Part shown: piece by piece, positions 1 to 64,000 of the stretch
Position numbering within the stretch: the first letter of the stretch is position 1
Layout of the letters: each line of letters begins with the position of its first letter
Program-made: the position numbers and the translations under genes
NCBI RefSeq assembly: GCF_023148685.1
Contig: NZ_JAHXNL010000002.1
Coordinates: 1 to 64,000, forward strand
Length of the DNA stretch: 64,000 nucleotides
Direction of reading: 5' to 3'
DNA from: Georgenia sp. EYE_87
GTDB taxonomy: Bacteria; Actinomycetota; Actinomycetes; Actinomycetales; Actinomycetaceae
Notes under the pieces: generated by a model
Databases searched by the model: none
What the model was told of the DNA's origin: nothing
Seen by the model: only the letters and a program-made list of their open reading frames with translations

Positions 1-388
1 CGGCGGCGTGGTCGGCGCTGATGTGCCCGGCGGCCAGGGCGGCGGCGGTGGCGGGGAGGTGGTCGCGCAGCCGGCGGGCGGTGGTGACCGCCTTGCCGGC
101 GCGCGTGTGGTGGCGACCGGTCCGGGCGCGGTACCAGGCGGCGAAGGAGCGGGCGCCGGTGGTGGCCCACATCCCGTCGGTCTCGGCGGCGGCCAGGGTC
201 CGGGCGGTGATGGCCTGGAGCTGCCGGTCGAGGGCTTCGATCGCGTCGACCGTCTCGAGGAGCGCGGGGGAGGGCAGGGCCTGCAGGTCCGTCTCGTCCA
301 GGGCGCTCAGGTGCGCGCGGGCCGCGGCGAGGTGATCGGCCACCGAGTTCGGGGAGGCAGGACCGGGGGCCGACTCCGTGGTCGTCAT
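1..388 (-). CDS. DUF222 (13E12-repeat) HNH endonuclease, N-terminal part
   Basis: This is the N-terminal part of a gene that runs off the left edge of the window. The ATG is at 388 on the minus strand, and the reading frame is open to position 1 (about 129 residues). The visible protein starts MTTTESAPG, has an acidic helical segment (VADHLAAARAHLSALDET) and continues through AAETDGMWATTGARSFAAWY and an arginine-rich helix (RTGRHHTRAGKAVTTARR) to HLPATAAALAAGHISADHA. This order is characteristic of the DUF222 domain found in the multi-copy actinobacterial 13E12 family, where a C-terminal HNH nuclease domain normally follows. That domain would lie outside the window, so nuclease function is inferred from the family only. 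The 149 bp between this start and the next gene upstream hold no obvious promoter box. Confidence 0.85.
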   Translation of the reverse strand, partial: MTTTESAPGPASPNSVADHLAAARAHLSALDETDLQALPSPALLETVDAIEALDRQLQAITARTLAAAETDGMWATTGARSFAAWYRARTGRHHTRAGKAVTTARRLRDHLPATAAALAAGHISADHAA

Positions 389-537
389 CGTGCCCCCTTT
401 GTCGCATGGTTCCGGGTCGTTCCGGATCACCACGAGCGTATAGAACGGGCGTTCGAAGCCGCAAGGGTTTCAGCGAATTTCCGCCGAAATTGTGGACAGG
501 TTGGCATTCCAGCCGCCTGTGGACAGACCCGGGGTTT

Positions 538-1629
538 TCAGCCTCGCTTGACGGCGTGCAGGCCGAGCCACGCGGCAAGGTCGTCCAGCTCGGCGTCCAC
601 GGCGGCGCTCATGTCGCGAGCGAACGGCACGTCCTCGTGGACCGCGTTCACGCGCAGCACTCCGGACCTCCGGTCGGCGGCCGCGTCGATCTTCCCGACC
701 AGCTGGTCGCCGTGAAGCACCGGGAGCGCGAAGTAGCCCCACCGTCGCTTCGCGGCCGGCTTGTACATCTCCAGGGTGTACTCGAAGTCGAACAGCTCGA
801 GCGCCCGGGTCCGGTCGTGGACCAACCGGTCGAAGGGCGAGAGCAGCGCGGTGCGGCCCTCGAGCTCGCCGTCGTCGAGCGCAGCCGGGTCCACGCGCCA
901 CACGCCCCTGGTGCCCTCGACCTCGGCCGGGACCCCCGTCTCACCCACGTCGATCGGCTCCACCGGCATGGCGGTGGTCCTGGCCCGGGCGATGCCGAGC
1001 GCTCGGAGCCGGCGCTCGTTCTTGATCCGGCCGGCCTCCGGGCCGGACGGGACGACGACGTCCGCCGGGTAGACCCGGTCGGCGAGGTCCCACAGGCGCT
1101 CGCGCCCGGCGCGACCGGAGACCGCGACCTCGCCGCGCATCATGAGGCACTCGAGCATCTGTGTGACGTTGCGGTTGTTCGTCCAGCCGGTCGACGCCCA
1201 GGGCACCGTCGCCGCGTCGGGGATGTCCCGCGAGGTCAGCGGGCCGTCCGTGCGCAGTCGGTTGAGGACGTCACGACGGAAGGCGTCGTTGCTCCGCAGC
1301 CAGTCCCGGTGACGCTCGTAGGGTGGCCAGTCCGCGGCGGCGGCGAGGTAGAGTCCGACGTCGCTCATCGGACGCACGAGCGCGTTGTGCTCGAAGAGGC
1401 TCCTCTCCACCTCGAGCGCGTCCCGCAGCTGTTCCGGTCGGTACGTCGACCCCAGCCTGCTCCACGCGACCAGGTCAGCCGCCGGCGCGATCGCCGCTGT
1501 CGGGTCGATCTGCAGCATGGTCAGCTGCCGCACGGTCGCCAGCAGATCGTCCGGCCGGTGGGCGTCGAGCAGCTGCGCCCGCACCGCGATCCGCCGCGCC
1601 TGCTCCTTGGTCAGTCGGAGACGGGTCAT
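538..1629 (-). CDS. winged-helix DNA glycosylase of the YcaQ/AlkX family
   Basis: A 363-residue protein starting MTRLRLTKEQARRIAVRAQ. The N-terminal helical region carries LQIDPT at about residues 39-44. In the HTH_42 superfamily, AlkZ-type enzymes have a Q-hydrophobic-Q catalytic motif and YcaQ/AlkX-type enzymes Q-hydrophobic-D; here it reads Q-I-D, so the YcaQ/AlkX type is favoured. These enzymes remove alkylated bases or unhook interstrand crosslinks using tandem winged helices. The typical middle segment (WASTGWTNNRNVTQMLE) and the C-terminal blocks (LLSPFDRLVHDR, YFALPVLHGDQLVGKIDAAADR) are present. The ATG at 1629 was chosen because the family N-terminus begins at the TK-A-RR-I helix; the longer upstream frame is a shadow of the neighbouring gene. 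It is 37 bp downstream of the PIN gene on the same strand and may be co-transcribed with it. Confidence 0.85.
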   Translation of the reverse strand: MTRLRLTKEQARRIAVRAQLLDAHRPDDLLATVRQLTMLQIDPTAAIAPAADLVAWSRLGSTYRPEQLRDALEVERSLFEHNALVRPMSDVGLYLAAAADWPPYERHRDWLRSNDAFRRDVLNRLRTDGPLTSRDIPDAATVPWASTGWTNNRNVTQMLECLMMRGEVAVSGRAGRERLWDLADRVYPADVVVPSGPEAGRIKNERRLRALGIARARTTAMPVEPIDVGETGVPAEVEGTRGVWRVDPAALDDGELEGRTALLSPFDRLVHDRTRALELFDFEYTLEMYKPAAKRRWGYFALPVLHGDQLVGKIDAAADRRSGVLRVNAVHEDVPFARDMSAAVDAELDDLAAWLGLHAVKRG

Positions 1630-1666
1630 CCTGCTTTGCCCCGGTCTGCCCGGGCGACCTGCCGCA

Positions 1667-2074
1667 TCAGGCGGTCGGGTCGAGCAGCGCCGCGAACGGC
1701 GCGGTCCGGACGACGCCCGCCACAGCCCGCTCCAGCTCGGCGTCGAGGGGGACCAGGGCGTCCGCCTGCAGCTGGGTGAGCGCCACGTACTCGGCGTCGT
1801 AGGTCGAGGCCCAGCCCAGCAGTGTCGCCAGCTCCCACGCACGACGGCGGAGGACGGCGTCGCCCAGCAGCCGGATGCGCATCGCGCCGACCCGCGCGAG
1901 GCGGTCGAGCGCGACGTCGGCCGGCAGCGCGTCGCGGTGGACGGCCTCGTGCATCGTCGACAACGCCTGGGAACGCAGCAGGGTCGGAGCCAGTAGCTCA
2001 TGGGCGTCGGGCACCTCGGCGCCTTCCGCCGCGAGTCGGAGCGCGGCGGCCGCGTCGACGACGAATCTGGTCAT
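1667..2074 (-). CDS. PIN-domain protein (VapC-like), no antitoxin beside it
   Basis: A 135-residue single-domain PIN protein starting MTRFVVDAAAALRL. PIN domains are Mg2+-dependent RNases that usually use four acidic residues. Visible here are the first Asp (VVDA), the third in TYDAEYVALT and the fourth in LVPLDAEL. The position normally held by the second acidic residue (L-x-x-E-V in many VapC proteins) reads RSQALS, a Gln. VapC toxins are normally co-transcribed with a small VapB just upstream. Here the upstream 248 bp hold only a repeat-rich non-coding stretch, and downstream comes the YcaQ-like gene. It may be an orphan or a non-toxic PIN family member. The start at 2074 is preceded in frame by repeat-encoded low-complexity sequence, which is unlikely to be translated. 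Confidence 0.75.
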   Translation of the reverse strand: MTRFVVDAAAALRLAAEGAEVPDAHELLAPTLLRSQALSTMHEAVHRDALPADVALDRLARVGAMRIRLLGDAVLRRRAWELATLLGWASTYDAEYVALTQLQADALVPLDAELERAVAGVVRTAPFAALLDPTA

Positions 2075-2128
2075 GAGCACCTCGCTTCGGATCGGGACGA
2101 CGACGGCGGGAGGCCGCGACGACGGCGG

Positions 2129-2182
2129 GCGACCGCGGCGGGGCGGGCGACCGCGGCGGGGCGTGCGACGGCGGCGGGGCTC
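2129..2182. repeat. three 18-bp tandem repeats upstream of the PIN gene
   Basis: Three consecutive 18-bp units (GCGACCGCGGCGGGGCGG and variants) lie at 2129-2146, 2147-2164 and 2165-2182, with a partial unit before them. They sit in the 248-bp gap between the minus-strand PIN gene and the plus-strand SDR gene. In one minus frame they would read PAAVAR repeated, which makes upstream gene starts look longer than they are. No function can be assigned. Confidence 0.8.
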
Positions 2183-2322
2183 GCCCCGGTCATTCTCCCG
2201 GGACACGTCGCCGGGCGCCGGAGATTTCCAGGTCGACCGACGTGGTGGTGCCGAAGCGCCCTCACGGAGCCGCGGACCGCAGGAGAATACGGGGGCATCC
2301 ACATCACAAAGGAGTGAGGAAC

Positions 2323-3078
2323 ATGTCCTTCGAAGGCAAGGTGGCCATCGTCACCGGTGGCGGGTCCGGACTCGGCGAGGCGATCGGCAAGGAGCTGGCC
2401 GCCAAGGGCGTCAAGGTGGTGCTCAGCGACATCAACGCCGAGGCCGCCGAGCGGGTGGCGAGCGAGATCTCCGGCGCCGGCGGGACGGCGTCGGCGATCG
2501 AGCAGGACACCGCCCTGAAGGAGGACTCCGAGAAGGTCGTCAGGTACGCCGTCGACACCTATGGCGCGCTGCACCTGGCGGTGAACAACGCGGGCATCGG
2601 CGGCCCGCAGGCGCCGGCCGGCGAGACAGACCTGGAGGCGTGGGACAAGGTCATCGACATCAACCTCAACGGCGTGCTCTACGGGATGCGGTACCAGATC
2701 CCCGAGATGCTCACCGCCGGTGCGGAGCGCTGCGCGATCGTCAACATGGCGTCCATCCACGGCACGGTGGCCGCCATCGGCAACGGGGCGTACACCGCGG
2801 CGAAGCACGGCGTCGTCGGCATCACGAAGAACGCCGCGGCGGAGTACGGACCGCAGGGGCTGCGCATCAACTCCGTCGGGCCGGGCTACATCATGACCCC
2901 GCTGCTGGAGAACAATCTCAGCCCCGAGATCCTGCAGCTGCTGGTCACCCGGCACCCGCTGGGAAGGCTCGGCCGCGCCGAGGAGGTGTCCCACCTGGTG
3001 TGCTTCCTGCTGTCGGAGGAGGCGTCGTTCATGACCGGCGGGTACTACCTCGTCGACGGCGGCTACACCACCGTCTGA
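2323..3078 (+). CDS. SDR-family oxidoreductase
   Basis: A 251-residue classical short-chain dehydrogenase/reductase. The Rossmann glycine motif is TGGGSGLGEAIG near the N-terminus, followed by NNAGIGG, the catalytic serine in MASIHG, and the Tyr-x-x-x-Lys pair in YTAAKHG, with the usual C-terminal GGYYLVDGGYTTV. Such enzymes reduce or oxidise alcohol/carbonyl groups with NAD(P)H; the substrate cannot be read from the sequence. The ATG at 2323 was chosen because AAAGGAG at 2308-2314 gives an ideal Shine-Dalgarno site; the frame extends upstream without support. It is a single-gene unit, divergent from the PIN gene and convergent with the M23-like gene, with an 18-bp tandem repeat after its stop. 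Confidence 0.93.
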   Translation: MSFEGKVAIVTGGGSGLGEAIGKELAAKGVKVVLSDINAEAAERVASEISGAGGTASAIEQDTALKEDSEKVVRYAVDTYGALHLAVNNAGIGGPQAPAGETDLEAWDKVIDINLNGVLYGMRYQIPEMLTAGAERCAIVNMASIHGTVAAIGNGAYTAAKHGVVGITKNAAAEYGPQGLRINSVGPGYIMTPLLENNLSPEILQLLVTRHPLGRLGRAEEVSHLVCFLLSEEASFMTGGYYLVDGGYTTV

Positions 3079-3085
3079 CGGGTTC

Positions 3086-3139
3086 GCGACGTCCGGCCGG
3101 TGGGCGACGTCCGGCCGGTGCCTGGCGTCCGACCGGTGG
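3086..3139. repeat. three 18-bp tandem repeats after the SDR stop codon
   Basis: Units at 3086-3103, 3104-3121 and 3122-3139 share the pattern GCGACGTCCGGCCGGTGG with a few changes in the third. Each contains a CCGGCCGG- or CCGACCGG-type core, so the array can fold locally. It fills the space between the convergent SDR and M23-like genes. There is no T-tract, so a terminator role is only a guess. Confidence 0.8.
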
Positions 3140-3158
3140 GTTGCCCCTGTCTCGGGAG

Positions 3159-3911
3159 TCACGACGTCGGCAGCGGCTCGACGATGTCGCCGTCCCGCGG
3201 CACGCCCGACGTGACGTCCTCGGTCCGCCCGCCGCGCGGGCGGACCGAGCGATAGTCGCGGAACGTCATCGGCAGGCCGCGCGCCCGTACCAGGTCGGCG
3301 GAGTCCATCACCTGTACGTGCACGTGGGGCTGCGTCGAGTTTCCGGAGTTGCCGCACCGGGCGACCGGGCGGCCCGCCGCGACGTCGTCGCCCGGCCGGA
3401 CTTGCAGCGAGCCCCGCCGCAGGTGCACGAGGCCGACGTACGGCCCGGAGGCTCCCAGCGCGAGGATCACGTAGTTGCCCGCGACGGCGCCGAGGCCCTG
3501 CCTGAGCCGGCCGGCCTGCGTGAGCAGGTAGGGCACCAGGGTCAGCGGCGAGCGCCTGGCGGGATGGTCGGGCTCGCCGTCGTGCACGGCGACCACCCTT
3601 CCCGACGCCGGGGCGAGGATCGGCTGGTCGAAGCCGAGGAACCGCTCGGGTGGCTCGGTGGCGGCCACGGTGCGCCAGTCCCGCACCGGGGCGGTGCGCC
3701 CGCGCCGGTCGACGGCGACGAAGTCGATCGCGAACGTCTCGCCGAGGAGGTGCGTGCCGTGGCTGGGCACCCTCGTCGCCGGGCTGTTCTGCACGGTCCA
3801 GGTGCCGCGGAACGGCAGGGTCAGCGGCACCGGTGCGAGTCCAGGGTCCGGCACGTACGCGTCCGCCGCCCGGACCGCTGCCGTGAGGTCGTCCTCTCCG
3901 CCGTCGCGCAT
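3159..3911 (-). CDS. M23/LytM-type metallopeptidase domain protein without signal peptide
   Basis: About 250 residues (MRDGGEDDLTAAV at the N-terminus). The zinc-site elements of the LytM fold are visible: HGTHLLGETFAIDF supplies the first His and the Asp with a longer spacing than the classical H-x3-D, and HVHVQV near the C-terminus gives the H-x-H motif. In between lies a GNYVILAL...VGLVHLRRGSL stretch and VRPGDDVAAGRPVARCGNSG, the usual M23 beta-barrel sequence. The family cleaves peptidoglycan cross-bridges or is a catalytically inert LytM scaffold. There is no signal peptide or membrane helix, so export is not evident. The start at 3911 has a GGAGG 11 nt upstream. An in-frame ATG at 3947 would add 12 residues but has no ribosome site. 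Confidence 0.8.
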   Translation of the reverse strand: MRDGGEDDLTAAVRAADAYVPDPGLAPVPLTLPFRGTWTVQNSPATRVPSHGTHLLGETFAIDFVAVDRRGRTAPVRDWRTVAATEPPERFLGFDQPILAPASGRVVAVHDGEPDHPARRSPLTLVPYLLTQAGRLRQGLGAVAGNYVILALGASGPYVGLVHLRRGSLQVRPGDDVAAGRPVARCGNSGNSTQPHVHVQVMDSADLVRARGLPMTFRDYRSVRPRGGRTEDVTSGVPRDGDIVEPLPTS

Positions 3912-4137
3912 GAAGCCCCGCCCTCCGTCGGCCGTCGTCCTTGTCATCGTGGCGCCGCGGCAGGGGCGCCGTCGACCCATTTCTCCGGCCGGGGCCGGAG
4001 AACCCTTCCGGCGTCGCGTTCTCCGGTGGACGATGGGAGGCGACGGGCGTCGGCGCCGGTCGTCAGCGGAGGTGGGCCATGGACGTCGCCCTCGTACGGG
4101 AGAGTCGCACCGCGCTGACCGAGGCAGGAGGACCGCG

Positions 4138-4368
4138 ATGACACGGGCCGAGCCGGGCGACCGGATCATCGTCCCCGCCGGCCAGGTCGGCGGGCACGAC
4201 CGTGACGGCGAGGTGCTCGACGCCCGCGGCCCGGGCGGCACGCCGCCCTTCCTGGTGCGGTGGTCGGACGACGGGCACGTCTCACTCTTCTTCCCCGGCC
4301 CCGACACCGTCGTCCACGACGGCAGCACCCGCGTCCCGCCGCCCGCGCCGGGCGGGCGGTGGGGCTGA
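4138..4368 (+). CDS. DUF1918-domain protein
   Basis: A 76-residue protein starting MTRAEPGDRIIVPAG, with GGHDRDGEVLDARG, PPFLVRWSDDGHVSLFFPG and a basic, proline-rich end. This is the whole of the DUF1918 family, a small beta-rich domain common in actinobacteria and of unknown biochemical function. The Trp-Ser-Asp-Asp-Gly-His segment is the most conserved part. The ATG at 4138 follows AGGAGG at a good distance. The next gene, a zinc alcohol dehydrogenase, starts 3 nt after its stop, so the two form an operon and are probably translationally coupled. DUF1918 has been noted beside stress-related genes in actinobacteria, but nothing here proves a role. Confidence 0.9.
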   Translation: MTRAEPGDRIIVPAGQVGGHDRDGEVLDARGPGGTPPFLVRWSDDGHVSLFFPGPDTVVHDGSTRVPPPAPGGRWG

Positions 4369-4371
4369 GGG

Positions 4372-5370
4372 ATGCGCGCCTGGGTCGTGGCGGAGCCTGG
4401 TCCGGTCGCCGGGCACCCGCTGGAGTGGACGGAGCTGGCGGACCCGGTGCCCGGGCCCGGGCAGGTGCGCCTCCGCGTCGAGGCGTGCGGAGTGTGCCGC
4501 ACCGACCTGCACCTGGCGGAGGGCGATCTCGCCCCGCGTCGACCGCGCACCGTCCCGGGTCACGAGGTGGTCGGCCGGGTCGACGCCGTGGGCCCCTCCT
4601 CCGAGCGGTTCGTCGTGGGGGATCGGGTCGGGGTGGCGTGGCTGCGAGGCACGTGCGGGCGGTGCCGGTGGTGCCGCTCGGGACGGGAGAACCTCTGCCC
4701 GCGCGCCACCTTCACCGGCTGGGACGCCGACGGCGGCTTCGCCGAGCTCGCGATCGTCGACGAGAGCTTCGCCTACCGGCTTCCCGGGGACGTCCCCGCG
4801 ACGGCTGCCGCCCCGCTGCTGTGCTCGGGCATCGTGGGGTACCGCGCGCTGAAGCGGGCGACGTTGCCGCCGGGCGGCCGCCTCGGCCTGTACGGGTTCG
4901 GCGCCTCCGCCCACCTGGTGGCCCAGGTCGCCGTACGGCAGGGCGCCACCGTGCACGTCATGACCCGGTCGCCGGCCGCGCAGCGCCTCGCGCTCGAGCT
5001 CGGCGCGGCCTCCGCCTCCGGCGCCGACGCCGAGCCGCCCGAGCCGCTGGACGCGGCCGTCGTCTTCGCACCGGTGGGCACGCTCGTGCCGCCCGCGCTG
5101 CGGGCGCTCGACCGCGGCGGCGTCTGCGTCGTCGCCGGCATCCACCTCACCGACGTCCCCGCGCTCGACTACGAGCGCGAGCTGTTCTACGAGCGGGAGC
5201 TCCGGAGCGTCACGGCCAGCACCCGGGCGGACGGCGACGAGTTCCTCCGGCTCGCGGCGGCGCTGGACGTGCGCCCCGCGACGACCGTCCGGCCGCTGGC
5301 CGCCGCGGCCGACACCTTGGCCGACCTCGCGGCCGACGCCTACGAGGGGGCCGCCGTCCTGGTGCCGTGA
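4372..5370 (+). CDS. zinc-dependent alcohol dehydrogenase family protein
   Basis: A 332-residue medium-chain dehydrogenase/reductase. The catalytic zinc ligands are visible as EACGVCRTDLH (Cys plus the neighbouring region) and PGHEVVGRV (His-Glu). The structural zinc lobe has four cysteines in GTCGRCRWCRSGRENLC. The nucleotide-binding region is YGFGASAHLVAQVA, a slightly unusual G-x-G-x-x-A variant of the usual G-x-G-x-x-G. The C-terminus is YEGAAVLVP. It resembles the zinc-binding alcohol dehydrogenases often annotated adhA/AdhP-like in actinobacteria; the substrate is unknown. It starts 3 nt after the DUF1918 gene and probably shares its mRNA. Its stop codon lies inside a 10-bp tandem repeat. 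Confidence 0.9.
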   Translation: MRAWVVAEPGPVAGHPLEWTELADPVPGPGQVRLRVEACGVCRTDLHLAEGDLAPRRPRTVPGHEVVGRVDAVGPSSERFVVGDRVGVAWLRGTCGRCRWCRSGRENLCPRATFTGWDADGGFAELAIVDESFAYRLPGDVPATAAAPLLCSGIVGYRALKRATLPPGGRLGLYGFGASAHLVAQVAVRQGATVHVMTRSPAAQRLALELGAASASGADAEPPEPLDAAVVFAPVGTLVPPALRALDRGGVCVVAGIHLTDVPALDYERELFYERELRSVTASTRADGDEFLRLAAALDVRPATTVRPLAAAADTLADLAADAYEGAAVLVP

Positions 5371-5400
5371 CGTGCCGGGACGTGCCGTGACGTGCCGTGA
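5361..5400. repeat. four 10-bp tandem repeats over the dehydrogenase stop codon
   Basis: Four copies of a 10-mer (consensus CGTGCCGTGA) run from 5361 to 5400. The first copy contains the TGA stop of the dehydrogenase gene. The array ends 9 bp before the stop of the convergent GyrI-like gene. No hairpin potential is obvious. Confidence 0.8.
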
Positions 5401-5409
5401 CGACGCGCG

Positions 5410-5889
5410 TCAGGACTCCTCCTTCTCCGGGCCGGAGACCAGCCAGACGACGCGGGTGCGCCACGTGGCGGGGTCGGGGTCGGACGCCGGCCCGGAGTCG
5501 TAGCGTTCCCACATCTCCTCCTCGGCGTGCAGCCCGTGCTCGCCGAGCCAGGCCTCGAGGGCGGCGTAGGTCTCGCGCAGCGTCTCGTACGGCCCGACGT
5601 GGACCGCCTCGGCCGCACGGCCCGCGGGCAGCATGCCGCCGACGAGCTCCCCCGACCCGGCGAACGGCTCCGCCACGGGGAAGCCGGCCTCGATGTCGAC
5701 GGTCTCGGCGGGTCGGCCTCGGTAGCGGGCGAACGGGGCTCCCGTCGGATCGACGTGGGCGTCCCGCAGCGCCCGGATCACGTCGTCGAAGATCTCGGCG
5801 AAGAACTCCTGCATCTGGTCCACGCGAATCTCGCGGCGGATGCCCACGGTGGGCTGTTCCTCGTGGTCGATGATCGTGACCTCAACCAT
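5410..5889 (-). CDS. GyrI-like / AraC effector-binding domain protein
   Basis: A 159-residue protein starting MVEVTIIDHEEQPTVGIRRE. The pattern of a short beta-strand, QPTVGIRREI, a helix (MQEFFAEIFDDVIRALRDA), PFARYRGRP, DIEAGFPV and HVGPYETLRETYAALEAWL is typical of the GyrI-like small-molecule-binding fold, also found as the effector domain of AraC and MerR regulators. Stand-alone versions bind or hydrolyse small hydrophobic or cyclopropanoid compounds; the conserved Glu-Trp region near the end (AEEEMWERYDSGP) fits the pocket. No DNA-binding domain is attached. The ATG at 5889 follows GGGAGG. It is convergent with the dehydrogenase gene and lies 112 bp from the stop of the next minus-strand gene. 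Confidence 0.8.
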   Translation of the reverse strand: MVEVTIIDHEEQPTVGIRREIRVDQMQEFFAEIFDDVIRALRDAHVDPTGAPFARYRGRPAETVDIEAGFPVAEPFAGSGELVGGMLPAGRAAEAVHVGPYETLRETYAALEAWLGEHGLHAEEEMWERYDSGPASDPDPATWRTRVVWLVSGPEKEES

Positions 5890-5960
5890 GGCGTTCCCTC
5901 CCGGTGCGTCGTCGAGCCGGCACTGCCATCGAACACCCCGGTGCGGGGGGCGTGGACGGT

Positions 5961-6008
5961 TTCGGCGGTACGCCCGGGCGTTCGGCGGTACGTCCGGGCG
6001 TTCAGCGG
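5961..6008. repeat. two 20-bp tandem repeats plus a partial third at a stop codon
   Basis: TTCGGCGGTACGCCCGGGCG at 5961-5980 is repeated with one change at 5981-6000. It continues as a partial copy into the last codons of the minus-strand gene ending at 6002. CGCCCGGGCG-type cores are palindromic. It is one of several short arrays at gene ends in this window. Confidence 0.8.
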
Positions 6009-6775
6009 AGGTTCGCGCGGCACCTCCGCTCCAGCTCTCGGCGCTGACGCACCCGCTCGCGCAGCGACCTGCGCGGCTCGAGCCCCACGGTGTCCGGGGC
6101 CCGGCGCACCGACAGCTCCGACCCGTCCCAGTCGCCCTCGAAGGACCACCGGGTCCACTCCTCGAGGTCCGGGAACGAGGCGTCCTGGCCGAAGAGCGCC
6201 GCCGCACCCGGTGGGAGCGGCGTCTCGGCCCGCAGGGCGATCCGATCGGCGCCGGGGCGCTCCTCGTCGGCCCGCACCGCCCCGACCACCACCTCGCCGT
6301 CCGCGGCGACCGCGAGCAACCGATCGTCGGGGTGGCTCCGCGCCGGGAAGGGCCGCATCGCGACGACGTCGATGTGCAGCAGGAGCCTGGGCAGGTACCA
6401 CCAGTGCTCGCGGCACAGGAGCGGGGAGTCGGCGAGCAGCCGCGAGGGAGGGTAGCGGCGGAGCTCGTGCACGAGCAGGTCCCGCCGGAACGTCTCACCC
6501 GTGCGGTCCTCGGTCAGCGACGGCGTCCCGCGCAGCATGGTGGGGCGGAATCCCGCCCCCGTCGAGCGGGTCTCCGCCATCGTCGCGACCACCTCCGGCG
6601 CCGCGGCGACGGCGCGAGCCACGTCGGCGTCGGCGTAGGTGAAGGCGACCACGGGGCCGTCGGGCCCGGGCAGGAGCACCACGCCGTGCACCCGGGGCTC
6701 GCCGTCGCCGGTGAGCCACGACAGCTCGGCCACGGAGGAGGCGCGCACGGCCCGCACCACCTCCAGGGTCGCCAT
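6002..6775 (-). CDS. hypothetical protein with a possible flavin-split-barrel N-terminal half
   Basis: A 257-residue soluble protein starting MATLEVVRAVRASSVAELSW. The first 110 residues (WLTGDGEPRVHGVVLLPG, VVAFTYADADVARAVAAAP) resemble the pyridoxamine-5-phosphate-oxidase-like split barrel, in which one strand pair checks a small-molecule or flavin ligand. The rest contains HELRRYPPSRLLADSPLLC, CREHWWYLPRLLLHIDVV and DDRLLAVAADGEVVVGAVR, which I do not recognise. The C-terminus is strongly basic. The fold call is an inference from the hydrophobic pattern. The ATG at 6775 has GGAGG about 8 nt upstream. It is divergent from cstA across a 120-bp region that contains a CRP/GlxR-like site, so that site could affect both genes. 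Confidence 0.6.
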   Translation of the reverse strand: MATLEVVRAVRASSVAELSWLTGDGEPRVHGVVLLPGPDGPVVAFTYADADVARAVAAAPEVVATMAETRSTGAGFRPTMLRGTPSLTEDRTGETFRRDLLVHELRRYPPSRLLADSPLLCREHWWYLPRLLLHIDVVAMRPFPARSHPDDRLLAVAADGEVVVGAVRADEERPGADRIALRAETPLPPGAAALFGQDASFPDLEEWTRWSFEGDWDGSELSVRRAPDTVGLEPRRSLRERVRQRRELERRCRANLR

Positions 6776-6810
6776 CGACGGGCCTCCGTGCGTGATTTCG
6801 CCCTCTGCCG

Positions 6811-6839
6811 TTGAAACCGCGGCATTGTAGCGCGAGAAT
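6811..6839 (+). promoter_or_regulatory. possible sigma-70-type promoter upstream of cstA
   Basis: TTGAAA at 6811-6816 and GAGAAT at 6834-6839 are separated by 17 bp, a plausible -35/-10 pair. Transcription would begin near 6846, just before the CRP/GlxR-like palindrome. The -10 match is partial, so this is tentative. Confidence 0.4.
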
Positions 6840-6849
6840 CGGGCAAGGG

Positions 6850-6865
6850 TGTGACCTGCTTCACA
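6850..6865. promoter_or_regulatory. CRP/GlxR-type binding site (TGTGA-N6-TCACA)
   Basis: A perfect 16-bp palindrome, TGTGACCTGCTTCACA, lies 31-46 nt before the cstA start. It matches the cAMP-receptor (CRP/GlxR) consensus of actinobacteria. Carbon-starvation gene cstA is a classical CRP target in Escherichia coli. If the promoter at 6811-6839 is used, binding would fall at the transcription start and would repress; another, downstream start could make it activating. Confidence 0.75.
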
Positions 6866-6895
6866 GTGCCGTGAGGTGACCGAGAGGAGCGTGCC

Positions 6896-8638
6896 GTGCC
6901 TACCGCCGTCGTGATCGTCATCGTCGTCGCGGTCCTGTTCTTCCTGGGGTACCGCTACTACTCCGCCTACCTCGCCCGGAGGGTGTACGGGCTCGAGGCC
7001 TCCTTCGTGACGCCCGCCCACGAGTTCGAGGACGGGATCGACTACGTGCCGACGAACAAGCACGTGGTCTTCGGCCACCACTTCACCTCGGTGGCCGGGG
7101 CCGCGCCGATCGTCGGCCCCGCCATCGCCGCGTTCTGGGGCTGGGGACCGGCGCTGGTCTGGATCGTGCTCGGCACCATCTTCGCCGCCGGCGTGCACGA
7201 CTTCGGCGCCCTGGCCGTCTCGGTGCGGCACAAGGCCCGCAGCATCGGGTCCATCGCCCGCGACGTCGTCTCGCGCCGGGCCCGGACCCTGTTCCTCTTC
7301 ATCATCTTCTTCCTGCTCACCCTGGTGAACGCGGTGTTCGCCGTCGTCATCGGCAACCTCTTCATCGCGAATCCCGGCGCGGTCCTGCCGATCCTCGTGG
7401 AGATCCCCATCGCCATCGCGATCGGCCAGTACGTCTACCGCAACCGGACGGCGGCGCTGGTGCCCTCGCTCGTCGGCGTCGTCCTGCTGTACGCCCTCAT
7501 CGTCGTGGGCCAGTACGTCCCGCTCGACATCACCCCGTGGGCGGACGCGCTCGGCATCGAGAACCCGCGCAACCTGTGGATCATCCTGCTGTTCGCCTAC
7601 ACCTTCGTCGCCTCGCGGATCCCGGTGTGGGTGCTCCTGCAGCCCCGCGACTACATCAACTCCCACCAGCTGTTCATCGCCCTCGGCGTCATCGCCCTGG
7701 GCATCTTCGTCGGCTGGGAGACCGTCGTGGCGCCCGTGGTCAACGACGTGCCGGCCGGGTCCCCGTCGATCTTCCCGTTCCTGTTCATCACGATCGCGTG
7801 CGGTGCGATCTCCGGCTTCCACTCCCTGGTCTCCTCCGGAACCACCTCGAAGCAGCTCGACAAGGAGACGGACGCCCGCTACGTCGGCTACATGGGGGCC
7901 GTGGGTGAGGGCTCGCTCGCCGTCGGCTCGCTGCTCGCGGTGACCGCCGGGGTGGCGGCGACCCGCGTGGACTGGGACGCCCTCTACGCAGACTTCTCGA
8001 CGGCGTCCGGCGGGGCGACCGGAAACTTCGTCAACGGCGTCGCCCAGTTCGCCGGGAACCTCGGGGTCCCGTTGCAGGTCGCGACGATCTTCGCCGCCGT
8101 CGTGGTCATTTCGTTCGCGGCGACCACGATGGACACCGGGGTGCGGCTCCAGCGCTACGTCGTCCAGGAGATCGCCGAGATCGCCGGCTGGCACAAGCTC
8201 TCGCGGAACCTGACGCTCGCCAGCGTGGTCGCGGTCGTCGTCCCGCTGGGGCTCGCGCTGCTCCCCGGCGGCGGGGACGCCGGGTACGCCTTCGGTGTGC
8301 TGTGGCAGCTCTTCGGCACGACCAACCAGCTCACGGCCGGCCTGGCACTCGCGGTCGTGGCGGTGTGGGTGACCCGGCGCGGACGGAACGCCCTCGCGGT
8401 GATGATCCCGCTCGTCTTCCTGCTCGCGATGACCACGTGGGCCCTGATCATCAACCTCGTGCGGTTCATCGAGCTCGGCGAGTGGCTGCTGGCCCCGCTC
8501 GACGCGATCATCTTCGTGCTCGCCATGTGGCTGATCTACGAGGCGGCCGGGGCCATGGTCCGGACCCGCCGCCACGGTCCCGACCTGGAGGACCACGGCG
8601 AGGAGATCGTCGGAGGGAGGCCTGCCCGTGAGCTCTGA
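6896..8638 (+). CDS. cstA: CstA-family carbon-starvation protein / peptide or pyruvate permease
   Basis: A 580-residue polytopic inner-membrane protein starting with GTG (VPTAVVIVIVVAVLFFLGYR). Family hallmarks are DGIDYVPTNKHVVFGHHF near residues 47-64, AGAAPIVGPAIAAFWGWGPA, HDFGALAVSVRHKARSIG, SGFHSLVSSGTTSKQL and DARYVGYMGAVGEGSLA. More than a dozen hydrophobic segments follow one another. CstA proteins import peptides or pyruvate when preferred carbon is exhausted. The length fits the shorter bacterial form. A ribosome site (GAGAGGAGC) supports the GTG start. A CRP/GlxR-like palindrome lies upstream. The next gene overlaps its 3' end by 11 nt. That gene is not the YbdD/YjiX partner found beside cstA in enterobacteria. 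Confidence 0.95.
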   Translation: MPTAVVIVIVVAVLFFLGYRYYSAYLARRVYGLEASFVTPAHEFEDGIDYVPTNKHVVFGHHFTSVAGAAPIVGPAIAAFWGWGPALVWIVLGTIFAAGVHDFGALAVSVRHKARSIGSIARDVVSRRARTLFLFIIFFLLTLVNAVFAVVIGNLFIANPGAVLPILVEIPIAIAIGQYVYRNRTAALVPSLVGVVLLYALIVVGQYVPLDITPWADALGIENPRNLWIILLFAYTFVASRIPVWVLLQPRDYINSHQLFIALGVIALGIFVGWETVVAPVVNDVPAGSPSIFPFLFITIACGAISGFHSLVSSGTTSKQLDKETDARYVGYMGAVGEGSLAVGSLLAVTAGVAATRVDWDALYADFSTASGGATGNFVNGVAQFAGNLGVPLQVATIFAAVVVISFAATTMDTGVRLQRYVVQEIAEIAGWHKLSRNLTLASVVAVVVPLGLALLPGGGDAGYAFGVLWQLFGTTNQLTAGLALAVVAVWVTRRGRNALAVMIPLVFLLAMTTWALIINLVRFIELGEWLLAPLDAIIFVLAMWLIYEAAGAMVRTRRHGPDLEDHGEEIVGGRPAREL

Positions 8639-9098
8639 CCCGCTGATCGTCCTCGTGCGGCCCTGGCGTGACGCGCGCGGGGGCGCCGGCGGCTGCTGCG
8701 CCGCCCCGGTGCCACGCTTCAGGCTGTGCGACGACGAGCCGCTCCCGCGTGCGGAGGACGACGTCTCCCTCCTTCTCGGCCGCACGTACGAGCTGCTCCG
8801 GGACTCGCTGCCGACGGCCGACGTGCAGATCGTCGACGCGAGCAACAGCGTGTACCTCGTGCCGACGACGTTCAGCCGGGTCCGGCGCCGGTCGGGCACC
8901 CGCCCGGCGCTGGCGGCGGCGCTCAGGGCCACGACGCCGGGCGCCGTGCTCGTCGACGGCGAGTGCGTCGGCGACCTGGAGGAGCTGGGACCGGAGGGGG
9001 TGCTCGAGGCCGTCCGTGACGTGGTCGCCGCAGGCCGCGATCCGGAAACCCGGGCAGGCCCGGTCACGGGCGCTGCCGGCTCCCGCGCAGGTGTCTGA
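8628..9098 (+). CDS. cysteine-containing small protein coupled to CstA, function unknown
   Basis: A 156-residue soluble protein starting with GTG inside the last codons of cstA (11-nt overlap), with GGAGGGAGG just upstream. It begins MSSDPLIVLVRPWRDARGG, then GGCCAAPVPRF with adjacent cysteines at about 23-24 and another in RLCDDE. The middle (ADVQIVDASNSVYLVPTTF, TPGAVLVDGECVGDLEELG, GPEGVLEAVRDVVAAG) has the alternating strand-helix layout and the target-site rhythm of thioredoxin-fold or metallochaperone proteins. I recognise no named family. Overlap with cstA implies obligate co-expression, so it may act on the permease or on the redox or metal state linked to it; that is inference. The C-terminal 20 residues look disordered. 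Confidence 0.7.
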   Translation: MSSDPLIVLVRPWRDARGGAGGCCAAPVPRFRLCDDEPLPRAEDDVSLLLGRTYELLRDSLPTADVQIVDASNSVYLVPTTFSRVRRRSGTRPALAAALRATTPGAVLVDGECVGDLEELGPEGVLEAVRDVVAAGRDPETRAGPVTGAAGSRAGV

Positions 9099-9119
9099 CG
9101 CCTGAGGGGTCGAGCAGGG

Positions 9120-9125
9120 CAGGCT
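9120..9125 (+). promoter_or_regulatory. leaderless -10 box for the kinase-like gene
   Basis: CAGGCT ends 7 nt before the GTG start at 9133, and no Shine-Dalgarno site is present. This is the same arrangement as at pyrE and other genes in this window, and fits leaderless transcription. Confidence 0.45.
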
Positions 9126-9132
9126 GGTCCCC

Positions 9133-9447
9133 GTGGACGAGAGCGGAGGAGAGGGGGCGGCCGAGCCGGCCGACGGCGGGCGCCCGGTCGCGGTGCTGAC
9201 CTGCGGACCGGCCGGTGCGGGCAGGACCACCTGCGCCCAGGCGCTCGAGCGCCAGGGGTACGTGCGGTTGGTCGACCTCGACGTCCCGCACGAGGTGCTC
9301 CGCCGACGCCTCCGGGCCCGGCGCGCGCGGGACGATGCCGACGCCCTCCCCGTCTCCGGCGAGCTCCTCTCCCGGTTCCTCGCCGGCTTCGAGGTGCCGC
9401 GCGGCGAGGGGGAGGAGGTCGTCGTCGTCCGGGAGCGCGCTCCGTGA
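9133..9447 (+). CDS. degenerate AAA-type P-loop kinase with an internal deletion
   Basis: A 104-residue protein. Residues about 22-31 hold a Walker A-like loop, GPAGAGRTT, in which the nucleotide-binding Lys is replaced by Arg. Full-length actinobacterial P-loop kinases of this type (about 150-170 residues) have, after the first helix (LERQGYVRL), a lid and a Walker B segment of roughly 60 residues before the block LDVPHEVLRRRLRARR...FLAGFEVPRGEGEEVV. Here VRL runs almost directly into VDLDVPHEVL, so the middle appears to be missing. The C-terminal block itself is intact. The frame is open and tightly coupled to the next gene (4-nt overlap), so it is probably still translated; enzymatic activity is doubtful. 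It could be a relic or a nucleotide sensor. Confidence 0.6.
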   Translation: MDESGGEGAAEPADGGRPVAVLTCGPAGAGRTTCAQALERQGYVRLVDLDVPHEVLRRRLRARRARDDADALPVSGELLSRFLAGFEVPRGEGEEVVVVRERAP

Positions 9448-10259
9448 CGGGGCCACCACCACGGAGTGCGCTCGACGCGTTCGGCGGGTCCGGGAAGCTC
9501 GAGCCGTTGGACGGCGGGCAGGGCACGGCATGGCGGGCGGGGGCCCTCGTGCTCAAGCCGCTCGACATGTCCGAGGCGGAGCTCGAGTGGCAGGCGGACG
9601 TCCTCGCGGCGGTCGACGGGGCCCCTGACGTGCGCGTCGCCCCGCCCGTCCGGTCCGCGGGGGGCCTCCTCGTCGTCGAGGGATGGACCGCGTGGCGCTT
9701 CGAGGTGGGCTCCCCGCCGACGACGGAGCAGTACCGGGAGGTCATGGCCGCCGGGCGCGCGTTCCACCGGCATCTCGACGGGTGGCCGAGACCGGCGTTC
9801 CTGGACCGTCGCGACCACCCGTGGGCCCGGGCGGACCGGGTCGCGTGGAGCGAGGAACCCCCTCCCGACAGGGCTCGCCAGCCGCACGTCAAGGCGCTGC
9901 TCGATGCTCGGCGGCCGGTCCGCGGTCCCGCGCAGCTGGTCCACGGCGACCTCACCGACAACGTGCACCTTCACCCGCACCTGCCGCCGCTGGTGCTGGA
10001 CCTCTCGCCGTACTGGCGCCCGCCGTCGTACGCGACGGCGATCGTGGCGGCGGACGCCGTCGTCTTCCGCGGGGCGGGCCTCGGTCTGATCGAGAGCGTC
10101 TGCGCCGAGGAGGCCGCCGACTTCCCGCAGCTGCTGGTGCGGGCGCTGCTCTTCCGCGCCGTGGCCGACCACCTCCTCGCGCCGGAGAAGGACGAGGACT
10201 GGGTCCGCTGGTTCGCGCCGGCGGTCCGGGCGGTCGTCGCGCTCGCCGAGAGGCGGTAG
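9444..10259 (+). CDS. TIGR02569-type phosphotransferase-like protein
   Basis: A 271-residue protein (GTG start overlapping the previous stop by 4 nt) starting MTGPPPRSALDAFGGSG. It matches the actinobacteria-specific TIGR02569 pattern: GGQGTAWRAGALVLKPLD, a kinase-like N-lobe with a Lys in the VLKP strand, then WRFEVGSPP, HLDGWPRPAFLDRRDHPWARAD, and VHGDLTDNVHLH, which resembles the HGD-x4-N catalytic loop of aminoglycoside-phosphotransferase folds, followed by LVLDLSPYWRPP at the metal-binding position. The substrate is unknown. In other actinobacteria such genes sit near helicase or repair genes, but here the partner is the shortened P-loop kinase. It probably forms a two-gene unit with that neighbour. 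Confidence 0.8.
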   Translation: MTGPPPRSALDAFGGSGKLEPLDGGQGTAWRAGALVLKPLDMSEAELEWQADVLAAVDGAPDVRVAPPVRSAGGLLVVEGWTAWRFEVGSPPTTEQYREVMAAGRAFHRHLDGWPRPAFLDRRDHPWARADRVAWSEEPPPDRARQPHVKALLDARRPVRGPAQLVHGDLTDNVHLHPHLPPLVLDLSPYWRPPSYATAIVAADAVVFRGAGLGLIESVCAEEAADFPQLLVRALLFRAVADHLLAPEKDEDWVRWFAPAVRAVVALAERR

Positions 10260-10316
10260 GGCGGTCATCGTTGTGTCATCGCGACGGTTCTCGAACGACC
10301 CGAGGAGGGGTCCTCG

Positions 10317-10922
10317 ATGCAGGAGCTGATGGTGGACTTCATCGTGTCGCTGGACGGCTACGCGGCCGCAGAGGGCTGGCCCGGGTGGTGGGGGCTCGAG
10401 GGCCCCGAGTACCTCGGCTGGCTCGACCAGCAGGAGGAGAGCGACTACACCCTCCTGATGGGGGCGAACACCTACCGGTTGATGTCCGCGATGTCTGCCG
10501 AGGCCGCCGGGCAGGAGGCGGACTACTCCGCCGACGAGGCGGCCAGCCTGACCGGTCTCGAGGCCGTGCCCAAGATCGTCTTCTCCTCGACGCTTCAGAA
10601 CCCGCTGTCCTGGGCCGGCACCAGACTGGTGAGCGGGGACGCGGTCGAGGCGGTGGCGGCGATGAAGCGGGACGGCGCGACCCCGATGCGCACGCTCGGC
10701 AGCGTCAGCCTGTGCCGCTCGCTCCTGGCGGCGGGTCTGGTGGACCGGTTCCGGCTGGTCGTCTTCCCGGTCATCACCGGGCGGACCGGTCGCGAACGGA
10801 TCTTCGACGGGTACCCCGACGTCTCCCTGGAGATGGTGGCCAGCCGGACGTTCGACGGCCGGCTCCAGCTCCTCGAGTACGTCCCCACGGTGCTCGCGGG
10901 CCCGCCGGGCGCTGCGGCATGA
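10317..10922 (+). CDS. dihydrofolate-reductase-like (RibD C-terminal domain) protein
   Basis: A 201-residue protein starting MQELMVDFIVSLDGYAAAEG. The sequence shows the RibD-C/DHFR fold: first strand and loop (VDFIVSLDGYAA), MGANTYRLM for the second strand and helix, KIVFSSTLQNPL, and a long conserved block LGSVSLCRSLLAAGLVDRFR followed by VVFPVITGRTGRERIFDG. Proteins of this group bind NADPH and reduce small heterocycles, but most have no known substrate. The ATG at 10317 is preceded by GAGGAGGGG. It stands alone between the TIGR02569 gene and the small sheath-like gene. A 17-bp direct repeat includes its stop codon. Confidence 0.9.
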   Translation: MQELMVDFIVSLDGYAAAEGWPGWWGLEGPEYLGWLDQQEESDYTLLMGANTYRLMSAMSAEAAGQEADYSADEAASLTGLEAVPKIVFSSTLQNPLSWAGTRLVSGDAVEAVAAMKRDGATPMRTLGSVSLCRSLLAAGLVDRFRLVVFPVITGRTGRERIFDGYPDVSLEMVASRTFDGRLQLLEYVPTVLAGPPGAAA

Positions 10923-10943
10923 GGGCGGCGCTGCGGCATGAGG
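10908..10943. repeat. 17-bp direct repeat including a stop codon
   Basis: GGCGCTGCGGCATGAGG at 10908-10924 is repeated exactly at 10927-10943. The first copy contains the TGA of the DHFR-like gene (10920-10922), the second the same bases in non-coding DNA. It looks like a small tandem duplication. Confidence 0.8.
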
Positions 10944-11006
10944 GCGTCGCATGGGCGGACGTCGCCGCGGCGGCGGCGGACGGAGGCACGTGATCGGAGG
11001 AGCGAC

Positions 11007-11267
11007 ATGTCGCAGGAGAAGAAGATGGCGGAGCCGCAGCAGCAGGGTCGTAAGCCGGGCGGGTCCTGGCTCAGCCGCGCTGTCCACGTCGAGGAGGTCT
11101 CCGGCGGACCCCGACCGATCGAGGCTGTCGGAACGGCGGTGGCGGCGTTCGTAGGACTCGCGCGACGTCACCCGGTCGGCGCGGCCCTGGGAGCGGTCGC
11201 GGCGGTGTCGGTGGTCGTCGTCGTCGTGCGGGCGCTCCGTGACCGAGGTCGCCGGCCTCGCCCGTAG
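11007..11267 (+). CDS. small membrane protein with a contractile tail-sheath N-arm motif
   Basis: An 86-residue protein starting MSQEKKMAEPQQQGRKPGG. Residues about 20-55 (SWLSRAVHVEEVSGGPRPIE, then AVGTAVAAFVGLARRHP) closely match the N-terminal arm of phage and contractile-injection-system tail-sheath proteins, which typically read LSPGVYVEEV-x-SGSRPIEGVGT-x-VAAFVG-A. Instead of the rest of the sheath, the protein ends in one transmembrane helix (GAALGAVAAVSVVVVVVRAL) and a basic tail (RDRGRRPRP), so the arm would lie on one side of the membrane. GGAGG at 10996-11000 supports the ATG at 11007. No other sheath, tube or baseplate gene is in the window. It may be a decayed and re-used sheath fragment or a membrane tether for an injection system elsewhere. 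The similarity is seen in the sequence; the role is a guess. Confidence 0.7.
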   Translation: MSQEKKMAEPQQQGRKPGGSWLSRAVHVEEVSGGPRPIEAVGTAVAAFVGLARRHPVGAALGAVAAVSVVVVVVRALRDRGRRPRP

Positions 11268-11348
11268 GCTGGCGCCGAGCACGCGCCCGCGCCACGTCGT
11301 CAGGAGACGACCCGCTCCGCCGTCGGGAATGAATCCCCACCCTTCGAG

Positions 11349-11369
11349 GTTGAGCCGTACAGACTCAAG
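11349..11369. promoter_or_regulatory. HAIR site 1 (HspR operator) upstream of dnaK
   Basis: GTTGAGC-N7-ACTCAAG, matching the HspR-associated inverted repeat CTTGAGT-N7-ACTCAAG at 11 of 14 half-site positions or better. It lies just upstream of the putative -35 box. Confidence 0.8.
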
Positions 11370-11384
11370 TTTGAGCCGTCCGAG

Positions 11385-11413
11385 TTGACGCGCTCACCGG
11401 GCCGGTTCAGACT
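11385..11413 (+). promoter_or_regulatory. putative dnaK operon promoter
   Basis: TTGACG at 11385-11390 and CAGACT at 11408-11413 are 17 bp apart. The start of transcription would lie inside HAIR site 2, so HspR bound there would block RNA polymerase. Confidence 0.6.
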
Positions 11414-11432
11414 TGAGTGCATACGACTCAAC
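11412..11432. promoter_or_regulatory. HAIR site 2 (HspR operator) overlapping the dnaK -10 box
   Basis: CTTGAGT-N7-ACTCAAC, a near-perfect HspR-associated inverted repeat, 47-68 nt before the dnaK ATG and overlapping the putative -10 box. Confidence 0.9.
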
Positions 11433-11479
11433 ACAGGTTCTGGTGATCCTCGCCGGACCGGGACGAAGGAGCTACGCAC

Positions 11480-13359
<1,880 letters not shown>

Positions 13360-13363
<4 letters not shown>

Positions 13364-14013
13364 CGGGCGACAACGACCGTTCCGAGGAGGGGTACGAGAA
13401 GCCGGTCGTGCACGACCGCCGGCGGATCGACCCGGAGACCGGGAAGGTGCGTGGGCCCGCCGGCCAGGAGGCGCCGTCGTCCGTCGACGGCGGCGCCCCC
13501 GCCCCGGCCGAGGCGCCCGAGGGCGGCCCGGCGGGGGCCGCGGCGCCCGAGGTGGCCGACGAGCTCGCCCGGGCGCAGGCCGAGGCTCTCGACCTGGCGG
13601 ACCAGCTCGCCCGCCGCAAGGCGGAGCTGTACAACCTCCAGCAGGAGTACAACGCCTACGTCCGGCGCTCGAAGGCCGACGCGGCCGCGCAGCGGCAGGC
13701 CGGCGCCCAGGACGTGGTCGAGGCGCTGCTGGGAGTGCTCGACGAGCTCGAGCTCGCGCGTCAGCACGGCGACCTGACCGGGCCGTTCGCCGCGATCGCG
13801 GAGAAGCTGGAGGGCACGCTCGCCCAGCGCTTCGAGGTCGAGCGCTACGGCGCGGTGGGCGAGGAGTTCGACCCCGCCGTCCACGAGGCGCTGATGCACA
13901 GCACCGACCCGGAGGCCACGGCGACGACGGTCACGCAGGTGCTCCAGCCCGGCTACCGTGCCGGGGAGCGGGTGCTGCGGGCCGCCCGGGTGGCGGTCAG
14001 CAGCCCCGAATGA
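13360..14013 (+). CDS. grpE: nucleotide exchange factor GrpE
   Basis: A 217-residue protein with a GTG start overlapping the dnaK stop (GTGA). The first 60 residues are disordered and Pro/Ala rich. Then comes the long coiled-coil helix ([38 protein letters not shown]), the four-helix dimer region with [18 protein letters not shown], and the C-terminal beta-wing ([20 protein letters not shown], then [20 protein letters not shown]). GrpE drives ADP release from DnaK and acts as a thermosensor in some bacteria. The Phe-Asp-Pro and Gln-Pro-Gly-Tyr motifs that contact DnaK are present. Translational coupling to dnaK keeps the stoichiometry. A 73-bp gap separates it from dnaJ. Confidence 0.98.
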
Positions 14014-14086
14014 GGAAGCAGAGCAGGGCTCGGTGCCGCGGCGGGCTTCCCGCCGCGGCACCTCACGATCGAGGAGGTGAGGCGGG

Positions 14087-15088
14087 ATGACCGGACAGGA
14101 CTGGCTCGAGAAGGACTTCTACGCCGCCCTCGGCGTCCCGAAGGACGCCGACGCCGACACGATCAAGAAGGCCTACCGCAAGCTCGCCCGGACCCACCAC
14201 CCGGACCACAACCCGGGTGACACGGCGGCCGAGGAGAGGTTCAAGTCGGTCGGCGAGGCCTACGCCGTGCTCTCGGACCCCGAGCAGCGCAAGCAGTACG
14301 ACGCGCTGCGCGCGATGGCCGGCGGTGGCGCGCGGTTCTCAGCCGGCCGCGGCGGCGGTCCGGGCGGTGCGGGCTTCGAGGATCTCTTCGGCGACATGTT
14401 CGGCGCCGGGGCAGGGACCACGGGCGGCCCGCGGGTGCGCTACACCACGCAGGGCCAGCAGCCCCCCGGCTTCGAGGACATCCTCTCGGGCATGTTCGGC
14501 GGGGCGGGCACGGGCTTCGGCTCGCGACGGCGGCCCCAGCGCGGCGCGGACGTCACCACCTCCGCCACGCTGCCGTTCCGCCAGGCCGTGTCCGGCTCGA
14601 CCGTCCAGCTCACGGTCGACGGCCGCACCATGACCACCCGGATCCCGCCCGGCGTCCACGACGGCCAGAAGATCCGGCTGCGCGGCAAGGGGCGGCCGGG
14701 GCAGAACGGCGGCGAGCCCGGTGACCTCATCGTCACCGTGCACGTCGAGCCGCACCCCCTGTTCTCCCTCGACGGTAAGAACGTGCGGATCACCGTGCCC
14801 ATCACCTTCGACGAGGCCGCGCTCGGCGCGACGATCGAGGTGCCGACCCTCGACGGGCGCCCGGTGAAGGTGAAGGTCCCGGCGGGCACGCCGTCCGGCC
14901 GGACGCTCCGGGTGCGGCGCAAGGGTCTCAGCGTGCCGATGGGGCCCGACGGCGACCTCCTGGTCACCGTGAACGTGGTGGTCCCGAGCCGTCTCTCGGG
15001 AGCCGCCAAGGACGCCGTGAAGGCGTTCGCCGCGGCGAACGAGGGCGTGAACCCGCGCGAAGGACTGCTGGAGCAGGCCGCGCGCTGA
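14087..15088 (+). CDS. dnaJ: DnaJ-type co-chaperone lacking the zinc finger (class B)
   Basis: A 333-residue J-protein. The J-domain (residues about 10-75) has the HPD motif in [13 protein letters not shown] glycine/phenylalanine-rich linker follows, with two [20 protein letters not shown]-like repeats. The two C-terminal beta domains ([37 protein letters not shown], and [14 protein letters not shown]) are present, but there are no CxxCxGxG zinc-finger repeats. This is the DnaJ/CbpA class B layout, as in many actinobacterial dnaK operons (DnaJ1). It delivers substrates to DnaK and stimulates its ATPase. The ATG at 14087 follows GAGGAGGTGAGGCGGG. A strong hairpin separates it from hspR. Confidence 0.97.
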
Positions 15089-15143
15089 CGCGTCCGCCGG
15101 GTGGGCCCCCGCCCACCCGGCGCCGGCGCCCGCGGCGCGGACG
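15089..15143 (+). promoter_or_regulatory. hairpin between dnaJ and hspR
   Basis: GCCGGGTGGGC (15096-15106) pairs perfectly with GCCCACCCGGC (15111-15121) around a four-base loop. GCGTCCGC at the left also pairs with GCGGACGC at 15136-15143 to give a longer structure. No T-tract follows, so it is more likely an mRNA processing or attenuation element that sets hspR level than a full terminator. Confidence 0.6.
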
Positions 15144-15180
15144 CCGCGGCACGGTACGAGGCAGAGAAGGGAGGCGGAGG

Positions 15181-15606
15181 ATGGCGACGACCGAGCGGCG
15201 CGAGGACGCGCCCGTGCTGCCCATCTCGGTGGCCGCGGAGCTCGCCGGCATGCACCCGCAGACCCTGCGGCAGTACGACCGGCTCGGGCTCGTGGAGCCG
15301 CGCCGGACCCGCGGGCGCGGACGCCGGTACTCCATGCGCGACGTGCTGAGGCTGCGCGAGGTGCAGCGCCTCAGCCAGGAGGAGGGCGTCAACCTCGCCG
15401 GCATCAAGCGGATCCTGGAGCTCGAGGACGAGCTCGTGCAGGTTCGGTCCGAGAACGAGCGGCTCCGGCTCATCGCCGACCCCGGGCAGCGCATCTTCGC
15501 GGCGGGACCCTCCGGCGACGTGGTCGCGGTCCCACGGGGCACGCGGGTGCGCCGGGTGTCGACCACCACCGCCGGGGCGCTGGTCCTCTGGCGGCCGCAG
15601 CGCTGA
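15181..15606 (+). CDS. hspR: heat-shock repressor HspR (MerR family)
   Basis: A 141-residue MerR-type regulator. The winged helix-turn-helix reads ISVAAELAGMHPQTLRQYD, RLGLVEPRRTRGRGRRYSMR, then DVLRLREVQRLSQEEGVNLA and GIKRILELEDELVQVRSENE, the last being the dimerisation coiled coil. The hallmark of HspR is the combination of the G-MHPQTLRQYD recognition region with binding to HAIR elements. Such elements precede both dnaK (two) and clpB (one) in this window. In Streptomyces HspR works with DnaK as co-repressor, giving feedback control. It is the last gene of the dnaK operon, so it is autoregulated. GGAGGCGGAGG lies just upstream of the ATG. Confidence 0.97.
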   Translation: MATTERREDAPVLPISVAAELAGMHPQTLRQYDRLGLVEPRRTRGRGRRYSMRDVLRLREVQRLSQEEGVNLAGIKRILELEDELVQVRSENERLRLIADPGQRIFAAGPSGDVVAVPRGTRVRRVSTTTAGALVLWRPQR

Positions 15607-15946
15607 CCCGGCAGTGCGGGTCCTGCAGGTCATCGCCTCACCCTCGCCTCACCCTCTCTCACCCTCGCCCTCACCCTGACTCACCCGGTAGTCACCCTCG
15701 CTCACCCCTACCGTCGCCCCTGGCCGTTCGGGTGGTCTTCATCCGTCCGATACTCCTTCGCCGCGGCACCCGCGCGGTGTGCTTCACCCAGGGATTCGGA
15801 CGGCCGTCTCAGGCGCTCGTCCGGACCTGCGGTGGCCCGCCGGGCCACCGCCGAGCGCGACCCGCCTGGTGCGGGAGGGAGCCGTAGGTCGGCTCCCTTC
15901 CCCTCTGGCGGCGTCCGCGACAGGGGTCGGGAACGAGGAGCGCACC
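15607..15946 (+). other. 340-bp gene-free stretch: repeat tract and structured leader
   Basis: No gene is visible between hspR and the LPXTG gene. The first third (15634-15709) is a tract with seven TCACCC units spaced about 10-14 bp apart. The second part holds a long-range helix, CCGTCCGA at 15743-15750 with TCGGACGG at 15796-15803. It also holds a perfect 10-bp hairpin at 15829-15851 (loop GCC) and an 8-bp hairpin at 15876-15898 followed by TTCCCC. The last hairpin is about 50 nt before the start codon. This layout could be a regulatory leader or riboswitch, but I cannot assign a ligand class. Confidence 0.55.
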
Positions 15947-17395
15947 GTGGTTGCTGTCAGAGCATCAGGAGTACTTGGGGCCGTCGCACTCGGCGCGGGC
16001 ATGCTGATCGCCACACCGGCGTCGGCCGGCGCGTTCGGGACGGTGACCGGTGCGGCCCCCGCGGCGGCGACGCAGTGCATCGGGGTCGCCCCCACCTACG
16101 GCGAGGTGCTGGTCCGCGCGGCGCGGACCGAGACGATCGAGCACGCGGGAACGTGGGTGACGGAGGGGCGCTGGACCCGCTGGGTGGTCGACCAGCCGTA
16201 CCGCCCGGCGGTGCCTGAGGTCTCGCACGTGGAGCGTGAGTGGTCGAACGAGCCGCTCGAGGGCTGGGAGTCGACCGGGGAGTCGCGGTACGTCGTCACA
16301 CAGCCCGCCGTGCCCGGGACCCCGGAGGTCCCGGAGCAGACCGAGCTCCGCGAGACCGACCCCGGGCAGCCGGCGATCCCGCCCACCTACGAGCAGGTCC
16401 ACCACGAGGCGGTCTACCGGACGGTTCACCACGAGGCGGTCTACCGCACCGTGAACCACCCCGCGGTCTACGAGACGATCCACCACCCCGCCGTCGTCCT
16501 GTACGAGTTCCAGCAGAACCCCACCGGCAGGACGGAATGGAGCACGGACCCGCAGTGGAACGCCCAGGGCAACGCGAACAGCCAGGGCTGGACCGCGACG
16601 GGCGTGAGTAGCGTGCTCGAGGCCGCGTGGGACGAGCAGAAGCTGGTCACCGAGGCGTGGGACGAGCAGGTGCTGGTCACCCCGGCCTGGGACGAGGAGA
16701 TTCTGGTGAAGGAGGCCTGGGTGGAGGACGTCCTCGTCGATGCCGGCCAGGAGTACGTCGCCCCCACCTACGAGACCGTCGTCGTGGTGCCCTACCAGCC
16801 CGCCGTGCCGGCCGTCCCGGAGCAGGGCCACACCGAGCGTGAGTACTCCCGGGTGGTCGTCACCCAGGAGGCCGAGGCGGAGGTCGACGAGGTCGGGCAC
16901 CTGGATGAACGGTGGTCCGCCACCTCGCCCGGCGAGGGCTGGGAGGACACCGGCACGACGCGTCAGGTCGAGACCGAGGCGCCGTGGACCGAGGAGGTGC
17001 ACCACCCCGCAGAGTACGAGACCCGCATGACCGACCCCGGCGTCACGTGCGCCGAGCCGGGAGCCGGTGCCGGTGGTGCGGGAGGGCGGGCGAGCACCGC
17101 CGTGCCCGTGCGGACCGTGGCGGCCACCGTCGTCGCGCCTGCCGGGACGAGCGCCGCCACGTCGGAGGTTGCCGTCGCGACACTGCCCACGACGGGCGCC
17201 ACCACCGGCCTGCTCGCGGCCGCCCTCGTGGCCGGAGCTGCCGGGGCCGCCCTTCTCGCCGCCCGCTCGCTGGCCGGGCGCATCGCCGACGGCGTCGGCC
17301 GGCACCGCCTCGACCGCGGCCCCGACACGCGCGCCGCCCGGGAGCGAGCCGCCCAGGACGCGGCAGGTCGTCGCGCCCACCGGCGCACGGCCTAG
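15947..17395 (+). CDS. secreted LPXTG cell-wall protein with two short-repeat arrays
   Basis: A 482-residue protein starting with GTG (VVAVRASGVLGAVALGAG) after GAGGAG. Residues 1-29 are a signal peptide (cleavage near PASA-GAF). The mature region contains three W-S-x(n)-G-W-x-x-T-G motifs, the first at residues 99-111. Four 9-residue repeats (VHHEAVYRT type) lie at 151-186 and four 10-residue repeats (AWDEQKLVTE type) at 227-266. Two cysteines, at about 44 and 368, bracket the repeat region. LPTTG at 413-417, a hydrophobic segment and a basic tail of about 37 residues form a sortase signal; the tail is longer than usual. No sortase is in the window. It probably makes an extended surface stalk or adhesin. 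I know no named family that fits the whole protein. Confidence 0.85.
   Translation: MVAVRASGVLGAVALGAGMLIATPASAGAFGTVTGAAPAAATQCIGVAPTYGEVLVRAARTETIEHAGTWVTEGRWTRWVVDQPYRPAVPEVSHVEREWSNEPLEGWESTGESRYVVTQPAVPGTPEVPEQTELRETDPGQPAIPPTYEQVHHEAVYRTVHHEAVYRTVNHPAVYETIHHPAVVLYEFQQNPTGRTEWSTDPQWNAQGNANSQGWTATGVSSVLEAAWDEQKLVTEAWDEQVLVTPAWDEEILVKEAWVEDVLVDAGQEYVAPTYETVVVVPYQPAVPAVPEQGHTEREYSRVVVTQEAEAEVDEVGHLDERWSATSPGEGWEDTGTTRQVETEAPWTEEVHHPAEYETRMTDPGVTCAEPGAGAGGAGGRASTAVPVRTVAATVVAPAGTSAATSEVAVATLPTTGATTGLLAAALVAGAAGAALLAARSLAGRIADGVGRHRLDRGPDTRAARERAAQDAAGRRAHRRTA
16397..16504 (+). repeat. four 27-bp in-frame repeats (9-residue units)
   Basis: Units encode VHHEAVYRT, VHHEAVYRT, VNHPAVYET and IHHPAVVLY. 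They lie in the LPXTG protein and are likely beta-strand forming. Confidence 0.85.
16625..16744 (+). repeat. four 30-bp in-frame repeats (10-residue units)
   Basis: Units encode AWDEQKLVTE, AWDEQVLVTP, AWDEEILVKE and AWVEDVLVDA. They form the second array of the LPXTG protein, with a different period from the first. Confidence 0.85.
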
Positions 17396-17402
17396 AGCCG
17401 GG

Positions 17403-17434
17403 CGCGCCCGACGCTTCCCCCGGCGTCGGGCGCG
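17403..17434 (+). terminator. terminator after the LPXTG gene
   Basis: CGCGCCCGACGC (17403-17414) pairs perfectly with GCGTCGGGCGCG (17423-17434) around an 8-base loop, starting 8 nt after the stop. It is followed by TCCTTCC rather than a clean T-tract, as is common in actinobacteria. Confidence 0.75.
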
Positions 17435-17506
17435 TCCTTCCACGTCTCCGTGAGGCGCCCCCGGGTCGCCACCCCCGCCACGTGCACCGATGTTGGTGCC
17501 ACCCGC

Positions 17507-17512
17507 CACACT
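17507..17512 (+). promoter_or_regulatory. leaderless -10 box for the protease gene
   Basis: CACACT ends 7 nt before the ATG at 17520. No ribosome-binding site is present, so a leaderless mRNA is likely. Confidence 0.4.
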
Positions 17513-17519
17513 GGGCGCC

Positions 17520-18542
17520 ATGGATGTGGACGAGGCCAGGACGGTCAAGAGCCAGCTCGCCGTCTACGCGGGCGAGCTCCTCGCCGGTCGGGCCGGCGCC
17601 ACCGCAGCCGCCGTGCGGGTCGGTGTCGCCATCGGCCTGGCACCGCGACCGGACGGCTCCTTCGGAGTCGCCGTGCGCTACCCGCTGGGTACCTCCACCG
17701 CCCGCATGGTCGCCCGACGGCTGCGCGCGGAGGCAGGCCCCGTGGTTGACGTCCGCCGCACCGGGCGGGTTCGGCCCTTCGCCGTCCGGGCCACGCGGGC
17801 GCCGGTCCCCACCGCTCGTGCTCTCGGTGAGACCGGGCGCGTCCGGCCCCTGCGTCCGGGCGCCTCGGTGGCGCACCAGGCGGTCAGTGCGGGCACGCTC
17901 GGCGGGTTCGTCACGGTTGCGGGCGACCCGGGGACCTTCCTCCTGTCCAACCACCACGTCCTGGTCGGTCCGTCCGGCCGTGCGGGCGACCCGGTGGTTC
18001 AGCCGGCGCCCGCCGACGGTGGCAGCGTCGAGGACCGCGTCGGCTCGCTGACCACGTTCGCCCCGCTGACCTCCGGCGAGCCGGCACTGGTCGACGCGGC
18101 GCTCGCCCGCCTGGACGACGGCGTCGAGGCGGATCCGGCCTACCCGGTGGGTGCGCTCACCGGGGTCGCCGAGGTCGTCGGTGACGACGTCGTGCAGAAG
18201 GTCGGCCGCACCACCGGGATCACCGACGGCCACGTGACCGCCATCGAGCTCGACGGCCTCGTGGTCGGCTACGGGGCCGGCGTCGGCGAGCTGACCTTCG
18301 ACGACCAGATCGAGGTGGAGGGCGCCGGGGAGCAGCCGTTCTCCGCCGGCGGGGACAGCGGGGCGCTCGTCTACCGGCCCTCCGACGGCCGGGCCGTCGG
18401 GCTCCTCTTTGCCGGCAGCGAGACCGGGGGCGAGAATGGCCGAGGGCTGACCTATCTCAACCCCGTCGTCGAGGTGCTGACCGCGCTGGGCGCCACGCTC
18501 GTGCAGGCCCGGCCGGCGGCACACGGAGGTGCGTCCCGATGA
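17520..18542 (+). CDS. trypsin-fold serine protease with an N-terminal GVGIA-type domain
   Basis: About 340 residues from the ATG at 17520 (MDVDEARTVKSQLAVYAGEL). The N-terminal 75 residues form an alpha/beta module (VRVGVAIGLAPRPDGSFGVA) related to the GVVGVGVG module found before many bacterial trypsin-like domains. The peptidase domain has its His in LLSNHHVLVG, an Asp in LVDAALARLDD and the nucleophile in FSAGGDSGALVY. VVQKVGRTTGITDGHVTAIE is typical of this bacterial S1-like group. There is no signal peptide, so it should act in the cytoplasm unless exported differently. The ATG is chosen because a leaderless -10 box lies just before it; another in-frame ATG at 17490 would add 10 residues. 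It overlaps the next gene by 4 nt. Confidence 0.85.
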   Translation: MDVDEARTVKSQLAVYAGELLAGRAGATAAAVRVGVAIGLAPRPDGSFGVAVRYPLGTSTARMVARRLRAEAGPVVDVRRTGRVRPFAVRATRAPVPTARALGETGRVRPLRPGASVAHQAVSAGTLGGFVTVAGDPGTFLLSNHHVLVGPSGRAGDPVVQPAPADGGSVEDRVGSLTTFAPLTSGEPALVDAALARLDDGVEADPAYPVGALTGVAEVVGDDVVQKVGRTTGITDGHVTAIELDGLVVGYGAGVGELTFDDQIEVEGAGEQPFSAGGDSGALVYRPSDGRAVGLLFAGSETGGENGRGLTYLNPVVEVLTALGATLVQARPAAHGGASR

Positions 18543-18757
18543 CCGACCTGCCGCAGGCCCGCGCCGCCAAGGAGCACCTGCGCGACCGTCTCCGGGATCG
18601 CGACGGGGTCGTCGGGGTCGGGATCGCCCGGTCGTCGGGCGGGTACTGCGTCACGGTCAACGTCGCGGACGCGGCCGCGGCCGGGCAGGTGCCCTCGGAC
18701 GTCGACGGCGTCGAGGTGCGGATCGCCGTCGTCGGCGGGATCACCGCCCAGGCCTGA
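18539..18757 (+). CDS. stand-alone protease N-domain-like small protein
   Basis: A 72-residue protein starting MTDLPQARAAKEHLRDRLR, with DGVVGVGIARSSGGYCVTVN and VDGVEVRIAVVGGITAQA. Its layout (an A-R-x-x-K-x-x-L helix, a G-V-G-I-A strand, a V-x-V strand and a final V-E-V-R strand) parallels the N-terminal module of the protease encoded just upstream. The 4-nt ATGA overlap makes the two translationally coupled. It could regulate the protease in trans, as a free pro-domain or inhibitor, or form a mixed complex with it. These are inferences from similarity and coupling. Its last 17 bp overlap the convergent HIT gene. Confidence 0.75.
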   Translation: MTDLPQARAAKEHLRDRLRDRDGVVGVGIARSSGGYCVTVNVADAAAAGQVPSDVDGVEVRIAVVGGITAQA

Positions 18758-19196
18758 GCGCGCGCACCAGGCGCGCGGCCACGGAGTCGAGCTCGTCCCG
18801 CGACGGCCGTGCCGGGACGTTTTCCTCCACGATGCGCAGGCCGTCGTCCGTCCGGCGGGGGATGACGTGGAGGTGCACGTGCCCGACGCTCTGCCCGGCC
18901 GCCTCGCCGTCGGACAGATGCAGGTTGACCCCCTCGGACCACGCCGGGTCGGCGCGCATGACGGCCGCGATGCGGTGCGCCGCACGCCACACCGCCTCGC
19001 CGACAGGAACGGGAAGGTCCACGAGGCCGACGGCGTGCCGACGCGGCACCACGAGCACGTGCCCGGTGTTGACCGGCACGGTGTCGAGGAACGCGACGAC
19101 CTCGTCGTCGGCGTGGACGACGCTCGCCGGTGCGCGACCGGCCGCGATGTCGCAGAACAGGCACCCCGCGGTCGGCGCCCCGCCGGCGGGACTCAT
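18741..19196 (-). CDS. HIT-family nucleotide hydrolase
   Basis: A 151-residue protein starting MSPAGGAPTAGCLFCDIAAG. It has the FCDI-x-AG opening, PVNTGHVLVVPRRHAVGLVD and the histidine triad HVHLHVIPRR near residue 115, plus NLHLSDGEAAGQSVGH just before it. HIT proteins hydrolyse dinucleoside polyphosphates or nucleotide phosphoramidates such as AMP-lysine. The two N-terminal Cys could bind zinc, as in some bacterial HIT proteins. Its ATG overlaps the stop of the prolyl oligopeptidase gene by 4 nt, so the two form an operon. Its end overlaps the plus-strand small gene by 17 bp. Confidence 0.93.
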   Translation of the reverse strand: MSPAGGAPTAGCLFCDIAAGRAPASVVHADDEVVAFLDTVPVNTGHVLVVPRRHAVGLVDLPVPVGEAVWRAAHRIAAVMRADPAWSEGVNLHLSDGEAAGQSVGHVHLHVIPRRTDDGLRIVEENVPARPSRDELDSVAARLVRALRPGR

Positions 19197-21322
19197 CCGA
19201 TCCGCTGCCACAGGAACTCGAACGCCAGCGCCTGCATGAACGCCGCCTGGGCGTTCGTCGCCGCCCCGCCGTGACCGCCCTCGATGTTCTCGAAGTACGT
19301 GACGTCCTTGCCTGCCTCGAGCATCTGCGCCGCCATCTTGCGGGCGTGCCCGGGGTGGACGCGGTCGTCCCGGGTGGAGGTCGTGAACAGCACGGGCGGG
19401 TAGTCGCGGTCCGGGTCGAACAGGTGGTACGCCGAGAAGGTCCTGATGAACTCCCACTGCTCGGGGTCGTCCGGGTCGCCGTACTCGGCCATCCACGACG
19501 CCCCCGCCAGCAGGTGCGAGTAACGCTTCATGTCCAGCAGCGGCACCTGGCACACGATGGCGCCGAACAGGTCCGGGTACCGGGTGAGCATGTTGCCCAT
19601 CAGCAGGCCGCCGTTGGAGCCGCCCTGCGCACCGAGGTGCGCGCGGTCCGTCACGCCGCGCGCCACGAGGTCGCGCGCGACGGCGGCGAAGTCCTCGTAC
19701 GCCTTGTGCCGGTTCTGCTTCAGCGCCGCCTGGTGCCAGCGCGGCCCGTACTCGCCGCCGCCGCGGATGTTCGCCACCACGTACACCCCGCCGCGCTCCA
19801 GCCAGGCCCGCCCGATGCCGCCCGAGTACGCCGGCACGCGGGAGACCTCGAAGCCGCCGTAGCCGTACAGCAGCGTCGGGGCGGGCTGCGCCGCGCCGTC
19901 GTGCGACACCGGGTCGCGGGAGACCTGGAAGTAGGGCACCCGCGTGCCGTCCGCGGAGGTGACGAAGTGCTGCTCCACGTGGAGCCCGGTCGCGTCGAAG
20001 TAGGCCGGCAGCGCCTTGAGGCGCTCGATCGAGGTGGTGGCGCCGTCCTCGTCCAGGTCGAGGCGGGAGAGCGTGGTGGGGGTGAGGAAGCCGGTGGTCG
20101 TCAGCCACAGCGCGTCCTCCTCGTCCGCGTCCACGGCCCCGACGGCGATGGTTGCCAGCTCGGGCACCTCGCCGGCCGCGGTCCCGCCCGCCGTGAGGTC
20201 GAGCGGGCGGCGCCGCCACGGTTCGCGCGAGCCGGCGGCCGGGGGCGTGAGGACCTCCAGGCGGTTGCTCACGTCGTCGAGGATGTTGAGGACGAGGTGG
20301 TGGCGGGTCCACGACGCCCCGGCGAGCGACGTCGTCGGGGTCGGCGCGTAGAGCACCTCGAACCGGCGGTCCCCGGCGAGGAAGTTCTCGAGCGGGACGG
20401 CGAGCAGCGCGCCGCCCGGGTAGGTGCGGCCGCCGACCGTCCAGTCCTCGCGCAGCTCCACGGTGAGCCAGTCGCGGTACAGGTCCGGGTCGGCGGAGCG
20501 CGGGACCTCGAGCAGCGTGAGCGAGTCGTCCGGGCCGAGCAGGTACATCTGGGAGTCGTAGAAGGCGAGGTGGCGGAACACCACGTCCCGCTCGTAGCCG
20601 GGCGTGGAGTCGTGGCCGGCGCCGATGAGCATGTCGGTGGGCTCGCCGGCGTAGATCTCCGTCGCCTCGGACAGCGGCGTCCCGCGGCGCCAACGGCGCA
20701 CCGTGCGGGGGTAGCCGGAGGTGGTCATCGACCCCTCGCCGAAGTCGGTGTAGACGAACACGGAGTCGCCCGAGGCGTCCGCCCAGGCGATGCCCCCCTT
20801 CGACTCCTCGCGGGTGAAGCCGTCCTCCACCCACGTCTTCGTGGTGAGGTCGAACTCGCGCGTGACGTCGGCGTCGGCGCCGCCGCGGGAGAGCTGGACG
20901 AGCGCCCGGGAGTAGGACGGGCGCAGCACCCGGGCGCCGTGCCAGACCCAGTTGGCGCCCTCGGCCGCGTTGAGGGCGTCGACGTCGATCAGCACCTCCC
21001 ACTCCGGCGAGTCGGTGCGGTAGGACTCCCACGTGGTGCGGCGCCAGAGGCCCCGCTCGTGCTCGGCGTCGGTCCAGAAGTTGTACAGGTGCTCCCCGCG
21101 CTGGACCACGCCGGGGATCTTGTCGGTGGAGTCCAGCACCTCGAGGATGCCGCGTCGCATCCGGTTGAAGCGCTCGCCGCTGGCCAGCATCGACTCGGCG
21201 TGCGTGTTGCGCTCACGCACCCACGCCAGCTGCTCCGGCCCCTCGACGTCCTCCAGCCAGGCGTGCGCGTCCCGGGTCTCGGGGGCGGCCACGCGGCCGG
21301 TCATCTCGGTCATCCTCGTCAT
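19193..21322 (-). CDS. prolyl oligopeptidase (S9A serine peptidase)
   Basis: A 709-residue protein starting MTRMTEMTGRVAAPETRDAH; starts at the second or third Met are also possible. The N-terminal part has the DPHAWLED-like opening (DAHAWLEDVEGPEQLAWVRE) and the beta-propeller that filters substrates by size. The C-terminal alpha/beta-hydrolase domain has LLYGYGGFEVS, NIRGGGEYGPRWHQAAL, the nucleophile in GAQGGSNGGLLMG, the acid in TSTRDDRVHPGHARKM and the His in ENIEGGHGGAA. It cleaves short peptides after proline. There is no signal peptide, so it is probably cytoplasmic. Coupled to the HIT gene downstream. Confidence 0.96.
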   Translation of the reverse strand: MTRMTEMTGRVAAPETRDAHAWLEDVEGPEQLAWVRERNTHAESMLASGERFNRMRRGILEVLDSTDKIPGVVQRGEHLYNFWTDAEHERGLWRRTTWESYRTDSPEWEVLIDVDALNAAEGANWVWHGARVLRPSYSRALVQLSRGGADADVTREFDLTTKTWVEDGFTREESKGGIAWADASGDSVFVYTDFGEGSMTTSGYPRTVRRWRRGTPLSEATEIYAGEPTDMLIGAGHDSTPGYERDVVFRHLAFYDSQMYLLGPDDSLTLLEVPRSADPDLYRDWLTVELREDWTVGGRTYPGGALLAVPLENFLAGDRRFEVLYAPTPTTSLAGASWTRHHLVLNILDDVSNRLEVLTPPAAGSREPWRRRPLDLTAGGTAAGEVPELATIAVGAVDADEEDALWLTTTGFLTPTTLSRLDLDEDGATTSIERLKALPAYFDATGLHVEQHFVTSADGTRVPYFQVSRDPVSHDGAAQPAPTLLYGYGGFEVSRVPAYSGGIGRAWLERGGVYVVANIRGGGEYGPRWHQAALKQNRHKAYEDFAAVARDLVARGVTDRAHLGAQGGSNGGLLMGNMLTRYPDLFGAIVCQVPLLDMKRYSHLLAGASWMAEYGDPDDPEQWEFIRTFSAYHLFDPDRDYPPVLFTTSTRDDRVHPGHARKMAAQMLEAGKDVTYFENIEGGHGGAATNAQAAFMQALAFEFLWQRIG

Positions 21323-21412
21323 CCGCCTATCTCACCACGCACCGGTGACGTTCGTCCCGAAGATCAGGAGGGTTGCCGTCCGAAGCCTGCTGCGGGCCAG
21401 TGCGGCCCCGCC

Positions 21413-22489
21413 TCAGGATGCGGGCCGGACCCGCTCGGTGTCACCCGCCAGCAGGCCGGCGAGCAGCCCGGCGAAGCGGTCCGGCTCCTCCAGGTGCGGG
21501 CTGTGCCCGACGCCCTCGAGGACGACCTCCTCGTACCGCCCGCCCGCAGCCGCGAACCGGTCGAGCACCGTGCGCATCTGGCTGACCATCGGCTGCGGCG
21601 GGTAGACGTCCGCGCCCGGCCAGCCGGGGATCGCCCCCACGGCCCCGAGGTGCCCGAGGTCCAGCAGCGAGGTGTCCGAGACGATCGCGTCGGCGTCGCC
21701 CCGCACCCACAGCACCGGGCCGACCTCGGGCACGTCGGCGAAGCCGCTCAGGTTGTAGTACCGCGGCGAGAGCGCGTTGTTGATGCCCGTGGTCCCGGGA
21801 CCGGAGCCGGGCCAGTTCTCGCTGGGCTCGGTCCCGCCCGGGTAGTGGTCGGCGCCGATCCGGGTGGACAGCACCGAGTCGAGCAGCAGCTCCTCGTCCT
21901 CGAGCTCCGTCCCCGGGGCGACGTAGAGCGCCCGGAAGACGTTGCGCGGGGAGTGCGGCTCGTCGGCCGAGCGGTCGCCGGCGGCGATGGCCGCGGCGAA
22001 GTCGGGGCTGGCGGTCCCGCCGCCGGAGCCGGCGTGGTCCGGCCATACCGGGGTGCCCTCGGCGTCCGCGGTCCCGCCGAAGCCGAACGGCGACGCCGGA
22101 GCCTCCAGGAGGAGCGCCCCCACCCGGTCCGGGTGGTCGATCGCGAGCTGCATGACCGCGCCCGCTCCCGCCGAGTGGGCGACGAACGCCGCGCGCCCGA
22201 CGCCGAGCGCGTCCATCAGGGCCACCAGGTCGTCGGAGAAGTCCCGCATGCCGCGGGTGGCGTCGATCGGGAGCGGCTCCGTCTCGCCGTAGCCGCGCAG
22301 GTCCGGGGCGACGCCGCGCCACCCCTCCGGCAGGGCGGTCAGGAGGCGGTGGAAGAACGCCGAGGACGAGCAGTTGCCGTGCACGAGGAGCACCGTGCCC
22401 GCGGGCGACGACGCGCCGCCGGGGTCGGTGTCCCGCACGTGGATGCGTGCCCGCGACGTCTCGACGTCGTGTTCGGTGACCTGGCCCAT
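21413..22489 (-). CDS. alpha/beta-fold hydrolase
   Basis: A 358-residue protein starting MGQVTEHDVETSRARIHVRD. Features of the fold are LLVHGNCSSSAFFHRLL (oxyanion region), VAPDLRGYGETEPLP, the nucleophile elbow AHSAGAGAVMQL (Ser flanked by Ala instead of the usual Gly), VLWVRGDADAIVSDTSL for the acid and LEGVGHSPHLEEP for the His. The long cap region with tryptophan and glycine-rich segments (HYPGGTEPSENWPGSGP) is not seen in most homologues I know. Substrate unknown. It is a monocistronic minus-strand gene between the prolyl oligopeptidase and the thiolase operon. Confidence 0.88.
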   Translation of the reverse strand: MGQVTEHDVETSRARIHVRDTDPGGASSPAGTVLLVHGNCSSSAFFHRLLTALPEGWRGVAPDLRGYGETEPLPIDATRGMRDFSDDLVALMDALGVGRAAFVAHSAGAGAVMQLAIDHPDRVGALLLEAPASPFGFGGTADAEGTPVWPDHAGSGGGTASPDFAAAIAAGDRSADEPHSPRNVFRALYVAPGTELEDEELLLDSVLSTRIGADHYPGGTEPSENWPGSGPGTTGINNALSPRYYNLSGFADVPEVGPVLWVRGDADAIVSDTSLLDLGHLGAVGAIPGWPGADVYPPQPMVSQMRTVLDRFAAAGGRYEEVVLEGVGHSPHLEEPDRFAGLLAGLLAGDTERVRPAS

Positions 22490-22599
22490 GGAAAACCCCT
22501 TCGTCTCCCGACGGCGGCACCTGCGCCGTCGACCCTGGCTCCGGCCACGGTGGTCCCGCCACCGGGCCCCCGACGGCGGTCCCCGTCGGGTCGTTCCGG

Positions 22600-22627
22600 C
22601 CGGCGGCGGCCCGAGGGCCGCCGCCGG
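22600..22627 (-). terminator. terminator of the ato/sco-like operon
   Basis: CCGGCGGCGGCC and GGCCGCCGCCGG form a perfect 12-bp stem around CGAG, 8 nt after the thiolase stop on the minus strand. There is no T-tract. The stem is very stable, and the mRNA end is expected here. Confidence 0.7.
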
Positions 22628-22634
22628 TGACCGC

Positions 22635-23888
22635 TCAGCCCTCGAGGAGGAGGGCCTCGCCCTGGCCGCCGCCGCCGCACAGGCCGACGGCGGCCCTGCC
22701 GCCGCCCTTCCTGGCGAGCTGGTGGGCCGCGTGGACCACGAGCCGGGCGCCGGAGGCGCCGATGGGGTGGCCGACGGCGATGCCGCCCCCGTGGGGGTTG
22801 ACCTTCTCCGGGTCGGCGCCCAGCTCGGCGGCGGAGTGGGCCACGACGGCGCCGAAGGCCTCGTTGATCTCGACGAGGTCGAGGTCGGCGACGTCCCAGC
22901 CCTGCCGCTGCAGCGCCTTGGCGATCGCGCGGGCGGGCTGGGCGTGCAGGGAGGCGTCGGGGCCGGCGACCTGGCCCGGGGCGCGCAGGGTGGCGAGCAC
23001 CGTCCAGCCCTGCTCGGCGGCGTGGGCGCGGGTGGTCAGGACCACGGCGGCGGCGCCGTCGGAGATCTGCGAGGCGTTCCCGGCGGTGATCGACCCCTCG
23101 GGGGTGAACGCCGGGCGCAGCCTGGCCAGGGACTCCACCGTGGTCTCGGGGCGGATGCCCTCGTCCGTGGTGACCTCGACGTCGCCCTTGCGGCCCCTGA
23201 CCGTGACCGTGACGACCTCGCCGTCGAAGACGCCGTCCGCCCAGGCCTTCGCGGCGCGCTGGTGCGAGCGGGCGGCGACCTCGTCCTGCTGCTCCCGGGT
23301 CAGCGGGTAGGTGCTGGCGGTCTTCCTGTCGGTGGCCAGGCCCATGGCCTCGCGGTCGTAGGCGTCGGTCAGGCCGTCGTGGGCCATGTGGTCCACGGCC
23401 TCGACGTTGCCGTAGGACCAGCCGGCCCGGGTGCCCATGAGCAGGTGCGGGGCGCCTGTCATGGACTCCATGCCGCCCGCGACGACGACGCCGGCCTCGC
23501 CTGCCCGGATGAGCCGCGCGGCGTCGATGATCGCGGTCAGCCCCGACAGGCACACCTTGTTCACGGTGGTGGCGTGCGCGGACCACGGGATCCCGGCGCC
23601 GACGGCGGCCTGGCGGGCGGGCGCCTGCCCGGCCCCGGCCTGGAGGACCTGTCCCATGTAGACCGCCTCGACGGCCTCGGCGGGCACCCCGCCCTGCTCC
23701 AGGGCGCCGCGGATCGCGACCGTGCCGAGCTGGACCCCGGTCAGCGCGGCGAGCTGGCCCTTGAGCTTGCCCTGCGGCGTGCGGGCGGCGCCGACGATGA
23801 CGACGTCGTCGCCCTGCTGTCCGGCCCGGCCGACGGCCTGCGTCCCGGCCGCGGGGCCGGTGGCGGGAGTAGTAGGTGCGGTGCTCAT
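22635..23888 (-). CDS. acetyl-CoA C-acetyltransferase (thiolase)
   Basis: A 417-residue thiolase. The first about 25 residues ([15 protein letters not shown]) are a disordered extension. The acylated Cys lies in [10 protein letters not shown] near residue 115, the central motifs are [14 protein letters not shown] and [14 protein letters not shown], the His is in [20 protein letters not shown], and the second active-site Cys is in [13 protein letters not shown] at the end. It cleaves acetoacetyl-CoA to two acetyl-CoA or the reverse. As the last gene after an AtoE-type permease and a two-subunit CoA-transferase, the cleavage direction is likely. It overlaps the upstream subunit B gene by 4 nt. 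Confidence 0.96.
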
Positions 23889-24547
23889 GCGTCGACCTCC
23901 ACGGCGTGGACGTGCTCGGAGACGGTCAGGGGCGGCTCGGTGCGGTCCTTGACCTCGTCGACGCTCACCCCGGGGGCGAGCTCGACCAGCACCAGGCCCT
24001 CGGGGGTGACGTCGATGACGGCCAGGTCGGTGATGATGCGGTCCACCACGCCCCGTCCGGTCAGCGGCAGGGAGCACTCCTCAACGATCTTCGCGTCCCC
24101 GTTCTTGGCGTTGTGCTCCATCAGGACGATCACCTTCCCGGCGCCGTGGACGAGGTCCATCGCCCCGCCCGGGCCCTTGACCATCTTGCCCGGGATCATC
24201 CAGTTGGCCAGGTCCCCGGCGGCCGAGACCTGCATGCCGCCCAGGATCGCGACGTCGATCTTCCCGCCGCGGATCATCCCGAAGGACAGCGCCGAGTCGA
24301 AGAACGCCGCCCCGGGCAGGGTGGTGACGGTCTCCTTGCCCGCGTTGATCAGGTCCGGGTCCACCGCGTCCTCCGACGGGTAGGGCCCGACCCCGAGGAT
24401 GCCGTTCTCGGACTGCAGCACCACCTGCCGGCCCTCGGGCACGTAGTTCGGCACCATCGTGGGCAGCCCGATGCCCAGGTTGACGTAGGAGCCGTCGGCC
24501 AGCTCCAGGGCCGCCCGGGCGGCCATCTCCTGCCGGGTCAGAGCCAT
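23885..24547 (-). CDS. scoB: CoA-transferase subunit B (3-oxoacid CoA-transferase)
   Basis: A 220-residue protein starting [20 protein letters not shown]. Typical motifs of the class I CoA-transferase B subunit are [27 protein letters not shown] (the catalytic Glu is in S-E-N-G), [15 protein letters not shown] and [20 protein letters not shown]. With subunit A it moves CoA from succinyl-CoA or acetyl-CoA to acetoacetate or a related 3-oxoacid. It is in an operon with overlaps on both sides (thiolase downstream, subunit A upstream). Confidence 0.95.
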
Positions 24548-25371
24548 CAGTTGCTCCCCTCCGAGCGCACGGTGCGCTTCTCGATCCGCTTCTCGATGCC
24601 CGGGCCCACCTCGACCACGCGGTGGACGTAGATCCCGGGCAGGTGCACCTCGTCCGGGTCGATCGCGCCCGGCTCGACCAGCTCCTCGACCTGGGCGATG
24701 CAGACCCGGCCGGCCGTCGCGGCCAGCGGGTTGAAGTTCCGCGCCGCCTTGTTGAACACGAGGTTCCCGTGCCGGTCGCCGCGCAGCGCGTGCACCAGGG
24801 CGAAGTCGGTGGCGATCGCCTCCTCGAGCACGAACTCCCGGTCCTGCCCGCGCACCGAGAAGGTGCGCACCTCCTTGACCGGGGACGCCTTGGCCACCCC
24901 GCCGGCGCCGTCGTACCGGCGCGGCAGCCCGCCCTCGGCCACCTGCGTGCCCACCCCCGTGGTGGTGAAGAACGCCGCGATGCCGGACCCGCCCGCCCGC
25001 AGCTTCTCCGCCAGCGTGCCCTGAGGGGTCAGCTCGACCTCCAGCTCCCCGGAGAGGAACTGCCGCTCGAACTCCTTGTTCTCGCCCACGTAGGAGGCGG
25101 TCATCTTGGCCAGCCGGCCCGCGCGCAGCAGGATCCCCAGCCCCCAGTCGTCGACACCGCAGTTGTTCGACACCACCGACAGGTTGCTCGCGCCCTGCGC
25201 CAGCAGCGCCTCGATCAGCGCCATCGGGTTGCCCGACAGCCCGAACCCGCCGACCGCGAGCGAGGCGCCGTCGGGAATGTCCGCCACCGCCTCGGCCGCC
25301 GAGGCCACCACCTTGTCCAGGCCGGGCGACGTGCCGGCCCGGCTCGTGGCGTTCACTGTTCCGCTGGTCAT
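24547..25371 (-). CDS. scoA: CoA-transferase subunit A (3-oxoacid CoA-transferase)
   Basis: A 274-residue protein. The [20 protein letters not shown] block, [32 protein letters not shown] and [21 protein letters not shown], followed by [19 protein letters not shown] and [20 protein letters not shown], are characteristic of the A subunit. It binds the CoA substrate; catalysis needs the Glu of subunit B. The stop of this gene overlaps the start of the B gene by 1 nt. A 67-bp gap upstream separates it from the AtoE-like permease gene, without an obvious promoter. Confidence 0.95.
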
Positions 25372-25438
25372 GGTCTCTCCTTCGGGTGGATCTCTGGTCG
25401 GGTGGTGGGTCCGTGGGTCGGTCTCGGTCGGAGCGGGC

Positions 25439-26833
25439 TCAGCCGGCCCCGACGACGAGCAGGACGGCGGCGAAGACGGCGCCGGAGACGACGAGCGTGA
25501 CGGTCGTGTACCCCAGGATGTCCCGCATCTTCAGGCCGGCGATGGCCAGGAGCGGCAGGGCCCAGAAGGGCTGGATCATGTTCGTCCACTGGTCACCGTA
25601 GGCGACGGCCATGATCGGCACGGCCGGGTCGACGCCCAGGCGCGCGGCGGCGTCGAGCAGGATCGGTGCCTGGACGGCGAACTGCCCGCCGCCGGACGGG
25701 ACGAAGAAGTTCACGAGGCCCGCGGACAGCAGCGCCAGCACCCCGAAGGTCTGCGGGGTCGAGACGCTGACGAAGAAGTCCGAGACAACCGTGATGAGCC
25801 CGGTGGCCGTCATCATGCCCAGGATGCCCGCGTAGAGCGGGAACTGGAGCAGGATGTCACCGACGTTGGACGCGGCGTCCTTGACGAGGGCGGTCAGCTC
25901 GAAGGGGCTGCGCACGAGCAGCAGGATCAGCGCAAGGAACGACCAGTTGACGAAGTCGAGGGTGGGGGTGCCGCCACGGAGGACGTAGACCACCAGGTAG
26001 GCCGTCAGGGCGAGCCCGACGAGCGTGGTCAGGAAGCGGCTGGCGTCGAGCCGGTCAGCGGGAGTGACGACCTCCTCGTCGACCGCGACGCCCTGGTCCC
26101 GCGCGTCCACCTCCAGCTCGACGATCCGGTCGCCCCGGCGGGGCGCCACCAGCGCGAGGGCGACGGCGACGGCGAGGACGGTCGCGACCGCCGCCACGAC
26201 GTTCCAGGTGGAGAAGGTCGTCTCGCTGACGGGGATGGTCCTGCCCAGCTGCTCGGCGATGAACGACCCCTCGGTGGCCGCGGTGAGGGGGCCGGAGCCG
26301 GAGTACCCCATGTGCCACACGGCGAAGCCGGAGAAGCCGGCCGCCACGAGCATCGGGAAGTGCAGGCGCACGCCCCTCTCCCGCAGCTGCGCCGCGACCT
26401 CCTTGGCGAGCAGCGCGCCGACGACGAGGCCGAGGCCCCACTGCAGGAGGGAGGCGACGGCGGCGACGAGGAAGACGAAGACGTAGGCCTGGAGCGGCGT
26501 GCGGGGCAGACCGCCGAGCCGGGCCAGCAGGCGGCGCATCGGCCGGGTGTTGGCGAGCATGTGGCCGAGCAGCAGGATCAGCGCCATCTGGGTCATGAAC
26601 GCCAGCAGGCCCGCAAGGCCGTCGCCCCAGCCGACTAGCACGTCCACCGGTCCGGCGTCCGTGAGCACGAGCGCCATGAGGGCCACGATGACCGTCAGGA
26701 CGATGGCGAAGACCAGCGCGCTGGGGATGAACCGCTCCACCAGCGTGTTGACCGGCCGCATGACGCGGGTGAACGGGTTGCGCGAGCCCGACCGGTCCTC
26801 GGTCTCGCGGGACTTCTGGCTGACTGAAGACAT
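25439..26833 (-). CDS. atoE: AtoE-type short-chain fatty acid permease
   Basis: A 464-residue protein with about twelve hydrophobic segments. Family marks are RVMRPVNTLVERFIPSALVF at the N-terminus, QWGLGLVVGALLAKEVA near residue 130 and GYSGSGPLTAATEG. Later come FPLYAGILGMMTATGLI, FFVPSGGGQFAVQAPIL and QPFWALPLLAIAGLKMRDIL near the end. AtoE imports acetoacetate and short-chain fatty acids such as butyrate. It heads the AtoE-ScoA-ScoB-thiolase unit. The loop with DQGVAVDEEVVTPADRLD is cytoplasmic and acidic. The ATG at 26833 has only a weak ribosome site. Confidence 0.93.
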   Translation of the reverse strand: MSSVSQKSRETEDRSGSRNPFTRVMRPVNTLVERFIPSALVFAIVLTVIVALMALVLTDAGPVDVLVGWGDGLAGLLAFMTQMALILLLGHMLANTRPMRRLLARLGGLPRTPLQAYVFVFLVAAVASLLQWGLGLVVGALLAKEVAAQLRERGVRLHFPMLVAAGFSGFAVWHMGYSGSGPLTAATEGSFIAEQLGRTIPVSETTFSTWNVVAAVATVLAVAVALALVAPRRGDRIVELEVDARDQGVAVDEEVVTPADRLDASRFLTTLVGLALTAYLVVYVLRGGTPTLDFVNWSFLALILLLVRSPFELTALVKDAASNVGDILLQFPLYAGILGMMTATGLITVVSDFFVSVSTPQTFGVLALLSAGLVNFFVPSGGGQFAVQAPILLDAAARLGVDPAVPIMAVAYGDQWTNMIQPFWALPLLAIAGLKMRDILGYTTVTLVVSGAVFAAVLLVVGAG

Positions 26834-26916
26834 GGAGGAGCTACCCCTTGCTGCACCGTTGAATCAGGGCGGCGGGCGCCGGTCGGGCGCCGCGCGACGT
26901 GGTCGGTCCCGTTCCT

Positions 26917-26937
26917 ACCAGATTCGGCCGGTCTGGT
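26917..26937. promoter_or_regulatory. inverted repeat upstream of the AtoE-type operon
   Basis: ACCAGA-N9-TCTGGT, a perfect 6-bp inverted repeat, lies 84-104 nt before the atoE start and 11 nt from the stop of the neighbouring hydrolase gene. It is a candidate operator; the binding protein is unknown, and a TetR gene lies 1.7 kb away. Confidence 0.45.
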
Positions 26938-26947
26938 CGGGTATCTG

Positions 26948-27850
26948 TCACCACGGTGAGACCTCCGCGCTGGGCGTCCTGACCCGGTCGGCGACGGCGG
27001 CGGCGCCCGCGGGCCCCATGACGATCGTGTAGTGGTTGACGTCCGGCACCTCGGCGGTGGTGATGGGCAGCCGCGCCGCCCACCGGGCCACGTGCTCGGC
27101 GGTGTACAGCGGGTCGCCGTCGAGCAGGCCGCGGGGGGCGCGCAGGAACAGCGTGGGCGTCGCGAGCGCCTCGAGCGCGGGGAGCAGGGACTCGCCCGTC
27201 ACGAGCTCACGCTGGTCCCCGGTGACCGCCTCGAGGCGCGACGACGGCCGCCAGGTGCCGTCGGCCGGCTCGAGGTCGTAGTCGAAGTACTCGCCGAGCC
27301 GCTCGGAGAGGTGACCGACGAACGCGGGGTGCCGGCGCCAGAAGTCGCGGTAGGCCTCGTGGTCCTCGAACGTCATCGCCAGGCGCGCGGCCGCCGGCCC
27401 GAGCACCGCCCGCATGAGCTCGTCCGGGTCGGCCCCGGCGGGCACCTCCAGCGGCAGGCCGCCGTCCACGAGCACCAGGGACTCCACCAGCTCGCCGTGC
27501 CGGTGCGCCAGCACGGCGGACGCGAAGGCGCCCATCGAGTGGCCGACGACGACGACCGGGCCCGTGCCCAGGTGGCGGAGGACCGCCGCGAGGTCGTCCG
27601 CGTGCCGCGCCATCCCGAACGGGCCGGGGAGGGCGTTGCTCCGCCCGCGCCCGCGCAGGTCCGGCGCCACCACGCGCACCCCGGGGAGGGCGTCGACGAG
27701 GTAGGTCCAGGCGAGGTGCGTGGCCGTGATGCCGTGGACCGCCAGGACGGTGGGCGCGCCCGGCCCCGGGACCACCGGTTCCCACACCCCCGCCCGCAGC
27801 GTGCCGCCGTCGACGGGGACGTCGACCGTGCCGTAGGTGTGCGCGCTCAT
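26948..27850 (-). CDS. alpha/beta hydrolase of the ketone-body cluster
   Basis: A 300-residue protein starting MSAHTYGTVDVPVDGGTLRA. The fold marks are TVLAVHGITATHLAWTYLV, VVAPDLRGRGRSNALPGP, the elbow VVVGHSMGAFASAVLA, LVESLVLVDGG, and the C-terminal LPITTAEVPDVNHYTIVMGP with the His. The enzyme could hydrolyse 3-hydroxyacid esters or oligomers, or lactones, in keeping with its neighbours; that is inferred only from context. It is the last gene of the long minus-strand operon, and its start overlaps the stop of the SDR gene by 4 nt. Confidence 0.9.
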   Translation of the reverse strand: MSAHTYGTVDVPVDGGTLRAGVWEPVVPGPGAPTVLAVHGITATHLAWTYLVDALPGVRVVAPDLRGRGRSNALPGPFGMARHADDLAAVLRHLGTGPVVVVGHSMGAFASAVLAHRHGELVESLVLVDGGLPLEVPAGADPDELMRAVLGPAAARLAMTFEDHEAYRDFWRRHPAFVGHLSERLGEYFDYDLEPADGTWRPSSRLEAVTGDQRELVTGESLLPALEALATPTLFLRAPRGLLDGDPLYTAEHVARWAARLPITTAEVPDVNHYTIVMGPAGAAAVADRVRTPSAEVSPW

Positions 27851-28602
27851 CGGGCGTGCCACCCCCCGTCCAGGGTGTAGGAGGAGCCGGTCGCCATGCC
27901 GGCGTCGGGGCCGGTCAGCCAGCCGACCAGGGAGGCGACCTCGCCCGGCTCGACCATCCGCTTGACCGACTGCTCGACGAGGAGGACCTTCTCGAGGACC
28001 TCCTCCTGGGTGATGCCGTGGGTGCGCGCCTGGTCGGCGATCTGGCGCTCCACGAGAGCGGTGCGGACGTAGCCGGGGTTGACGCAGTTGCTGGTGACCC
28101 CACGCGCCGCCCCCTCGAGGGCCGTGACCTTGTTCAACCCCTCGAGCGCGTGCTTGGCCGTCACGTAGGCCGACTTGTAGGGCGAGGCGATCAGCCCGTG
28201 GACCGAGGAGATGTTGACCACGCGCCCCCAGCCGCGGGCGTACATGTGGGGCAGCGCCGCGCGTACCAGGAGGAACGGGGCCTCGACCATGATTCGCTGG
28301 ATCCGGCGGAAGTCCGCCGGGTCGAACTCCTCGATGGGCCGAACCACCTGGATGCCGGCGTTGTTGACGAGGACGTCGGCCTCGAGGGCGAGGTCGTCGA
28401 GGCCCGCCGTGTCGTCGAGGTCGACCACCCAGGTCTCGCCGCCGGTCTCGGCGGCGACGGCGGAGGCGGCGGCCTCGTCGCGGTCCGCCACGACGACGTG
28501 GGCACCGCGGGCGGCGAGCTCGCGCACGCACGCGGCGCCGATGCCGTTCCCGCCGCCGGTGACCACCGCGCGCCGGCCGGCGAGGGTTGGTTCTGGGCTC
28601 AT
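27847..28602 (-). CDS. 3-hydroxybutyrate dehydrogenase-like SDR
   Basis: A 251-residue SDR starting MSPEPTLAGRRAVVTGGGNG. It has TGGGNGIGAACVREL, the NNAGIQVVRPIEEF block with an unusual long helix, NISSVHGLIASPYKSAYVTA with the catalytic Ser and Tyr (S-A-Y-V-T-A-K), and CVNPGYVRTALVERQIADQA. The QIADQA helix and the K-R-M segment after it (VEQSVKRMVEPGEVA) resemble bacterial 3-hydroxybutyrate dehydrogenase (BdhA), which oxidises 3-hydroxybutyrate to acetoacetate. The adjacent CoA-transferase and thiolase genes would then complete degradation to acetyl-CoA. The gene overlaps both neighbours by 4 nt. Confidence 0.85.
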   Translation of the reverse strand: MSPEPTLAGRRAVVTGGGNGIGAACVRELAARGAHVVVADRDEAAASAVAAETGGETWVVDLDDTAGLDDLALEADVLVNNAGIQVVRPIEEFDPADFRRIQRIMVEAPFLLVRAALPHMYARGWGRVVNISSVHGLIASPYKSAYVTAKHALEGLNKVTALEGAARGVTSNCVNPGYVRTALVERQIADQARTHGITQEEVLEKVLLVEQSVKRMVEPGEVASLVGWLTGPDAGMATGSSYTLDGGWHAR

Positions 28603-29324
28603 CGTCGTTCTCCTCCGGGGGACAGGGCGCGTTCGACCAGGCGCATGGTGGCGTCGAAGACGTCGGGCGGGAGGCCCGGGGTACGGGGCGGGCTGCCGGG
28701 GGCGTCGGCTCCGGGGACGCGGGCCGCACCGCCGTCGAGGGCCGCACTGCCGTCGAGGGCCGCACTGCCGGGCGCCGCACTGCCGGGGGCCGCTCCGCCG
28801 TCGCGGTCCCACAGGACCCAGCGCATGCCGACGAGCTCGCCGATGCCCATGAGCGCCCACGCGGCGACCTCGGGGTCGACCTCGGCGGCCAGCTCGCCGC
28901 GCTCCTTGGCGGCGACCAGACCGGCGACGTACCCGCGTGCGATGGTCTCGTAGTGCATGTGCAGCACGTCCGGCGCGACGAACTCGGCCTGGCGCATGAT
29001 CCGGTACAGGGCCGGGTTCTCGGCGGTGAACCGGAAGAACGCCCGGAACCCCGCCCGCTCGGCCTCCAGGCGGGCGGTCTCGACGCTGGAGGCCTCGAAC
29101 ATGGCCCGCCGGACCCGGCTGTTGAGGTCGCGGACGACCTCCTCGAAGATCGCCTGCTTGGAGTCGAAGTAGAGGTAGAACGTGCCCTGACCGACCTCGG
29201 CGGCCTCGGTGATCTTCACGATCGAGGCGTCGTGGTAACCCCGCTCGGCGAAGACGTCGGTGGCGACGGCGAGCAGGCGGGCCCGGGTGCGGGTGCCGCG
29301 CTCGGTGCGCGGGGCGGCGCTCAC
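28599..29324 (-). CDS. TetR-family transcriptional regulator
   Basis: A 241-residue regulator. The N-terminal helix-turn-helix is TRARLLAVATDVFAERGYHD, ASIVKITEAAEVGQGTFYLY, then FDSKQAIFEEVV, a classical TetR domain. The ligand domain includes FRFTAENPALYRIMRQAEFV, as in regulators of fatty-acid or short-acid genes. Between this domain and the last helix there is a repeat-rich insert (GSAAPGSAALDGSAALDG) encoded by tandem DNA repeats. It lies inside the operon it may regulate, between the acyl-CoA ligase and SDR genes with 4-nt overlaps. A candidate palindrome (ACCTGA-N8-TCAGGT) lies at 35746-35765 before the first gene of the block. Confidence 0.93.
   Translation of the reverse strand: MSAAPRTERGTRTRARLLAVATDVFAERGYHDASIVKITEAAEVGQGTFYLYFDSKQAIFEEVVRDLNSRVRRAMFEASSVETARLEAERAGFRAFFRFTAENPALYRIMRQAEFVAPDVLHMHYETIARGYVAGLVAAKERGELAAEVDPEVAAWALMGIGELVGMRWVLWDRDGGAAPGSAAPGSAALDGSAALDGGAARVPGADAPGSPPRTPGLPPDVFDATMRLVERALSPGGERR
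28723..28795. repeat. 18-bp tandem repeats inside the TetR gene
   Basis: Two full 18-bp units (GCCGCACYGCCGTCGAGG, at 28723-28740 and 28741-28758) are followed by shortened GCCGCACTGCCGGG units. The region codes a Gly/Ala/Ser/Pro-rich linker, and because the full unit is a multiple of three it can change length without a frameshift. Confidence 0.8.
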
Positions 29325-30871
29325 GGTCGCACCTCCCGCAGGGCGCCCCGGCGCACCTTGTGCAGGGCGGTGCGCGGCAGGGACTCGACGAAGGTGACGC
29401 TGCGCGGGGCCTTGAAGCTGGCCAGGTGGCGGCGGGCGTGGGCGAGCAGCCCGTCGGCGTCCACCCCGGACCCGGCGGCCCGGACGACGAAGGCGTGCCC
29501 CACCTCGCCCCAGCGCGGGTCGGGGATGCCGACGACGGCGACGTCGACGACCTCCGGGTGCGTGGCGAGCGCGGCCTCGACCTCCGCGGGGGAGATGTTC
29601 TCGCCGCCGCTGATGTAGATGTCCGTGAGCCGGTCGACCACGTGGAAGTACCCCTCGGCGTCGCGCTCGACGAGGTCCCCGGTGCGCAGCCAGCCGTCCC
29701 GGAGGGCCTCGGCGGTGGCGTCCGGGTCGCGGAAGTACCCGGCGAAGACGGCCGGGCCGCGCACCAGCAGCTCACCGCGGGCCGGCCCGTGGAGCAGGCG
29801 CCCGGTCTCGGGGTCGGCGACCGCCACGTCCACGTGCGGGTAGGGCTTGCCCACGGAGCCGACGTGGTCCAGGGCGTGCGCCGGGGGCAGGGCGAGCACG
29901 TTGGGGGAGGCCTCGGTCAGGCCGTACCCCTGGATGATCCGCACGCCGCGGTCGTGCCAGGTGCGCAGCAGCGGCTCGGGCATCGGCGCCCCGCCGACGA
30001 TCGCGTGGGTCAGGCCGGTCAGGTCCGCGTCCGCGAAGGCGGGCAGCTCGGCCAGGCGCTGGTACGTCGTCGGGACGCCCATCATCGTGGTGACGCGGCG
30101 GCCGGCGACGAGCTCGAGGACCGCGGCCGGGTCGAAGTCGGACTGGAGGACGACGGTGGCGCCGGACCACCACGCCAGCAGCGGCTGGACGTTCCAGCCG
30201 CCCACGTGGAACTGGGGCAGCACCGACAGCACGACGTCCTGCCCGGTCATGCCGGTGGCGCCGCCGAGGGAGAGGTTGGTCCAGAAGCAGTTCTCGTGCG
30301 TGAGCAGCGCGCCGCGCGGCGCCCGGGCGGTGCCGGAGGTGTAGATGAGCAGCAGCGGGTCGTCGTCGCGCACGCAGCGCGCCGGTCCCGGCGGGGTCCC
30401 GTCGGGCCGGGCGGGACCGGGCACGTGCTGCTCGACGCCGTCGGCCCCGAGCAGCTCCACCGGCGGGGCCACGTCGAGCTGGGCGAGCGCGGCGCGGGCG
30501 TCCCCGGCGAGGCCGGCCTGGACCGCGACCAGCGCCGGCCGGGCGTGGCGGAGCTGGTAGGCGAGCTCCTCGGGCGCGAGGCGCCAGGACATCGGCGCGA
30601 GGACCAGCCCGGCCTTGGCGCAGGCGAAGAGGAGCACCACGTGGTCGGTGGAGTTGCGGGTGAGGGTGGCGATGCGGTCCCCGGGCACGTACCCGGCCCG
30701 CACGAGCCGCTCGGCGAGGGCGCTCGCCCGCGCGTCGAGCTCGGCGTAGGTGGTCGCGACCCCCTCGTGCTCGACGGCGACCTTGCCGGGCGTCAGGCGT
30801 GCCCGGTCGCTCGTCCAGCGGCCCAGGGTGTGGCGCCCGGGCTCGTCGCAGGCAGGAGGCAGCAGGCTCAC
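29321..30871 (-). CDS. acyl-CoA synthetase (AMP-binding)
   Basis: A 516-residue protein with a GTG start at 30871, which overlaps the stop of the permease gene by 4 nt. The P-loop reads YTSGTARAPRGALLTHENC, in which the usual T-x-x-P-K-G is R-A-P-R-G. Further motifs are GYGLTEASPNVLALPP, TGDLVERDAEGYFHVVDRLT, DIYISGGENISPAEVEAALA and the C-terminal Lys in LPRTALHKVRRGALR. The enzyme adenylates an organic acid and loads it on CoA. Its place after a Liv-type ABC importer suggests that it activates the imported acid; the substrate is unknown. The Lys-to-Arg change in the P-loop is noteworthy but conservative. Confidence 0.92.
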   Translation of the reverse strand: MSLLPPACDEPGRHTLGRWTSDRARLTPGKVAVEHEGVATTYAELDARASALAERLVRAGYVPGDRIATLTRNSTDHVVLLFACAKAGLVLAPMSWRLAPEELAYQLRHARPALVAVQAGLAGDARAALAQLDVAPPVELLGADGVEQHVPGPARPDGTPPGPARCVRDDDPLLLIYTSGTARAPRGALLTHENCFWTNLSLGGATGMTGQDVVLSVLPQFHVGGWNVQPLLAWWSGATVVLQSDFDPAAVLELVAGRRVTTMMGVPTTYQRLAELPAFADADLTGLTHAIVGGAPMPEPLLRTWHDRGVRIIQGYGLTEASPNVLALPPAHALDHVGSVGKPYPHVDVAVADPETGRLLHGPARGELLVRGPAVFAGYFRDPDATAEALRDGWLRTGDLVERDAEGYFHVVDRLTDIYISGGENISPAEVEAALATHPEVVDVAVVGIPDPRWGEVGHAFVVRAAGSGVDADGLLAHARRHLASFKAPRSVTFVESLPRTALHKVRRGALREVRP

Positions 30872-32046
30872 GCGAGCTCCTCGAGGCGGCGCCGCTCGGC
30901 GGCCTCCGCGGCGGTCTCCGTGTGCGAGCCCGCGGCGCGGGCCGGGCCGCGGCGGCGGCCGGTGAGCCGGGACGCGCCGCCCGCGATGCCGCCCGGCATG
31001 AACAGCACCACGAGGATGAACAGCACGCCGAGGATGAACGCGGGCTCGCTGAGCGGCACGTGCAGGAGGGTGGGGAGGGACTCGACGAGGTCGGAGCCGG
31101 CGAGGACGCTCAGGCGCTGGTCGAGCAGGGTGTAGACGACGGCGCCCATCACGGCGCCCCAGCGCGAGCCGACGCCGCCGAGCACCACCATGATCAGGGC
31201 CTGGATGGTGAAGTCGGCCGAGGTGATGGTGGGCACCGCCTGCGACTGCAGCAGCAGGTAGACCATGCCGACCACCGCCGCGAGCGAGCCGGCGATCACG
31301 AAGGTGAGCAGGCGGATGAGGTAGGGCGGCTGCCCGATGACCCGCACGCGCATCTCGTTCTCGCGGGTGGCCTCCACCACGTGGCCGGCCCGCGAGCGCT
31401 GCACCCAGGTGACGACGACGTACACGAGCACCAGCGTGGCGAGCGCGACCCAGAACATGTTGCGGGTGTTGACCACGCCGACGAGCGCGTCGGGCACGTG
31501 GGTGGTGGTCAGGCCGATGCCCTCCTCGCCGCCGGTGACACCGGCCGTGTTGCGCCGGGCCAGCACGTTCCCGGCCTGGGCGAACGCGAGGGTGACCATC
31601 GCGAAGGAGACGCCGGAGACCCGCAGGGAGACGGCGCCGACGACGGTGGCGAGCAGGATCGCGGCGACCAGGGCGAGCGCCCCGGCGAGCAGGAAGGGCA
31701 TGTCGGTGCGGTCGAGGAGGATCGCCAGTCCGTACGCGCCCGCCGCGAAGTACAGGGCGTGGCCGAAGCTGAGCATGCCGGCGACGCCGTAGAGCAGGTG
31801 GTAGCTCAGGGCCAGCGCGGCGAAGATCATGCACAGCGCCATCAGGTGCAGGCTGCCCGGCATGTACGTCGGCCCGGGCAGGACGCCGGGCAGCGGCAGG
31901 TTGAGCAGCGGCAGGCTCGCGGCGACGACGACGGCGACCGCGCCGACCAGCCAGCCGGGCACCCGGCGGCGTGCGCGCGCCGGCGTCCGCGGCGCGGGGC
32001 TGGCCTGCTGGGCCACGGGCGGCTTCGTGGAGGTGGGGGAGGTCAT
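30868..32046 (-). CDS. livM: Liv-type ABC transporter permease 2
   Basis: A 392-residue membrane protein. After a disordered N-terminal tail come about ten hydrophobic segments with the LivM hallmarks LSYHLLYGVAGMLSFGHALY, GVSFAMVTLAFAQAGNVLA, RAGHVVEATRENEMRVRVIG (the cytoplasmic loop contacting the ATPase) and DFTIQALIMVVLGGVGSRWG. The C-terminus ([17 protein letters not shown]) is a basic then acidic tail. With the partner permease it forms the pore of a hydrophobic-amino-acid-transporter (HAAT) importer, which in other bacteria also carries amides, urea or organic acids. It is coupled by 4-nt overlaps to its neighbours. Confidence 0.93.
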   Translation of the reverse strand: MTSPTSTKPPVAQQASPAPRTPARARRRVPGWLVGAVAVVVAASLPLLNLPLPGVLPGPTYMPGSLHLMALCMIFAALALSYHLLYGVAGMLSFGHALYFAAGAYGLAILLDRTDMPFLLAGALALVAAILLATVVGAVSLRVSGVSFAMVTLAFAQAGNVLARRNTAGVTGGEEGIGLTTTHVPDALVGVVNTRNMFWVALATLVLVYVVVTWVQRSRAGHVVEATRENEMRVRVIGQPPYLIRLLTFVIAGSLAAVVGMVYLLLQSQAVPTITSADFTIQALIMVVLGGVGSRWGAVMGAVVYTLLDQRLSVLAGSDLVESLPTLLHVPLSEPAFILGVLFILVVLFMPGGIAGGASRLTGRRRGPARAAGSHTETAAEAAERRRLEELA

Positions 32047-32918
32047 GCTGCCTTGGCTCCCATCAGTCCGGACGGGCGGACGAGCAGGACGACGGCGAGG
32101 GCGAGCACCGCGATGAGGTCGCCGACGCCCCAGTAGTAGTTGGCGAACTGCTGCGGGATCGCGACGATCACCGCGGCGACGGCGGCGCCGCCGAGGGAGC
32201 CCAGGCCGCCGATCACGGTGACGATGAACGCGAAGATCAGCAAGGTCTGGCCCAGGTGGGCGGAGACGTAGCCGTAGTACTGGGAGGCGAGCACGCCACC
32301 CAGGCCGGCCGCGGCACCGCCGATGGAGAAGACCAGCGTGAACGACTTGCGCACGTCGATGCCCAGCGCGGTGACCATCGAGCGGTTCTCCACCCCGGCC
32401 CGGATGATCAGGCCGTAGCGGGTGTGCCGGAGGAAGAGCACGAGGGCGGCGAGGACGGCGCCCGCGACCGCGATGGCGAGAAACCGGTTGTTCGGGATGC
32501 GGGCGCCGGCGATCTCCGTCGTCTGCGCCATCCAGGCCGGGCCGGAGATGAAGATGGCGTCGGTGCCCCAGAAGCCCTCGAAGAGCGCCACGCCGACCAG
32601 GCCGAGCCCGACGGTGACGAGCACCTGCTCGATGTGCCGGTTGTAGAGCGGCCGGATGAGCAGCAGCTCGGTCAGGGCGGCGACCGCGGCCCCGGCGAGC
32701 GCGCCGACCACCATGGCGAGGAGGAACCCGGTCCACGTGCTCGGGTCCAGCCGGCGGGCCACCTCCCAGCCGATGAACGCGCCGAGGGAGAGGAAGACCC
32801 CGTGGGCGAAGTTGAGCACGCCCATCAGCCCGTAGATCAGCGAGAGTCCGGACGCCACCAGGAAGTACAGGGCCCCCAGGCCGAGGCCGGTGACCAGCAG
32901 CAGGACGATGGTGCTCAC
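32043..32918 (-). CDS. livH: Liv-type ABC transporter permease 1
   Basis: A 291-residue membrane protein with a GTG start. LivH motifs are GLSLIYGLMGVLNFAHGVF, RYGLIIRAGVENRSMVTALG (the coupling loop) and FGIDV-like Lys-rich turns, and IVTVIGGLGSLGGAAVAAVI near the C-terminus. It pairs with the permease encoded next to it. The gene overlaps the LivF-like ATPase gene and the LivM-like gene by 4 nt each, so all transporter parts should be translated together. Confidence 0.93.
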   Translation of the reverse strand: MSTIVLLLVTGLGLGALYFLVASGLSLIYGLMGVLNFAHGVFLSLGAFIGWEVARRLDPSTWTGFLLAMVVGALAGAAVAALTELLLIRPLYNRHIEQVLVTVGLGLVGVALFEGFWGTDAIFISGPAWMAQTTEIAGARIPNNRFLAIAVAGAVLAALVLFLRHTRYGLIIRAGVENRSMVTALGIDVRKSFTLVFSIGGAAAGLGGVLASQYYGYVSAHLGQTLLIFAFIVTVIGGLGSLGGAAVAAVIVAIPQQFANYYWGVGDLIAVLALAVVLLVRPSGLMGAKAA

Positions 32919-33640
32919 TTGGCTCCCTCCGGGGCCGGGGTGGTCTCGGCGTGGACGCCGAGGAGCCGGTGAACGGCCTCCTCGTCATCGAGCAGGGAAC
33001 GGGCGTCGCCGGTGTGGACCACCGTGCCGGCGTCGATGACGACGACGTCCTGGGCCAGGCGTTCGATGACCGGCAGATTCTGCTCCACCAGGAGGATCGG
33101 CACCGTGCGGGCGGCCTCCTCGAGCGCCTCGGCGACCTCGGTGACGATCTTCGGCGCCAGGCCCTTGGTGGGCTCGTCCACCAGCAGCAGCCGGTTGGTG
33201 TTGAGGAGGGCGCGCGCGAGGGACAGCATCTGCTGCTGCCCGCCGGAGAGCGTGCCGGCCCGCTGGCCGCCGCGGCGCACGAGGTCGGGGAAGAGCGCCT
33301 CGACGAGCTCGCGGCGCGGCTTCGCGTCACGTTCGGCCAGGCGCAGGTTCTCGGCGACGGTCAGGCCGGCGAAGACCTCGCGGTCCTCGGGTACGTACCC
33401 GATGCCGCGGCGGACGATCCGGTGGGTGTCCTCGCGGTCGATGCGGTGCCCGTCGAACTCCACACGGCCGGCGCGTCCGATCAGGCCCATGACCGCCTTC
33501 ATCGTGGAGGTCTTGCCCACGCCGTTGCGGCCCAGGACGGCGGTCACGCCGGTCCCCGGGACGGAGAAGGTCACGTCCTCGACGACCAGCTGGCCGTTGA
33601 TGGTGGCGGAGAGGTGCTCGACCTCGAGGATCGCGCTCAC
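32915..33640 (-). CDS. livF: Liv-type ABC transporter ATPase F
   Basis: A 241-residue ABC ATPase with a GTG start. Walker A is GRNGVGKTSTMK near residue 37, the Q-loop/LivF-specific GYVPEDREVFAGLTVAENLR follows, the signature is LSGGQQQMLSLARAL and Walker B is LLLVDEPTKGLAPKI. The VPEDRE-F block distinguishes LivF from LivG. It powers the importer together with the LivG-like subunit. The upstream livG stop overlaps its start by 4 nt. Confidence 0.95.
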   Translation of the reverse strand: MSAILEVEHLSATINGQLVVEDVTFSVPGTGVTAVLGRNGVGKTSTMKAVMGLIGRAGRVEFDGHRIDREDTHRIVRRGIGYVPEDREVFAGLTVAENLRLAERDAKPRRELVEALFPDLVRRGGQRAGTLSGGQQQMLSLARALLNTNRLLLVDEPTKGLAPKIVTEVAEALEEAARTVPILLVEQNLPVIERLAQDVVVIDAGTVVHTGDARSLLDDEEAVHRLLGVHAETTPAPEGAK

Positions 33641-34398
33641 GCGGCGGCTCCCAGGTAGGCGCTCTGGACGAGGGGGTCGGCCATGATCTTCCCGGGCTCG
33701 TCCAGCGCCAGGATGGTGCCCTGGTGCAGGACCGCGACGCGGTCGACCAGCCCCATCACCACGTCGATGTGGTGCTCGACCATCAGGACGGTGCAGCCGT
33801 GGTCGCGGTGCATGCGGCGGATGACCTCGGACAGGCCGGGCACGTCCGCCCGGGCGACGCCGGCCATCGGCTCGTCGAGCAGGATGACGCTCGGGTCCAT
33901 GGCGAGCAGGACGGCGATCTCCAGCTTGCGCTTGTCGCCGTGGCTCAGGCCGCCGGCCAGGACGTCGACCCGGTCCGCGAGCCCGACCTCGGCGAGGTGG
34001 TCCAGCGCGCGGGCGGAGGCGTCGTCGGAGCGCCGCGGGAAGCGGAGCACGGAGAGGTTCCCGCCGAGGCGGCGCTGGGCCGCGAGGCGGGCGTTCTCCA
34101 GGACGCTGAGCCCCGGGAAGAGGTTGGAGGTCTGGAACGTGCGGCCCAGCCCCGCCCGCGCGCGGCGGTGGATGCGCTCGTGGGTGATGTCCCTGCCGTC
34201 GAGCAGGATCCGGCCCGCCGTCGGGGCGTGGATCCCGGAGATCATGTTGAACAGGGTCGTCTTGCCGGCGCCGTTCGGTCCGATGACGCCGATGATCTCG
34301 CCGGAGGGGACCTCGAGGTTCACGTCGGTGAGGATCTTGGCGCCGCCGACGGCGAAGCTGAGGTTCTCGACCGTGAGAGCGGCTGAGGTGGGGGGCAT
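33637..34398 (-). CDS. livG: Liv-type ABC transporter ATPase G
   Basis: A 253-residue ABC ATPase starting MPPTSAALTVENLSFAVGGA. Walker A is GPNGAGKTTLFNMISGI, followed by the LivG-typical GRTFQTSNLFPGLSVLENAR, the signature LSHGDKRKLEIAVLLAMDP and Walker B VILLDEPMAGVARADVPG. The LSHGDKR signature is a variant of LSGGQ, as usual in this subfamily. It starts after an 18-bp stem-loop that separates it from the binding-protein gene. AGGAAGAGG upstream provides the ribosome site. Confidence 0.95.
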   Translation of the reverse strand: MPPTSAALTVENLSFAVGGAKILTDVNLEVPSGEIIGVIGPNGAGKTTLFNMISGIHAPTAGRILLDGRDITHERIHRRARAGLGRTFQTSNLFPGLSVLENARLAAQRRLGGNLSVLRFPRRSDDASARALDHLAEVGLADRVDVLAGGLSHGDKRKLEIAVLLAMDPSVILLDEPMAGVARADVPGLSEVIRRMHRDHGCTVLMVEHHIDVVMGLVDRVAVLHQGTILALDEPGKIMADPLVQSAYLGAAA

Positions 34399-34418
34399 GG
34401 TGGCCTCTTCCTGGGGTG

Positions 34419-34459
34419 CGACAGGCCCCGGCCCGGTCCGTCCGGGCCGGGGCCTGTCG
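34419..34459 (-). promoter_or_regulatory. 18-bp perfect stem-loop between the binding-protein gene and livG
   Basis: CGACAGGCCCCGGCCCGG (34419-34436) pairs fully with the segment 34442-34459 around a 5-base loop. It lies 20 nt after the binding-protein stop on the minus strand and 20 nt before livG. With no T-tract it likely protects the upstream mRNA from 3' decay or partly stops transcription, giving more binding protein than permease. Confidence 0.75.
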
Positions 34460-34479
34460 TGGGTGGTGCGGGGCGTCGG

Positions 34480-35712
34480 TCAGCCGGCCTCGGGCGGCGC
34501 GACGTCCTCGGCCGCCACCTGGCTGACGAGCTCGGGCTGCCAGCCGCCGTTGCCGTCCGAGACGAGCTTGGCCTGGAACATCGGCTGGATCAGCGCGTGG
34601 TCGGACTCGCGGATCGTGTAGCTGCCCTTGGGACCGTCGAAGCTCCAGCCCTCGAGCGCGGTGACCATGGCGTCGACGTCGTCGGCGCCGCCGGCCTCCT
34701 CGATCGCGCGGACGATCATCTGGGCGGCGGTGAAGCCGTCCGGCGTGAACAGGTCGGGCGTGCCGCCGGCACCCTCGACGTGCTCGATCATCGCGGCCTC
34801 GACGTCGTTGCCCGCCGCACCCGGGAAGTAGTGGTTGAGGAAGTCGATCTTCTCCGACGCCGCGCCGTAGGCGTTGTACGTGGAGGTGTCGCCGAGGCCG
34901 GTGACCACGGTGATGTCGTCGAGGACGCCCTGCTGGTCCAGCGACTGCCACATGGCGCCGGAGGTGGCGCCGGCCCAGGCCACGAAGACCATCTCGGGGG
35001 CGGCGTCCAGCACCTGGGCGGCGAACGGCGTGAACTCGGTGACGTCCTCGGGGACCATCACGGAGGTGACCTCCGCGCCCTGCGCGCCGAGCAGACCCTC
35101 GACGGCGGCGAGGTTGCCCTGGCCGAAAGCGTTGTCCTGGGCGAAGACGAGCACCTTCTGGCCGTCGACGTCGATGAACGAGCCAGCGGTGGCGACGTCC
35201 TGGAGGGACTGGCGGCCGGAGCGGAACGTGTAGTCGTTGATGCCGGTGACGGCGTCGGCGGCGGCCGGGCCGGAGATGTAGAGCACCTTGTTCTGCTCGG
35301 CCTGCTCGGCGAGCGAGAGGGCGATGCCGGAGGATGCGGTGCCCGTGAGGATCTTGTGCCCCTGCCCGATGGCGTCGCGGGCAGCGGCGACGGCCTTGTC
35401 GGTGTCGCCGCCGTCGTCGATCGTCTCGACGACGATCTCGCTGCCGCCCACCTCGCCGGTGCCGTCGGTGGCGTAGTCGAGGCCGGCCTCGAAGCCCTCG
35501 ATGAAGGTCTTGCCGTAGGCGGCCAGCGGGCCGGTGGTCGAGGTGATGAGGGCGACGTCGATGGGGTCGCCCGAGGCCTGTGCCGACTCGCTCGAGTCGC
35601 CCGACGCGGCCGGCTCCGTCCCGCCGCCGCCGGTCGAGGGTGCGCACGCGGCGACGGCCATCATGGTCGCGACGCCGAAGGTCAGCGCGAGGGACTTCTT
35701 CGTGACTCGCAT
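34480..35712 (-). CDS. Liv-type ABC transporter substrate-binding lipoprotein
   Basis: A 410-residue lipoprotein. The signal is MRVTKKSLALTFGVATMMAV followed by the lipobox AAC, with Cys at about 23. A Gly/Ser-rich linker leads to the periplasmic-binding fold: DVALITSTTGPLAAYGKTFI, FEAGLDYATDGTG, LTGTASSGIALSLAEQAEQ, VLVFAQDNAFGQGNLAAVEG and FVAWAGATSGAMWQSLDQQ. This is the family of leucine/isoleucine/valine-, amide- and aromatic-acid-binding proteins. The cluster context points to a short organic acid rather than an amino acid, but the ligand is not determinable. It is the first gene of the ABC-ligase-TetR-SDR-hydrolase operon. Confidence 0.94.
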   Translation of the reverse strand: MRVTKKSLALTFGVATMMAVAACAPSTGGGGTEPAASGDSSESAQASGDPIDVALITSTTGPLAAYGKTFIEGFEAGLDYATDGTGEVGGSEIVVETIDDGGDTDKAVAAARDAIGQGHKILTGTASSGIALSLAEQAEQNKVLYISGPAAADAVTGINDYTFRSGRQSLQDVATAGSFIDVDGQKVLVFAQDNAFGQGNLAAVEGLLGAQGAEVTSVMVPEDVTEFTPFAAQVLDAAPEMVFVAWAGATSGAMWQSLDQQGVLDDITVVTGLGDTSTYNAYGAASEKIDFLNHYFPGAAGNDVEAAMIEHVEGAGGTPDLFTPDGFTAAQMIVRAIEEAGGADDVDAMVTALEGWSFDGPKGSYTIRESDHALIQPMFQAKLVSDGNGGWQPELVSQVAAEDVAPPEAG

Positions 35713-35745
35713 GAGACCGCCTTTCCTGAGTTGTCGAACCTCCCA

Positions 35746-35765
35746 ACCTGAGAGGTGATTCAGGT
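35746..35765. promoter_or_regulatory. candidate operator in the binding-protein leader
   Basis: ACCTGA-N8-TCAGGT, a perfect 6-bp inverted repeat, lies 34-53 nt before the start codon and downstream of the putative -10 box. A bound repressor here would act as a roadblock; the operon's TetR protein is the obvious candidate. Confidence 0.5.
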
Positions 35766-35806
35766 AACAGCGTCGAGGGTCGTCCGGTGCCGCGTCGATG
35801 GGGAAG

Positions 35807-35820
35807 GGGACCATAGTCCC
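35807..35820 (-). promoter_or_regulatory. putative -10 region of the transporter operon
   Basis: On the minus strand TATGGT (35810-35815) is a good -10 box and lies within GGGAC-N4-GTCCC, a 14-bp palindrome. Transcription would start near 35803, giving a leader of about 90 nt. The -35 region is weak. Confidence 0.45.
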
Positions 35821-35863
35821 GGGTGGCGGTGTGTTTCCGTGCCACACCCGTCCGGACGTGCGT

Positions 35864-35895
35864 GGAGCACGGCCGGACGGTGCCGGCCGTGCTCC
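35864..35895 (-). terminator. terminator after the Rv0909-like gene
   Basis: GGAGCACGGCCG (35864-35875) pairs with CGGCCGTGCTCC (35884-35895), 21 nt after the stop on the minus strand. It separates this gene from the transporter promoter. Confidence 0.7.
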
Positions 35896-35915
35896 GTGGT
35901 CTGTCAGGGTCGGGG

Positions 35916-36098
35916 CTACTCGTTGCCGATGCGCTCGTCGGCGGCGTCCGCACCCTTGTCGAGGTGCTCGTCGTACTTGCCGCCGGTCCTGTCGCTGGCG
36001 AAGTCCGAGCCCTTCTCCAGGGCGTCGTCGCTCGTCCGCTCGCCCTTCTCGCTGCCGAGGAAGTCCTTGCCCTTCTCGGTGAAGTCTCCGACGCTCAT
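35916..36098 (-). CDS. Rv0909/MT0933-like small antitoxin-type protein
   Basis: A 60-residue highly charged protein (MSVGDFTEKGKDFLGSEKGE, then DDALEKGSDFASDRTGGKYD and EHLDKGADAADERIGNE). The TGGKY-x-x-x-x-DK-x-AD motif is shared with the MT0933-like antitoxin family of mycobacteria (Rv0909), whose partner toxin belongs to the SRPBCC fold. No toxin gene is beside it here; the neighbours are the importer operon and a secreted hydrolase. It could also be a general stress or disordered protein. AGGAG lies before the ATG at 36098. Own promoter and terminator seem likely. Confidence 0.75.
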   Translation of the reverse strand: MSVGDFTEKGKDFLGSEKGERTSDDALEKGSDFASDRTGGKYDEHLDKGADAADERIGNE

Positions 36099-36453
36099 CG
36101 GGTCGCTCCTGTCTCCGGGGCGGTCGCACCGGCCGGTACGTCCACCTCGAGTCTTGGGCGGGGCGGTGGCGCTCGCAACCGCGAGCGGGCCCGCGGACGG
36201 TGCCGCCGCGACGGGCGGGCCGACGCCGTCGACGGGCGTGCCACGCCGTCGGCGGACGGGACGGACGGGACGACGCCGTCGGTAAACCTTCCGTCACACC
36301 CCGGTGACGGGGCAGGTGGAAGACTCGCCGGGCACTGGTTCGTGTCCGGACCCCCGCGCGAGGGAGCGCGGCCGGGTCCCTTCAACCGGGCCCGGGACTC
36401 CGGGCCGACGACGGAGCTCCCCGGGCCCGCCCCGGGGACCGTGAGGCGGAACG
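36099..36453. other. 355-bp gene-free stretch with GACGCCGTCG-type repeats
   Basis: No gene is visible. The middle (about 36210-36285) contains several imperfect ACGCCGTCG/GACGGGACG units. CCGTCAC-N6-GTGACGG at 36291-36310 is a perfect 7-bp inverted repeat that could be an operator of the downstream hydrolase gene. GAGGCGGAACG forms its ribosome site. I see no clear -10/-35 pair. Confidence 0.5.
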
Positions 36454-38115
36454 ATGAGCTCTCCACGACCACGACGACGACTCGCGGCACCCCTGCTCGC
36501 CGCGCTGCTCGGTGCCCTGCTCGCCCTGCTGGCACCCGCCGCGGGCGCCCGCGGCGTCGACCCCGACCCCGACCCCGACCCCGAGGTCGAGGTCCCCGTG
36601 CTGGCCTGGACGCACTGCGGCACCACGCCGGCGGGCACCGAGGCCGGCGTCCAGTGCGCCACCGCGACGCTCCCCATGGACTACGACGACCCGGAGGGCG
36701 AGCAGGTACGTCTCGCGGTCGCCCGGGTGCCCGCGACCGACACTGCGAACCGGATCGGGTCGCTCTTCCTGAACCTCGGCGGGCCGAGCGGCACGATCGT
36801 GGACGTGCTCCAGGAGAACGGCGGGACGATCTGGCCCACGCTGAACCAGCGGTTCGACCTCGTCGGCATCGACCCGCGCGGCGTCGGCCAGTCCGCGCCG
36901 GCCATCGACTGCCAGGTCGACCCCGAGGAGCTGGGCAACTCCTCCCAGCCGTTCCCGACGCCGCTCGACATCGACGTCGACGCCTTCGTCGCGAAGCACC
37001 AGGCCTACGTGGACGCCTGCCTGGCCAGCAACGGCGACATCCTCGCGCACGTCTCCACCGCGAACGTCGCAAGGGACATGGACGTCCTGCGCGCCGCGGT
37101 CGGCGACGAGAAGCTGACCTACCTGGGCTACTCCTACGGGACCTTCCTCGGCGCGACCTACGCCGCGCTCTTCCCGGACGGCTACCGCGCGCTCGTCCTC
37201 GACTCGCCGGTGGACGTGCAGGAGTACATCACCGACCCGCTCTCGAGCAGCGTCGCGCAGACCGCCAGCTTCGAACGCGCGCTCCACCGCTTCTTCGAGG
37301 CCTGCGCGGCCGACCAGGTGGCGTGCTCGGGCTTCGGCGGCGGGCAGCCGTCCTCCGCCTACGACGGTCTGCTCGCCACCGCCGACGCGACGCCGATCCC
37401 CGCGCCGCGGTACACGCCGGACCCGCGCCCGGTGGACGGCGACGACATCCGGGTGGCGACCACCACGCTGCTCTACGCCAAGGAGTTCTGGGGCATCCTG
37501 GCCGTCGCCCTGGCCCAGGCCGCCGCCGGCGACGCCTCGCTGCTCCGACTGGTCACCAACCTCAGCTACGACCGGCTGGAGGACGGCTCCTACGAACCTG
37601 GCTCGGACCAGTTCTTCACCATCGGCGCAGGTGAGCGGCAGTGGCCCCGCGACGTCGAGACGTACCTCGACCGGGGTGCCGAGTCGTGGTCGTCGTTCCC
37701 GCACTTCTGGATCAACACGGGGTACTCCGAGATCAGCTACGGCCTGTGGCCGGTGCACGACGAGGACGCGTACGAGGGGCCCTTCACGGTCGCCGAGTCC
37801 TCGCCGACGCCGCTCGTCGTCGCCACCACGTACGACCCGGCGACGCCGTACCAGGGGGCGCTGCGGACGATGCGCGAGCTCGGCAACGCGCGGCTCGTGA
37901 CGATGGAGGGCGACGGGCACGGGGCCTACCCGGACGGCTCGGCCTGCGTGCGCACCGCCGTCGACGCCTACCTCGTGGATCTGACGCTGCCCGCCGCGGA
38001 CCTGGTCTGCCAGCAGGAGGTGCCGTTCACGGCTCCGCAGCCCGTGCCGGCCGAGGTGCCGGCGGTGCCGGAGCCACTGCTGGACCTCGAGGTGCGGCCG
38101 GCCGGCGTCCGGTAG
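36454..38115 (+). CDS. secreted tripeptidyl-aminopeptidase-type alpha/beta hydrolase
   Basis: A 553-residue secreted protein. Signal peptide: MSSPRPRRRLAAPLLAALLG to about residue 32, followed by a DPDPDPDP linker. The catalytic domain has FLNLGGPSGTIVDVL, DLVGIDPRGVGQSAPAIDCQ and the nucleophile in YLGYSYGTFLGATYA. SMART-like cap segments follow, then the C-terminal TAP domain with PLVVATTYDPATPYQGALRT (Asp) and MEGDGHGAYPDGSACVRTAV (His). It cleaves N-terminal peptides outside the cell (SlpD/SlpE-like), or is a secreted esterase. The two Cys pairs could form disulfides. It stands alone. Confidence 0.93.
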   Translation: MSSPRPRRRLAAPLLAALLGALLALLAPAAGARGVDPDPDPDPEVEVPVLAWTHCGTTPAGTEAGVQCATATLPMDYDDPEGEQVRLAVARVPATDTANRIGSLFLNLGGPSGTIVDVLQENGGTIWPTLNQRFDLVGIDPRGVGQSAPAIDCQVDPEELGNSSQPFPTPLDIDVDAFVAKHQAYVDACLASNGDILAHVSTANVARDMDVLRAAVGDEKLTYLGYSYGTFLGATYAALFPDGYRALVLDSPVDVQEYITDPLSSSVAQTASFERALHRFFEACAADQVACSGFGGGQPSSAYDGLLATADATPIPAPRYTPDPRPVDGDDIRVATTTLLYAKEFWGILAVALAQAAAGDASLLRLVTNLSYDRLEDGSYEPGSDQFFTIGAGERQWPRDVETYLDRGAESWSSFPHFWINTGYSEISYGLWPVHDEDAYEGPFTVAESSPTPLVVATTYDPATPYQGALRTMRELGNARLVTMEGDGHGAYPDGSACVRTAVDAYLVDLTLPAADLVCQQEVPFTAPQPVPAEVPAVPEPLLDLEVRPAGVR

Positions 38116-38143
38116 TGCCCGGCAGCCCGGCCGGCGTCCGGGC

Positions 38144-38149
38144 TAACGT
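38144..38149 (+). promoter_or_regulatory. leaderless -10 box for the amidase gene
   Basis: TAACGT lies 6 nt before the ATG at 38156, with no Shine-Dalgarno site. Confidence 0.55.
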
Positions 38150-38155
38150 CGGGCT

Positions 38156-39604
38156 ATGACGGAGATCCACGAGCTGTCCGCCCTCGACCTCGCCGCGGCC
38201 GTGCGTTCCGGGGACGTCTCCCCGGGGGAGGTCGCCGAGCACACGCTCGAACGGGCGCACCGGCTCGGGCCGGGCGTCGGGGCGTTCGTCCACGTCGCCG
38301 ACGCCCGGGCCCGGGCCCAGGCCGCCGAGGCGGAGGAGCTGCTCGCCGGCGTCGGCTCCGCCGCCGGCGACGACGGCGCCCTCCCGCCGTTCCTCGGCGT
38401 GCCCGTCCCGGTCAAGGACCTGACGATGGTGGCCGGCCTGCCGTTCGAGGCGGGGTCCGCGGCCCTCGCCGGGTTCGTCGCACCGGTGGACGACGGCGTC
38501 ACCACCCTGCTCCGGGCGGCCGGCACCCTCATGGTCGGCAAGACCACGACCCCGGAACTCGGCCTGCCGCCCTACACCGAGCCGGACGTGGCGGCCCCGG
38601 CCCGGAGCCCGTGGGACCTCGGCCGCACCGCCGGCGGCTCCAGCGGCGGGGCCGCCGCCGCGGTGGCCGCGGGAATCGTGCCGGCCGCCCACGGCAGCGA
38701 CGGCGGCGGGTCGATCCGCATCCCCGCCGCGGCCTGCGGCCTGGTGGGCCTGAAGCCCTCACGCGGCCGCATCTCGCGGGGCCCGCACGGGGTGGACGGC
38801 TCGGGCCTGGGCGCCGACGGCGTGCTGACCCGGACCGTGCGCGACACCGCCGCGTTCCTCGACGTGCTCGTCGAGCCCTGGCCCGGCGACACCTACCTGC
38901 TGCCCGCCCCTCGCGGCACCTTCCTCGACGCGTGCGGTCGGGAGCCGGGCCGGCTCCGCGTGGGGGTCCTGACGGAGCCGATCAACGTGGCCGACGCCCC
39001 GGTGCACCCCGAGGCGCTGGCCGCCGTCGACCGCGCGGTGCGCCTGCTCGAGGGCCTCGGGCACCACGTGGACCGGGCGCCGCTGCCCTTCGGTGAGACG
39101 GAGTGGGACGCCTTCATGCCGCTGTGGTCCGTCGGCACCCTGCTCGCGCCGCTGCCACCCGGCGGCGAGGACCGGCTGGTCCCGCTGACCCGCTGGATGC
39201 GCGAGGTCGGCCGGTCCGTGACCGGCGCCCAGTACGCCGACGCCGTCTCGGCCGGGCAGCGGCTGACCCGGCAGACAGCCCTGGCGTGGTCTGCCTTCGA
39301 CGTCATCCTCAGCCCCACGCTGGCCCAGCCGCCCGTCGCGATCGGCTCCATGCGCGACGACGAGGACCCCGCCGCCGACTTCCAGGCGCAGAAGGCGTTC
39401 ACGCCCTGGACGTCGGCCTGGAACATCATCGGGGCGCCGGCGATCAGCCTGCCGCTGCACCGGGCGGTGGTGGACGGCACCGAGCTGCCCTTCGGGGTCA
39501 TGCTCGGTGCCCGCACGGGTCACGAGGAGACCCTGCTCGCGCTCGCGGCCCAGCTCGAGGCCGCCGACCCGTGGCCAGCGTTCGCCCCGGGCCTGCCCGC
39601 CTGA
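38156..39604 (+). CDS. amidase (amidase-signature family)
   Basis: A 482-residue protein. The amidase signature is complete: the catalytic Lys in [20 protein letters not shown], the Gly/Ser-rich loop [18 protein letters not shown], and the nucleophile region [20 protein letters not shown], giving the Ser-cisSer-Lys triad. Later come [19 protein letters not shown] and the C-terminal [14 protein letters not shown]. The family hydrolyses amides or is a part of GatCAB; without the gatC/gatB context it is a stand-alone amidase of unknown substrate. The gene has a leaderless promoter 41 bp after the secreted hydrolase stop. Confidence 0.94.
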
Positions 39605-39724
39605 GCGGGAGGCCCCGACGAACCGCGGTCGGTCGCGCCGAGGCGGCGAGCTCGCCGCCTCGGCGCACCGGGTTGCCCGTGCGGCCGTTCACGGCGACCA
39701 GATCAGCAACCCGCGGTTGTCGCC

Positions 39725-40009
39725 TCAGCTGCCCGGAGGTGCTGCCGGGTGGTCCGTCGGTCGGCTCGGCGGTGCGGTCGGGGGAGTGGTCGGTGGGACC
39801 GTCGGGTCCGCCGGGGCGCCCGGCACGGTCCCCGGCTCCGGCACCCTGCCGGGCTCCGGGTCGCGCCCGGGCTCGGGGTCGGGCGTGGAGGGGTCCGGCG
39901 TCGACGGCGGCTCGGTGTCCGCCGTCGGGCCGTCCCCCGACCGCAGGCTCTGCTCCTTCTCGACCTGCCAGGCCTCGCGCGCCTTGCGAGCCAGGTCGTC
40001 CAGACCCAT
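39725..40009 (-). CDS. proline-rich disordered small protein
   Basis: A 94-residue protein. A helical start (MGLDDLARKAREAWQVEKEQ) is followed by Pro/Asp/Glu/Gly-rich repeats such as PDPSTPDPEPG, RDPEPGRVPEPGTVPG and PTTPPTAPPSRP, so most is disordered. It has no membrane helix or signal. I do not recognise a family. Its start overlaps the stop of the preceding disordered gene by 1 nt, and both contain P-x-PGTVPG. It may be a stress, scaffold or hydration protein; that is a guess. The 120-bp gap to the amidase is empty. Confidence 0.5.
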   Translation of the reverse strand: MGLDDLARKAREAWQVEKEQSLRSGDGPTADTEPPSTPDPSTPDPEPGRDPEPGRVPEPGTVPGAPADPTVPPTTPPTAPPSRPTDHPAAPPGS

Positions 40010-40311
40010 CAGATGTTGCCCGGGACCGTGCCGGGCGTGGGGCCCGGGCTCTTCGGCTCGTCGGGCGAACGGACCTCGCCCGGCTCGCGGTCGACCTCGC
40101 GGTCGACCTCGCGGTCGGCGGCGTGGCGGCCGCGGGTCGCGGGCTCCACGACCTCGTCGTGCACGACCTCGTCGTGCTGACCGGGGATCGAGCCCGGCGG
40201 CGGGCCGGGGCTGCTCGGGACCTCGGGCGAGTCGGCCGACGGCGACGAGACCGAGGCGTTGTCGCGCGCCGGGTCGTGGTGGACCGGGCCTGGGCTGTCG
40301 GACGTGCTCAT
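40009..40311 (-). CDS. second disordered small protein (acidic, Pro-rich)
   Basis: A 100-residue protein from the ATG at 40311 (MSTSDSPGPVHHDPARDNAS), with GGAGG 7 nt before it; a longer frame lacks support. It includes HDEVVHDEVVE and DREVDREVDRE repeats and ends in SPGPTPGTVPGNI, the same PGTVPG element as in the next gene. It is low in hydrophobic residues and disordered. The overlap with the next gene and the shared motif suggest a related pair. No function known. Confidence 0.5.
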   Translation of the reverse strand: MSTSDSPGPVHHDPARDNASVSSPSADSPEVPSSPGPPPGSIPGQHDEVVHDEVVEPATRGRHAADREVDREVDREPGEVRSPDEPKSPGPTPGTVPGNI

Positions 40312-40405
40312 GACGACCTCCGAATCGTGCGCGCGGTCGCGCGCTGCCACGATCGTCGCGCCTCCCGCCCCGGGGCGCACGCCCAGACGCCCGCTCGCGG
40401 GGCCC

Positions 40406-41470
40406 TCAGGCCGCCGGGACCGCGGCGCCGACGCCGAACCACTCCTGCATCCGGGCGGTGACGGCGTGGTCGAAGGTGTCGTCGTCGTGGCGCGCCCGCA
40501 ACCAGGCGGCGAAGTCGCCGCCGGCGGCCCGGTCCATCTCCGCGCGGCACGCTGCGGGGGACGTGACGGCGCGCAGGAGCATCGACTCCGCCTCGTCGGC
40601 GGTGCGGTAGGCGAAGGGGTAGCCCTCCGGCACGATCCCGTGCACCCACGGCCGGTCGGGGAAGATCCCGACGGCGCCGGCGACGAGCGCCTCGACGTAC
40701 TCCAGGCCGTAGGACTCCTCCTCCGCGGTGGCGAGGAACGCCGTCGTCCTGGCCAGCGCGTCCCAGTAGGTCTCCCGGCTCGCGGTCAGCGGGCCGACCC
40801 ACGCCCACTCCTTGCGGGAGAGCGCCATCGCCCGCTCGGTGACGAGGTGCGACTCGTGCAGCCGGGCCTCCACCCGGATCGGCGTCCGGGCGGCGACGCG
40901 CTCGACCACCTGGAGGAACAGGTCGGGCCGCTTGCGGTCGGAGAGGTAGATGGCCGGGTAGAGCACCACCGGCACCGGCGGCTCCTGGCGCGGCCGGACG
41001 TGGTCGAGCCGCACGCCGAGGTTGACCCACGCGATCCGGGCGCGCTCCGCGAGGCGGGGGACCGCCCACCCGGCGACCACCTCGCGCACCTCGGTGGCCG
41101 TGCGCTCCGAGTTGCAGAAGGTGGGGAAGAGCGCGCACGACAGCGCGAGCGCTGCGACGTCGACGGTACGGGTGTACCGCGAGGGGTTCCACCACACGAG
41201 GTTCATCACCTGCGGCCGCTCGCACCGGCCGGCGAGCACCTGCCACACCGCGACGGAGTCGATCACGTCCATGTTCACCACCACGGTGCGCGACCCGTCG
41301 ACCTGGTCGAGCGGGACGACGTCGACCGCGCCCGGGAGCCGCTCCGGCCCGATCACCTGAGCGCCGGGGAAGACGCGCAGCAGCCGGCGCACCAGCGTCG
41401 CACCGGCGTCGTGGCCGCCGACGCGCCCGTCCTCGAGCTGGACGTCCCCGAGCCGCACCGCCACGTTCAT
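40406..41470 (-). CDS. glycosyltransferase (GT-B fold, GT4-like)
   Basis: A 354-residue protein starting MNVAVRLGDVQLEDGRVGGH. GT-B features are an N-terminal Rossmann domain (GHDAGATLVRRLLRVFPGAQ, VVVNMDVIDSVAVW), a mid hinge and a C-terminal domain with the E-x7-E motif region EEESYGLEYVEALVAGAVGI, which binds the nucleotide sugar. VLYPAIYLSDRKRPDLFLQV resembles the donor-binding loop of GT4 enzymes. The sugar and acceptor are unknown. The start overlaps the end of the pyrophosphatase gene by 4 nt, so the two are co-expressed, which is unusual. It is cytoplasmic with no membrane helix. Confidence 0.8.
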   Translation of the reverse strand: MNVAVRLGDVQLEDGRVGGHDAGATLVRRLLRVFPGAQVIGPERLPGAVDVVPLDQVDGSRTVVVNMDVIDSVAVWQVLAGRCERPQVMNLVWWNPSRYTRTVDVAALALSCALFPTFCNSERTATEVREVVAGWAVPRLAERARIAWVNLGVRLDHVRPRQEPPVPVVLYPAIYLSDRKRPDLFLQVVERVAARTPIRVEARLHESHLVTERAMALSRKEWAWVGPLTASRETYWDALARTTAFLATAEEESYGLEYVEALVAGAVGIFPDRPWVHGIVPEGYPFAYRTADEAESMLLRAVTSPAACRAEMDRAAGGDFAAWLRARHDDDTFDHAVTARMQEWFGVGAAVPAA

Positions 41471-44202
41471 CGCTGCTCACCCTTTCCTGCTTCGGCCCGC
41501 TGGCGGCGGGCGCGCGTCGGGCGTCCGAACGGCTCGCCCGGCCCCGCCGCGGCGGGGACGTCCCCCGGCCCGGCCGCGGGCCTCCTGCTGAGGTCGGCCG
41601 GCACGGCGTCCGCCGCGCCCGGGAAGGCGCCCTCCGGCCGGTTCGGCTCCTGGACCGCCGGGCCCTCGTCGTCGCCGAGGGAGGTGCGGATGCGCATGCC
41701 GTAGAACGAACGCAGCACGAACACCACCATGAGCGCGAAGAAGACCGCGGCGAGCGCCAGCACCAGCGTCTGCCGGCCCTGCGCCGTCAGGGAGACGGCC
41801 AGCTCGACCGCGAGCAGCCCGAACAGCGTCGTGAACTTGATGACCGGGTTCAGCGCCACGGAGGAGGTGTCCTTGAAGGGGTCGCCGACCGTGTCGCCCA
41901 CGATCGTCGCGTCGTGCAGCGCCGTGCCCTTGGCGTGCAGGTCGACCTCGACGATCTTCTTGGCGTTGTCCCAGGCGCCGCCCGCGTTCGCCATGAAGAT
42001 CGACTGGTACAGGCCGAAGACCGCGATCGAGATCAGGTAGCCGATGAAGAAGTAGGGCTCGAGGAACGCGAAGGCCAGGGTCGCGAAGAACACCCCGAGG
42101 AACATGTTGAGCATGCCCTTCTGGGCGTACTGGGTGCAGATCTCCACCACCCGGCGCGAGTCCTCCGCCGACGCCCGGGTGGCGCCGTCGTCGATCCGGA
42201 TGGTGCGCCGGATGAACTCCAGCGCCCGGTACGCCCCGGTGGTCACGGCCTGGATGGAGGCGCCGGTGAACCAGTAGATGACCGCGCCGCCGGTGATGAG
42301 CCCGAGCAGGAACGGCGGGTGCATGAGGGAGAGCTTGTCCAGGTCCGTGGTCAGGCCGTCCGTGAGCGCCATGATGATGGAGAAGATCATCGTCGTGGCG
42401 CCGACGACGGCGGTGCCGATGAGGACGGGCTTGGCGGTGGCCTTGAAGGTGTTGCCGGCGCCGTCGTTCTCCTCGAGCATCTGCTTGCCACGCTCCCACC
42501 GGACGTCGAAGCCGTGCTCGCGGCGGATCTCCTCCTCCACGCCGTCGATCTCCTCGATCATGGACAGCTCGTAGACGCTCTGGGCGTTGTCGGTGACGGG
42601 GCCGTAGGAGTCGACCGCGATGGTCACCGGGCCCATGCTCAGGAAGCCGAAGGCGACCAGGCCGAAGGCGAAGACCGCCGGGGCCACCATGAGCGCGTCC
42701 AGGCCCTGCTGGCTCACCAGGTACGCGCCGCCGGTCAGGCCGACGACGGCCATCCCGAGCCAGAAGGCGGAGAAGTTGCCCGCGACCAGCCCGGAGAGGA
42801 TGTTCAGCGACGCCCCGCCCTGCCGCGAGCTCTTGACCACCTCACGCACGTGCCGGCTGCCCGTGGAGGTGAACACCCGCACCAGCTCCGGGATGAGCGC
42901 CCCGGCCACCGTGCCGAGGGAGACGATCGTGGCGAGGCGCCACCAGAGCCCGTCGGGCGTGCTGGGCGCCAGGACGGCCCAGGTCACGGCGTAGGTCGCC
43001 GCGACGGACAGGACCGACGTCAGCCGGACCAGCGCCGTCAGCGGCGTCTCGAAGTCGAGCCGGTCGGCGCGGGTGAAGGTCGCGCGCGTGACGGCGTCGT
43101 TGACGAGGTAGGAGACCCCGGAGGTGATCACCATGGCGATGCGCACGGTGAAGATCCAGACCAGGAGGATCGCCTGGACGGCCGGGTCGTCCACGGCCAG
43201 CAGCACGAAGGTCACCAGGGCGACGCCGGTGACGCCGTACGTCTCGAAGCCGTCGGCGCTGGGCCCCACGGAGTCGCCGGCGTTGTCGCCGGTGCAGTCG
43301 GCGATCACGCCGGGGTTGCGGGCGTCGTCCTCCTTGATCTTGAAGGCGATCTTCATCAGGTCGGAGCCGATGTCGGCGATCTTGGTGAAGATCCCGCCGG
43401 CGATGCGCAGGACCGCCGCGCCGAGGGACTCGCCGATCGCGAACCCGATGAAGCAGGCCCCGGCGATGTCGGCGGGCAGGAGCAGCAGGATGATCAGCAT
43501 GGTGCCGAGCTCGAGGCTGATGAGGACCATGCCGATCGACATGCCCGACCTCATCGGGATGCGGTGCACGGGCAGCGGCCGCCCGGCGAGCGAGGCGAAC
43601 GCGGTGCGCGAGTTAGCCAGCGTGTTCACCCGGATCCCGAACCACGCCACCGAGTAGGACCCCGCCATCCCCACCAGGCTGAACGCGACGACGATCGCCA
43701 CCTTGCCCCACGGCATGGCGACCAGGACGCCGAAGTACGTGACGATCACCGCGGCGATGAACGTCCACAGCAGGACGAGGAAGCGTCCCTGCTGGACGAG
43801 GTACGCCTTGCACGTGGTGTAGATCAGCTCGGCTACCTCCCGCATGGACGGGTGGTCGGGCAGGCGGCGCAGCTGGACGGAGGCCACCAGCCCGGAGGCG
43901 AGCCCGATCGCGCACACCGCGAGGCCCAGCCAGAGCACCGTGGTCCCGGGGATCCCGCCGAGCACGGTGGTGGCGCCGAGGTCGGGCAGCACCAGGTCGA
44001 TCTCGCCCCGGTGGTCCGCGTCGGTCCCGCCGGCCGACGTGGTCCTCGCGCACCCGGCGAGCAGGGCGAGCAGGGCGAGGAGGCCGACGGCGGCCGCCGG
44101 TGCCCGCAGGCGACGGACCCGGCCGGGCGGGGCGCCTCCGGGGCGTCCGCCGGTCGTCGAGACTGTCCTCGGCCCCCCGCTGCTCCGCGGCCCTGCGCTC
44201 AC
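41467..44202 (-). CDS. hppA: membrane-bound proton-pumping pyrophosphatase, divergent type, with lipobox-like N-terminus
   Basis: A 911-residue protein with a GTG start at 44202 and GAGG just upstream. Around sixteen hydrophobic segments follow the m-PPase pattern. The pyrophosphate site includes IFTKIADIGSDLMKIAFKIK, EDDARNPGVIADCTGDNAGD, DSVGPSADGFETYGVTGVAL and the C-terminal HDATIVGDTVGDPFKDTSSV. In classical pumps the first block reads DVGADLVGK; here DIGSDLMKI marks a divergent subfamily. GNTFKATAK has Lys at the position linked to K+-independent activity. Residues 1-51 end in LLALLALLAGC, a lipobox, after a long Arg-rich n-region, so the mature N-terminus may be acylated. It energises the membrane from pyrophosphate. 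Confidence 0.93.
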   Translation of the reverse strand: MSAGPRSSGGPRTVSTTGGRPGGAPPGRVRRLRAPAAAVGLLALLALLAGCARTTSAGGTDADHRGEIDLVLPDLGATTVLGGIPGTTVLWLGLAVCAIGLASGLVASVQLRRLPDHPSMREVAELIYTTCKAYLVQQGRFLVLLWTFIAAVIVTYFGVLVAMPWGKVAIVVAFSLVGMAGSYSVAWFGIRVNTLANSRTAFASLAGRPLPVHRIPMRSGMSIGMVLISLELGTMLIILLLLPADIAGACFIGFAIGESLGAAVLRIAGGIFTKIADIGSDLMKIAFKIKEDDARNPGVIADCTGDNAGDSVGPSADGFETYGVTGVALVTFVLLAVDDPAVQAILLVWIFTVRIAMVITSGVSYLVNDAVTRATFTRADRLDFETPLTALVRLTSVLSVAATYAVTWAVLAPSTPDGLWWRLATIVSLGTVAGALIPELVRVFTSTGSRHVREVVKSSRQGGASLNILSGLVAGNFSAFWLGMAVVGLTGGAYLVSQQGLDALMVAPAVFAFGLVAFGFLSMGPVTIAVDSYGPVTDNAQSVYELSMIEEIDGVEEEIRREHGFDVRWERGKQMLEENDGAGNTFKATAKPVLIGTAVVGATTMIFSIIMALTDGLTTDLDKLSLMHPPFLLGLITGGAVIYWFTGASIQAVTTGAYRALEFIRRTIRIDDGATRASAEDSRRVVEICTQYAQKGMLNMFLGVFFATLAFAFLEPYFFIGYLISIAVFGLYQSIFMANAGGAWDNAKKIVEVDLHAKGTALHDATIVGDTVGDPFKDTSSVALNPVIKFTTLFGLLAVELAVSLTAQGRQTLVLALAAVFFALMVVFVLRSFYGMRIRTSLGDDEGPAVQEPNRPEGAFPGAADAVPADLSRRPAAGPGDVPAAAGPGEPFGRPTRARRQRAEAGKGEQR

Positions 44203-44431
44203 GATGACCTCGCTGTCGGTGTCTCGACGCCGGAGGTCGCCGACGTCGTCGTCCACCTCCGACGCTACGACCCGGCCGGGTCCCGGAACCGAGACCTTCG
44301 GCCCGCCGGGCCCTCGGCGCCCGTGCCCGCAGGCTCGGGGGCCGGCGAGGTCCTGGGAACGCGTCGAGCCGGGCGCTTGCCGGCCGCGGAGCGCCGACCG
44401 ATAGTGGGGAGACCAGCACGGGGAGGACGCG
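44203..44431. other. 229-bp divergent region between hppA and the HAD gene
   Basis: No gene or tRNA seen. The left part holds the hppA ribosome site on the minus strand. GGGGAGGACG before 44432 forms the ribosome site of the HAD gene. No clear promoter boxes are visible. Confidence 0.5.
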
Positions 44432-45109
44432 ATGAGGCCCTCGGTCATCGTCTTCGACGTCAACGAGACCCTGTCGGACATGTCGCCGATGGGCGAGCGG
44501 TTCGCGGAGGTGGGAGCCCCGGCCGAGCTCGCCAAGCTGTGGTTCGCCGCTCTGCTGCGCGACGGCTTCGCTCTCGCCGCGACCGGCCAGAACGTCCCCT
44601 TCGCCGACGTCGCCGCGGAGGTGCTGCGCCCGCTGCTGCGGGCGGCCGGCGTGACCGGGGACGGCGCGGTCCGGCAGATCCTTGGCGCCATGGCCTCGCT
44701 GGAGCTCCACCCGGACGTCGCCGAGGGCGTGCGGACGCTGGCGGCCCGGGGGTACCGCCTGCTCACGCTGACGAACGGGTCCGCGCAGGTGGCGGAGAAG
44801 CTGCTGACCGGCGCCGGGCTCCGGGAGCTCTTCGACTCCCTCCTGTCCGTGGAGGACGCCCCGGCGTGGAAGCCCGCGCGGGCGGCGTACGAGCACGCCG
44901 CCACGGTCAGCGGGACGGCGCCGGAGGAGATGGTCCTCGTCGCCGTCCATCCCTGGGACATCCACGGTGCGGCCCGCGCCGGCATGCGCACCGCCTGGAT
45001 CGACCGGGCGGGCACCACCTACCCGGGGCACTTCACCGCCCCCGACCACACCGTGACCGCGGTGACCGACCTCCCCGCAGCCCTGGCCGACCGCGCCCCT
45101 GCCGCCTGA
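44432..45109 (+). CDS. haloacid dehalogenase type II (HAD superfamily)
   Basis: A 225-residue protein starting [20 protein letters not shown]. The nucleophile Asp is in [30 protein letters not shown] belongs to the cap, [14 protein letters not shown] supplies the motif II Ser, [19 protein letters not shown] motif III Lys, and [20 protein letters not shown] motif IV Asp. This is the L-2-haloacid dehalogenase-like arrangement (D-x-N-x-T-L), but true dehalogenase activity is not certain. GGGGAGG precedes the ATG. The gene is divergent from hppA and upstream of clpB. Confidence 0.9.
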
Positions 45110-45166
45110 CGCCGGCGGACGGGCCCGCCCCTCACCGTGAGCCCCCACCGGGGCGCGCGATGCAGC

Positions 45167-45187
45167 CTTGAGCGGAATAGACTCAAC
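45167..45187. promoter_or_regulatory. HAIR site (HspR operator) upstream of clpB
   Basis: CTTGAGC-N7-ACTCAAC, close to the HspR consensus, 52-72 nt before the clpB ATG. TAGACT at 45178-45183 inside it could be the -10 box. So HspR should repress clpB as it does dnaK. Confidence 0.88.
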
Positions 45188-45238
45188 TTTGCCGCGGTTG
45201 AGATCGGCAGCACCCCTTGAACGAACCCCGGAGGTCCC

Positions 45239-47899
45239 ATGGACACCAAGCTCACCACCAAGTCGCAGGAGGCGATCGCCTCCGCGATCCAGGCCGCCTC
45301 GACCGCGGGCAACCCGCAGCTCGAGCCGGTCCACGTCCTCGCCGCCCTGCTCGAGCAGGAGGGCGGGGTCGCCGTCGCCCTGCTCGACGCGGTCGGCGCG
45401 GACCGTGCCGCGATCACCCAGCGGGTCAGGGCGGCGCTCGCCACCCTGCCCGGCGCGTCGGGGTCCTCCGTCGCCCAGCCGCAGACCTCCCGCCCGACGA
45501 TGACGATGATCACCGACGCCGGGAACGAGGCGAAGGCGCTCGGCGACGAGTACGTCTCCACCGAGCACCTGCTGATCGCGCTCGCCTCCTCGACCAGCCC
45601 GGCCGGGGAGATCCTGCGCTCCGCCGGCGCGGACCGCGAGGGCCTGCTCGCGGCGCTGCCGAGCGTCCGCGGCTCCGCCAAGGTCACCTCGCCGGACCCC
45701 GAGGGCACGTTCAAGGCCCTGGAGAAGTACGGCAACGACCTCACCGCCGCCGCCCGCGACGGCAAGCTCGACCCCGTCATCGGCCGCGACGCCGAGATCC
45801 GCCGCGTCGTCCAGGTGCTCTCCCGGCGCACCAAGAACAACCCCGTCCTCATCGGCGAGCCCGGCGTCGGCAAGACCGCCGTCGTCGAGGGCCTCGCCCA
45901 GCGCATCGTCGACGGCGACGTCCCCGAGTCCCTGCGCGGCAAGCGCCTCATCGCGCTCGACCTCGCCGGCATGGTGGCCGGCGCCAAGTACCGCGGCGAG
46001 TTCGAGGAGCGCCTCAAGGCCGTCCTGCAGGAGATCAAGGACTCCGACGGCGAGATCGTCACCTTCATCGACGAGCTGCACACCGTCGTCGGCGCCGGGG
46101 CGGCCGAGGGGTCCATGGACGCGGGCAACATGCTCAAGCCCATGCTGGCCCGCGGCGAGCTGCGCCTGGTCGGCGCCACGACCCTGGACGAGTACCGCGA
46201 GCGGATCGAGAAGGACCCCGCGCTGGAGCGCCGCTTCCAGCAGGTCTTCGTCGGCGAGCCGTCCGTGGAGGACACCGTCGCGATCCTGCGCGGCATCGCC
46301 CCGAAGTACGAGGCGCACCACCAGGTGACGATCTCCGACGGCGCCCTCGTGGCCGCCGCGACGCTCTCGGACCGCTACATCACCGGCCGGCAGCTGCCCG
46401 ACAAGGCCATCGACCTCGTGGACGAGGCCGCGTCGCGGCTCCGCATGGAGCTCGACTCCTCCCCGGAGGAGATCGACGCGCTGCGCCGGCAGGTGGACCG
46501 CCTGAAGATGGAGGAGGCCTACCTCACCGAGTCCGAGGACGCCGACGACGAGGCCGCCCAGGAGCGGCTCGAGAAGCTCCGGGCCGAGCTGGCCGACCGC
46601 TCCGAGGCGCTCGCCTCCCTGACCGCACGGTGGGAGCAGGAGAAAGCCAGCCACAACCGGGTCGGTGACCTGAAGTCGCGCCTGGACGCCCTGCGCACCG
46701 AGGCCGAGAAGGCCCAGCGCGAGGGCGACCTCGAGCGGGCCTCCCGCCTGCTCTACGGCGAGATCCCCGGCGTCGAGCGGGAGATCGCCGCGGCCGAGGC
46801 CGCCGAGGCGGCCGCGAAGGAGACCGAGCGGCAGGCCCCGATGATCGCCGACCGCGTCTCCGCGGAGGAGGTCGCGGAGGTCGTGGCCGCGTGGACCGGG
46901 ATCCCCGTGGGACGCCTGCTCCAGGGCGAGACGGAGAAGCTCCTCCACATGGAGGACGTCATCGGCCAGCGCCTCATCGGGCAGCGGAACGCGGTGCGGT
47001 CCGTCGCGGACGCCGTCCGGCGCAGCCGCGCCGGCGTCTCCGACCCGGACCGGCCGACCGGTTCGTTCCTGTTCCTCGGCCCCACCGGCGTGGGCAAGAC
47101 GGAGCTGGCGAAGTCCCTGGCGGACTTCCTCTTCGACGACGAGCGGGCGATGATCCGCATCGACATGTCGGAGTACTCCGAGAAGCACTCGGTGGCCCGG
47201 CTCGTCGGCGCCCCTCCCGGGTACGTCGGCTACGAGGAGGGCGGCCAGCTCACGGAGTCCGTGCGCCGTCGGCCCTACTCGGTCGTGCTGCTGGACGAGG
47301 TGGAGAAGGCCCACCCCGAGGTCTTCGACATCCTCCTGCAGGTGCTCGACGACGGCCGCCTCACCGACGGCCAGGGCCGCACGGTGGACTTCCGGAACAC
47401 GATCCTCGTGCTGACCTCCAACCTCGGCTCGCAGTTCCTCGTGGACCAGTCGCTGCCGGAGGCGGCCAAGCGCGAGGCGGTCATGCACGCGGTGCGGACG
47501 AGCTTCAAGCCGGAGTTCCTCAACCGGCTGGACGACATCGTCCTGTTCGACGCGCTCACCGTGGACGAGCTGGGCTCGATCGTCGACCTGCAGGTCGACC
47601 GGCTGGCCCGCCGGCTCTCCGACCGCCGGGTGCGCCTGGAGGTCACCGACGCGGCCCGCGAGTGGCTGGCGCTGGAGGGCTTCGACCCCGCGTACGGCGC
47701 CCGGCCGCTGCGCCGCCTGGTCCAGCGGGAGATCGGCGACCAGCTCGCGAAGATGCTGCTCGGCGCGGAGGTGCACGACGGCGACACCGTCGTGGTCGAC
47801 CGGCCGGACCTCGAGTCCGCCGCGGCGTTCGGCGAGGCGGGCGGCGCCGGCGAGCAGGGGCTCGTCCTGACCGTGCGCGCGGAGCAGCCCGTCGCGTGA
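45239..47899 (+). CDS. clpB: ClpB disaggregase
   Basis: An 886-residue AAA+ protein. The N-domain has two Clp repeats ([20 protein letters not shown] and [18 protein letters not shown]). The first AAA domain has Walker [16 protein letters not shown] and the second [19 protein letters not shown]; the regulatory coiled-coil M-domain lies between ([20 protein letters not shown] and following, to about residue 530). The FFFDEAHT-like Walker B is [13 protein letters not shown]. It pulls proteins out of aggregates, handing them to DnaK-DnaJ-GrpE. The C-terminal about 30 residues ([20 protein letters not shown]) extend past the typical 857-residue length. The preceding HAIR site puts it in the HspR regulon. 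Confidence 0.99.
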
Positions 47900-47915
47900 C
47901 GGGACGGCGGGACCG

Positions 47916-47953
47916 GGTCGGGCCGGCGGGGTCAGACCCCGGCGGGCCCGACC
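47916..47953. terminator. shared hairpin between clpB and the LuxR gene
   Basis: GGTCGGGCC (47916-47924) pairs with GGCCCGACC (47945-47953), and GGGGT pairs with ACCCC in the loop. It lies 17 nt after the clpB stop and overlaps the last codons of the convergent LuxR/TPR gene. It could serve clpB and, if used both ways, the other transcript. Confidence 0.65.
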
Positions 47954-49578
47954 GGCTCCCGCGTCCTGGCCGACACCGCGGCCGCCTCCGCACGGGTCCG
48001 CACGCCGAGCTTCGTCAGGATGCTGCTCACGTGGTGGGCGACCGTCTTCCGGCTGATGTAGAGCCGCGCGGCGATCTCCGGGTTGCTGAGCCCGTGCTCG
48101 AGCAGCCGCAGCACCTCTCGCTCCCGCGGGCTGAGCACCGCGGCCGCACGGACGCCCTCGCCGACGTGCACGCCCAGGCGGCGCAGCAGCGCCGCCGCCC
48201 GGTCGGCGTCCGACCGGGCGCCGAGACGCCGGAACGAGGCGAGGGCCCGCGTCGCCTCGGTGCGGGCGAGACCGGGGCCGGAGGCGTGGCGGGCGGCGGA
48301 CAGCTGCGCCCGGGCCGCCTCCCAGGGCATGGCGAGGCGCTCGAACGCCGCGGCGGCGTCCAGCAGGAGCGCCACGGCGGCCGTTCCGTCGCCCTCCGCC
48401 GCGGCCACCTCGCCGGCGACCAGGTCGGCGAACGCGGCGGCGCAGGGCACCTCGGCCCGTGCGGCGACCTCACGCAGCCGCCCGGCGGCCGCCCGGAGCG
48501 GCGGGAGATCGTCCAGCTCGGCGTGCGCCGCCGCGACGACCGCGAGCGCGGCCACCCTCGTTCTCGGCGTGCCCCGGCGGACGAGGTACGGCTCGAGCAG
48601 GGACACCGCCGCCTCCGGACGCCCCAGCGCGAGCTCCAGCCGGGCCAGGGTCGGGGTCCCGATCCGCACCTCGGGGTAGGCGTGCACCAGCGCGACGGCG
48701 TCGTCCGGCCGCCCGCGGCGCACCTGCAGCTCGACGAGGCCGGTCAGCGCGTCCTGGAGCGGACCCTGGCCCACCCGCGACGACATCACCAGGGCGCAGC
48801 GCAGCTCGGCCTCGGCCTCGTCCCACCGTCCCGCGCCCACGAGGACGTTGCCGTAGTGGGCGCGGCAGCGTGCGTAGAGGAACGGGCACCCGTAGGTGCG
48901 CATGAACCGGTCCGCGGCGCGGCACCACTGGGTCGCCCGGGCGAGGTCGCCCACGACCTGCGTCGCCGCGAGCATCGAGCAGGTGGTCCAGACGACGGTC
49001 TCCGGCCGCCGGTGCTCGCCCGCGACCGTGCCCGCCATCGCCTCGTCCAGCAGCCGCATGCCGTCCCGGACACGGCCGCCCTCGACGAGCGTGAGACCCA
49101 GGTCGCCCAGCGCGACGAGCTCGAGATCGGCGTCCGGTGCGGCCCGTGCGTCGTCGAGGGCGCGGCGCATCAGCGTCTCCCGGCCCTCCCCGGCCGGCGC
49201 GGTGTAGCCCCTCATGAGCGTGACCCACCCGCGCGCGGCCGCGTCGGCGGGGTCGGTGAGCCGCTCGGCGCGAGCCAGCCAGCCCTGGGCCGCCGCGGGG
49301 TTGTCGAGGTCGACGAGGCTGCTGACGCACAGGTCGACGGCGACGGCCGCCGCGGCCGCCGCGGCCCCGTCGCGGCGGTAGCCCACGTAGGCCTGCTCCC
49401 GGCGCCGGACGCTCTCGGCCACCTCGCCGAGCCACCACAGCGTGCGTGCCAGGCACTCCAGCACAGCGGGGGCCGGCTCTGCCTCTGCCTCGGCCGCCCC
49501 CTCGAGCACTGCGCGCGCGTCCTCCCACCGCCCCGCCGCCATGGCGGCGCGACCCGAGTCCAGCGCCGCGGACCGCAC
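47932..49578 (-). CDS. TPR-rich LuxR-family transcriptional regulator
   Basis: About 548 residues from the GTG at 49578 (VRSAALDSGRAAMAAGRWED). A long array of helical TPR-like repeats occupies the first 450 residues (ECLARTLWWLGEVAESVRRR, RGWLARAERL-like units, YGNVLVGAGRWDEAEAELRC). The C-terminal LuxR helix-turn-helix is LSPREREVLRLLEHGLSNPE, then IAARLYISRKTVAHHVSSIL and TKLGVRTR. There is no AAA ATPase domain, unlike MalT/LAL regulators. Such proteins activate genes after binding a ligand or protein to the TPR array. The GTG start fits a leaderless promoter; its upstream GGGAGG is too close to serve as a ribosome site. Confidence 0.88.
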   Translation of the reverse strand: MRSAALDSGRAAMAAGRWEDARAVLEGAAEAEAEPAPAVLECLARTLWWLGEVAESVRRREQAYVGYRRDGAAAAAAAVAVDLCVSSLVDLDNPAAAQGWLARAERLTDPADAAARGWVTLMRGYTAPAGEGRETLMRRALDDARAAPDADLELVALGDLGLTLVEGGRVRDGMRLLDEAMAGTVAGEHRRPETVVWTTCSMLAATQVVGDLARATQWCRAADRFMRTYGCPFLYARCRAHYGNVLVGAGRWDEAEAELRCALVMSSRVGQGPLQDALTGLVELQVRRGRPDDAVALVHAYPEVRIGTPTLARLELALGRPEAAVSLLEPYLVRRGTPRTRVAALAVVAAAHAELDDLPPLRAAAGRLREVAARAEVPCAAAFADLVAGEVAAAEGDGTAAVALLLDAAAAFERLAMPWEAARAQLSAARHASGPGLARTEATRALASFRRLGARSDADRAAALLRRLGVHVGEGVRAAAVLSPREREVLRLLEHGLSNPEIAARLYISRKTVAHHVSSILTKLGVRTRAEAAAVSARTREPVGPAGV

Positions 49579-49584
49579 CCTCCC

Positions 49585-49590
49585 ATCATG
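49585..49590 (-). promoter_or_regulatory. leaderless -10 box for the LuxR/TPR gene
   Basis: On the minus strand CATGAT lies 6 nt before the GTG start at 49578. Confidence 0.4.
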
Positions 49591-49760
49591 CGCGCACGGC
49601 GTTCCCGCGTGCCACCGGCTGTCGGCGCCGGGCTCGGGGACGCCTGGGCCGGCGGATGGGTCACCTGACCGATGCGCTCCCGGTCCGAGGCCGACCATCC
49701 TGGTCCCGACGGACCGCGCCCCCGCGGGCCCGGGGGCGGGACGACCGGAGGAGGCACGTC

Positions 49761-50561
49761 ATGACCGAGACGTTCCAGATCTCGCCGGCGCAGGCGGAGG
49801 TCTACGAGACGCTCTTCGTCCCCGCGCTCTTCGGCCAGTGGGCTCCCCTCGTGGTCGAGGCGGCCGCACTCTCGCCCGGCAAGCGCGTGCTCGACGTCGC
49901 CTGCGGCACCGGCGTGGTCGCCCGGACGGCCGCCGCCCGCGTCGGGCCGGGCGGGACGGTGGTGGGCGTCGACCTGAACCAGGCCATGCTCGACGTCGCG
50001 GCGCGGGTCGCCCCGGACCTCACCTGGCTCCAGGGGGACGTCGCCGCGCTGCCCTTCCCGGACGGCTCGTTCGACGCCGTCCTGTGCCAGTCGTCGCTGA
50101 TGTTCTTCCCCGACCGGGCCGCCGCCGTCGCGCAGATGGCGCGCGTGACCGCGCCGGACGGCCGCGTCGTCGTCCAGACCTATGCCCCGCTGGACCAGCA
50201 GCCCGGCTACGGCCCGTTCGTCGACGTCGTCGCCCGCCACGCAGGCGACGACGCCCGCACCCTGCTCGGTGCCTACTGGTCCGCGGGGGACGCCGGTGAG
50301 CTCCGCCGTCTGGCGGAGGGCGCGGGCCTTCGGGTCCTCGGCGTCGACTCGCCCACGGGGGTCGCCCGCTTCCCGTCGGTGGCATCCGTGGTGGACACCG
50401 AGGTCCGGGCCACGCCCCTCGGGGACCGGCTGAGCGAGGAGTCCCTCGACCGGATCACGGCCGACGCTGAGGCGGCGCTCGGCCGGTTCCGCACCGGGCG
50501 CGGCGACGTCGAGCTGCCGCTGTGCGCCCGCGTCCTTGTCGCGCAGCGCCGGGAGGAGTGA
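49761..50561 (+). CDS. class I SAM-dependent methyltransferase
   Basis: A 266-residue protein starting MTETFQISPAQAEVYETLFV. Motif I is VLDVACGTGVVARTAAARVG, with VVGVDLNQAMLDVAARVAPD following, and the post-I region WLQGDVAALPFPDGSFDAVL leads to CQSSLMFFPDRAAAVAQMAR and VTAPDGRVVVQTYAPLDQQP. This is a UbiE/Coq5-like methyltransferase; the acceptor is unknown. CGGAGGAGGCACGTC precedes the ATG at 49761. The gene is divergent from the LuxR/TPR gene (182-bp gap) and just before the serine hydrolase gene. Confidence 0.93.
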   Translation: MTETFQISPAQAEVYETLFVPALFGQWAPLVVEAAALSPGKRVLDVACGTGVVARTAAARVGPGGTVVGVDLNQAMLDVAARVAPDLTWLQGDVAALPFPDGSFDAVLCQSSLMFFPDRAAAVAQMARVTAPDGRVVVQTYAPLDQQPGYGPFVDVVARHAGDDARTLLGAYWSAGDAGELRRLAEGAGLRVLGVDSPTGVARFPSVASVVDTEVRATPLGDRLSEESLDRITADAEAALGRFRTGRGDVELPLCARVLVAQRREE

Positions 50562-50575
50562 CCCGCGCGGCGTGG

Positions 50576-50581
50576 CAGGCT
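50576..50581 (+). promoter_or_regulatory. leaderless -10 box for the serine hydrolase gene
   Basis: CAGGCT lies 6 nt before the GTG start at 50588; there is no Shine-Dalgarno site. Confidence 0.45.
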
Positions 50582-50587
50582 TGAGCG

Positions 50588-51412
50588 GTGGACACCTTCG
50601 GATCGCTGCAGGACCTGGACTTTCCCGTCGGCGTGGTGGTGAGCGACGCGGACGGCGTCCTCGACACCTACGGCGACACCTCGACGCCTTATCACTGGGC
50701 ATCGGTGACCAAGCTGCTCTCGGCGACGGCGACCCTGGTCGCCGTCGAGCGCGGCATGGTCGCCCTGGACGACCCGGCCGGTCCGGAGGGGGCCACGGTC
50801 CGCCACCTCCTCGCCCACGCCTCGGGCGTCCCGTTCGACTCGGGCGCCACCCTGTCCGCCCCGGGGCGGCGGCGCGTGTACTCCAACCTCGGGATCGAGC
50901 TGCTCGCGGAGCACGTCGCGGAGGCCGTCGGGCGGGACTTCGACACGTGGGTCGAGGAGACGGTGATCGCGCCGCTCGGCATGTCGACCGTCCTCATGGA
51001 GGGCTCGCCGGCGGCCGGGGCCACGGGCAGCGCCGACGACCTCGGCGCGCTGGGCCGCGAGCTGCTGCGGCCGACCCTCGTGGGACCGGAGCTGTTCGCC
51101 GAGGCGACCACCGTCGTCTTCCCCGGGCTCTCGGGCGTGCTGCCGGGCTTCGGGCGGCAGGAGAACAACGACTGGGGCCTCGGCTTCGAGATCCGCGACC
51201 ACAAGTCCCCGCACTGGACGGGGGCCAGCTCCTCCCCGCGGACGTTCGGCCACTTCGGCCAGCGCGGCAGCTTCCTGTGGGTCGACCCCGACGCCGGCCT
51301 GGCCACCGCGTTCCTCGGCGCCAGGCCGTTCGGCGAGTGGGCGGCCCGGGTGTGGCCGCGGCTGACCGACGACATCCTCGCCGCCCGGTCCGGGTCCCAC
51401 CTGGAGCGGTGA
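50588..51412 (+). CDS. serine hydrolase of the beta-lactamase / penicillin-binding-protein-like family
   Basis: A 274-residue protein starting with GTG (VDTFGSLQDLDFPVGVVVSD). The catalytic SxxK is in WASVTKLLSATATL, the Y-x-N is RRVYSNLGIELLAEHVAEAV, and the third motif is in FGHFGQRGSFLWVDP (H-x-G). These three are the class C beta-lactamase/PBP4*-like signature. There is no signal peptide or membrane helix, so it is probably a cytoplasmic esterase or amidase rather than a resistance enzyme. It is short for the family (usual length 350-400) and lacks some N-terminal helices. Confidence 0.88.
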   Translation: MDTFGSLQDLDFPVGVVVSDADGVLDTYGDTSTPYHWASVTKLLSATATLVAVERGMVALDDPAGPEGATVRHLLAHASGVPFDSGATLSAPGRRRVYSNLGIELLAEHVAEAVGRDFDTWVEETVIAPLGMSTVLMEGSPAAGATGSADDLGALGRELLRPTLVGPELFAEATTVVFPGLSGVLPGFGRQENNDWGLGFEIRDHKSPHWTGASSSPRTFGHFGQRGSFLWVDPDAGLATAFLGARPFGEWAARVWPRLTDDILAARSGSHLER

Positions 51413-51461
51413 GGCCGACACGTCTCGCCGGTAGGGGTCGGGACGGGGTGCGGCCGGGCGG

Positions 51462-52223
51462 TCAGCGGGTCTGCAGGGTGCCCTCGGTGATGCTGCCCGC
51501 CATGTTGCGGCCTGAGAGGTCGAGCGCGACGCAGCGGGCGAAGGTGACGCCCTCGTTCCAGGCGGCGGAGTCGGGGACGACGACGGAGACGACGATGTCC
51601 GAGACGTCGGCGGAGGGCGGGACCAGGGCGTCGGCCGCGTCCAGGCACAGCGACTCCGCGGCCTCGACGACGCCGTTCTCGCCCGGGTAGGGGCCGTCGC
51701 CGAGGTCGACCTCGGCGTAGACCTCGGCCTGGTGCCACTCGGCGCAGTCGATCAGCGTGACGACGGGCTGGGCGGCGTCGGCCTCGAGGGCGCACTCGCC
51801 CACCGCCATGGAGCCGATCGGCACCTGGCTCCCGCTCCCCGCGCCCTCCGGGCGCTGGTCCGGACCGACGGTGGAGAGCGCGGCCGCCGTGGCCGCGAGG
51901 ATGAACAGCGTCAGGGCCAGCGTGGACAGCCCGCCGACGATCATCGCGGCGACGCCGTACCCGGTCGGTCCGTCGCCGCGGCGGGCCTGCAGGAAGGAGA
52001 TGATCCCGAGCGCGACGCCCATCGGCCCGAGGAGCACCCCCACCGGGATCCCGGCGATGCCGACGGCGCGGCCGGCCGTCGTCGAGACGGGGCGCGGGGG
52101 AGCGGAGTTGTAGGGCTGGCCGGAGCCGAAGTACTGCCCGAAGGGGTGTGCGGTCTCCGCGGGTCCGGGCAGGTGCTGCGGACCGGACGGTCCGCCGTGT
52201 CCCTGCCCCCACGAAGACGTCAT
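51462..52223 (-). CDS. DUF4190 and septum-formation domain protein, copy 1
   Basis: A 253-residue membrane protein. Residues 1-45 are a Pro/Gly/Gln-rich cytoplasmic tail (MTSSWGQGHGGPSGPQHLPG). Then come two helices of the DUF4190 type (AVGIAGIPVGVLLGPMGVAL, GYGVAAMIVGGLSTLALTLF) and an extracellular septum-formation domain with Cys in VGECALEA and LIDCAEWHQAEVYAEVD. In actinobacteria such proteins are linked to septation (Septum_form family), but the exact role is not known. It has a leaderless -10 box. A paralogue lies directly upstream on the same strand. Confidence 0.85.
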   Translation of the reverse strand: MTSSWGQGHGGPSGPQHLPGPAETAHPFGQYFGSGQPYNSAPPRPVSTTAGRAVGIAGIPVGVLLGPMGVALGIISFLQARRGDGPTGYGVAAMIVGGLSTLALTLFILAATAAALSTVGPDQRPEGAGSGSQVPIGSMAVGECALEADAAQPVVTLIDCAEWHQAEVYAEVDLGDGPYPGENGVVEAAESLCLDAADALVPPSADVSDIVVSVVVPDSAAWNEGVTFARCVALDLSGRNMAGSITEGTLQTR

Positions 52224-52230
52224 GGCGGCA

Positions 52231-52236
52231 ACCCTA
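52231..52236 (-). promoter_or_regulatory. leaderless -10 box for septum-formation copy 1
   Basis: On the minus strand TAGGGT lies 7 nt before the ATG at 52223; there is no ribosome-binding site. Confidence 0.5.
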
Positions 52237-52284
52237 CCGACGCCCGCTCGCGTGCCGCCCGGGGCGCCGGGCGGGGGGCCAGGG

Positions 52285-53004
52285 TCAGTTGACCAGGTCG
52301 GTCTGCACTGGCGTCGGCCACTCCACCAGGCACACGACCGGCGAGGTGCCGGACGCCGGCACGAGGGCGACGACCTCGACGTCCTCGCCCCTGGTGCCCG
52401 TCGCCGCCGCGGCGTCCTGGCACAGCAGCCGCGCGTCCGCATGGGCCTCCTCCGGCCGAGCGGCCTCCCGCGTGAGCGCGCCGACGTGGACGACCTGCGC
52501 CGTGTGGGGGTCGGCGCACGGCACCAGGCTCACCCGGCGCACCTCGCCGCCCGCGGGCAGGTTGCGCACGCAGTTGCCCTCCCGCAGGTGCGCCGACGCC
52601 ATCCCGACCGGTTCGGGGACGTCCCCGTCGAGCGCCGGCCCGCGCAGCAGGCTCACCCCCGCCGCCACGGCGACCACCGACCAGGCCAGGCCCAGCACGA
52701 GACCGACGACGGCGAGCGGCCGCCCCGGACGACCGCCCCGGCCCGTCCGGCGGATGCCCAGGACGCCGAGCACCGCCGCGACCGGCCCGGCGGGCAGCAC
52801 CCCGGTGACCAGCGCGGCCACGCTGACGGGGTCCGTGCGGGCGAGGCCGGGGGCGACGAGGCCCACACCGCCGGTAGCGCCGGCGGGCGCCGTGCGCGGG
52901 GCGTGCGCGGCTCCGCCCGGTGCGGCCCAGGGCGCCTCCTGCGGCCACGCGCCCTGGGACCGGTCGACCGGCGGGGGCGCGTCGGGCAGCTGGTTGCCGC
53001 TCAT
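52285..53004 (-). CDS. DUF4190 and septum-formation domain protein, copy 2
   Basis: A 239-residue paralogue of the next gene. It has the Pro-rich start MSGNQLPDAPPPVDRSQGAW, two hydrophobic segments (AALVTGVLPAGPVAAVLGVL, LAVVGLVLGLAWSVVAVAAG) and an outer domain with REGNCVRNLPAGGEVRRVSL, PCADPHTAQVVHVGA, LLCQDAAAATG and SPVVCLVEWPTP. The C-x(n)-C-x-x-P-H pattern and a fourth Cys match the septum-formation family. Its end is 61 bp before the start of copy 1. The two copies probably arose by duplication. It starts one base before the exonuclease III stop, so it may be transcribed with that gene. Confidence 0.85.
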   Translation of the reverse strand: MSGNQLPDAPPPVDRSQGAWPQEAPWAAPGGAAHAPRTAPAGATGGVGLVAPGLARTDPVSVAALVTGVLPAGPVAAVLGVLGIRRTGRGGRPGRPLAVVGLVLGLAWSVVAVAAGVSLLRGPALDGDVPEPVGMASAHLREGNCVRNLPAGGEVRRVSLVPCADPHTAQVVHVGALTREAARPEEAHADARLLCQDAAAATGTRGEDVEVVALVPASGTSPVVCLVEWPTPVQTDLVN

Positions 53005-53005
53005 C

Positions 53006-53785
53006 TCAGTCGACGTCCACGATCACCGGCACATGGTCGGAGGCGCCCTTGCCCTTGCGCTCGTCCCGGTCGATCTGCGCCCCCACCACGTGCGCGGCGA
53101 GCTGCGGGGACGCCTGGACGAAGTCGATCCGCATGCCCTCGTTCCGCGGGAAGCGCAGCCGCTGGTAGTCCCAGTACGTGTACTGGTCCACGTAGGCCCG
53201 CGTCACCTCGGTGAACCCGACGTCCTCGAACGCGCGGAACGCCTCACGCTCCGGCGGGGAGACGTGCGTGGCGCCGTCGAAGACGGAGATGTCCCAGACG
53301 TCCTCGTCGCGCGGCGCGATGTTCCAGTCGCCCACCAGCGCGATGCGTGCGTCCGGGTCGGACCGGAGCCAGGTGCCCGCGGCCTCGCGCAGGGCGGCGA
53401 GCCACTGAAGCTTGTACTCGTAGTGCGGGTCGTGCAGCACCCGGCCGTTGGGGACGTACAGGCTCCACACCCGCACGCCGGCGCACGTCACGCCGAGCGC
53501 CCGCGCCTCCGCGCCGGCGGGGTCGCCCCAGGTGGGCATGCCCTCGAAGGCCGTCTCGACGTCGGAGACCCCCACCCGGGAGGCGACGGCGACGCCGTTC
53601 CACTGGTTGTACCCGTGGTGCACCACCTCGTAGCCGGCCGCCTGGAACGCCAGGTGGGGGAACTGGTCCTCACGGCACTTCGTCTCCTGCATGGCGAGCA
53701 CGTCGGTCCCGGACCGCTCGAGGAACGCCAGCACCCGGTCGACCCTCGTCCGGATGGAGTTCACGTTCCACGTCGCCAGCCTCAT
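53006..53785 (-). CDS. xth: exodeoxyribonuclease III
   Basis: A 259-residue protein starting MRLATWNVNSIRTRVDRVLA. Catalytic residues of the exonuclease III/AP-endonuclease fold are visible: Asn in NVNSIR, Glu in MQETKCRED, the Tyr region RVWSLYVPNGRVLHDP, Asp and Asn in LVGDWNIAPRDEDVW, and the terminal SDHVPVIVDVD with Asp-His. It cuts abasic sites and removes 3' blocking groups in base-excision repair. It is divergent from an SDR gene over only 40 bp, with a leaderless-type promoter, and its stop is adjacent to the start of the septum-formation copy 2. Confidence 0.97.
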   Translation of the reverse strand: MRLATWNVNSIRTRVDRVLAFLERSGTDVLAMQETKCREDQFPHLAFQAAGYEVVHHGYNQWNGVAVASRVGVSDVETAFEGMPTWGDPAGAEARALGVTCAGVRVWSLYVPNGRVLHDPHYEYKLQWLAALREAAGTWLRSDPDARIALVGDWNIAPRDEDVWDISVFDGATHVSPPEREAFRAFEDVGFTEVTRAYVDQYTYWDYQRLRFPRNEGMRIDFVQASPQLAAHVVGAQIDRDERKGKGASDHVPVIVDVD

Positions 53786-53793
53786 GGACGAGA

Positions 53794-53819
53794 ACGCTAC
53801 CGGTGGCGGCCCCTACTCT
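53794..53819. promoter_or_regulatory. back-to-back divergent promoters of xth and the SDR gene
   Basis: The minus-strand box TAGCGT (53794-53799) is 8 nt before the xth ATG. The plus-strand box TACTCT (53814-53819) is 6 nt before the SDR ATG. Their -35 regions would overlap each other's -10 boxes and transcribed DNA, so RNA polymerase may not bind both at once. Confidence 0.55.
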
Positions 53820-53825
53820 GGCCGC

Positions 53826-54599
53826 ATGGGAACAGCCCTCGTCACCGGCGCCAGCTCGGGGATCGGACTCGAGCTGGCGTGGCAGCTCGCCGCCGCCCGG
53901 CACCACCTCGTGCTCGTCGCCCGCACCGCGGACCGGCTCGAGAAGGTCGCCCACCAGATCCGCTCGGCGGCCGGGGTGGACGTCGAGGTGCTGCCCGCCG
54001 ACCTCGCGACGGCGGAGGGCCGCGACGTCGTCGTCGACCGTCTGCGGCAGGACCACCGGCCCGTCGGGCTGCTGGTCAACAACGCGGGCTTCGGCCTCGG
54101 GCAGCACCTGCTGGGCGGGGACCTCGCCCGTGAGGAGCGGGCGCTGGAGGTCATGGTCCGCTCGGTGCTGGTGCTCTCGAAGGCGGCGGCCGAGGCGATG
54201 GTCGCCCGCGGGCGCGGGGCGATCCTCAACGTCTCCTCGATGTCCGCCTTCACGACCATGGGCACCTACGCGGCGCACAAGGCGTGGGCGGTGACGTTCA
54301 CCGAGGCGCTCGCGGGCGAGCTCGACGGCACCGGGGTGACCGCGACGGTGCTGTGCCCCGGGCTGGTGCGCACGGAGTTCCACGCGAACGCCGGTCTCGA
54401 CGCCTCCACGTGGCCGCGCGCCGCCTGGGTCGGCGTGGACAAGGTCGCCACGGACGCGCTGCGCGCGGTGCGCCGCGGGCAGGTGCTCGTCACCCCCTCG
54501 CTGCGCTACGCCGCGGCGGGGGCGGCGCTGCGGCTCGCGCCGCGCCGGCTCGTGCGCGCGGTGGCCGGGCCCGCCACCAGCGCCCGCGCGATCACCTGA
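53826..54599 (+). CDS. SDR-family oxidoreductase (DltE-like)
   Basis: A 257-residue protein starting MGTALVTGASSGIGLELAWQ. The Rossmann motif is TGASSGIG. DLATAEGRDVVVDRL, LLVNNAGFGLGQHLLGGDL, the catalytic Ser in NVSSMSAFTTMG and Tyr-x-x-x-Lys as YAAHKAWAVTFTEA follow. The next block, VTVLCPGLVRTEFHANAGLD-like, is typical of the SDR subgroup similar to DltE. The C-terminus (RLAPRRLVRAVAGPATSARA) is basic and could touch the membrane. Substrate unknown. It is divergent from xth and 20 bp upstream of pyrE. Confidence 0.92.
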   Translation: MGTALVTGASSGIGLELAWQLAAARHHLVLVARTADRLEKVAHQIRSAAGVDVEVLPADLATAEGRDVVVDRLRQDHRPVGLLVNNAGFGLGQHLLGGDLAREERALEVMVRSVLVLSKAAAEAMVARGRGAILNVSSMSAFTTMGTYAAHKAWAVTFTEALAGELDGTGVTATVLCPGLVRTEFHANAGLDASTWPRAAWVGVDKVATDALRAVRRGQVLVTPSLRYAAAGAALRLAPRRLVRAVAGPATSARAIT

Positions 54600-54605
54600 C
54601 GCCGT

Positions 54606-54611
54606 TAGGCT
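54606..54611 (+). promoter_or_regulatory. leaderless -10 box for pyrE
   Basis: TAGGCT, a good -10 box, lies 7 nt before the GTG start at 54619, directly after the SDR stop. There is no Shine-Dalgarno site. Confidence 0.55.
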
Positions 54612-54618
54612 GGCCGCC

Positions 54619-55194
54619 GTGAGCACCCCCAACGACACCCCGCGCGCACGCCTGGCGCAGCTGGTCCGCGAGCTGGCCGTCGTCCGCGGCGAGGTGACCC
54701 TCGCCTCCGGCCTGACCTCCGACTTCTACGTGGACATGCGCCGCGCGACCCTCCACCACGCGGCCGCGCCGCTCATCGGGCACGTGATGCTGGACATGCT
54801 GGAGGAGGCCGGGTTCGGCGCCGGCGAGATCGACGCCGTCGGCGGGCTGACCATGGGGGCGGACCCGGTGGCGACGGCGATCCTGCACGCCGCCGCGTCG
54901 CGCGGCCTGGACGTCGACGCCTTCGTGGTGCGCAAGGAGGCCAAGGGCCACGGCATGCGCCGGCGGGTCGAGGGCCCCGACGTCGCCGGCCGGCGCGTCG
55001 TCGTCCTCGAGGACACCTCGACCACGGGCGGCAGCCCGCTGACGGCCATCGAGGCGCTGCGTGAGGCCGGCGCGGAGGTGGCGGCCGTCGCGGTCGTCGT
55101 CGACCGTGACACCGGGGCCCGGGAGGCCATCGAGTCGGCGGCGGACGTGCCCTACCTGGCCGCTCTCGGGCTCGCCGACCTCGGCCTCGGCTGA
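54619..55194 (+). CDS. pyrE: orotate phosphoribosyltransferase
   Basis: A 191-residue protein with a GTG start. PRTase features are GEVTLASGLTSDFYVDMRRA near the N-terminus, GGLTMGADPVATAILHAA, AFVVRKEAKGHGMRRRVEG (the flexible loop with the catalytic Lys) and the PRPP motif VVVLEDTSTTGGSPLTAIEA. It transfers the ribosyl-phosphate group from PRPP to orotate to make OMP in pyrimidine synthesis. It is alone, not in a pyr operon, which is usual in actinobacteria. It probably has its own leaderless promoter, though read-through from the SDR gene is possible. Confidence 0.97.
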   Translation: MSTPNDTPRARLAQLVRELAVVRGEVTLASGLTSDFYVDMRRATLHHAAAPLIGHVMLDMLEEAGFGAGEIDAVGGLTMGADPVATAILHAAASRGLDVDAFVVRKEAKGHGMRRRVEGPDVAGRRVVVLEDTSTTGGSPLTAIEALREAGAEVAAVAVVVDRDTGAREAIESAADVPYLAALGLADLGLG

Positions 55195-55253
55195 CCTCGT
55201 CCTCCCGGCCCGAACGGTGCCGAGGAGTCAGCGGGCGGCCGGCACGGACGGGC

Positions 55254-56027
55254 TCAGACCAGGTCGACGAGGTCCGCGATGGAGGCCCGCACCTCGCTGG
55301 GCCGGAAGGGGTACTTCTCGACGTCCGACTCCGTCGTCGAGCCGGTGAGCACCAGGTAGGTGCGCAGCCCGGCCTCCATGCCGGCCAGGATGTCGGTGTC
55401 CATCCGGTCCCCGACCATCGCCGTGTTCTCCGAGTGGGCGTCGATGCGGTTGAGGGCGGCCCGGATCATCACCGGGTTGGGTTTGCCGACGAAGTAGGGG
55501 GTGCGGCCGGTCGCCTTGGTGATCATGGCCGCGACGGCGCCGGTCGCCGGGAGCGGCCCCTCGCTTGAGGGGCCGGTCGCGTCCGGGTTGGTCGCGATGA
55601 AGCGCGCGCCGTCCCGGATGAGGCGGATGGCCCGGGTGATCGCGGAGAAGGAGTACGTCCGGGTCTCGCCGAGGATCACGTAGTCGGGGTTCGTGTCGGT
55701 GAGGATGTAGCCGCTCTCGTGCAGCGCCGTCGTCAGACCGGCCTCGCCGATCACGTAGGCCCGCCCGCCCGGCATCTGCTGGGACACGAACGTCGCCGTC
55801 GCGAGGGCAGACGTCCAGATGCGCTCCTCCGGGACGGCGAAGCCGGAGGCGGCGAGGCGGGCGGAGAGGTCGCGCGGGGTGAAGATCGAGTTGTTGGTGA
55901 GCACCAGGTAGGGGCGCTCGAGCTCGGTGAGCCGCGCGATGAAGTCGGCGGCACCGGGCAGGGCGACCCCCTCGTGGACGAGCACCCCGTCCATGTCCGT
56001 CAGCCAGTTCTCGATCTGCCCGCTCAT
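55254..56027 (-). CDS. HAD-IIA phosphatase (NagD-like)
   Basis: A 257-residue protein starting MSGQIENWLTDMDGVLVHEG. Motif I is LTDMDGVLVHEG (nucleophile and acid/base Asp), followed by YLVLTNNSIFTPRDLSARLA with motif II Thr/Asn. The C2 cap holds AYVIGEAGLTTALHESGYI and VILGETRTYSFSAI. After it come YFVGKPNPVMIRAALNRI (motif III Lys) and MVGDRMDTDILAGMEAGLRT (motif IV). It dephosphorylates sugar phosphates or nucleotides. GGGAG precedes the ATG at 56027. The leader carries a perfect 10-bp hairpin. It is convergent with pyrE. Confidence 0.93.
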   Translation of the reverse strand: MSGQIENWLTDMDGVLVHEGVALPGAADFIARLTELERPYLVLTNNSIFTPRDLSARLAASGFAVPEERIWTSALATATFVSQQMPGGRAYVIGEAGLTTALHESGYILTDTNPDYVILGETRTYSFSAITRAIRLIRDGARFIATNPDATGPSSEGPLPATGAVAAMITKATGRTPYFVGKPNPVMIRAALNRIDAHSENTAMVGDRMDTDILAGMEAGLRTYLVLTGSTTESDVEKYPFRPSEVRASIADLVDLV

Positions 56028-56046
56028 CGCATCTCCCGGTCCGCTC

Positions 56047-56069
56047 GGCCCGGGCGTCGCGCCCGGGCC
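56047..56069 (-). promoter_or_regulatory. 5'-leader hairpin of the NagD-like gene
   Basis: GGCCCGGGCG (56047-56056) pairs perfectly with CGCCCGGGCC (56060-56069). The minus-strand -10 box TAAGGT (56081-56086) places the transcript start near 56074, so the hairpin begins almost at the 5' end of the mRNA and may stabilise it. Confidence 0.5.
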
Positions 56070-56265
56070 TTCACGGTTCGACCTTACCGAGGATGGCGGC
56101 GACGACCGCCGGGGCGGCGCCCAGGGCTCCGCAGACCGGTGGCGCCGAGGGTGAGGTATCCCATTCAGCCCGGCGGGCGGCTGGTCTCCGCGGCACCGTG
56201 CCGATTTCCACGCCGCGGGCCGGCCCCGCGCGCTACCGTTCACCGGACCGCCGAGGGAGGAAATC

Positions 56266-57132
56266 ATGAGTGGTGCCGGAACGCCGGAGCCGACGGCGCA
56301 GGCCCCGTCCGGCAACGGGCAGGATTCGTCCGGCTACGGGGCGTACGTCCCCGGTCGCAGCGGCCGGCCCGAGGGGACCCCCGGCCCGGCCACGCCGTAC
56401 GGACCCGCCGGGCACACCCTCCCGGGAGCGGCCCCCAGGTACGCGGCTCAGCAGCATCCCTACGGGTACGCCGGGCAGCAGTTTCCCGGCGCCGGGCCGT
56501 TCGCGGGCGCCGGCCGCGGGCAGCAGGTGACGCAGCTGCGGCGCGGACCGGACGGCACAGCCGTGCTGCGGCCGAGCCGGAGCCAGCTGTGGCGCTCGGC
56601 CGGTGCGATCTCGCCGGTGTTCCTGGTCGCGGCCGCGTTCTCGGTCCTCCGCCGTGGACTGCCCGGGCTCGCGATCGCGGGCGTCGTCCTGGCGGTGTGC
56701 GTGGTGCTCCTGGCCCTCCACCTGCGACGGTCACGGATCGTCGTGACACCGCTGCGCGTCGAACGCACGCGCCTCCTGGGCACGACGTCCTTTGCCCTCG
56801 CGGACGTCGGTCAGGTGCTGCTCTTCCCGTTCCGGCCGCCGGGCGGCGCGGACCGCGGCACCTACCTCACCACGCTGGTCCGCGACCGTGCCGGCCGCCG
56901 GCTCCTGATGATCCGCTCCGACATGTGGGACCCGCAGGACGTTGTCGCCCTCGCCGGCTCCCTCGGCGTGACCCCGGCCCGGACGGAGCGGGCCCTGTCG
57001 CCGCGTGAGGTCGAGGCCGCCTTCCCCGGCACGATCCCGTTCGCCCAGCGCCACCCCGTGCCGGCCGCCTTCCTCCTCACGGTCGCCATCGTGATCGTGG
57101 CCGGCGCCGCCGTCGTCCTGATGAACCTGTGA
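56266..57132 (+). CDS. membrane protein with a PH-like middle segment, hypothetical
   Basis: A 288-residue protein. Residues 1-105 are disordered (Gly, Pro, Gln, Tyr-rich: AQQHPYGYAGQQFPGAGPF). Two hydrophobic helices (AISPVFLVAAAFSVLRR, LAIAGVVLAVCVVLLALHL) flank a short turn. Then RSRIVVTPLRVERTRLLG, DVGQVLLFPFRPPGG and TLVRDRAGRRLLMIRSDMWD resemble a bacterial PH-domain-like sandwich, and a last helix (PAAFLLTVAIVIVAGAAVVL) ends the protein. Function unknown. GGGAGGAAATC precedes the ATG. It overlaps the methyltransferase gene by 4 nt, so it may be linked to it only by transcription. Confidence 0.7.
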   Translation: MSGAGTPEPTAQAPSGNGQDSSGYGAYVPGRSGRPEGTPGPATPYGPAGHTLPGAAPRYAAQQHPYGYAGQQFPGAGPFAGAGRGQQVTQLRRGPDGTAVLRPSRSQLWRSAGAISPVFLVAAAFSVLRRGLPGLAIAGVVLAVCVVLLALHLRRSRIVVTPLRVERTRLLGTTSFALADVGQVLLFPFRPPGGADRGTYLTTLVRDRAGRRLLMIRSDMWDPQDVVALAGSLGVTPARTERALSPREVEAAFPGTIPFAQRHPVPAAFLLTVAIVIVAGAAVVLMNL

Positions 57133-57788
57133 CCGGCGCGAGCGCCGACGACGGGGGCGAGGTCGGCGTCGGGCCATGGCCGGGCGGCCCCGCGGCGTGG
57201 CCCGACGACCCGCGGTACGACCCCGAGCTCCTGCGCGACGGCGACCGCCGCAACGTGGTGGACCGCTACCGGTACTGGACCGTCGAGGCGATCGTCGCGG
57301 ACATCGACACGCGACGGCACCCCTTGCACGTCGCGGTCGAGAACTTCGCGCACGACATGAACATCGGCTCCGTGGTGCGCACGGCCAACGCCTTCGCCGT
57401 CGCCGAGGTGCACATCGTCGGGCGGCGCCGCTGGAACCGTCGCGGCGCCATGGTCACCGACCGGTACCAGCACCTGCGCCACCACGGCGACGTCGCCTCC
57501 CTGCTCGCCTGGGCCGCCGAGCGCGGGCTGCCGGTGCTCGGCATCGACAACGTCCCCGGCTCCGTCCCGATCGAGGGGCGCGCGCTGCCCCGCGAGGCGC
57601 TCATGGTGTTCGGGTCGGAGTCCACGGGCCTGTCCGCCGAGGCGCGGGCGGGCTGCGACGCGATCCTCCACATCAGCCAGCACGGCTCCACCCGCTCCAT
57701 CAACGCCGGCGCGGCGGCCGCCGTCGCCATGCACGCCTGGATGCTCCAGCACGCCCGGCCCACCGACGAGGCCGGGAACCCGCTCTGA
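57129..57788 (+). CDS. TrmH-family (SPOUT) RNA methyltransferase
   Basis: A 219-residue protein with a GTG start. The SPOUT knot is evident: VAVENFAHDMNIGSVVRTAN (motif 1 with Asn and Arg), VFGSESTGLSAEARAGCDAI (motif 2) and ISQHGSTRSINAGAAAAVAM (motif 3, SAM site). It probably methylates 2'-O of ribose in tRNA or rRNA; the substrate is unknown. The N-terminal 35 residues are acidic and short. It is coupled to the membrane-protein gene and lies 105 bp before the aldolase, a common actinobacterial order. Confidence 0.93.
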   Translation: MTGASADDGGEVGVGPWPGGPAAWPDDPRYDPELLRDGDRRNVVDRYRYWTVEAIVADIDTRRHPLHVAVENFAHDMNIGSVVRTANAFAVAEVHIVGRRRWNRRGAMVTDRYQHLRHHGDVASLLAWAAERGLPVLGIDNVPGSVPIEGRALPREALMVFGSESTGLSAEARAGCDAILHISQHGSTRSINAGAAAAVAMHAWMLQHARPTDEAGNPL

Positions 57789-57893
57789 GTCCACGGTGTG
57801 AGGCCCCTCACCCGGGACGACGGGCTTAGGCAACGGCCCGGGGAGATGGAATGATCGAGCACGTACCGATTCGTCGAGCACAGGAGACCTGAC

Positions 57894-58916
<1,023 letters not shown>

Positions 58917-58928
58917 CCGGCACCGCCC

Positions 58929-58980
58929 GAGCACGAGGGCCCGGCCTCCCCGAGGGGAGCCGGGCCCTTTCCTCGTGCTC
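58929..58980 (+). terminator. terminator after fbaA
   Basis: An extended stem: outer GAGCACGAGG pairs with CCTCGTGCTC, and GGGCCCGGC (58937-58945) pairs with GCCGGGCCC (58959-58967), with CTCCCC/GGGGAG inside. TTT follows the inner stem. It is the clearest intrinsic terminator in the window. Confidence 0.88.
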
Positions 58981-59030
58981 GTGAGCAGGGGCTGTCGGGG
59001 ACTCCGCCGCCTGACGACGGCGGGTGCAGG

Positions 59031-59447
59031 TCAGGCGGCGGGGTCGGGCTCCGGGGTCGACTCGGCCGGGAAGCCCGGGTCGGAGTCGAGGACGTCGACG
59101 ACCTCGCCGATCCGGGTCACCTCGAGCAGGAACCGCACGACGTCGGGCGGCTGGATGAGCGTCAGGCGCCCGGGCGTGCGGTGGGCGAGGCGGGCCAGCA
59201 TCGAGACCCCGGAGGAGTCCATGAACGTCACGTGCCGTGCGTCGATCTCCACCGGCAGGCCGACGCGCTCCGCGTCGGTCACGGCCTCCGTCAGCTCGGC
59301 GCCGAGCGTCGCGTCGACCTCTCCCGAGAGGACGAGTCGCGTCCGTTCCCGTGAGACCATCACGTGGACCGACCCGGTCTCGGACGTCACCGGGGTGGTG
59401 CCGGCACCCTTCTCCGGGCGGGGTGGTTCCTGCGTCACCTCGTGCAC
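59031..59447 (-). CDS. STAS-domain anti-sigma-factor antagonist 1
   Basis: A 138-residue protein. The STAS fold is VMVSRERTRLVLSGEVDATL, VEIDARHVTFMDSSGVSMLA and TLIQPPDVVRFLLEVTRIGE, with the phosphorylatable DSSG. A Pro/Glu-rich tail (DSDPGFPAESTPEPDPAA) and a disordered head (MHEVTQEPPRPEKGAGTT) surround it. In partner-switching systems the unphosphorylated antagonist sequesters an anti-sigma kinase. It lies divergent from the SpoIIE-type phosphatase gene (90-bp gap), which could dephosphorylate it. Confidence 0.93.
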   Translation of the reverse strand: MHEVTQEPPRPEKGAGTTPVTSETGSVHVMVSRERTRLVLSGEVDATLGAELTEAVTDAERVGLPVEIDARHVTFMDSSGVSMLARLAHRTPGRLTLIQPPDVVRFLLEVTRIGEVVDVLDSDPGFPAESTPEPDPAA

Positions 59448-59536
59448 CGCTCATCCTCTCGCCGCATGACGGTCAACATATGCGTCCCGCCGGTTCGCGG
59501 GGCATCGTAGGGAACGCTAGACGATCGGAGACGCTG

Positions 59537-61801
59537 ATGGGCAATTCCGCCCCACCCACCGCGGGTGTCGGAGAGGACGACGCGCTCGTCCTGCCGGCCC
59601 CCGAGCCCACGGGCGACCTGCTGGCGGCCAACGCCGCCCTGACCGTGCTGCGCCAGCTCCCGGACGGTGTGATCGTGGTCGCCCAGCATGCGGACGGGGC
59701 GTGGCGGGTACTGATGGCGAACGACGCCGCCGTGGAGCTGTCGGGCATCAGCCGCACCCGCCTGCTCCAGGGGGGCTCGGAGCTGCTCCGGCTCACCGGC
59801 ATCGACGAGAAGGGCGCCCGTGAGCTCGCCGAGGCGTTCGCCGGCGGGCGGGCGACGAGGGTGACGGCTCTGGTGGGCCGGACCGACGGCAGGCGGCTGT
59901 GGGCGGAGCTGGACCTGAGCCCGCTCGACGTGCCGGCCTCCGACTGGAAGCTGTGGGCCGCGGTCGTCCGGGACGTCTCCGCCCAGGTCGAGAATGCCAA
60001 GCTCGAGCAGGTCCGCCTCGACATCGAGCGCCGGGCACGCCTGGCCCTGAGCATCGTCGCCCGCGTCTCCGACCTCCTCCAGGAGCCCGACTCCGCCGAC
60101 GTGCTGCGCGCCATCGCCGACCTCGTGACCCGCCAGGTGGTGGCGTGGAGCGGGTTCTTCGTGCTCGGTCGCGAGCTCGAGGAGGTCGACGCGATCGTCG
60201 ACCACCCCGACGTCCGCCGTCGCCGCGTCTCCGCCGAGGATCTCGCCCAGGACCCGGTGCTCGACCTGCTCGAGGGCACCACGATGCGCACGGTGCGTCT
60301 CGAGCCCGGCGAGACCGGGGTGGAAGGCACCGTCACCGCCGAGCTGCTGGAGCGGCTGCGCCCCCGGCTGGACGAGATGGCCAGCGCCGAGGGCAGCGTC
60401 CTGGTGCTGCCGGTTCTCGGGCGTCAGCGCACGCTGGCCCTGTTCGTCGCCCTCCCGCACCGCGGGCCGACGGCGGCGCGGATCTCCGGCGTGCCGGACC
60501 TCGGGGTGGGCGAGGAGGCGATCGCGATCCTGCCCGACGAGGTCGGGACCGTGCTGGAGCTCGTGGCGCGCCGGGTCGGCATGGCCATGGACAACGCACA
60601 GCTGTACGTGCGCGAGCACACGCTCGCCGAGACGCTGCAGCGCTCGATGCTGCCCGAGCAGGCGGACGTACCGGGCCTGGACGTGTGGACGTACTACGCG
60701 CCCAACGTCGAGCACGCCCAGGTGGGCGGTGACTGGTACGACGTGGTGCACCTCGACGAGGAGACCGTCGCGGTGGTCATCGGCGACGTGGTGGGTCACG
60801 ACGTGGAGGCGGCCGCCGCGATGGGTCAGCTCCGCTCCGTCGTGCGCGCCTACGCCCAGGAGCTCGTGGACCCGGGCACCGTGCTGGGCCGGGTGGACAG
60901 CCTGGTCACGGGCATGCGCATCCCACGCACCGCCTCCCTGGTCTACGCCACTCTGTCGCGGCGGGGCGAGGACGCCTGGGACCTGGCCTACTCCAGGGCG
61001 GGCCACCTGCCCGCACTGCTGGTCCGCGGCGAGGAGGTCACCACGCTCGACGGCGCGGGCGGACCGCTCATCGGCTTCGGCGGCACCGGCCGGGCCACCG
61101 CCCGGGCGGAGGTCCTGCCGGGCGACGTGCTCGTGTTCTACACCGACGGTCTGGTCGAGCGCCGCGACCGCGGCATGCGCGAGGGGCTCGAGGCGCTGGT
61201 CGAGCTCTCCTCCGCCGTGCAGGCCCCCGACGCCGCCGGTGTCGGCGAGGAGCTCCTCCAGCTCGCCGACGCCCCCGAGGACGACGTCGCCGTCGTCGTC
61301 ATCCGCGTCCCGGGCGGCCAGGACGAGAGCCACGACGGCGCGGCCCCCCGCCGTCGTCGCTGGCAGCTCCCGGCCGACGCCGCCTCGATCGGCCGCGCCC
61401 GCCACGCGGTGCGCCGGGCGTGCGAGGCATGGGGCATCACCGACATCGGGGCGGCAGAGCTCGTCATCTCCGAGCTCATGGCCAACGCCGTCATGCACGG
61501 CTGGGGCCGGATCGGCCTGCGGCTGCAGGCCACCGGCGACGGTCTGCGCATGGAGGTCGAGGACGCCAACCCCGCGCCGCCGGTGACCCGGGAGCACCAC
61601 GCCTCCAGGGTCGGAGGGTTCGGCATGCACATCGTCGACCGGCTGGCGGACTGGGGGTGGCGGCCCGCCGGTGGCGGGAAGGTGGTGTGGGCGCGACTGC
61701 GCACGGAGCCCGCCAAGGCCGAGAGCGGCAAGGAGGCAGAGATCGCCCTCAGCGAGCCCGGCAGGGAGGAGGCTGCCGGCAAGGACCCGGCGGGGGACTG
61801 A
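59537..61801 (+). CDS. PAS-GAF-SpoIIE phosphatase with a C-terminal HATPase kinase domain
   Basis: A 754-residue multi-domain protein. The ATG at 59537 follows GGAG. Residues about 30-135 are PAS-like ([33 protein letters not shown]), 165-360 a GAF domain, 400-600 the SpoIIE/PP2C domain ([40 protein letters not shown], then [30 protein letters not shown]), and 615-735 an HATPase_c domain ([40 protein letters not shown]). Opposed phosphatase and anti-sigma kinase activities are thus on one chain, as in some actinobacterial regulators. Signals bound by PAS or GAF could set the balance. STAS partners lie on both sides. Confidence 0.95.
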
Positions 61802-61827
61802 CCCGGCGGGGACCCAGCCAGGGGACC

Positions 61828-61887
61828 GACCGCCCGGGACTGATCCAGCGGTGGGCTGACCGCCCGGGACCGACCCGCTGCGGATCG
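61828..61887. repeat. two 30-bp imperfect repeats after the SpoIIE gene
   Basis: GACCGCCCGGGACTGA at 61828-61843 returns with one change 30 bp later at 61858-61873, with similar following bases. It is in the gap between convergent genes. Confidence 0.6.
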
Positions 61888-61899
61888 GCCCTCTCGGGC

Positions 61900-62241
61900 T
61901 CAGGCGGAGAGCTGGTTCCGCTCGACGTTGCACCGGTGCTGGTCGTCGATCCGGAACATGTCCAGCGCCCCGCACACCTCGAGCACGAACAGCTCGCGCT
62001 CGCTCGCCCCGCGCAGCACCGTCGCCCCGCCGCGGCGGGCGGACGCGTCGGCCAGCGCCATGAGGAAGGCCGCACCGGTGGAGTCCATGAAGGTCACCCG
62101 GCAGAGGTCCAGCACGAGGAGCTGACGGCGGAGGCCGCTGACCCGGGCGGTGACCTCGGGGAACCGCTCCCGCTCCGCGAGGTCGAGGTCTCCCTCGATC
62201 GTCACGGCCGCCGAGGTTGCGGATGCCGAGATCTCGATCAT
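61900..62241 (-). CDS. STAS-domain anti-sigma-factor antagonist 2
   Basis: A 113-residue protein starting [20 protein letters not shown]. The STAS core is [20 protein letters not shown], followed by [20 protein letters not shown]. The phospho-site region reads DSTG, in contrast to DSSG in the other STAS protein. The C-terminal part has [28 protein letters not shown] precedes the ATG at 62241. It is convergent with the SpoIIE-type gene. Together the three genes form a compact partner-switching locus, but the sigma factor is not in the window. Confidence 0.93.
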
Positions 62242-62449
62242 GCGTGTCTTCCTCCGGGGGTGCCGCGGCGCTTCGGACGGGCGGCTTCGGACGTGATCGA
62301 CGGTAACCCGCGACGTCCGGGAGTGCACCTCGGCGTCACAATCCAGACATATCGGGACACCGGGCGGCGGGCACGGGCCGACGCTGGCGCGGACGGCGGC
62401 GCGCGCGGGCGCCGTCGCGGACGGAAAGGCCGGGCGCGCGGGGGCGCTG

Positions 62450-62455
62450 TAGCCT
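62450..62455 (+). promoter_or_regulatory. putative purA -10 box
   Basis: TAGCCT at 62450-62455 would start transcription near 62462, leaving a leader of about 41 nt with AGAGGA as the ribosome site. No good -35 is visible. Confidence 0.4.
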
Positions 62456-62502
62456 CTTGGGGGCGCCGACCGGCGTCGGGAGCAGCGAGAGGATTCAGCG
62501 AG

Positions 62503-63789
62503 ATGCCAGCCGTGGTGGTCGTCGGGGCGCAGTGGGGCGACGAGGGCAAGGGCAAGGCGACCGACCAGCTCAGCTCACGCGTCGACTACGTCGTGAAGTT
62601 CAACGGCGGCAACAACGCCGGTCACACGGTGGTGGTCGGGGACGAGAAGTACGCGCTGCACCTGCTGCCCTCCGGGATCCTGTCACCCGGGTGCGTGCCC
62701 GTGATCGGCAACGGCGTCGTCGTCGACCTCGAGGTCCTCTTCCAGGAGATCGACGGCCTCGAGGCTCGCGGGGTGGACACCTCCAAGCTGCTCGTCTCCG
62801 CCAACGCGCACATCATCCCGTCCTACAACCGCACGCTCGACAAGGTCACCGAGCGCTTCCTCGGCAAGCGGCAGATCGGCACCACCGGCCGCGGGATCGG
62901 CCCGACCTACGCGGACAAGATGAGCCGCGTGGGCCTGCGCATCCAGGACCTCTTCGACGCCTCGATCCTGCGCCAGAAGGTCGAGGGCGCCCTGGCGCAG
63001 AAGAACCAGCTGCTCGTGAAGGTCTTCAACCGCCGCGCCGTCGACGTCGACGAGATCACGGAGGAGCTGCTCTCCTACGCCGAGCGCGTGCGCCCGATGG
63101 TCGCCGACTCGTCCCTCGTGCTCAACCGCGCCCTCGACCAGGGGCAGACCATCGTCTTCGAGGCCGGCCAGGCCACCATGCTCGACGTCGACCACGGCAC
63201 CTACCCGTTCGTCACCTCGTCCTCCGCGACGGCGGCCGGCGCCTGCACTGGCTCCGGCATCGGCCCCACGCGCATCGACCGGGTGGTCGGCGTGCTCAAG
63301 GCCTACACCACCCGCGTGGGCGAGGGGCCGTTCCCCACGGAGCTGCACGACGACATGGGCGAGCGGCTGCGCTCGGTGGGTGGGGAGTACGGCACCACGA
63401 CCGGCCGGCCGCGCCGCACGGGCTGGTACGACGCCGTCGTCGCCCGCTACGCCTCCCGCGTCAACGGGCTCACCGACCTGGTCATGACGAAGCTCGACGT
63501 CCTCACCGGCCTCGAGCGGATCCCGGTCTGCGTGGCCTACGACGTCGACGGTGTCCGCCACGACGAGATGCCGGCGGACCAGTCCTCGTTCCACCACGCG
63601 GTGCCGATCTACGAGGAGCTCGAGGGCTGGACCGAGGACATCAGCGGCGCCCGTGCCTTCGAGGACCTGCCGCCGAGCGCCCAGCGCTACGTGCTCGCGA
63701 TCGAGGAGATGAGCGGGTGCCGCATCTCCTCGGTCGGCGTCGGGCCCGACCGGGACGCCACCATCGTCCGTCACGACCTGCTCGACTGA
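62503..63789 (+). CDS. purA: adenylosuccinate synthetase
   Basis: A 428-residue protein starting [20 protein letters not shown], with the GTP/IMP loop [64 protein letters not shown] and the C-terminal [20 protein letters not shown]. The second Lys, Asp and His sites of the catalytic centre are intact. It makes adenylosuccinate from IMP and aspartate with GTP, the first step from IMP to AMP. Length matches the family. It is alone on the plus strand; a 9-bp hairpin follows its stop. Confidence 0.98.
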
Positions 63790-63814
63790 TTTGTCGCCTG
63801 TCTGCGCACGGTGA

Positions 63815-63845
63815 GGCGCCGCCCGGCTGACTGCCTGGCGGCGCC
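63815..63845 (+). terminator. putative purA terminator
   Basis: GGCGCCGCC (63815-63823) pairs perfectly with GGCGGCGCC (63837-63845), 25 nt after the purA stop. No T-tract follows. Confidence 0.55.
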
Positions 63846-63965
63846 CTGTCGGTGATGCGGGGCGGGCTGCCCGGCGTCGCGTCGTCGGCGATGCCGCGCG
63901 GGCTGCGGGAACGGGGCAGCGAGGTGCCTCGGTCCCGTGGCGGGCGACGGTGCCCGTCGCCGCGA

Positions 63966-64000
63966 TCAGCCGGTGACGCCGTCGCCGTCCGGGAACTCGT
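63966..64000 (-). CDS. possible 3' end of a gene beyond the right edge
   Basis: On the minus strand the last bases give an open frame ending ...EFPDGDGVTG and a TGA at 63966-63968. The acid/glycine pattern resembles a real C-terminus, but 10 codons are too few to identify it. 63846-63965 contain no recognisable gene. Confidence 0.25.
   Translation of the reverse strand, partial: EFPDGDGVTG

Follow-up and report, generated by a model that had tools for sequence, protein, structure and literature searches.

A small protein family of Actinomycetota consists of about 40 residues of the N terminus of a contractile injection system (CIS) sheath followed by a hydrophobic helix, and most of the genomes that encode it have no detectable sheath. 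One member lies in the window, which is the whole stretch of 64,000 nucleotides that was analyzed, and relatives were found in eight other genomes. The sheath identity of the arm is secure, whereas the mechanism by which it would act is inferred.

The gene and its 86-residue product

The gene runs from the ATG at position 11007 to the end of the stop codon at position 11267 on the forward strand, and its translation is an 86-residue protein, MSQEKKMAEPQQQGRKPGGSWLSRAVHVEEVSGGPRPIEAVGTAVAAFVGLARRHPVGAALGAVAAVSVVVVVVRALRDRGRRPRP. A ribosome-binding site, GGAGGAG (10996 to 11002, forward strand), stands 4 bases before the ATG, in line with the initial annotation, which had described a short gene with its own ribosome site encoding a sheath-like arm, a membrane helix and a basic tail. 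In the translation, the residues that match a CIS sheath in sequence searches are residues 20 to 58 (11064 to 11180, forward strand), the predicted membrane helix covers residues 57 to 74 (11175 to 11228, forward strand), and the basic C-terminal tail was found as described, at residues 75 to 86 (11229 to 11264, forward strand; RALRDRGRRPRP).

Residues 57 to 74 are hydrophobic, and the best 19-residue Kyte-Doolittle mean in the window protein is 2.49. Among the nine members of the family, a single membrane-spanning segment is clear by hydropathy in six (Kyte-Doolittle values of 2.16 to 2.50) and borderline in three, all of family f17 (1.34 to 1.61). The order of arm and then helix held in nine genomes, with the membrane character of the helix borderline in the f17 members. 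An AlphaFold2 model based on a three-row alignment contained helices at residues 37 to 54 and 56 to 81, with a mean pLDDT of 65.6, and is indicative only; with three sequences and such a pLDDT, the model is unable to settle whether residues 37 to 54 are strand or helix.

Two observations were made on the surroundings of the gene in the window. The gene 5' of it (10317 to 10922) has, by eye only, a dihydrofolate-reductase/RibD-type look. Just downstream of the arm gene, inverted repeats that closely resemble the HspR operator are found at positions 11349 to 11369 and 11412 to 11432, before dnaK (11480), and another such repeat lies at positions 45167 to 45187, before clpB (45239, by eye). The window had four matches to the HspR operator consensus with at most three mismatches, versus 0.5 expected.

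The arm matches the extreme N terminus of contractile sheaths

When the window protein was compared with PDB sequences by phmmer, residues 20 to 58 aligned with residues 3 to 41 of 8bky_A (E value of 2.1e-7), the sheath of Streptomyces coelicolor, and the next-best sheaths had E values of 2.1e-4 and 0.012. The extreme N termini of CIS and phage tail sheaths (8bky_A, 9ezm_A and 7b5h_AO; PF04984/PF17482) are what aligns with this part of the protein. A profile made from the nine stand-alone proteins found a sheath N terminus at an E value of 9e-20. This profile matched eight distinct PDB sequences at E values of ≤1, each within the first 47 residues; six of them carry the name tail sheath, and the remaining two, All3325 and Afp3, are sheaths as well. 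In PHROGs, the window protein matched the tail sheath group phrog_23 (E value of 6e-4). The likeness to a sheath arm, initially read from the sequence by itself, was therefore confirmed by both the single protein and the nine-member profile.

A Pfam search with the window protein gave no match at E values of ≤10. In a full-length sheath relative, the two Pfam domains over the cutoff start at residue 237, so the arm is outside their coverage. The window protein has the N-terminal arm of a contractile sheath but lacks the subtilisin-like and C-terminal sheath domains according to Pfam. It also differs from sheaths in having 86 rather than about 500 residues and in having a hydrophobic helix after the arm.

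At least nine genomes carry a stand-alone arm gene

Stand-alone arm genes of 58 to 86 codons were found in nine actinobacterial genomes, and the layout is therefore not due to chance. They are the window genome (G000) and a genus mate (G002), three genomes from three genera of family f17 (G333, G418 and G1218), and four genomes of family f45 (G757, G1066, G971 and G1051). The G757 protein is identical in sequence to that of Nocardioides iriomotensis (L061), and the G1066 protein is identical to that of a Nocardioidaceae MAG (L060). Nine is a lower bound, because arm matches in long open frames without a fetched locus were partly read, and a short gene can sit inside a long stop-to-stop frame (that of G1066 was listed at 499). 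Among 105 arm-motif matches in the first loci, which include overlapping loci of one gene, 99 continue for at least 350 residues, and 6 stop no more than 36 residues on, after a hydrophobic stretch. No additional stand-alone gene was present among the loci read in samples of relatives (59), the order (396), the class (394) and the phylum (396); from a collection of 84,980 species, the best 80 of 432 relatives were read. Weak matches, such as those at L002, L014, L016, L018, L020, L031 and L240 to L242 were judged by eye to be chance and were rejected.

Searches of Pfam and NCBIfam with six of the nine stand-alone proteins gave no match over the cutoff. No stand-alone protein made of sheath arm and membrane helix is described in the literature covered, in which subscription papers and bioRxiv are thinly represented, so that absence is unproven. 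Both results agree with the initial statement that no described family with this layout was known.

The motif RP[IL]ExVGTxxAAFVG is kept in all nine stand-alone proteins, and the consensus of the arm is GVYVEEVxSGxRPIExVGTxxAAFVG. Seven proteins have a complete SPGVYVEE-type arm, the window protein has the altered form WLSRAVHVEEV, and the G002 protein is without the GVYVEEV part, with only RPIEAVGTAVAAFVG left. Identity of the window protein to two Nocardioidaceae proteins is 62% and 56% and extends through the helix, and the combination of arm and helix is shared across genera and orders; relatives thus keep both parts, which had been proposed as a check. Over 36 pairs, the mean pN was 0.18 versus a pS of 0.52 for the arm and 0.51 versus 0.59 for the part after it, values that were obtained on ungapped blocks in which sites approach saturation and that still include the likeness inherited from sheaths. 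The post-arm pN is overstated, since alignment gaps are ignored, and G002 contributes nonmatching residues to the arm block. The picture was clearer for the three f17 proteins, which have the arm, LSPFS and the helix in common and whose arms gave pN values of 0.08 to 0.13 and pS values of 0.32 to 0.53. A short arm that had only recently arisen from a conserved sheath would appear conserved as well.

Two further sequences were noticed. The three f17 stand-alone genes (L140, L141 and L229) have in common CATCCTTG, ending 16 bases 5' of the start codon, which is perhaps a regulatory element. In G908, a lipoyl acyltransferase (E2; L239, 1266 to 2765) has an arm-like GARPMEAVGTSTAGFAGVAPG between its E3-binding and catalytic domains, matched by the profile at an E value of 2e-6; the linker is rich in alanine, and the match may have arisen by chance.

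Most carriers have no detectable sheath

Docking to, or capping of, a sheath in the same cell had been suggested for this protein, and the carriers were searched for sheath genes. In the window genome, PF04984 had no match at E values of ≤10; in 14 control genomes, this model gave matches in 7, over the cutoff in 3. We also used a sheath-body profile, made from nine sheaths minus the arm, with a threshold E value of ≤0.01. Nothing was found at this threshold in G000, G002, G333, G418, G757, G971, G1051 and G1066. The only carrier with a sheath was G1218, which has one, and the arm of this sheath, YPGVYIDELSSGVHTITGVATSVAAFVG, is unlike the stand-alone arm of the same genome. By the same profile, four of the eight genus mates of the window genome (G003, G004, G005 and G006) were positive, with E values from 1e-107 to 3e-164. 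If the stand-alone gene and the sheath were independent, about 1.8 of the nine carriers would be expected to have a sheath versus the 1 seen [P(≤1) = 0.41], based on background rates of 39/341, 30/186 (rounded) and 4/9 that are hand counts from search tables with the frames partly inspected. These numbers indicate neither the positive link that docking would predict nor a proven avoidance, as would be predicted for a poison. Since no sheath was detectable in eight of the nine carriers, docking to a CIS of the same cell does not hold as an explanation for the family in general.

The gene surroundings were read by eye. They differed in each genome, and in the stretches read, no CIS gene was recognized near the stand-alone genes and no conserved neighbor gene was seen.

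The arm also occurs at the C-terminal end of CoxG-like proteins

Eight CoxG-like proteins (PF06240) end in the same arrangement, with the arm, whole or partial, directly before a C-terminal membrane helix. These loci, L221 to L226, L228 and L234, are from G384, G194, G342, G1198, G1197, G1201, G1200 and G1199, respectively; seven of the genomes belong to genus g45 and one belongs to g81 (family f17). The fullest fused tail (L234, G1199) is SYISPGVYVEESPTDVRPINSVGTSTAS, which matched the 8bky_A arm at an E value of 0.001. Both of the arm-carrying proteins tested had the Pfam COXG domain. A sheath was found in two of these genomes (G384 and G1200), with none detected in the other six. For six of the eight fused genes, the surroundings were read, and a CO-dehydrogenase-type (molybdenum hydroxylase-type) large-subunit gene adjoins by eye. 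The arm segment is absent from the 32 other CoxG-like tails read (of 45 listed for other genomes), one of which is cut by a contig end; most of these tails have proline- and alanine-rich linkers. The arm-carrying tails are all of one family, so common descent explains their likeness to one another but not their likeness to sheaths. No sheath arm in CoxG is described in the literature covered, in which, again, subscription papers and bioRxiv are sparse and absence is unproven.

A role of the stand-alone protein as a partner of CoxG or CO dehydrogenase was considered and rejected. The COXG model had matches in eight of the nine carriers but also in 16 of 23 other genomes. The window genome has no COXG match at an E value of ≤1e-4, so a CoxG link cannot be general, and the window protein, unlike the CoxG-like proteins, has no COXG (SRPBCC) domain according to Pfam.

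Explanations for a sheath arm at the membrane

The explanation that we favor, at somewhat less than even probability, is that a sheath N-arm was exapted as a membrane-side peptide module that acts apart from any CIS. In sheaths, the arm adds a strand to the beta-sheet of a neighboring subunit. The arm would have come out of a sheath gene by one or a few capture events and been given a new use; the helix would anchor the peptide in the cytoplasmic membrane, and the conserved arm may be shown there as a binding peptide for a nonsheath partner. Alternatively, the arm may drive self-association of the anchor. The arm-plus-helix end of the CoxG-like proteins suggests that other proteins, too, can be fitted with such an anchor module. 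We tentatively propose, with lower confidence, that sheath arm and membrane helix form a detachable module, found alone or on CoxG-like ends, that would dock partners unrelated to injection systems.

The initial annotation had also offered that the gene is the last remnant of a lost sheath gene, and the 5' end of such a gene may have run by accident into a hydrophobic frame, giving a product without function. This is compatible with the rare and patchy distribution of the gene (by search, 2 of the 9 genomes sampled from the genus, 4 of the 341 from family f45 and 3 of the 186 from family f17) and with post-arm parts that are very dissimilar in many pairs (pN of up to 0.71 in ungapped comparison). 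However, a more or less hydrophobic stretch is at the same place in all nine proteins, the window protein resembles proteins from another order along its length, and both arm and helix were retained in the f17 proteins from three genera. A maximum-sensitivity search with the sheath-body profile near the nine genes gave four matches, the best at an E value of 2.3, none a convincing sheath remainder. The joint conservation of arm and helix across orders, with few amino acid changes in the arm, weakens the idea of a remnant, which we consider unlikely.

A decoy or poison would be a different use of the same arm: anchored at the membrane, it would join foreign sheaths, such as those of plasmid CIS or contractile prophages, stall their assembly and guard the cell. 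Such a function requires that carriers have no sheath or one with another arm type, as was found for most carriers and for G1218, respectively, and sheath-type matches do occur on plasmids (39 records, chiefly Streptomyces and Deinococcus), those annotated being tail or tail-sheath proteins and several records having no annotated gene at the match. Against it, the scarcity of sheaths among carriers is within chance, 50,697 phage records gave one arm match (E value of 3, unannotated), the one confirmed relative on viral contigs is a long sheath-type frame, and no defense gene was recognized by eye in the gene lists around the stand-alone genes. We regard this explanation as improbable. The same matches led us to reject carriage of the stand-alone gene itself by phages or plasmids.

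Convergence, by which a small membrane protein of another kind came to look like a sheath, appears very improbable. The segment AVGTAVAAFVGLARR is rich in glycine and alanine and was modeled, at low confidence, as a helix and not a strand, and six of the nine stand-alone proteins have A or S directly behind RP[IL]E, which suits a helix better, where 40 of the 42 distinct sheath arms fitting the motif have G. Yet there is no reason for the SPGVYVEEV-type part, kept in seven of nine proteins, altered in the window protein and missing in that of G002, to converge.

Least probable of all, and by now hardly to be expected, is that the anchored arm exchanges strands with the sheath subunits of an intracellular CIS in the same cell, to dock or cap it: the arm is almost intact (28 of 28 residues compared are the same as in a sheath for G757 and 23 of 28 for the window protein), but sheath genes were detected in only one of nine carriers, G1218, with its other arm type, there is no positive link, and no CIS gene was recognized beside the gene. 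In favor of docking, another membrane protein, the single-pass CisA, is required for CIS firing in S. coelicolor and is proposed to link the CIS to the membrane; it is conserved in CIS gene clusters and has a largely unstructured N terminus and a C-terminal domain on the membrane's outer side (PMC12237407). The window protein may have a single membrane-spanning segment like that of CisA but is far shorter, and unlike CisA, which is encoded with a CIS in the same cell, its gene is in a genome without a detectable sheath.

If the favored explanation is true, a part of a phage tail would have been recruited to a cellular task without contraction, and the protein would offer a small probe for what a sheath arm binds without the sheath. 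Matches to the arm by itself are unsafe as evidence for a CIS.
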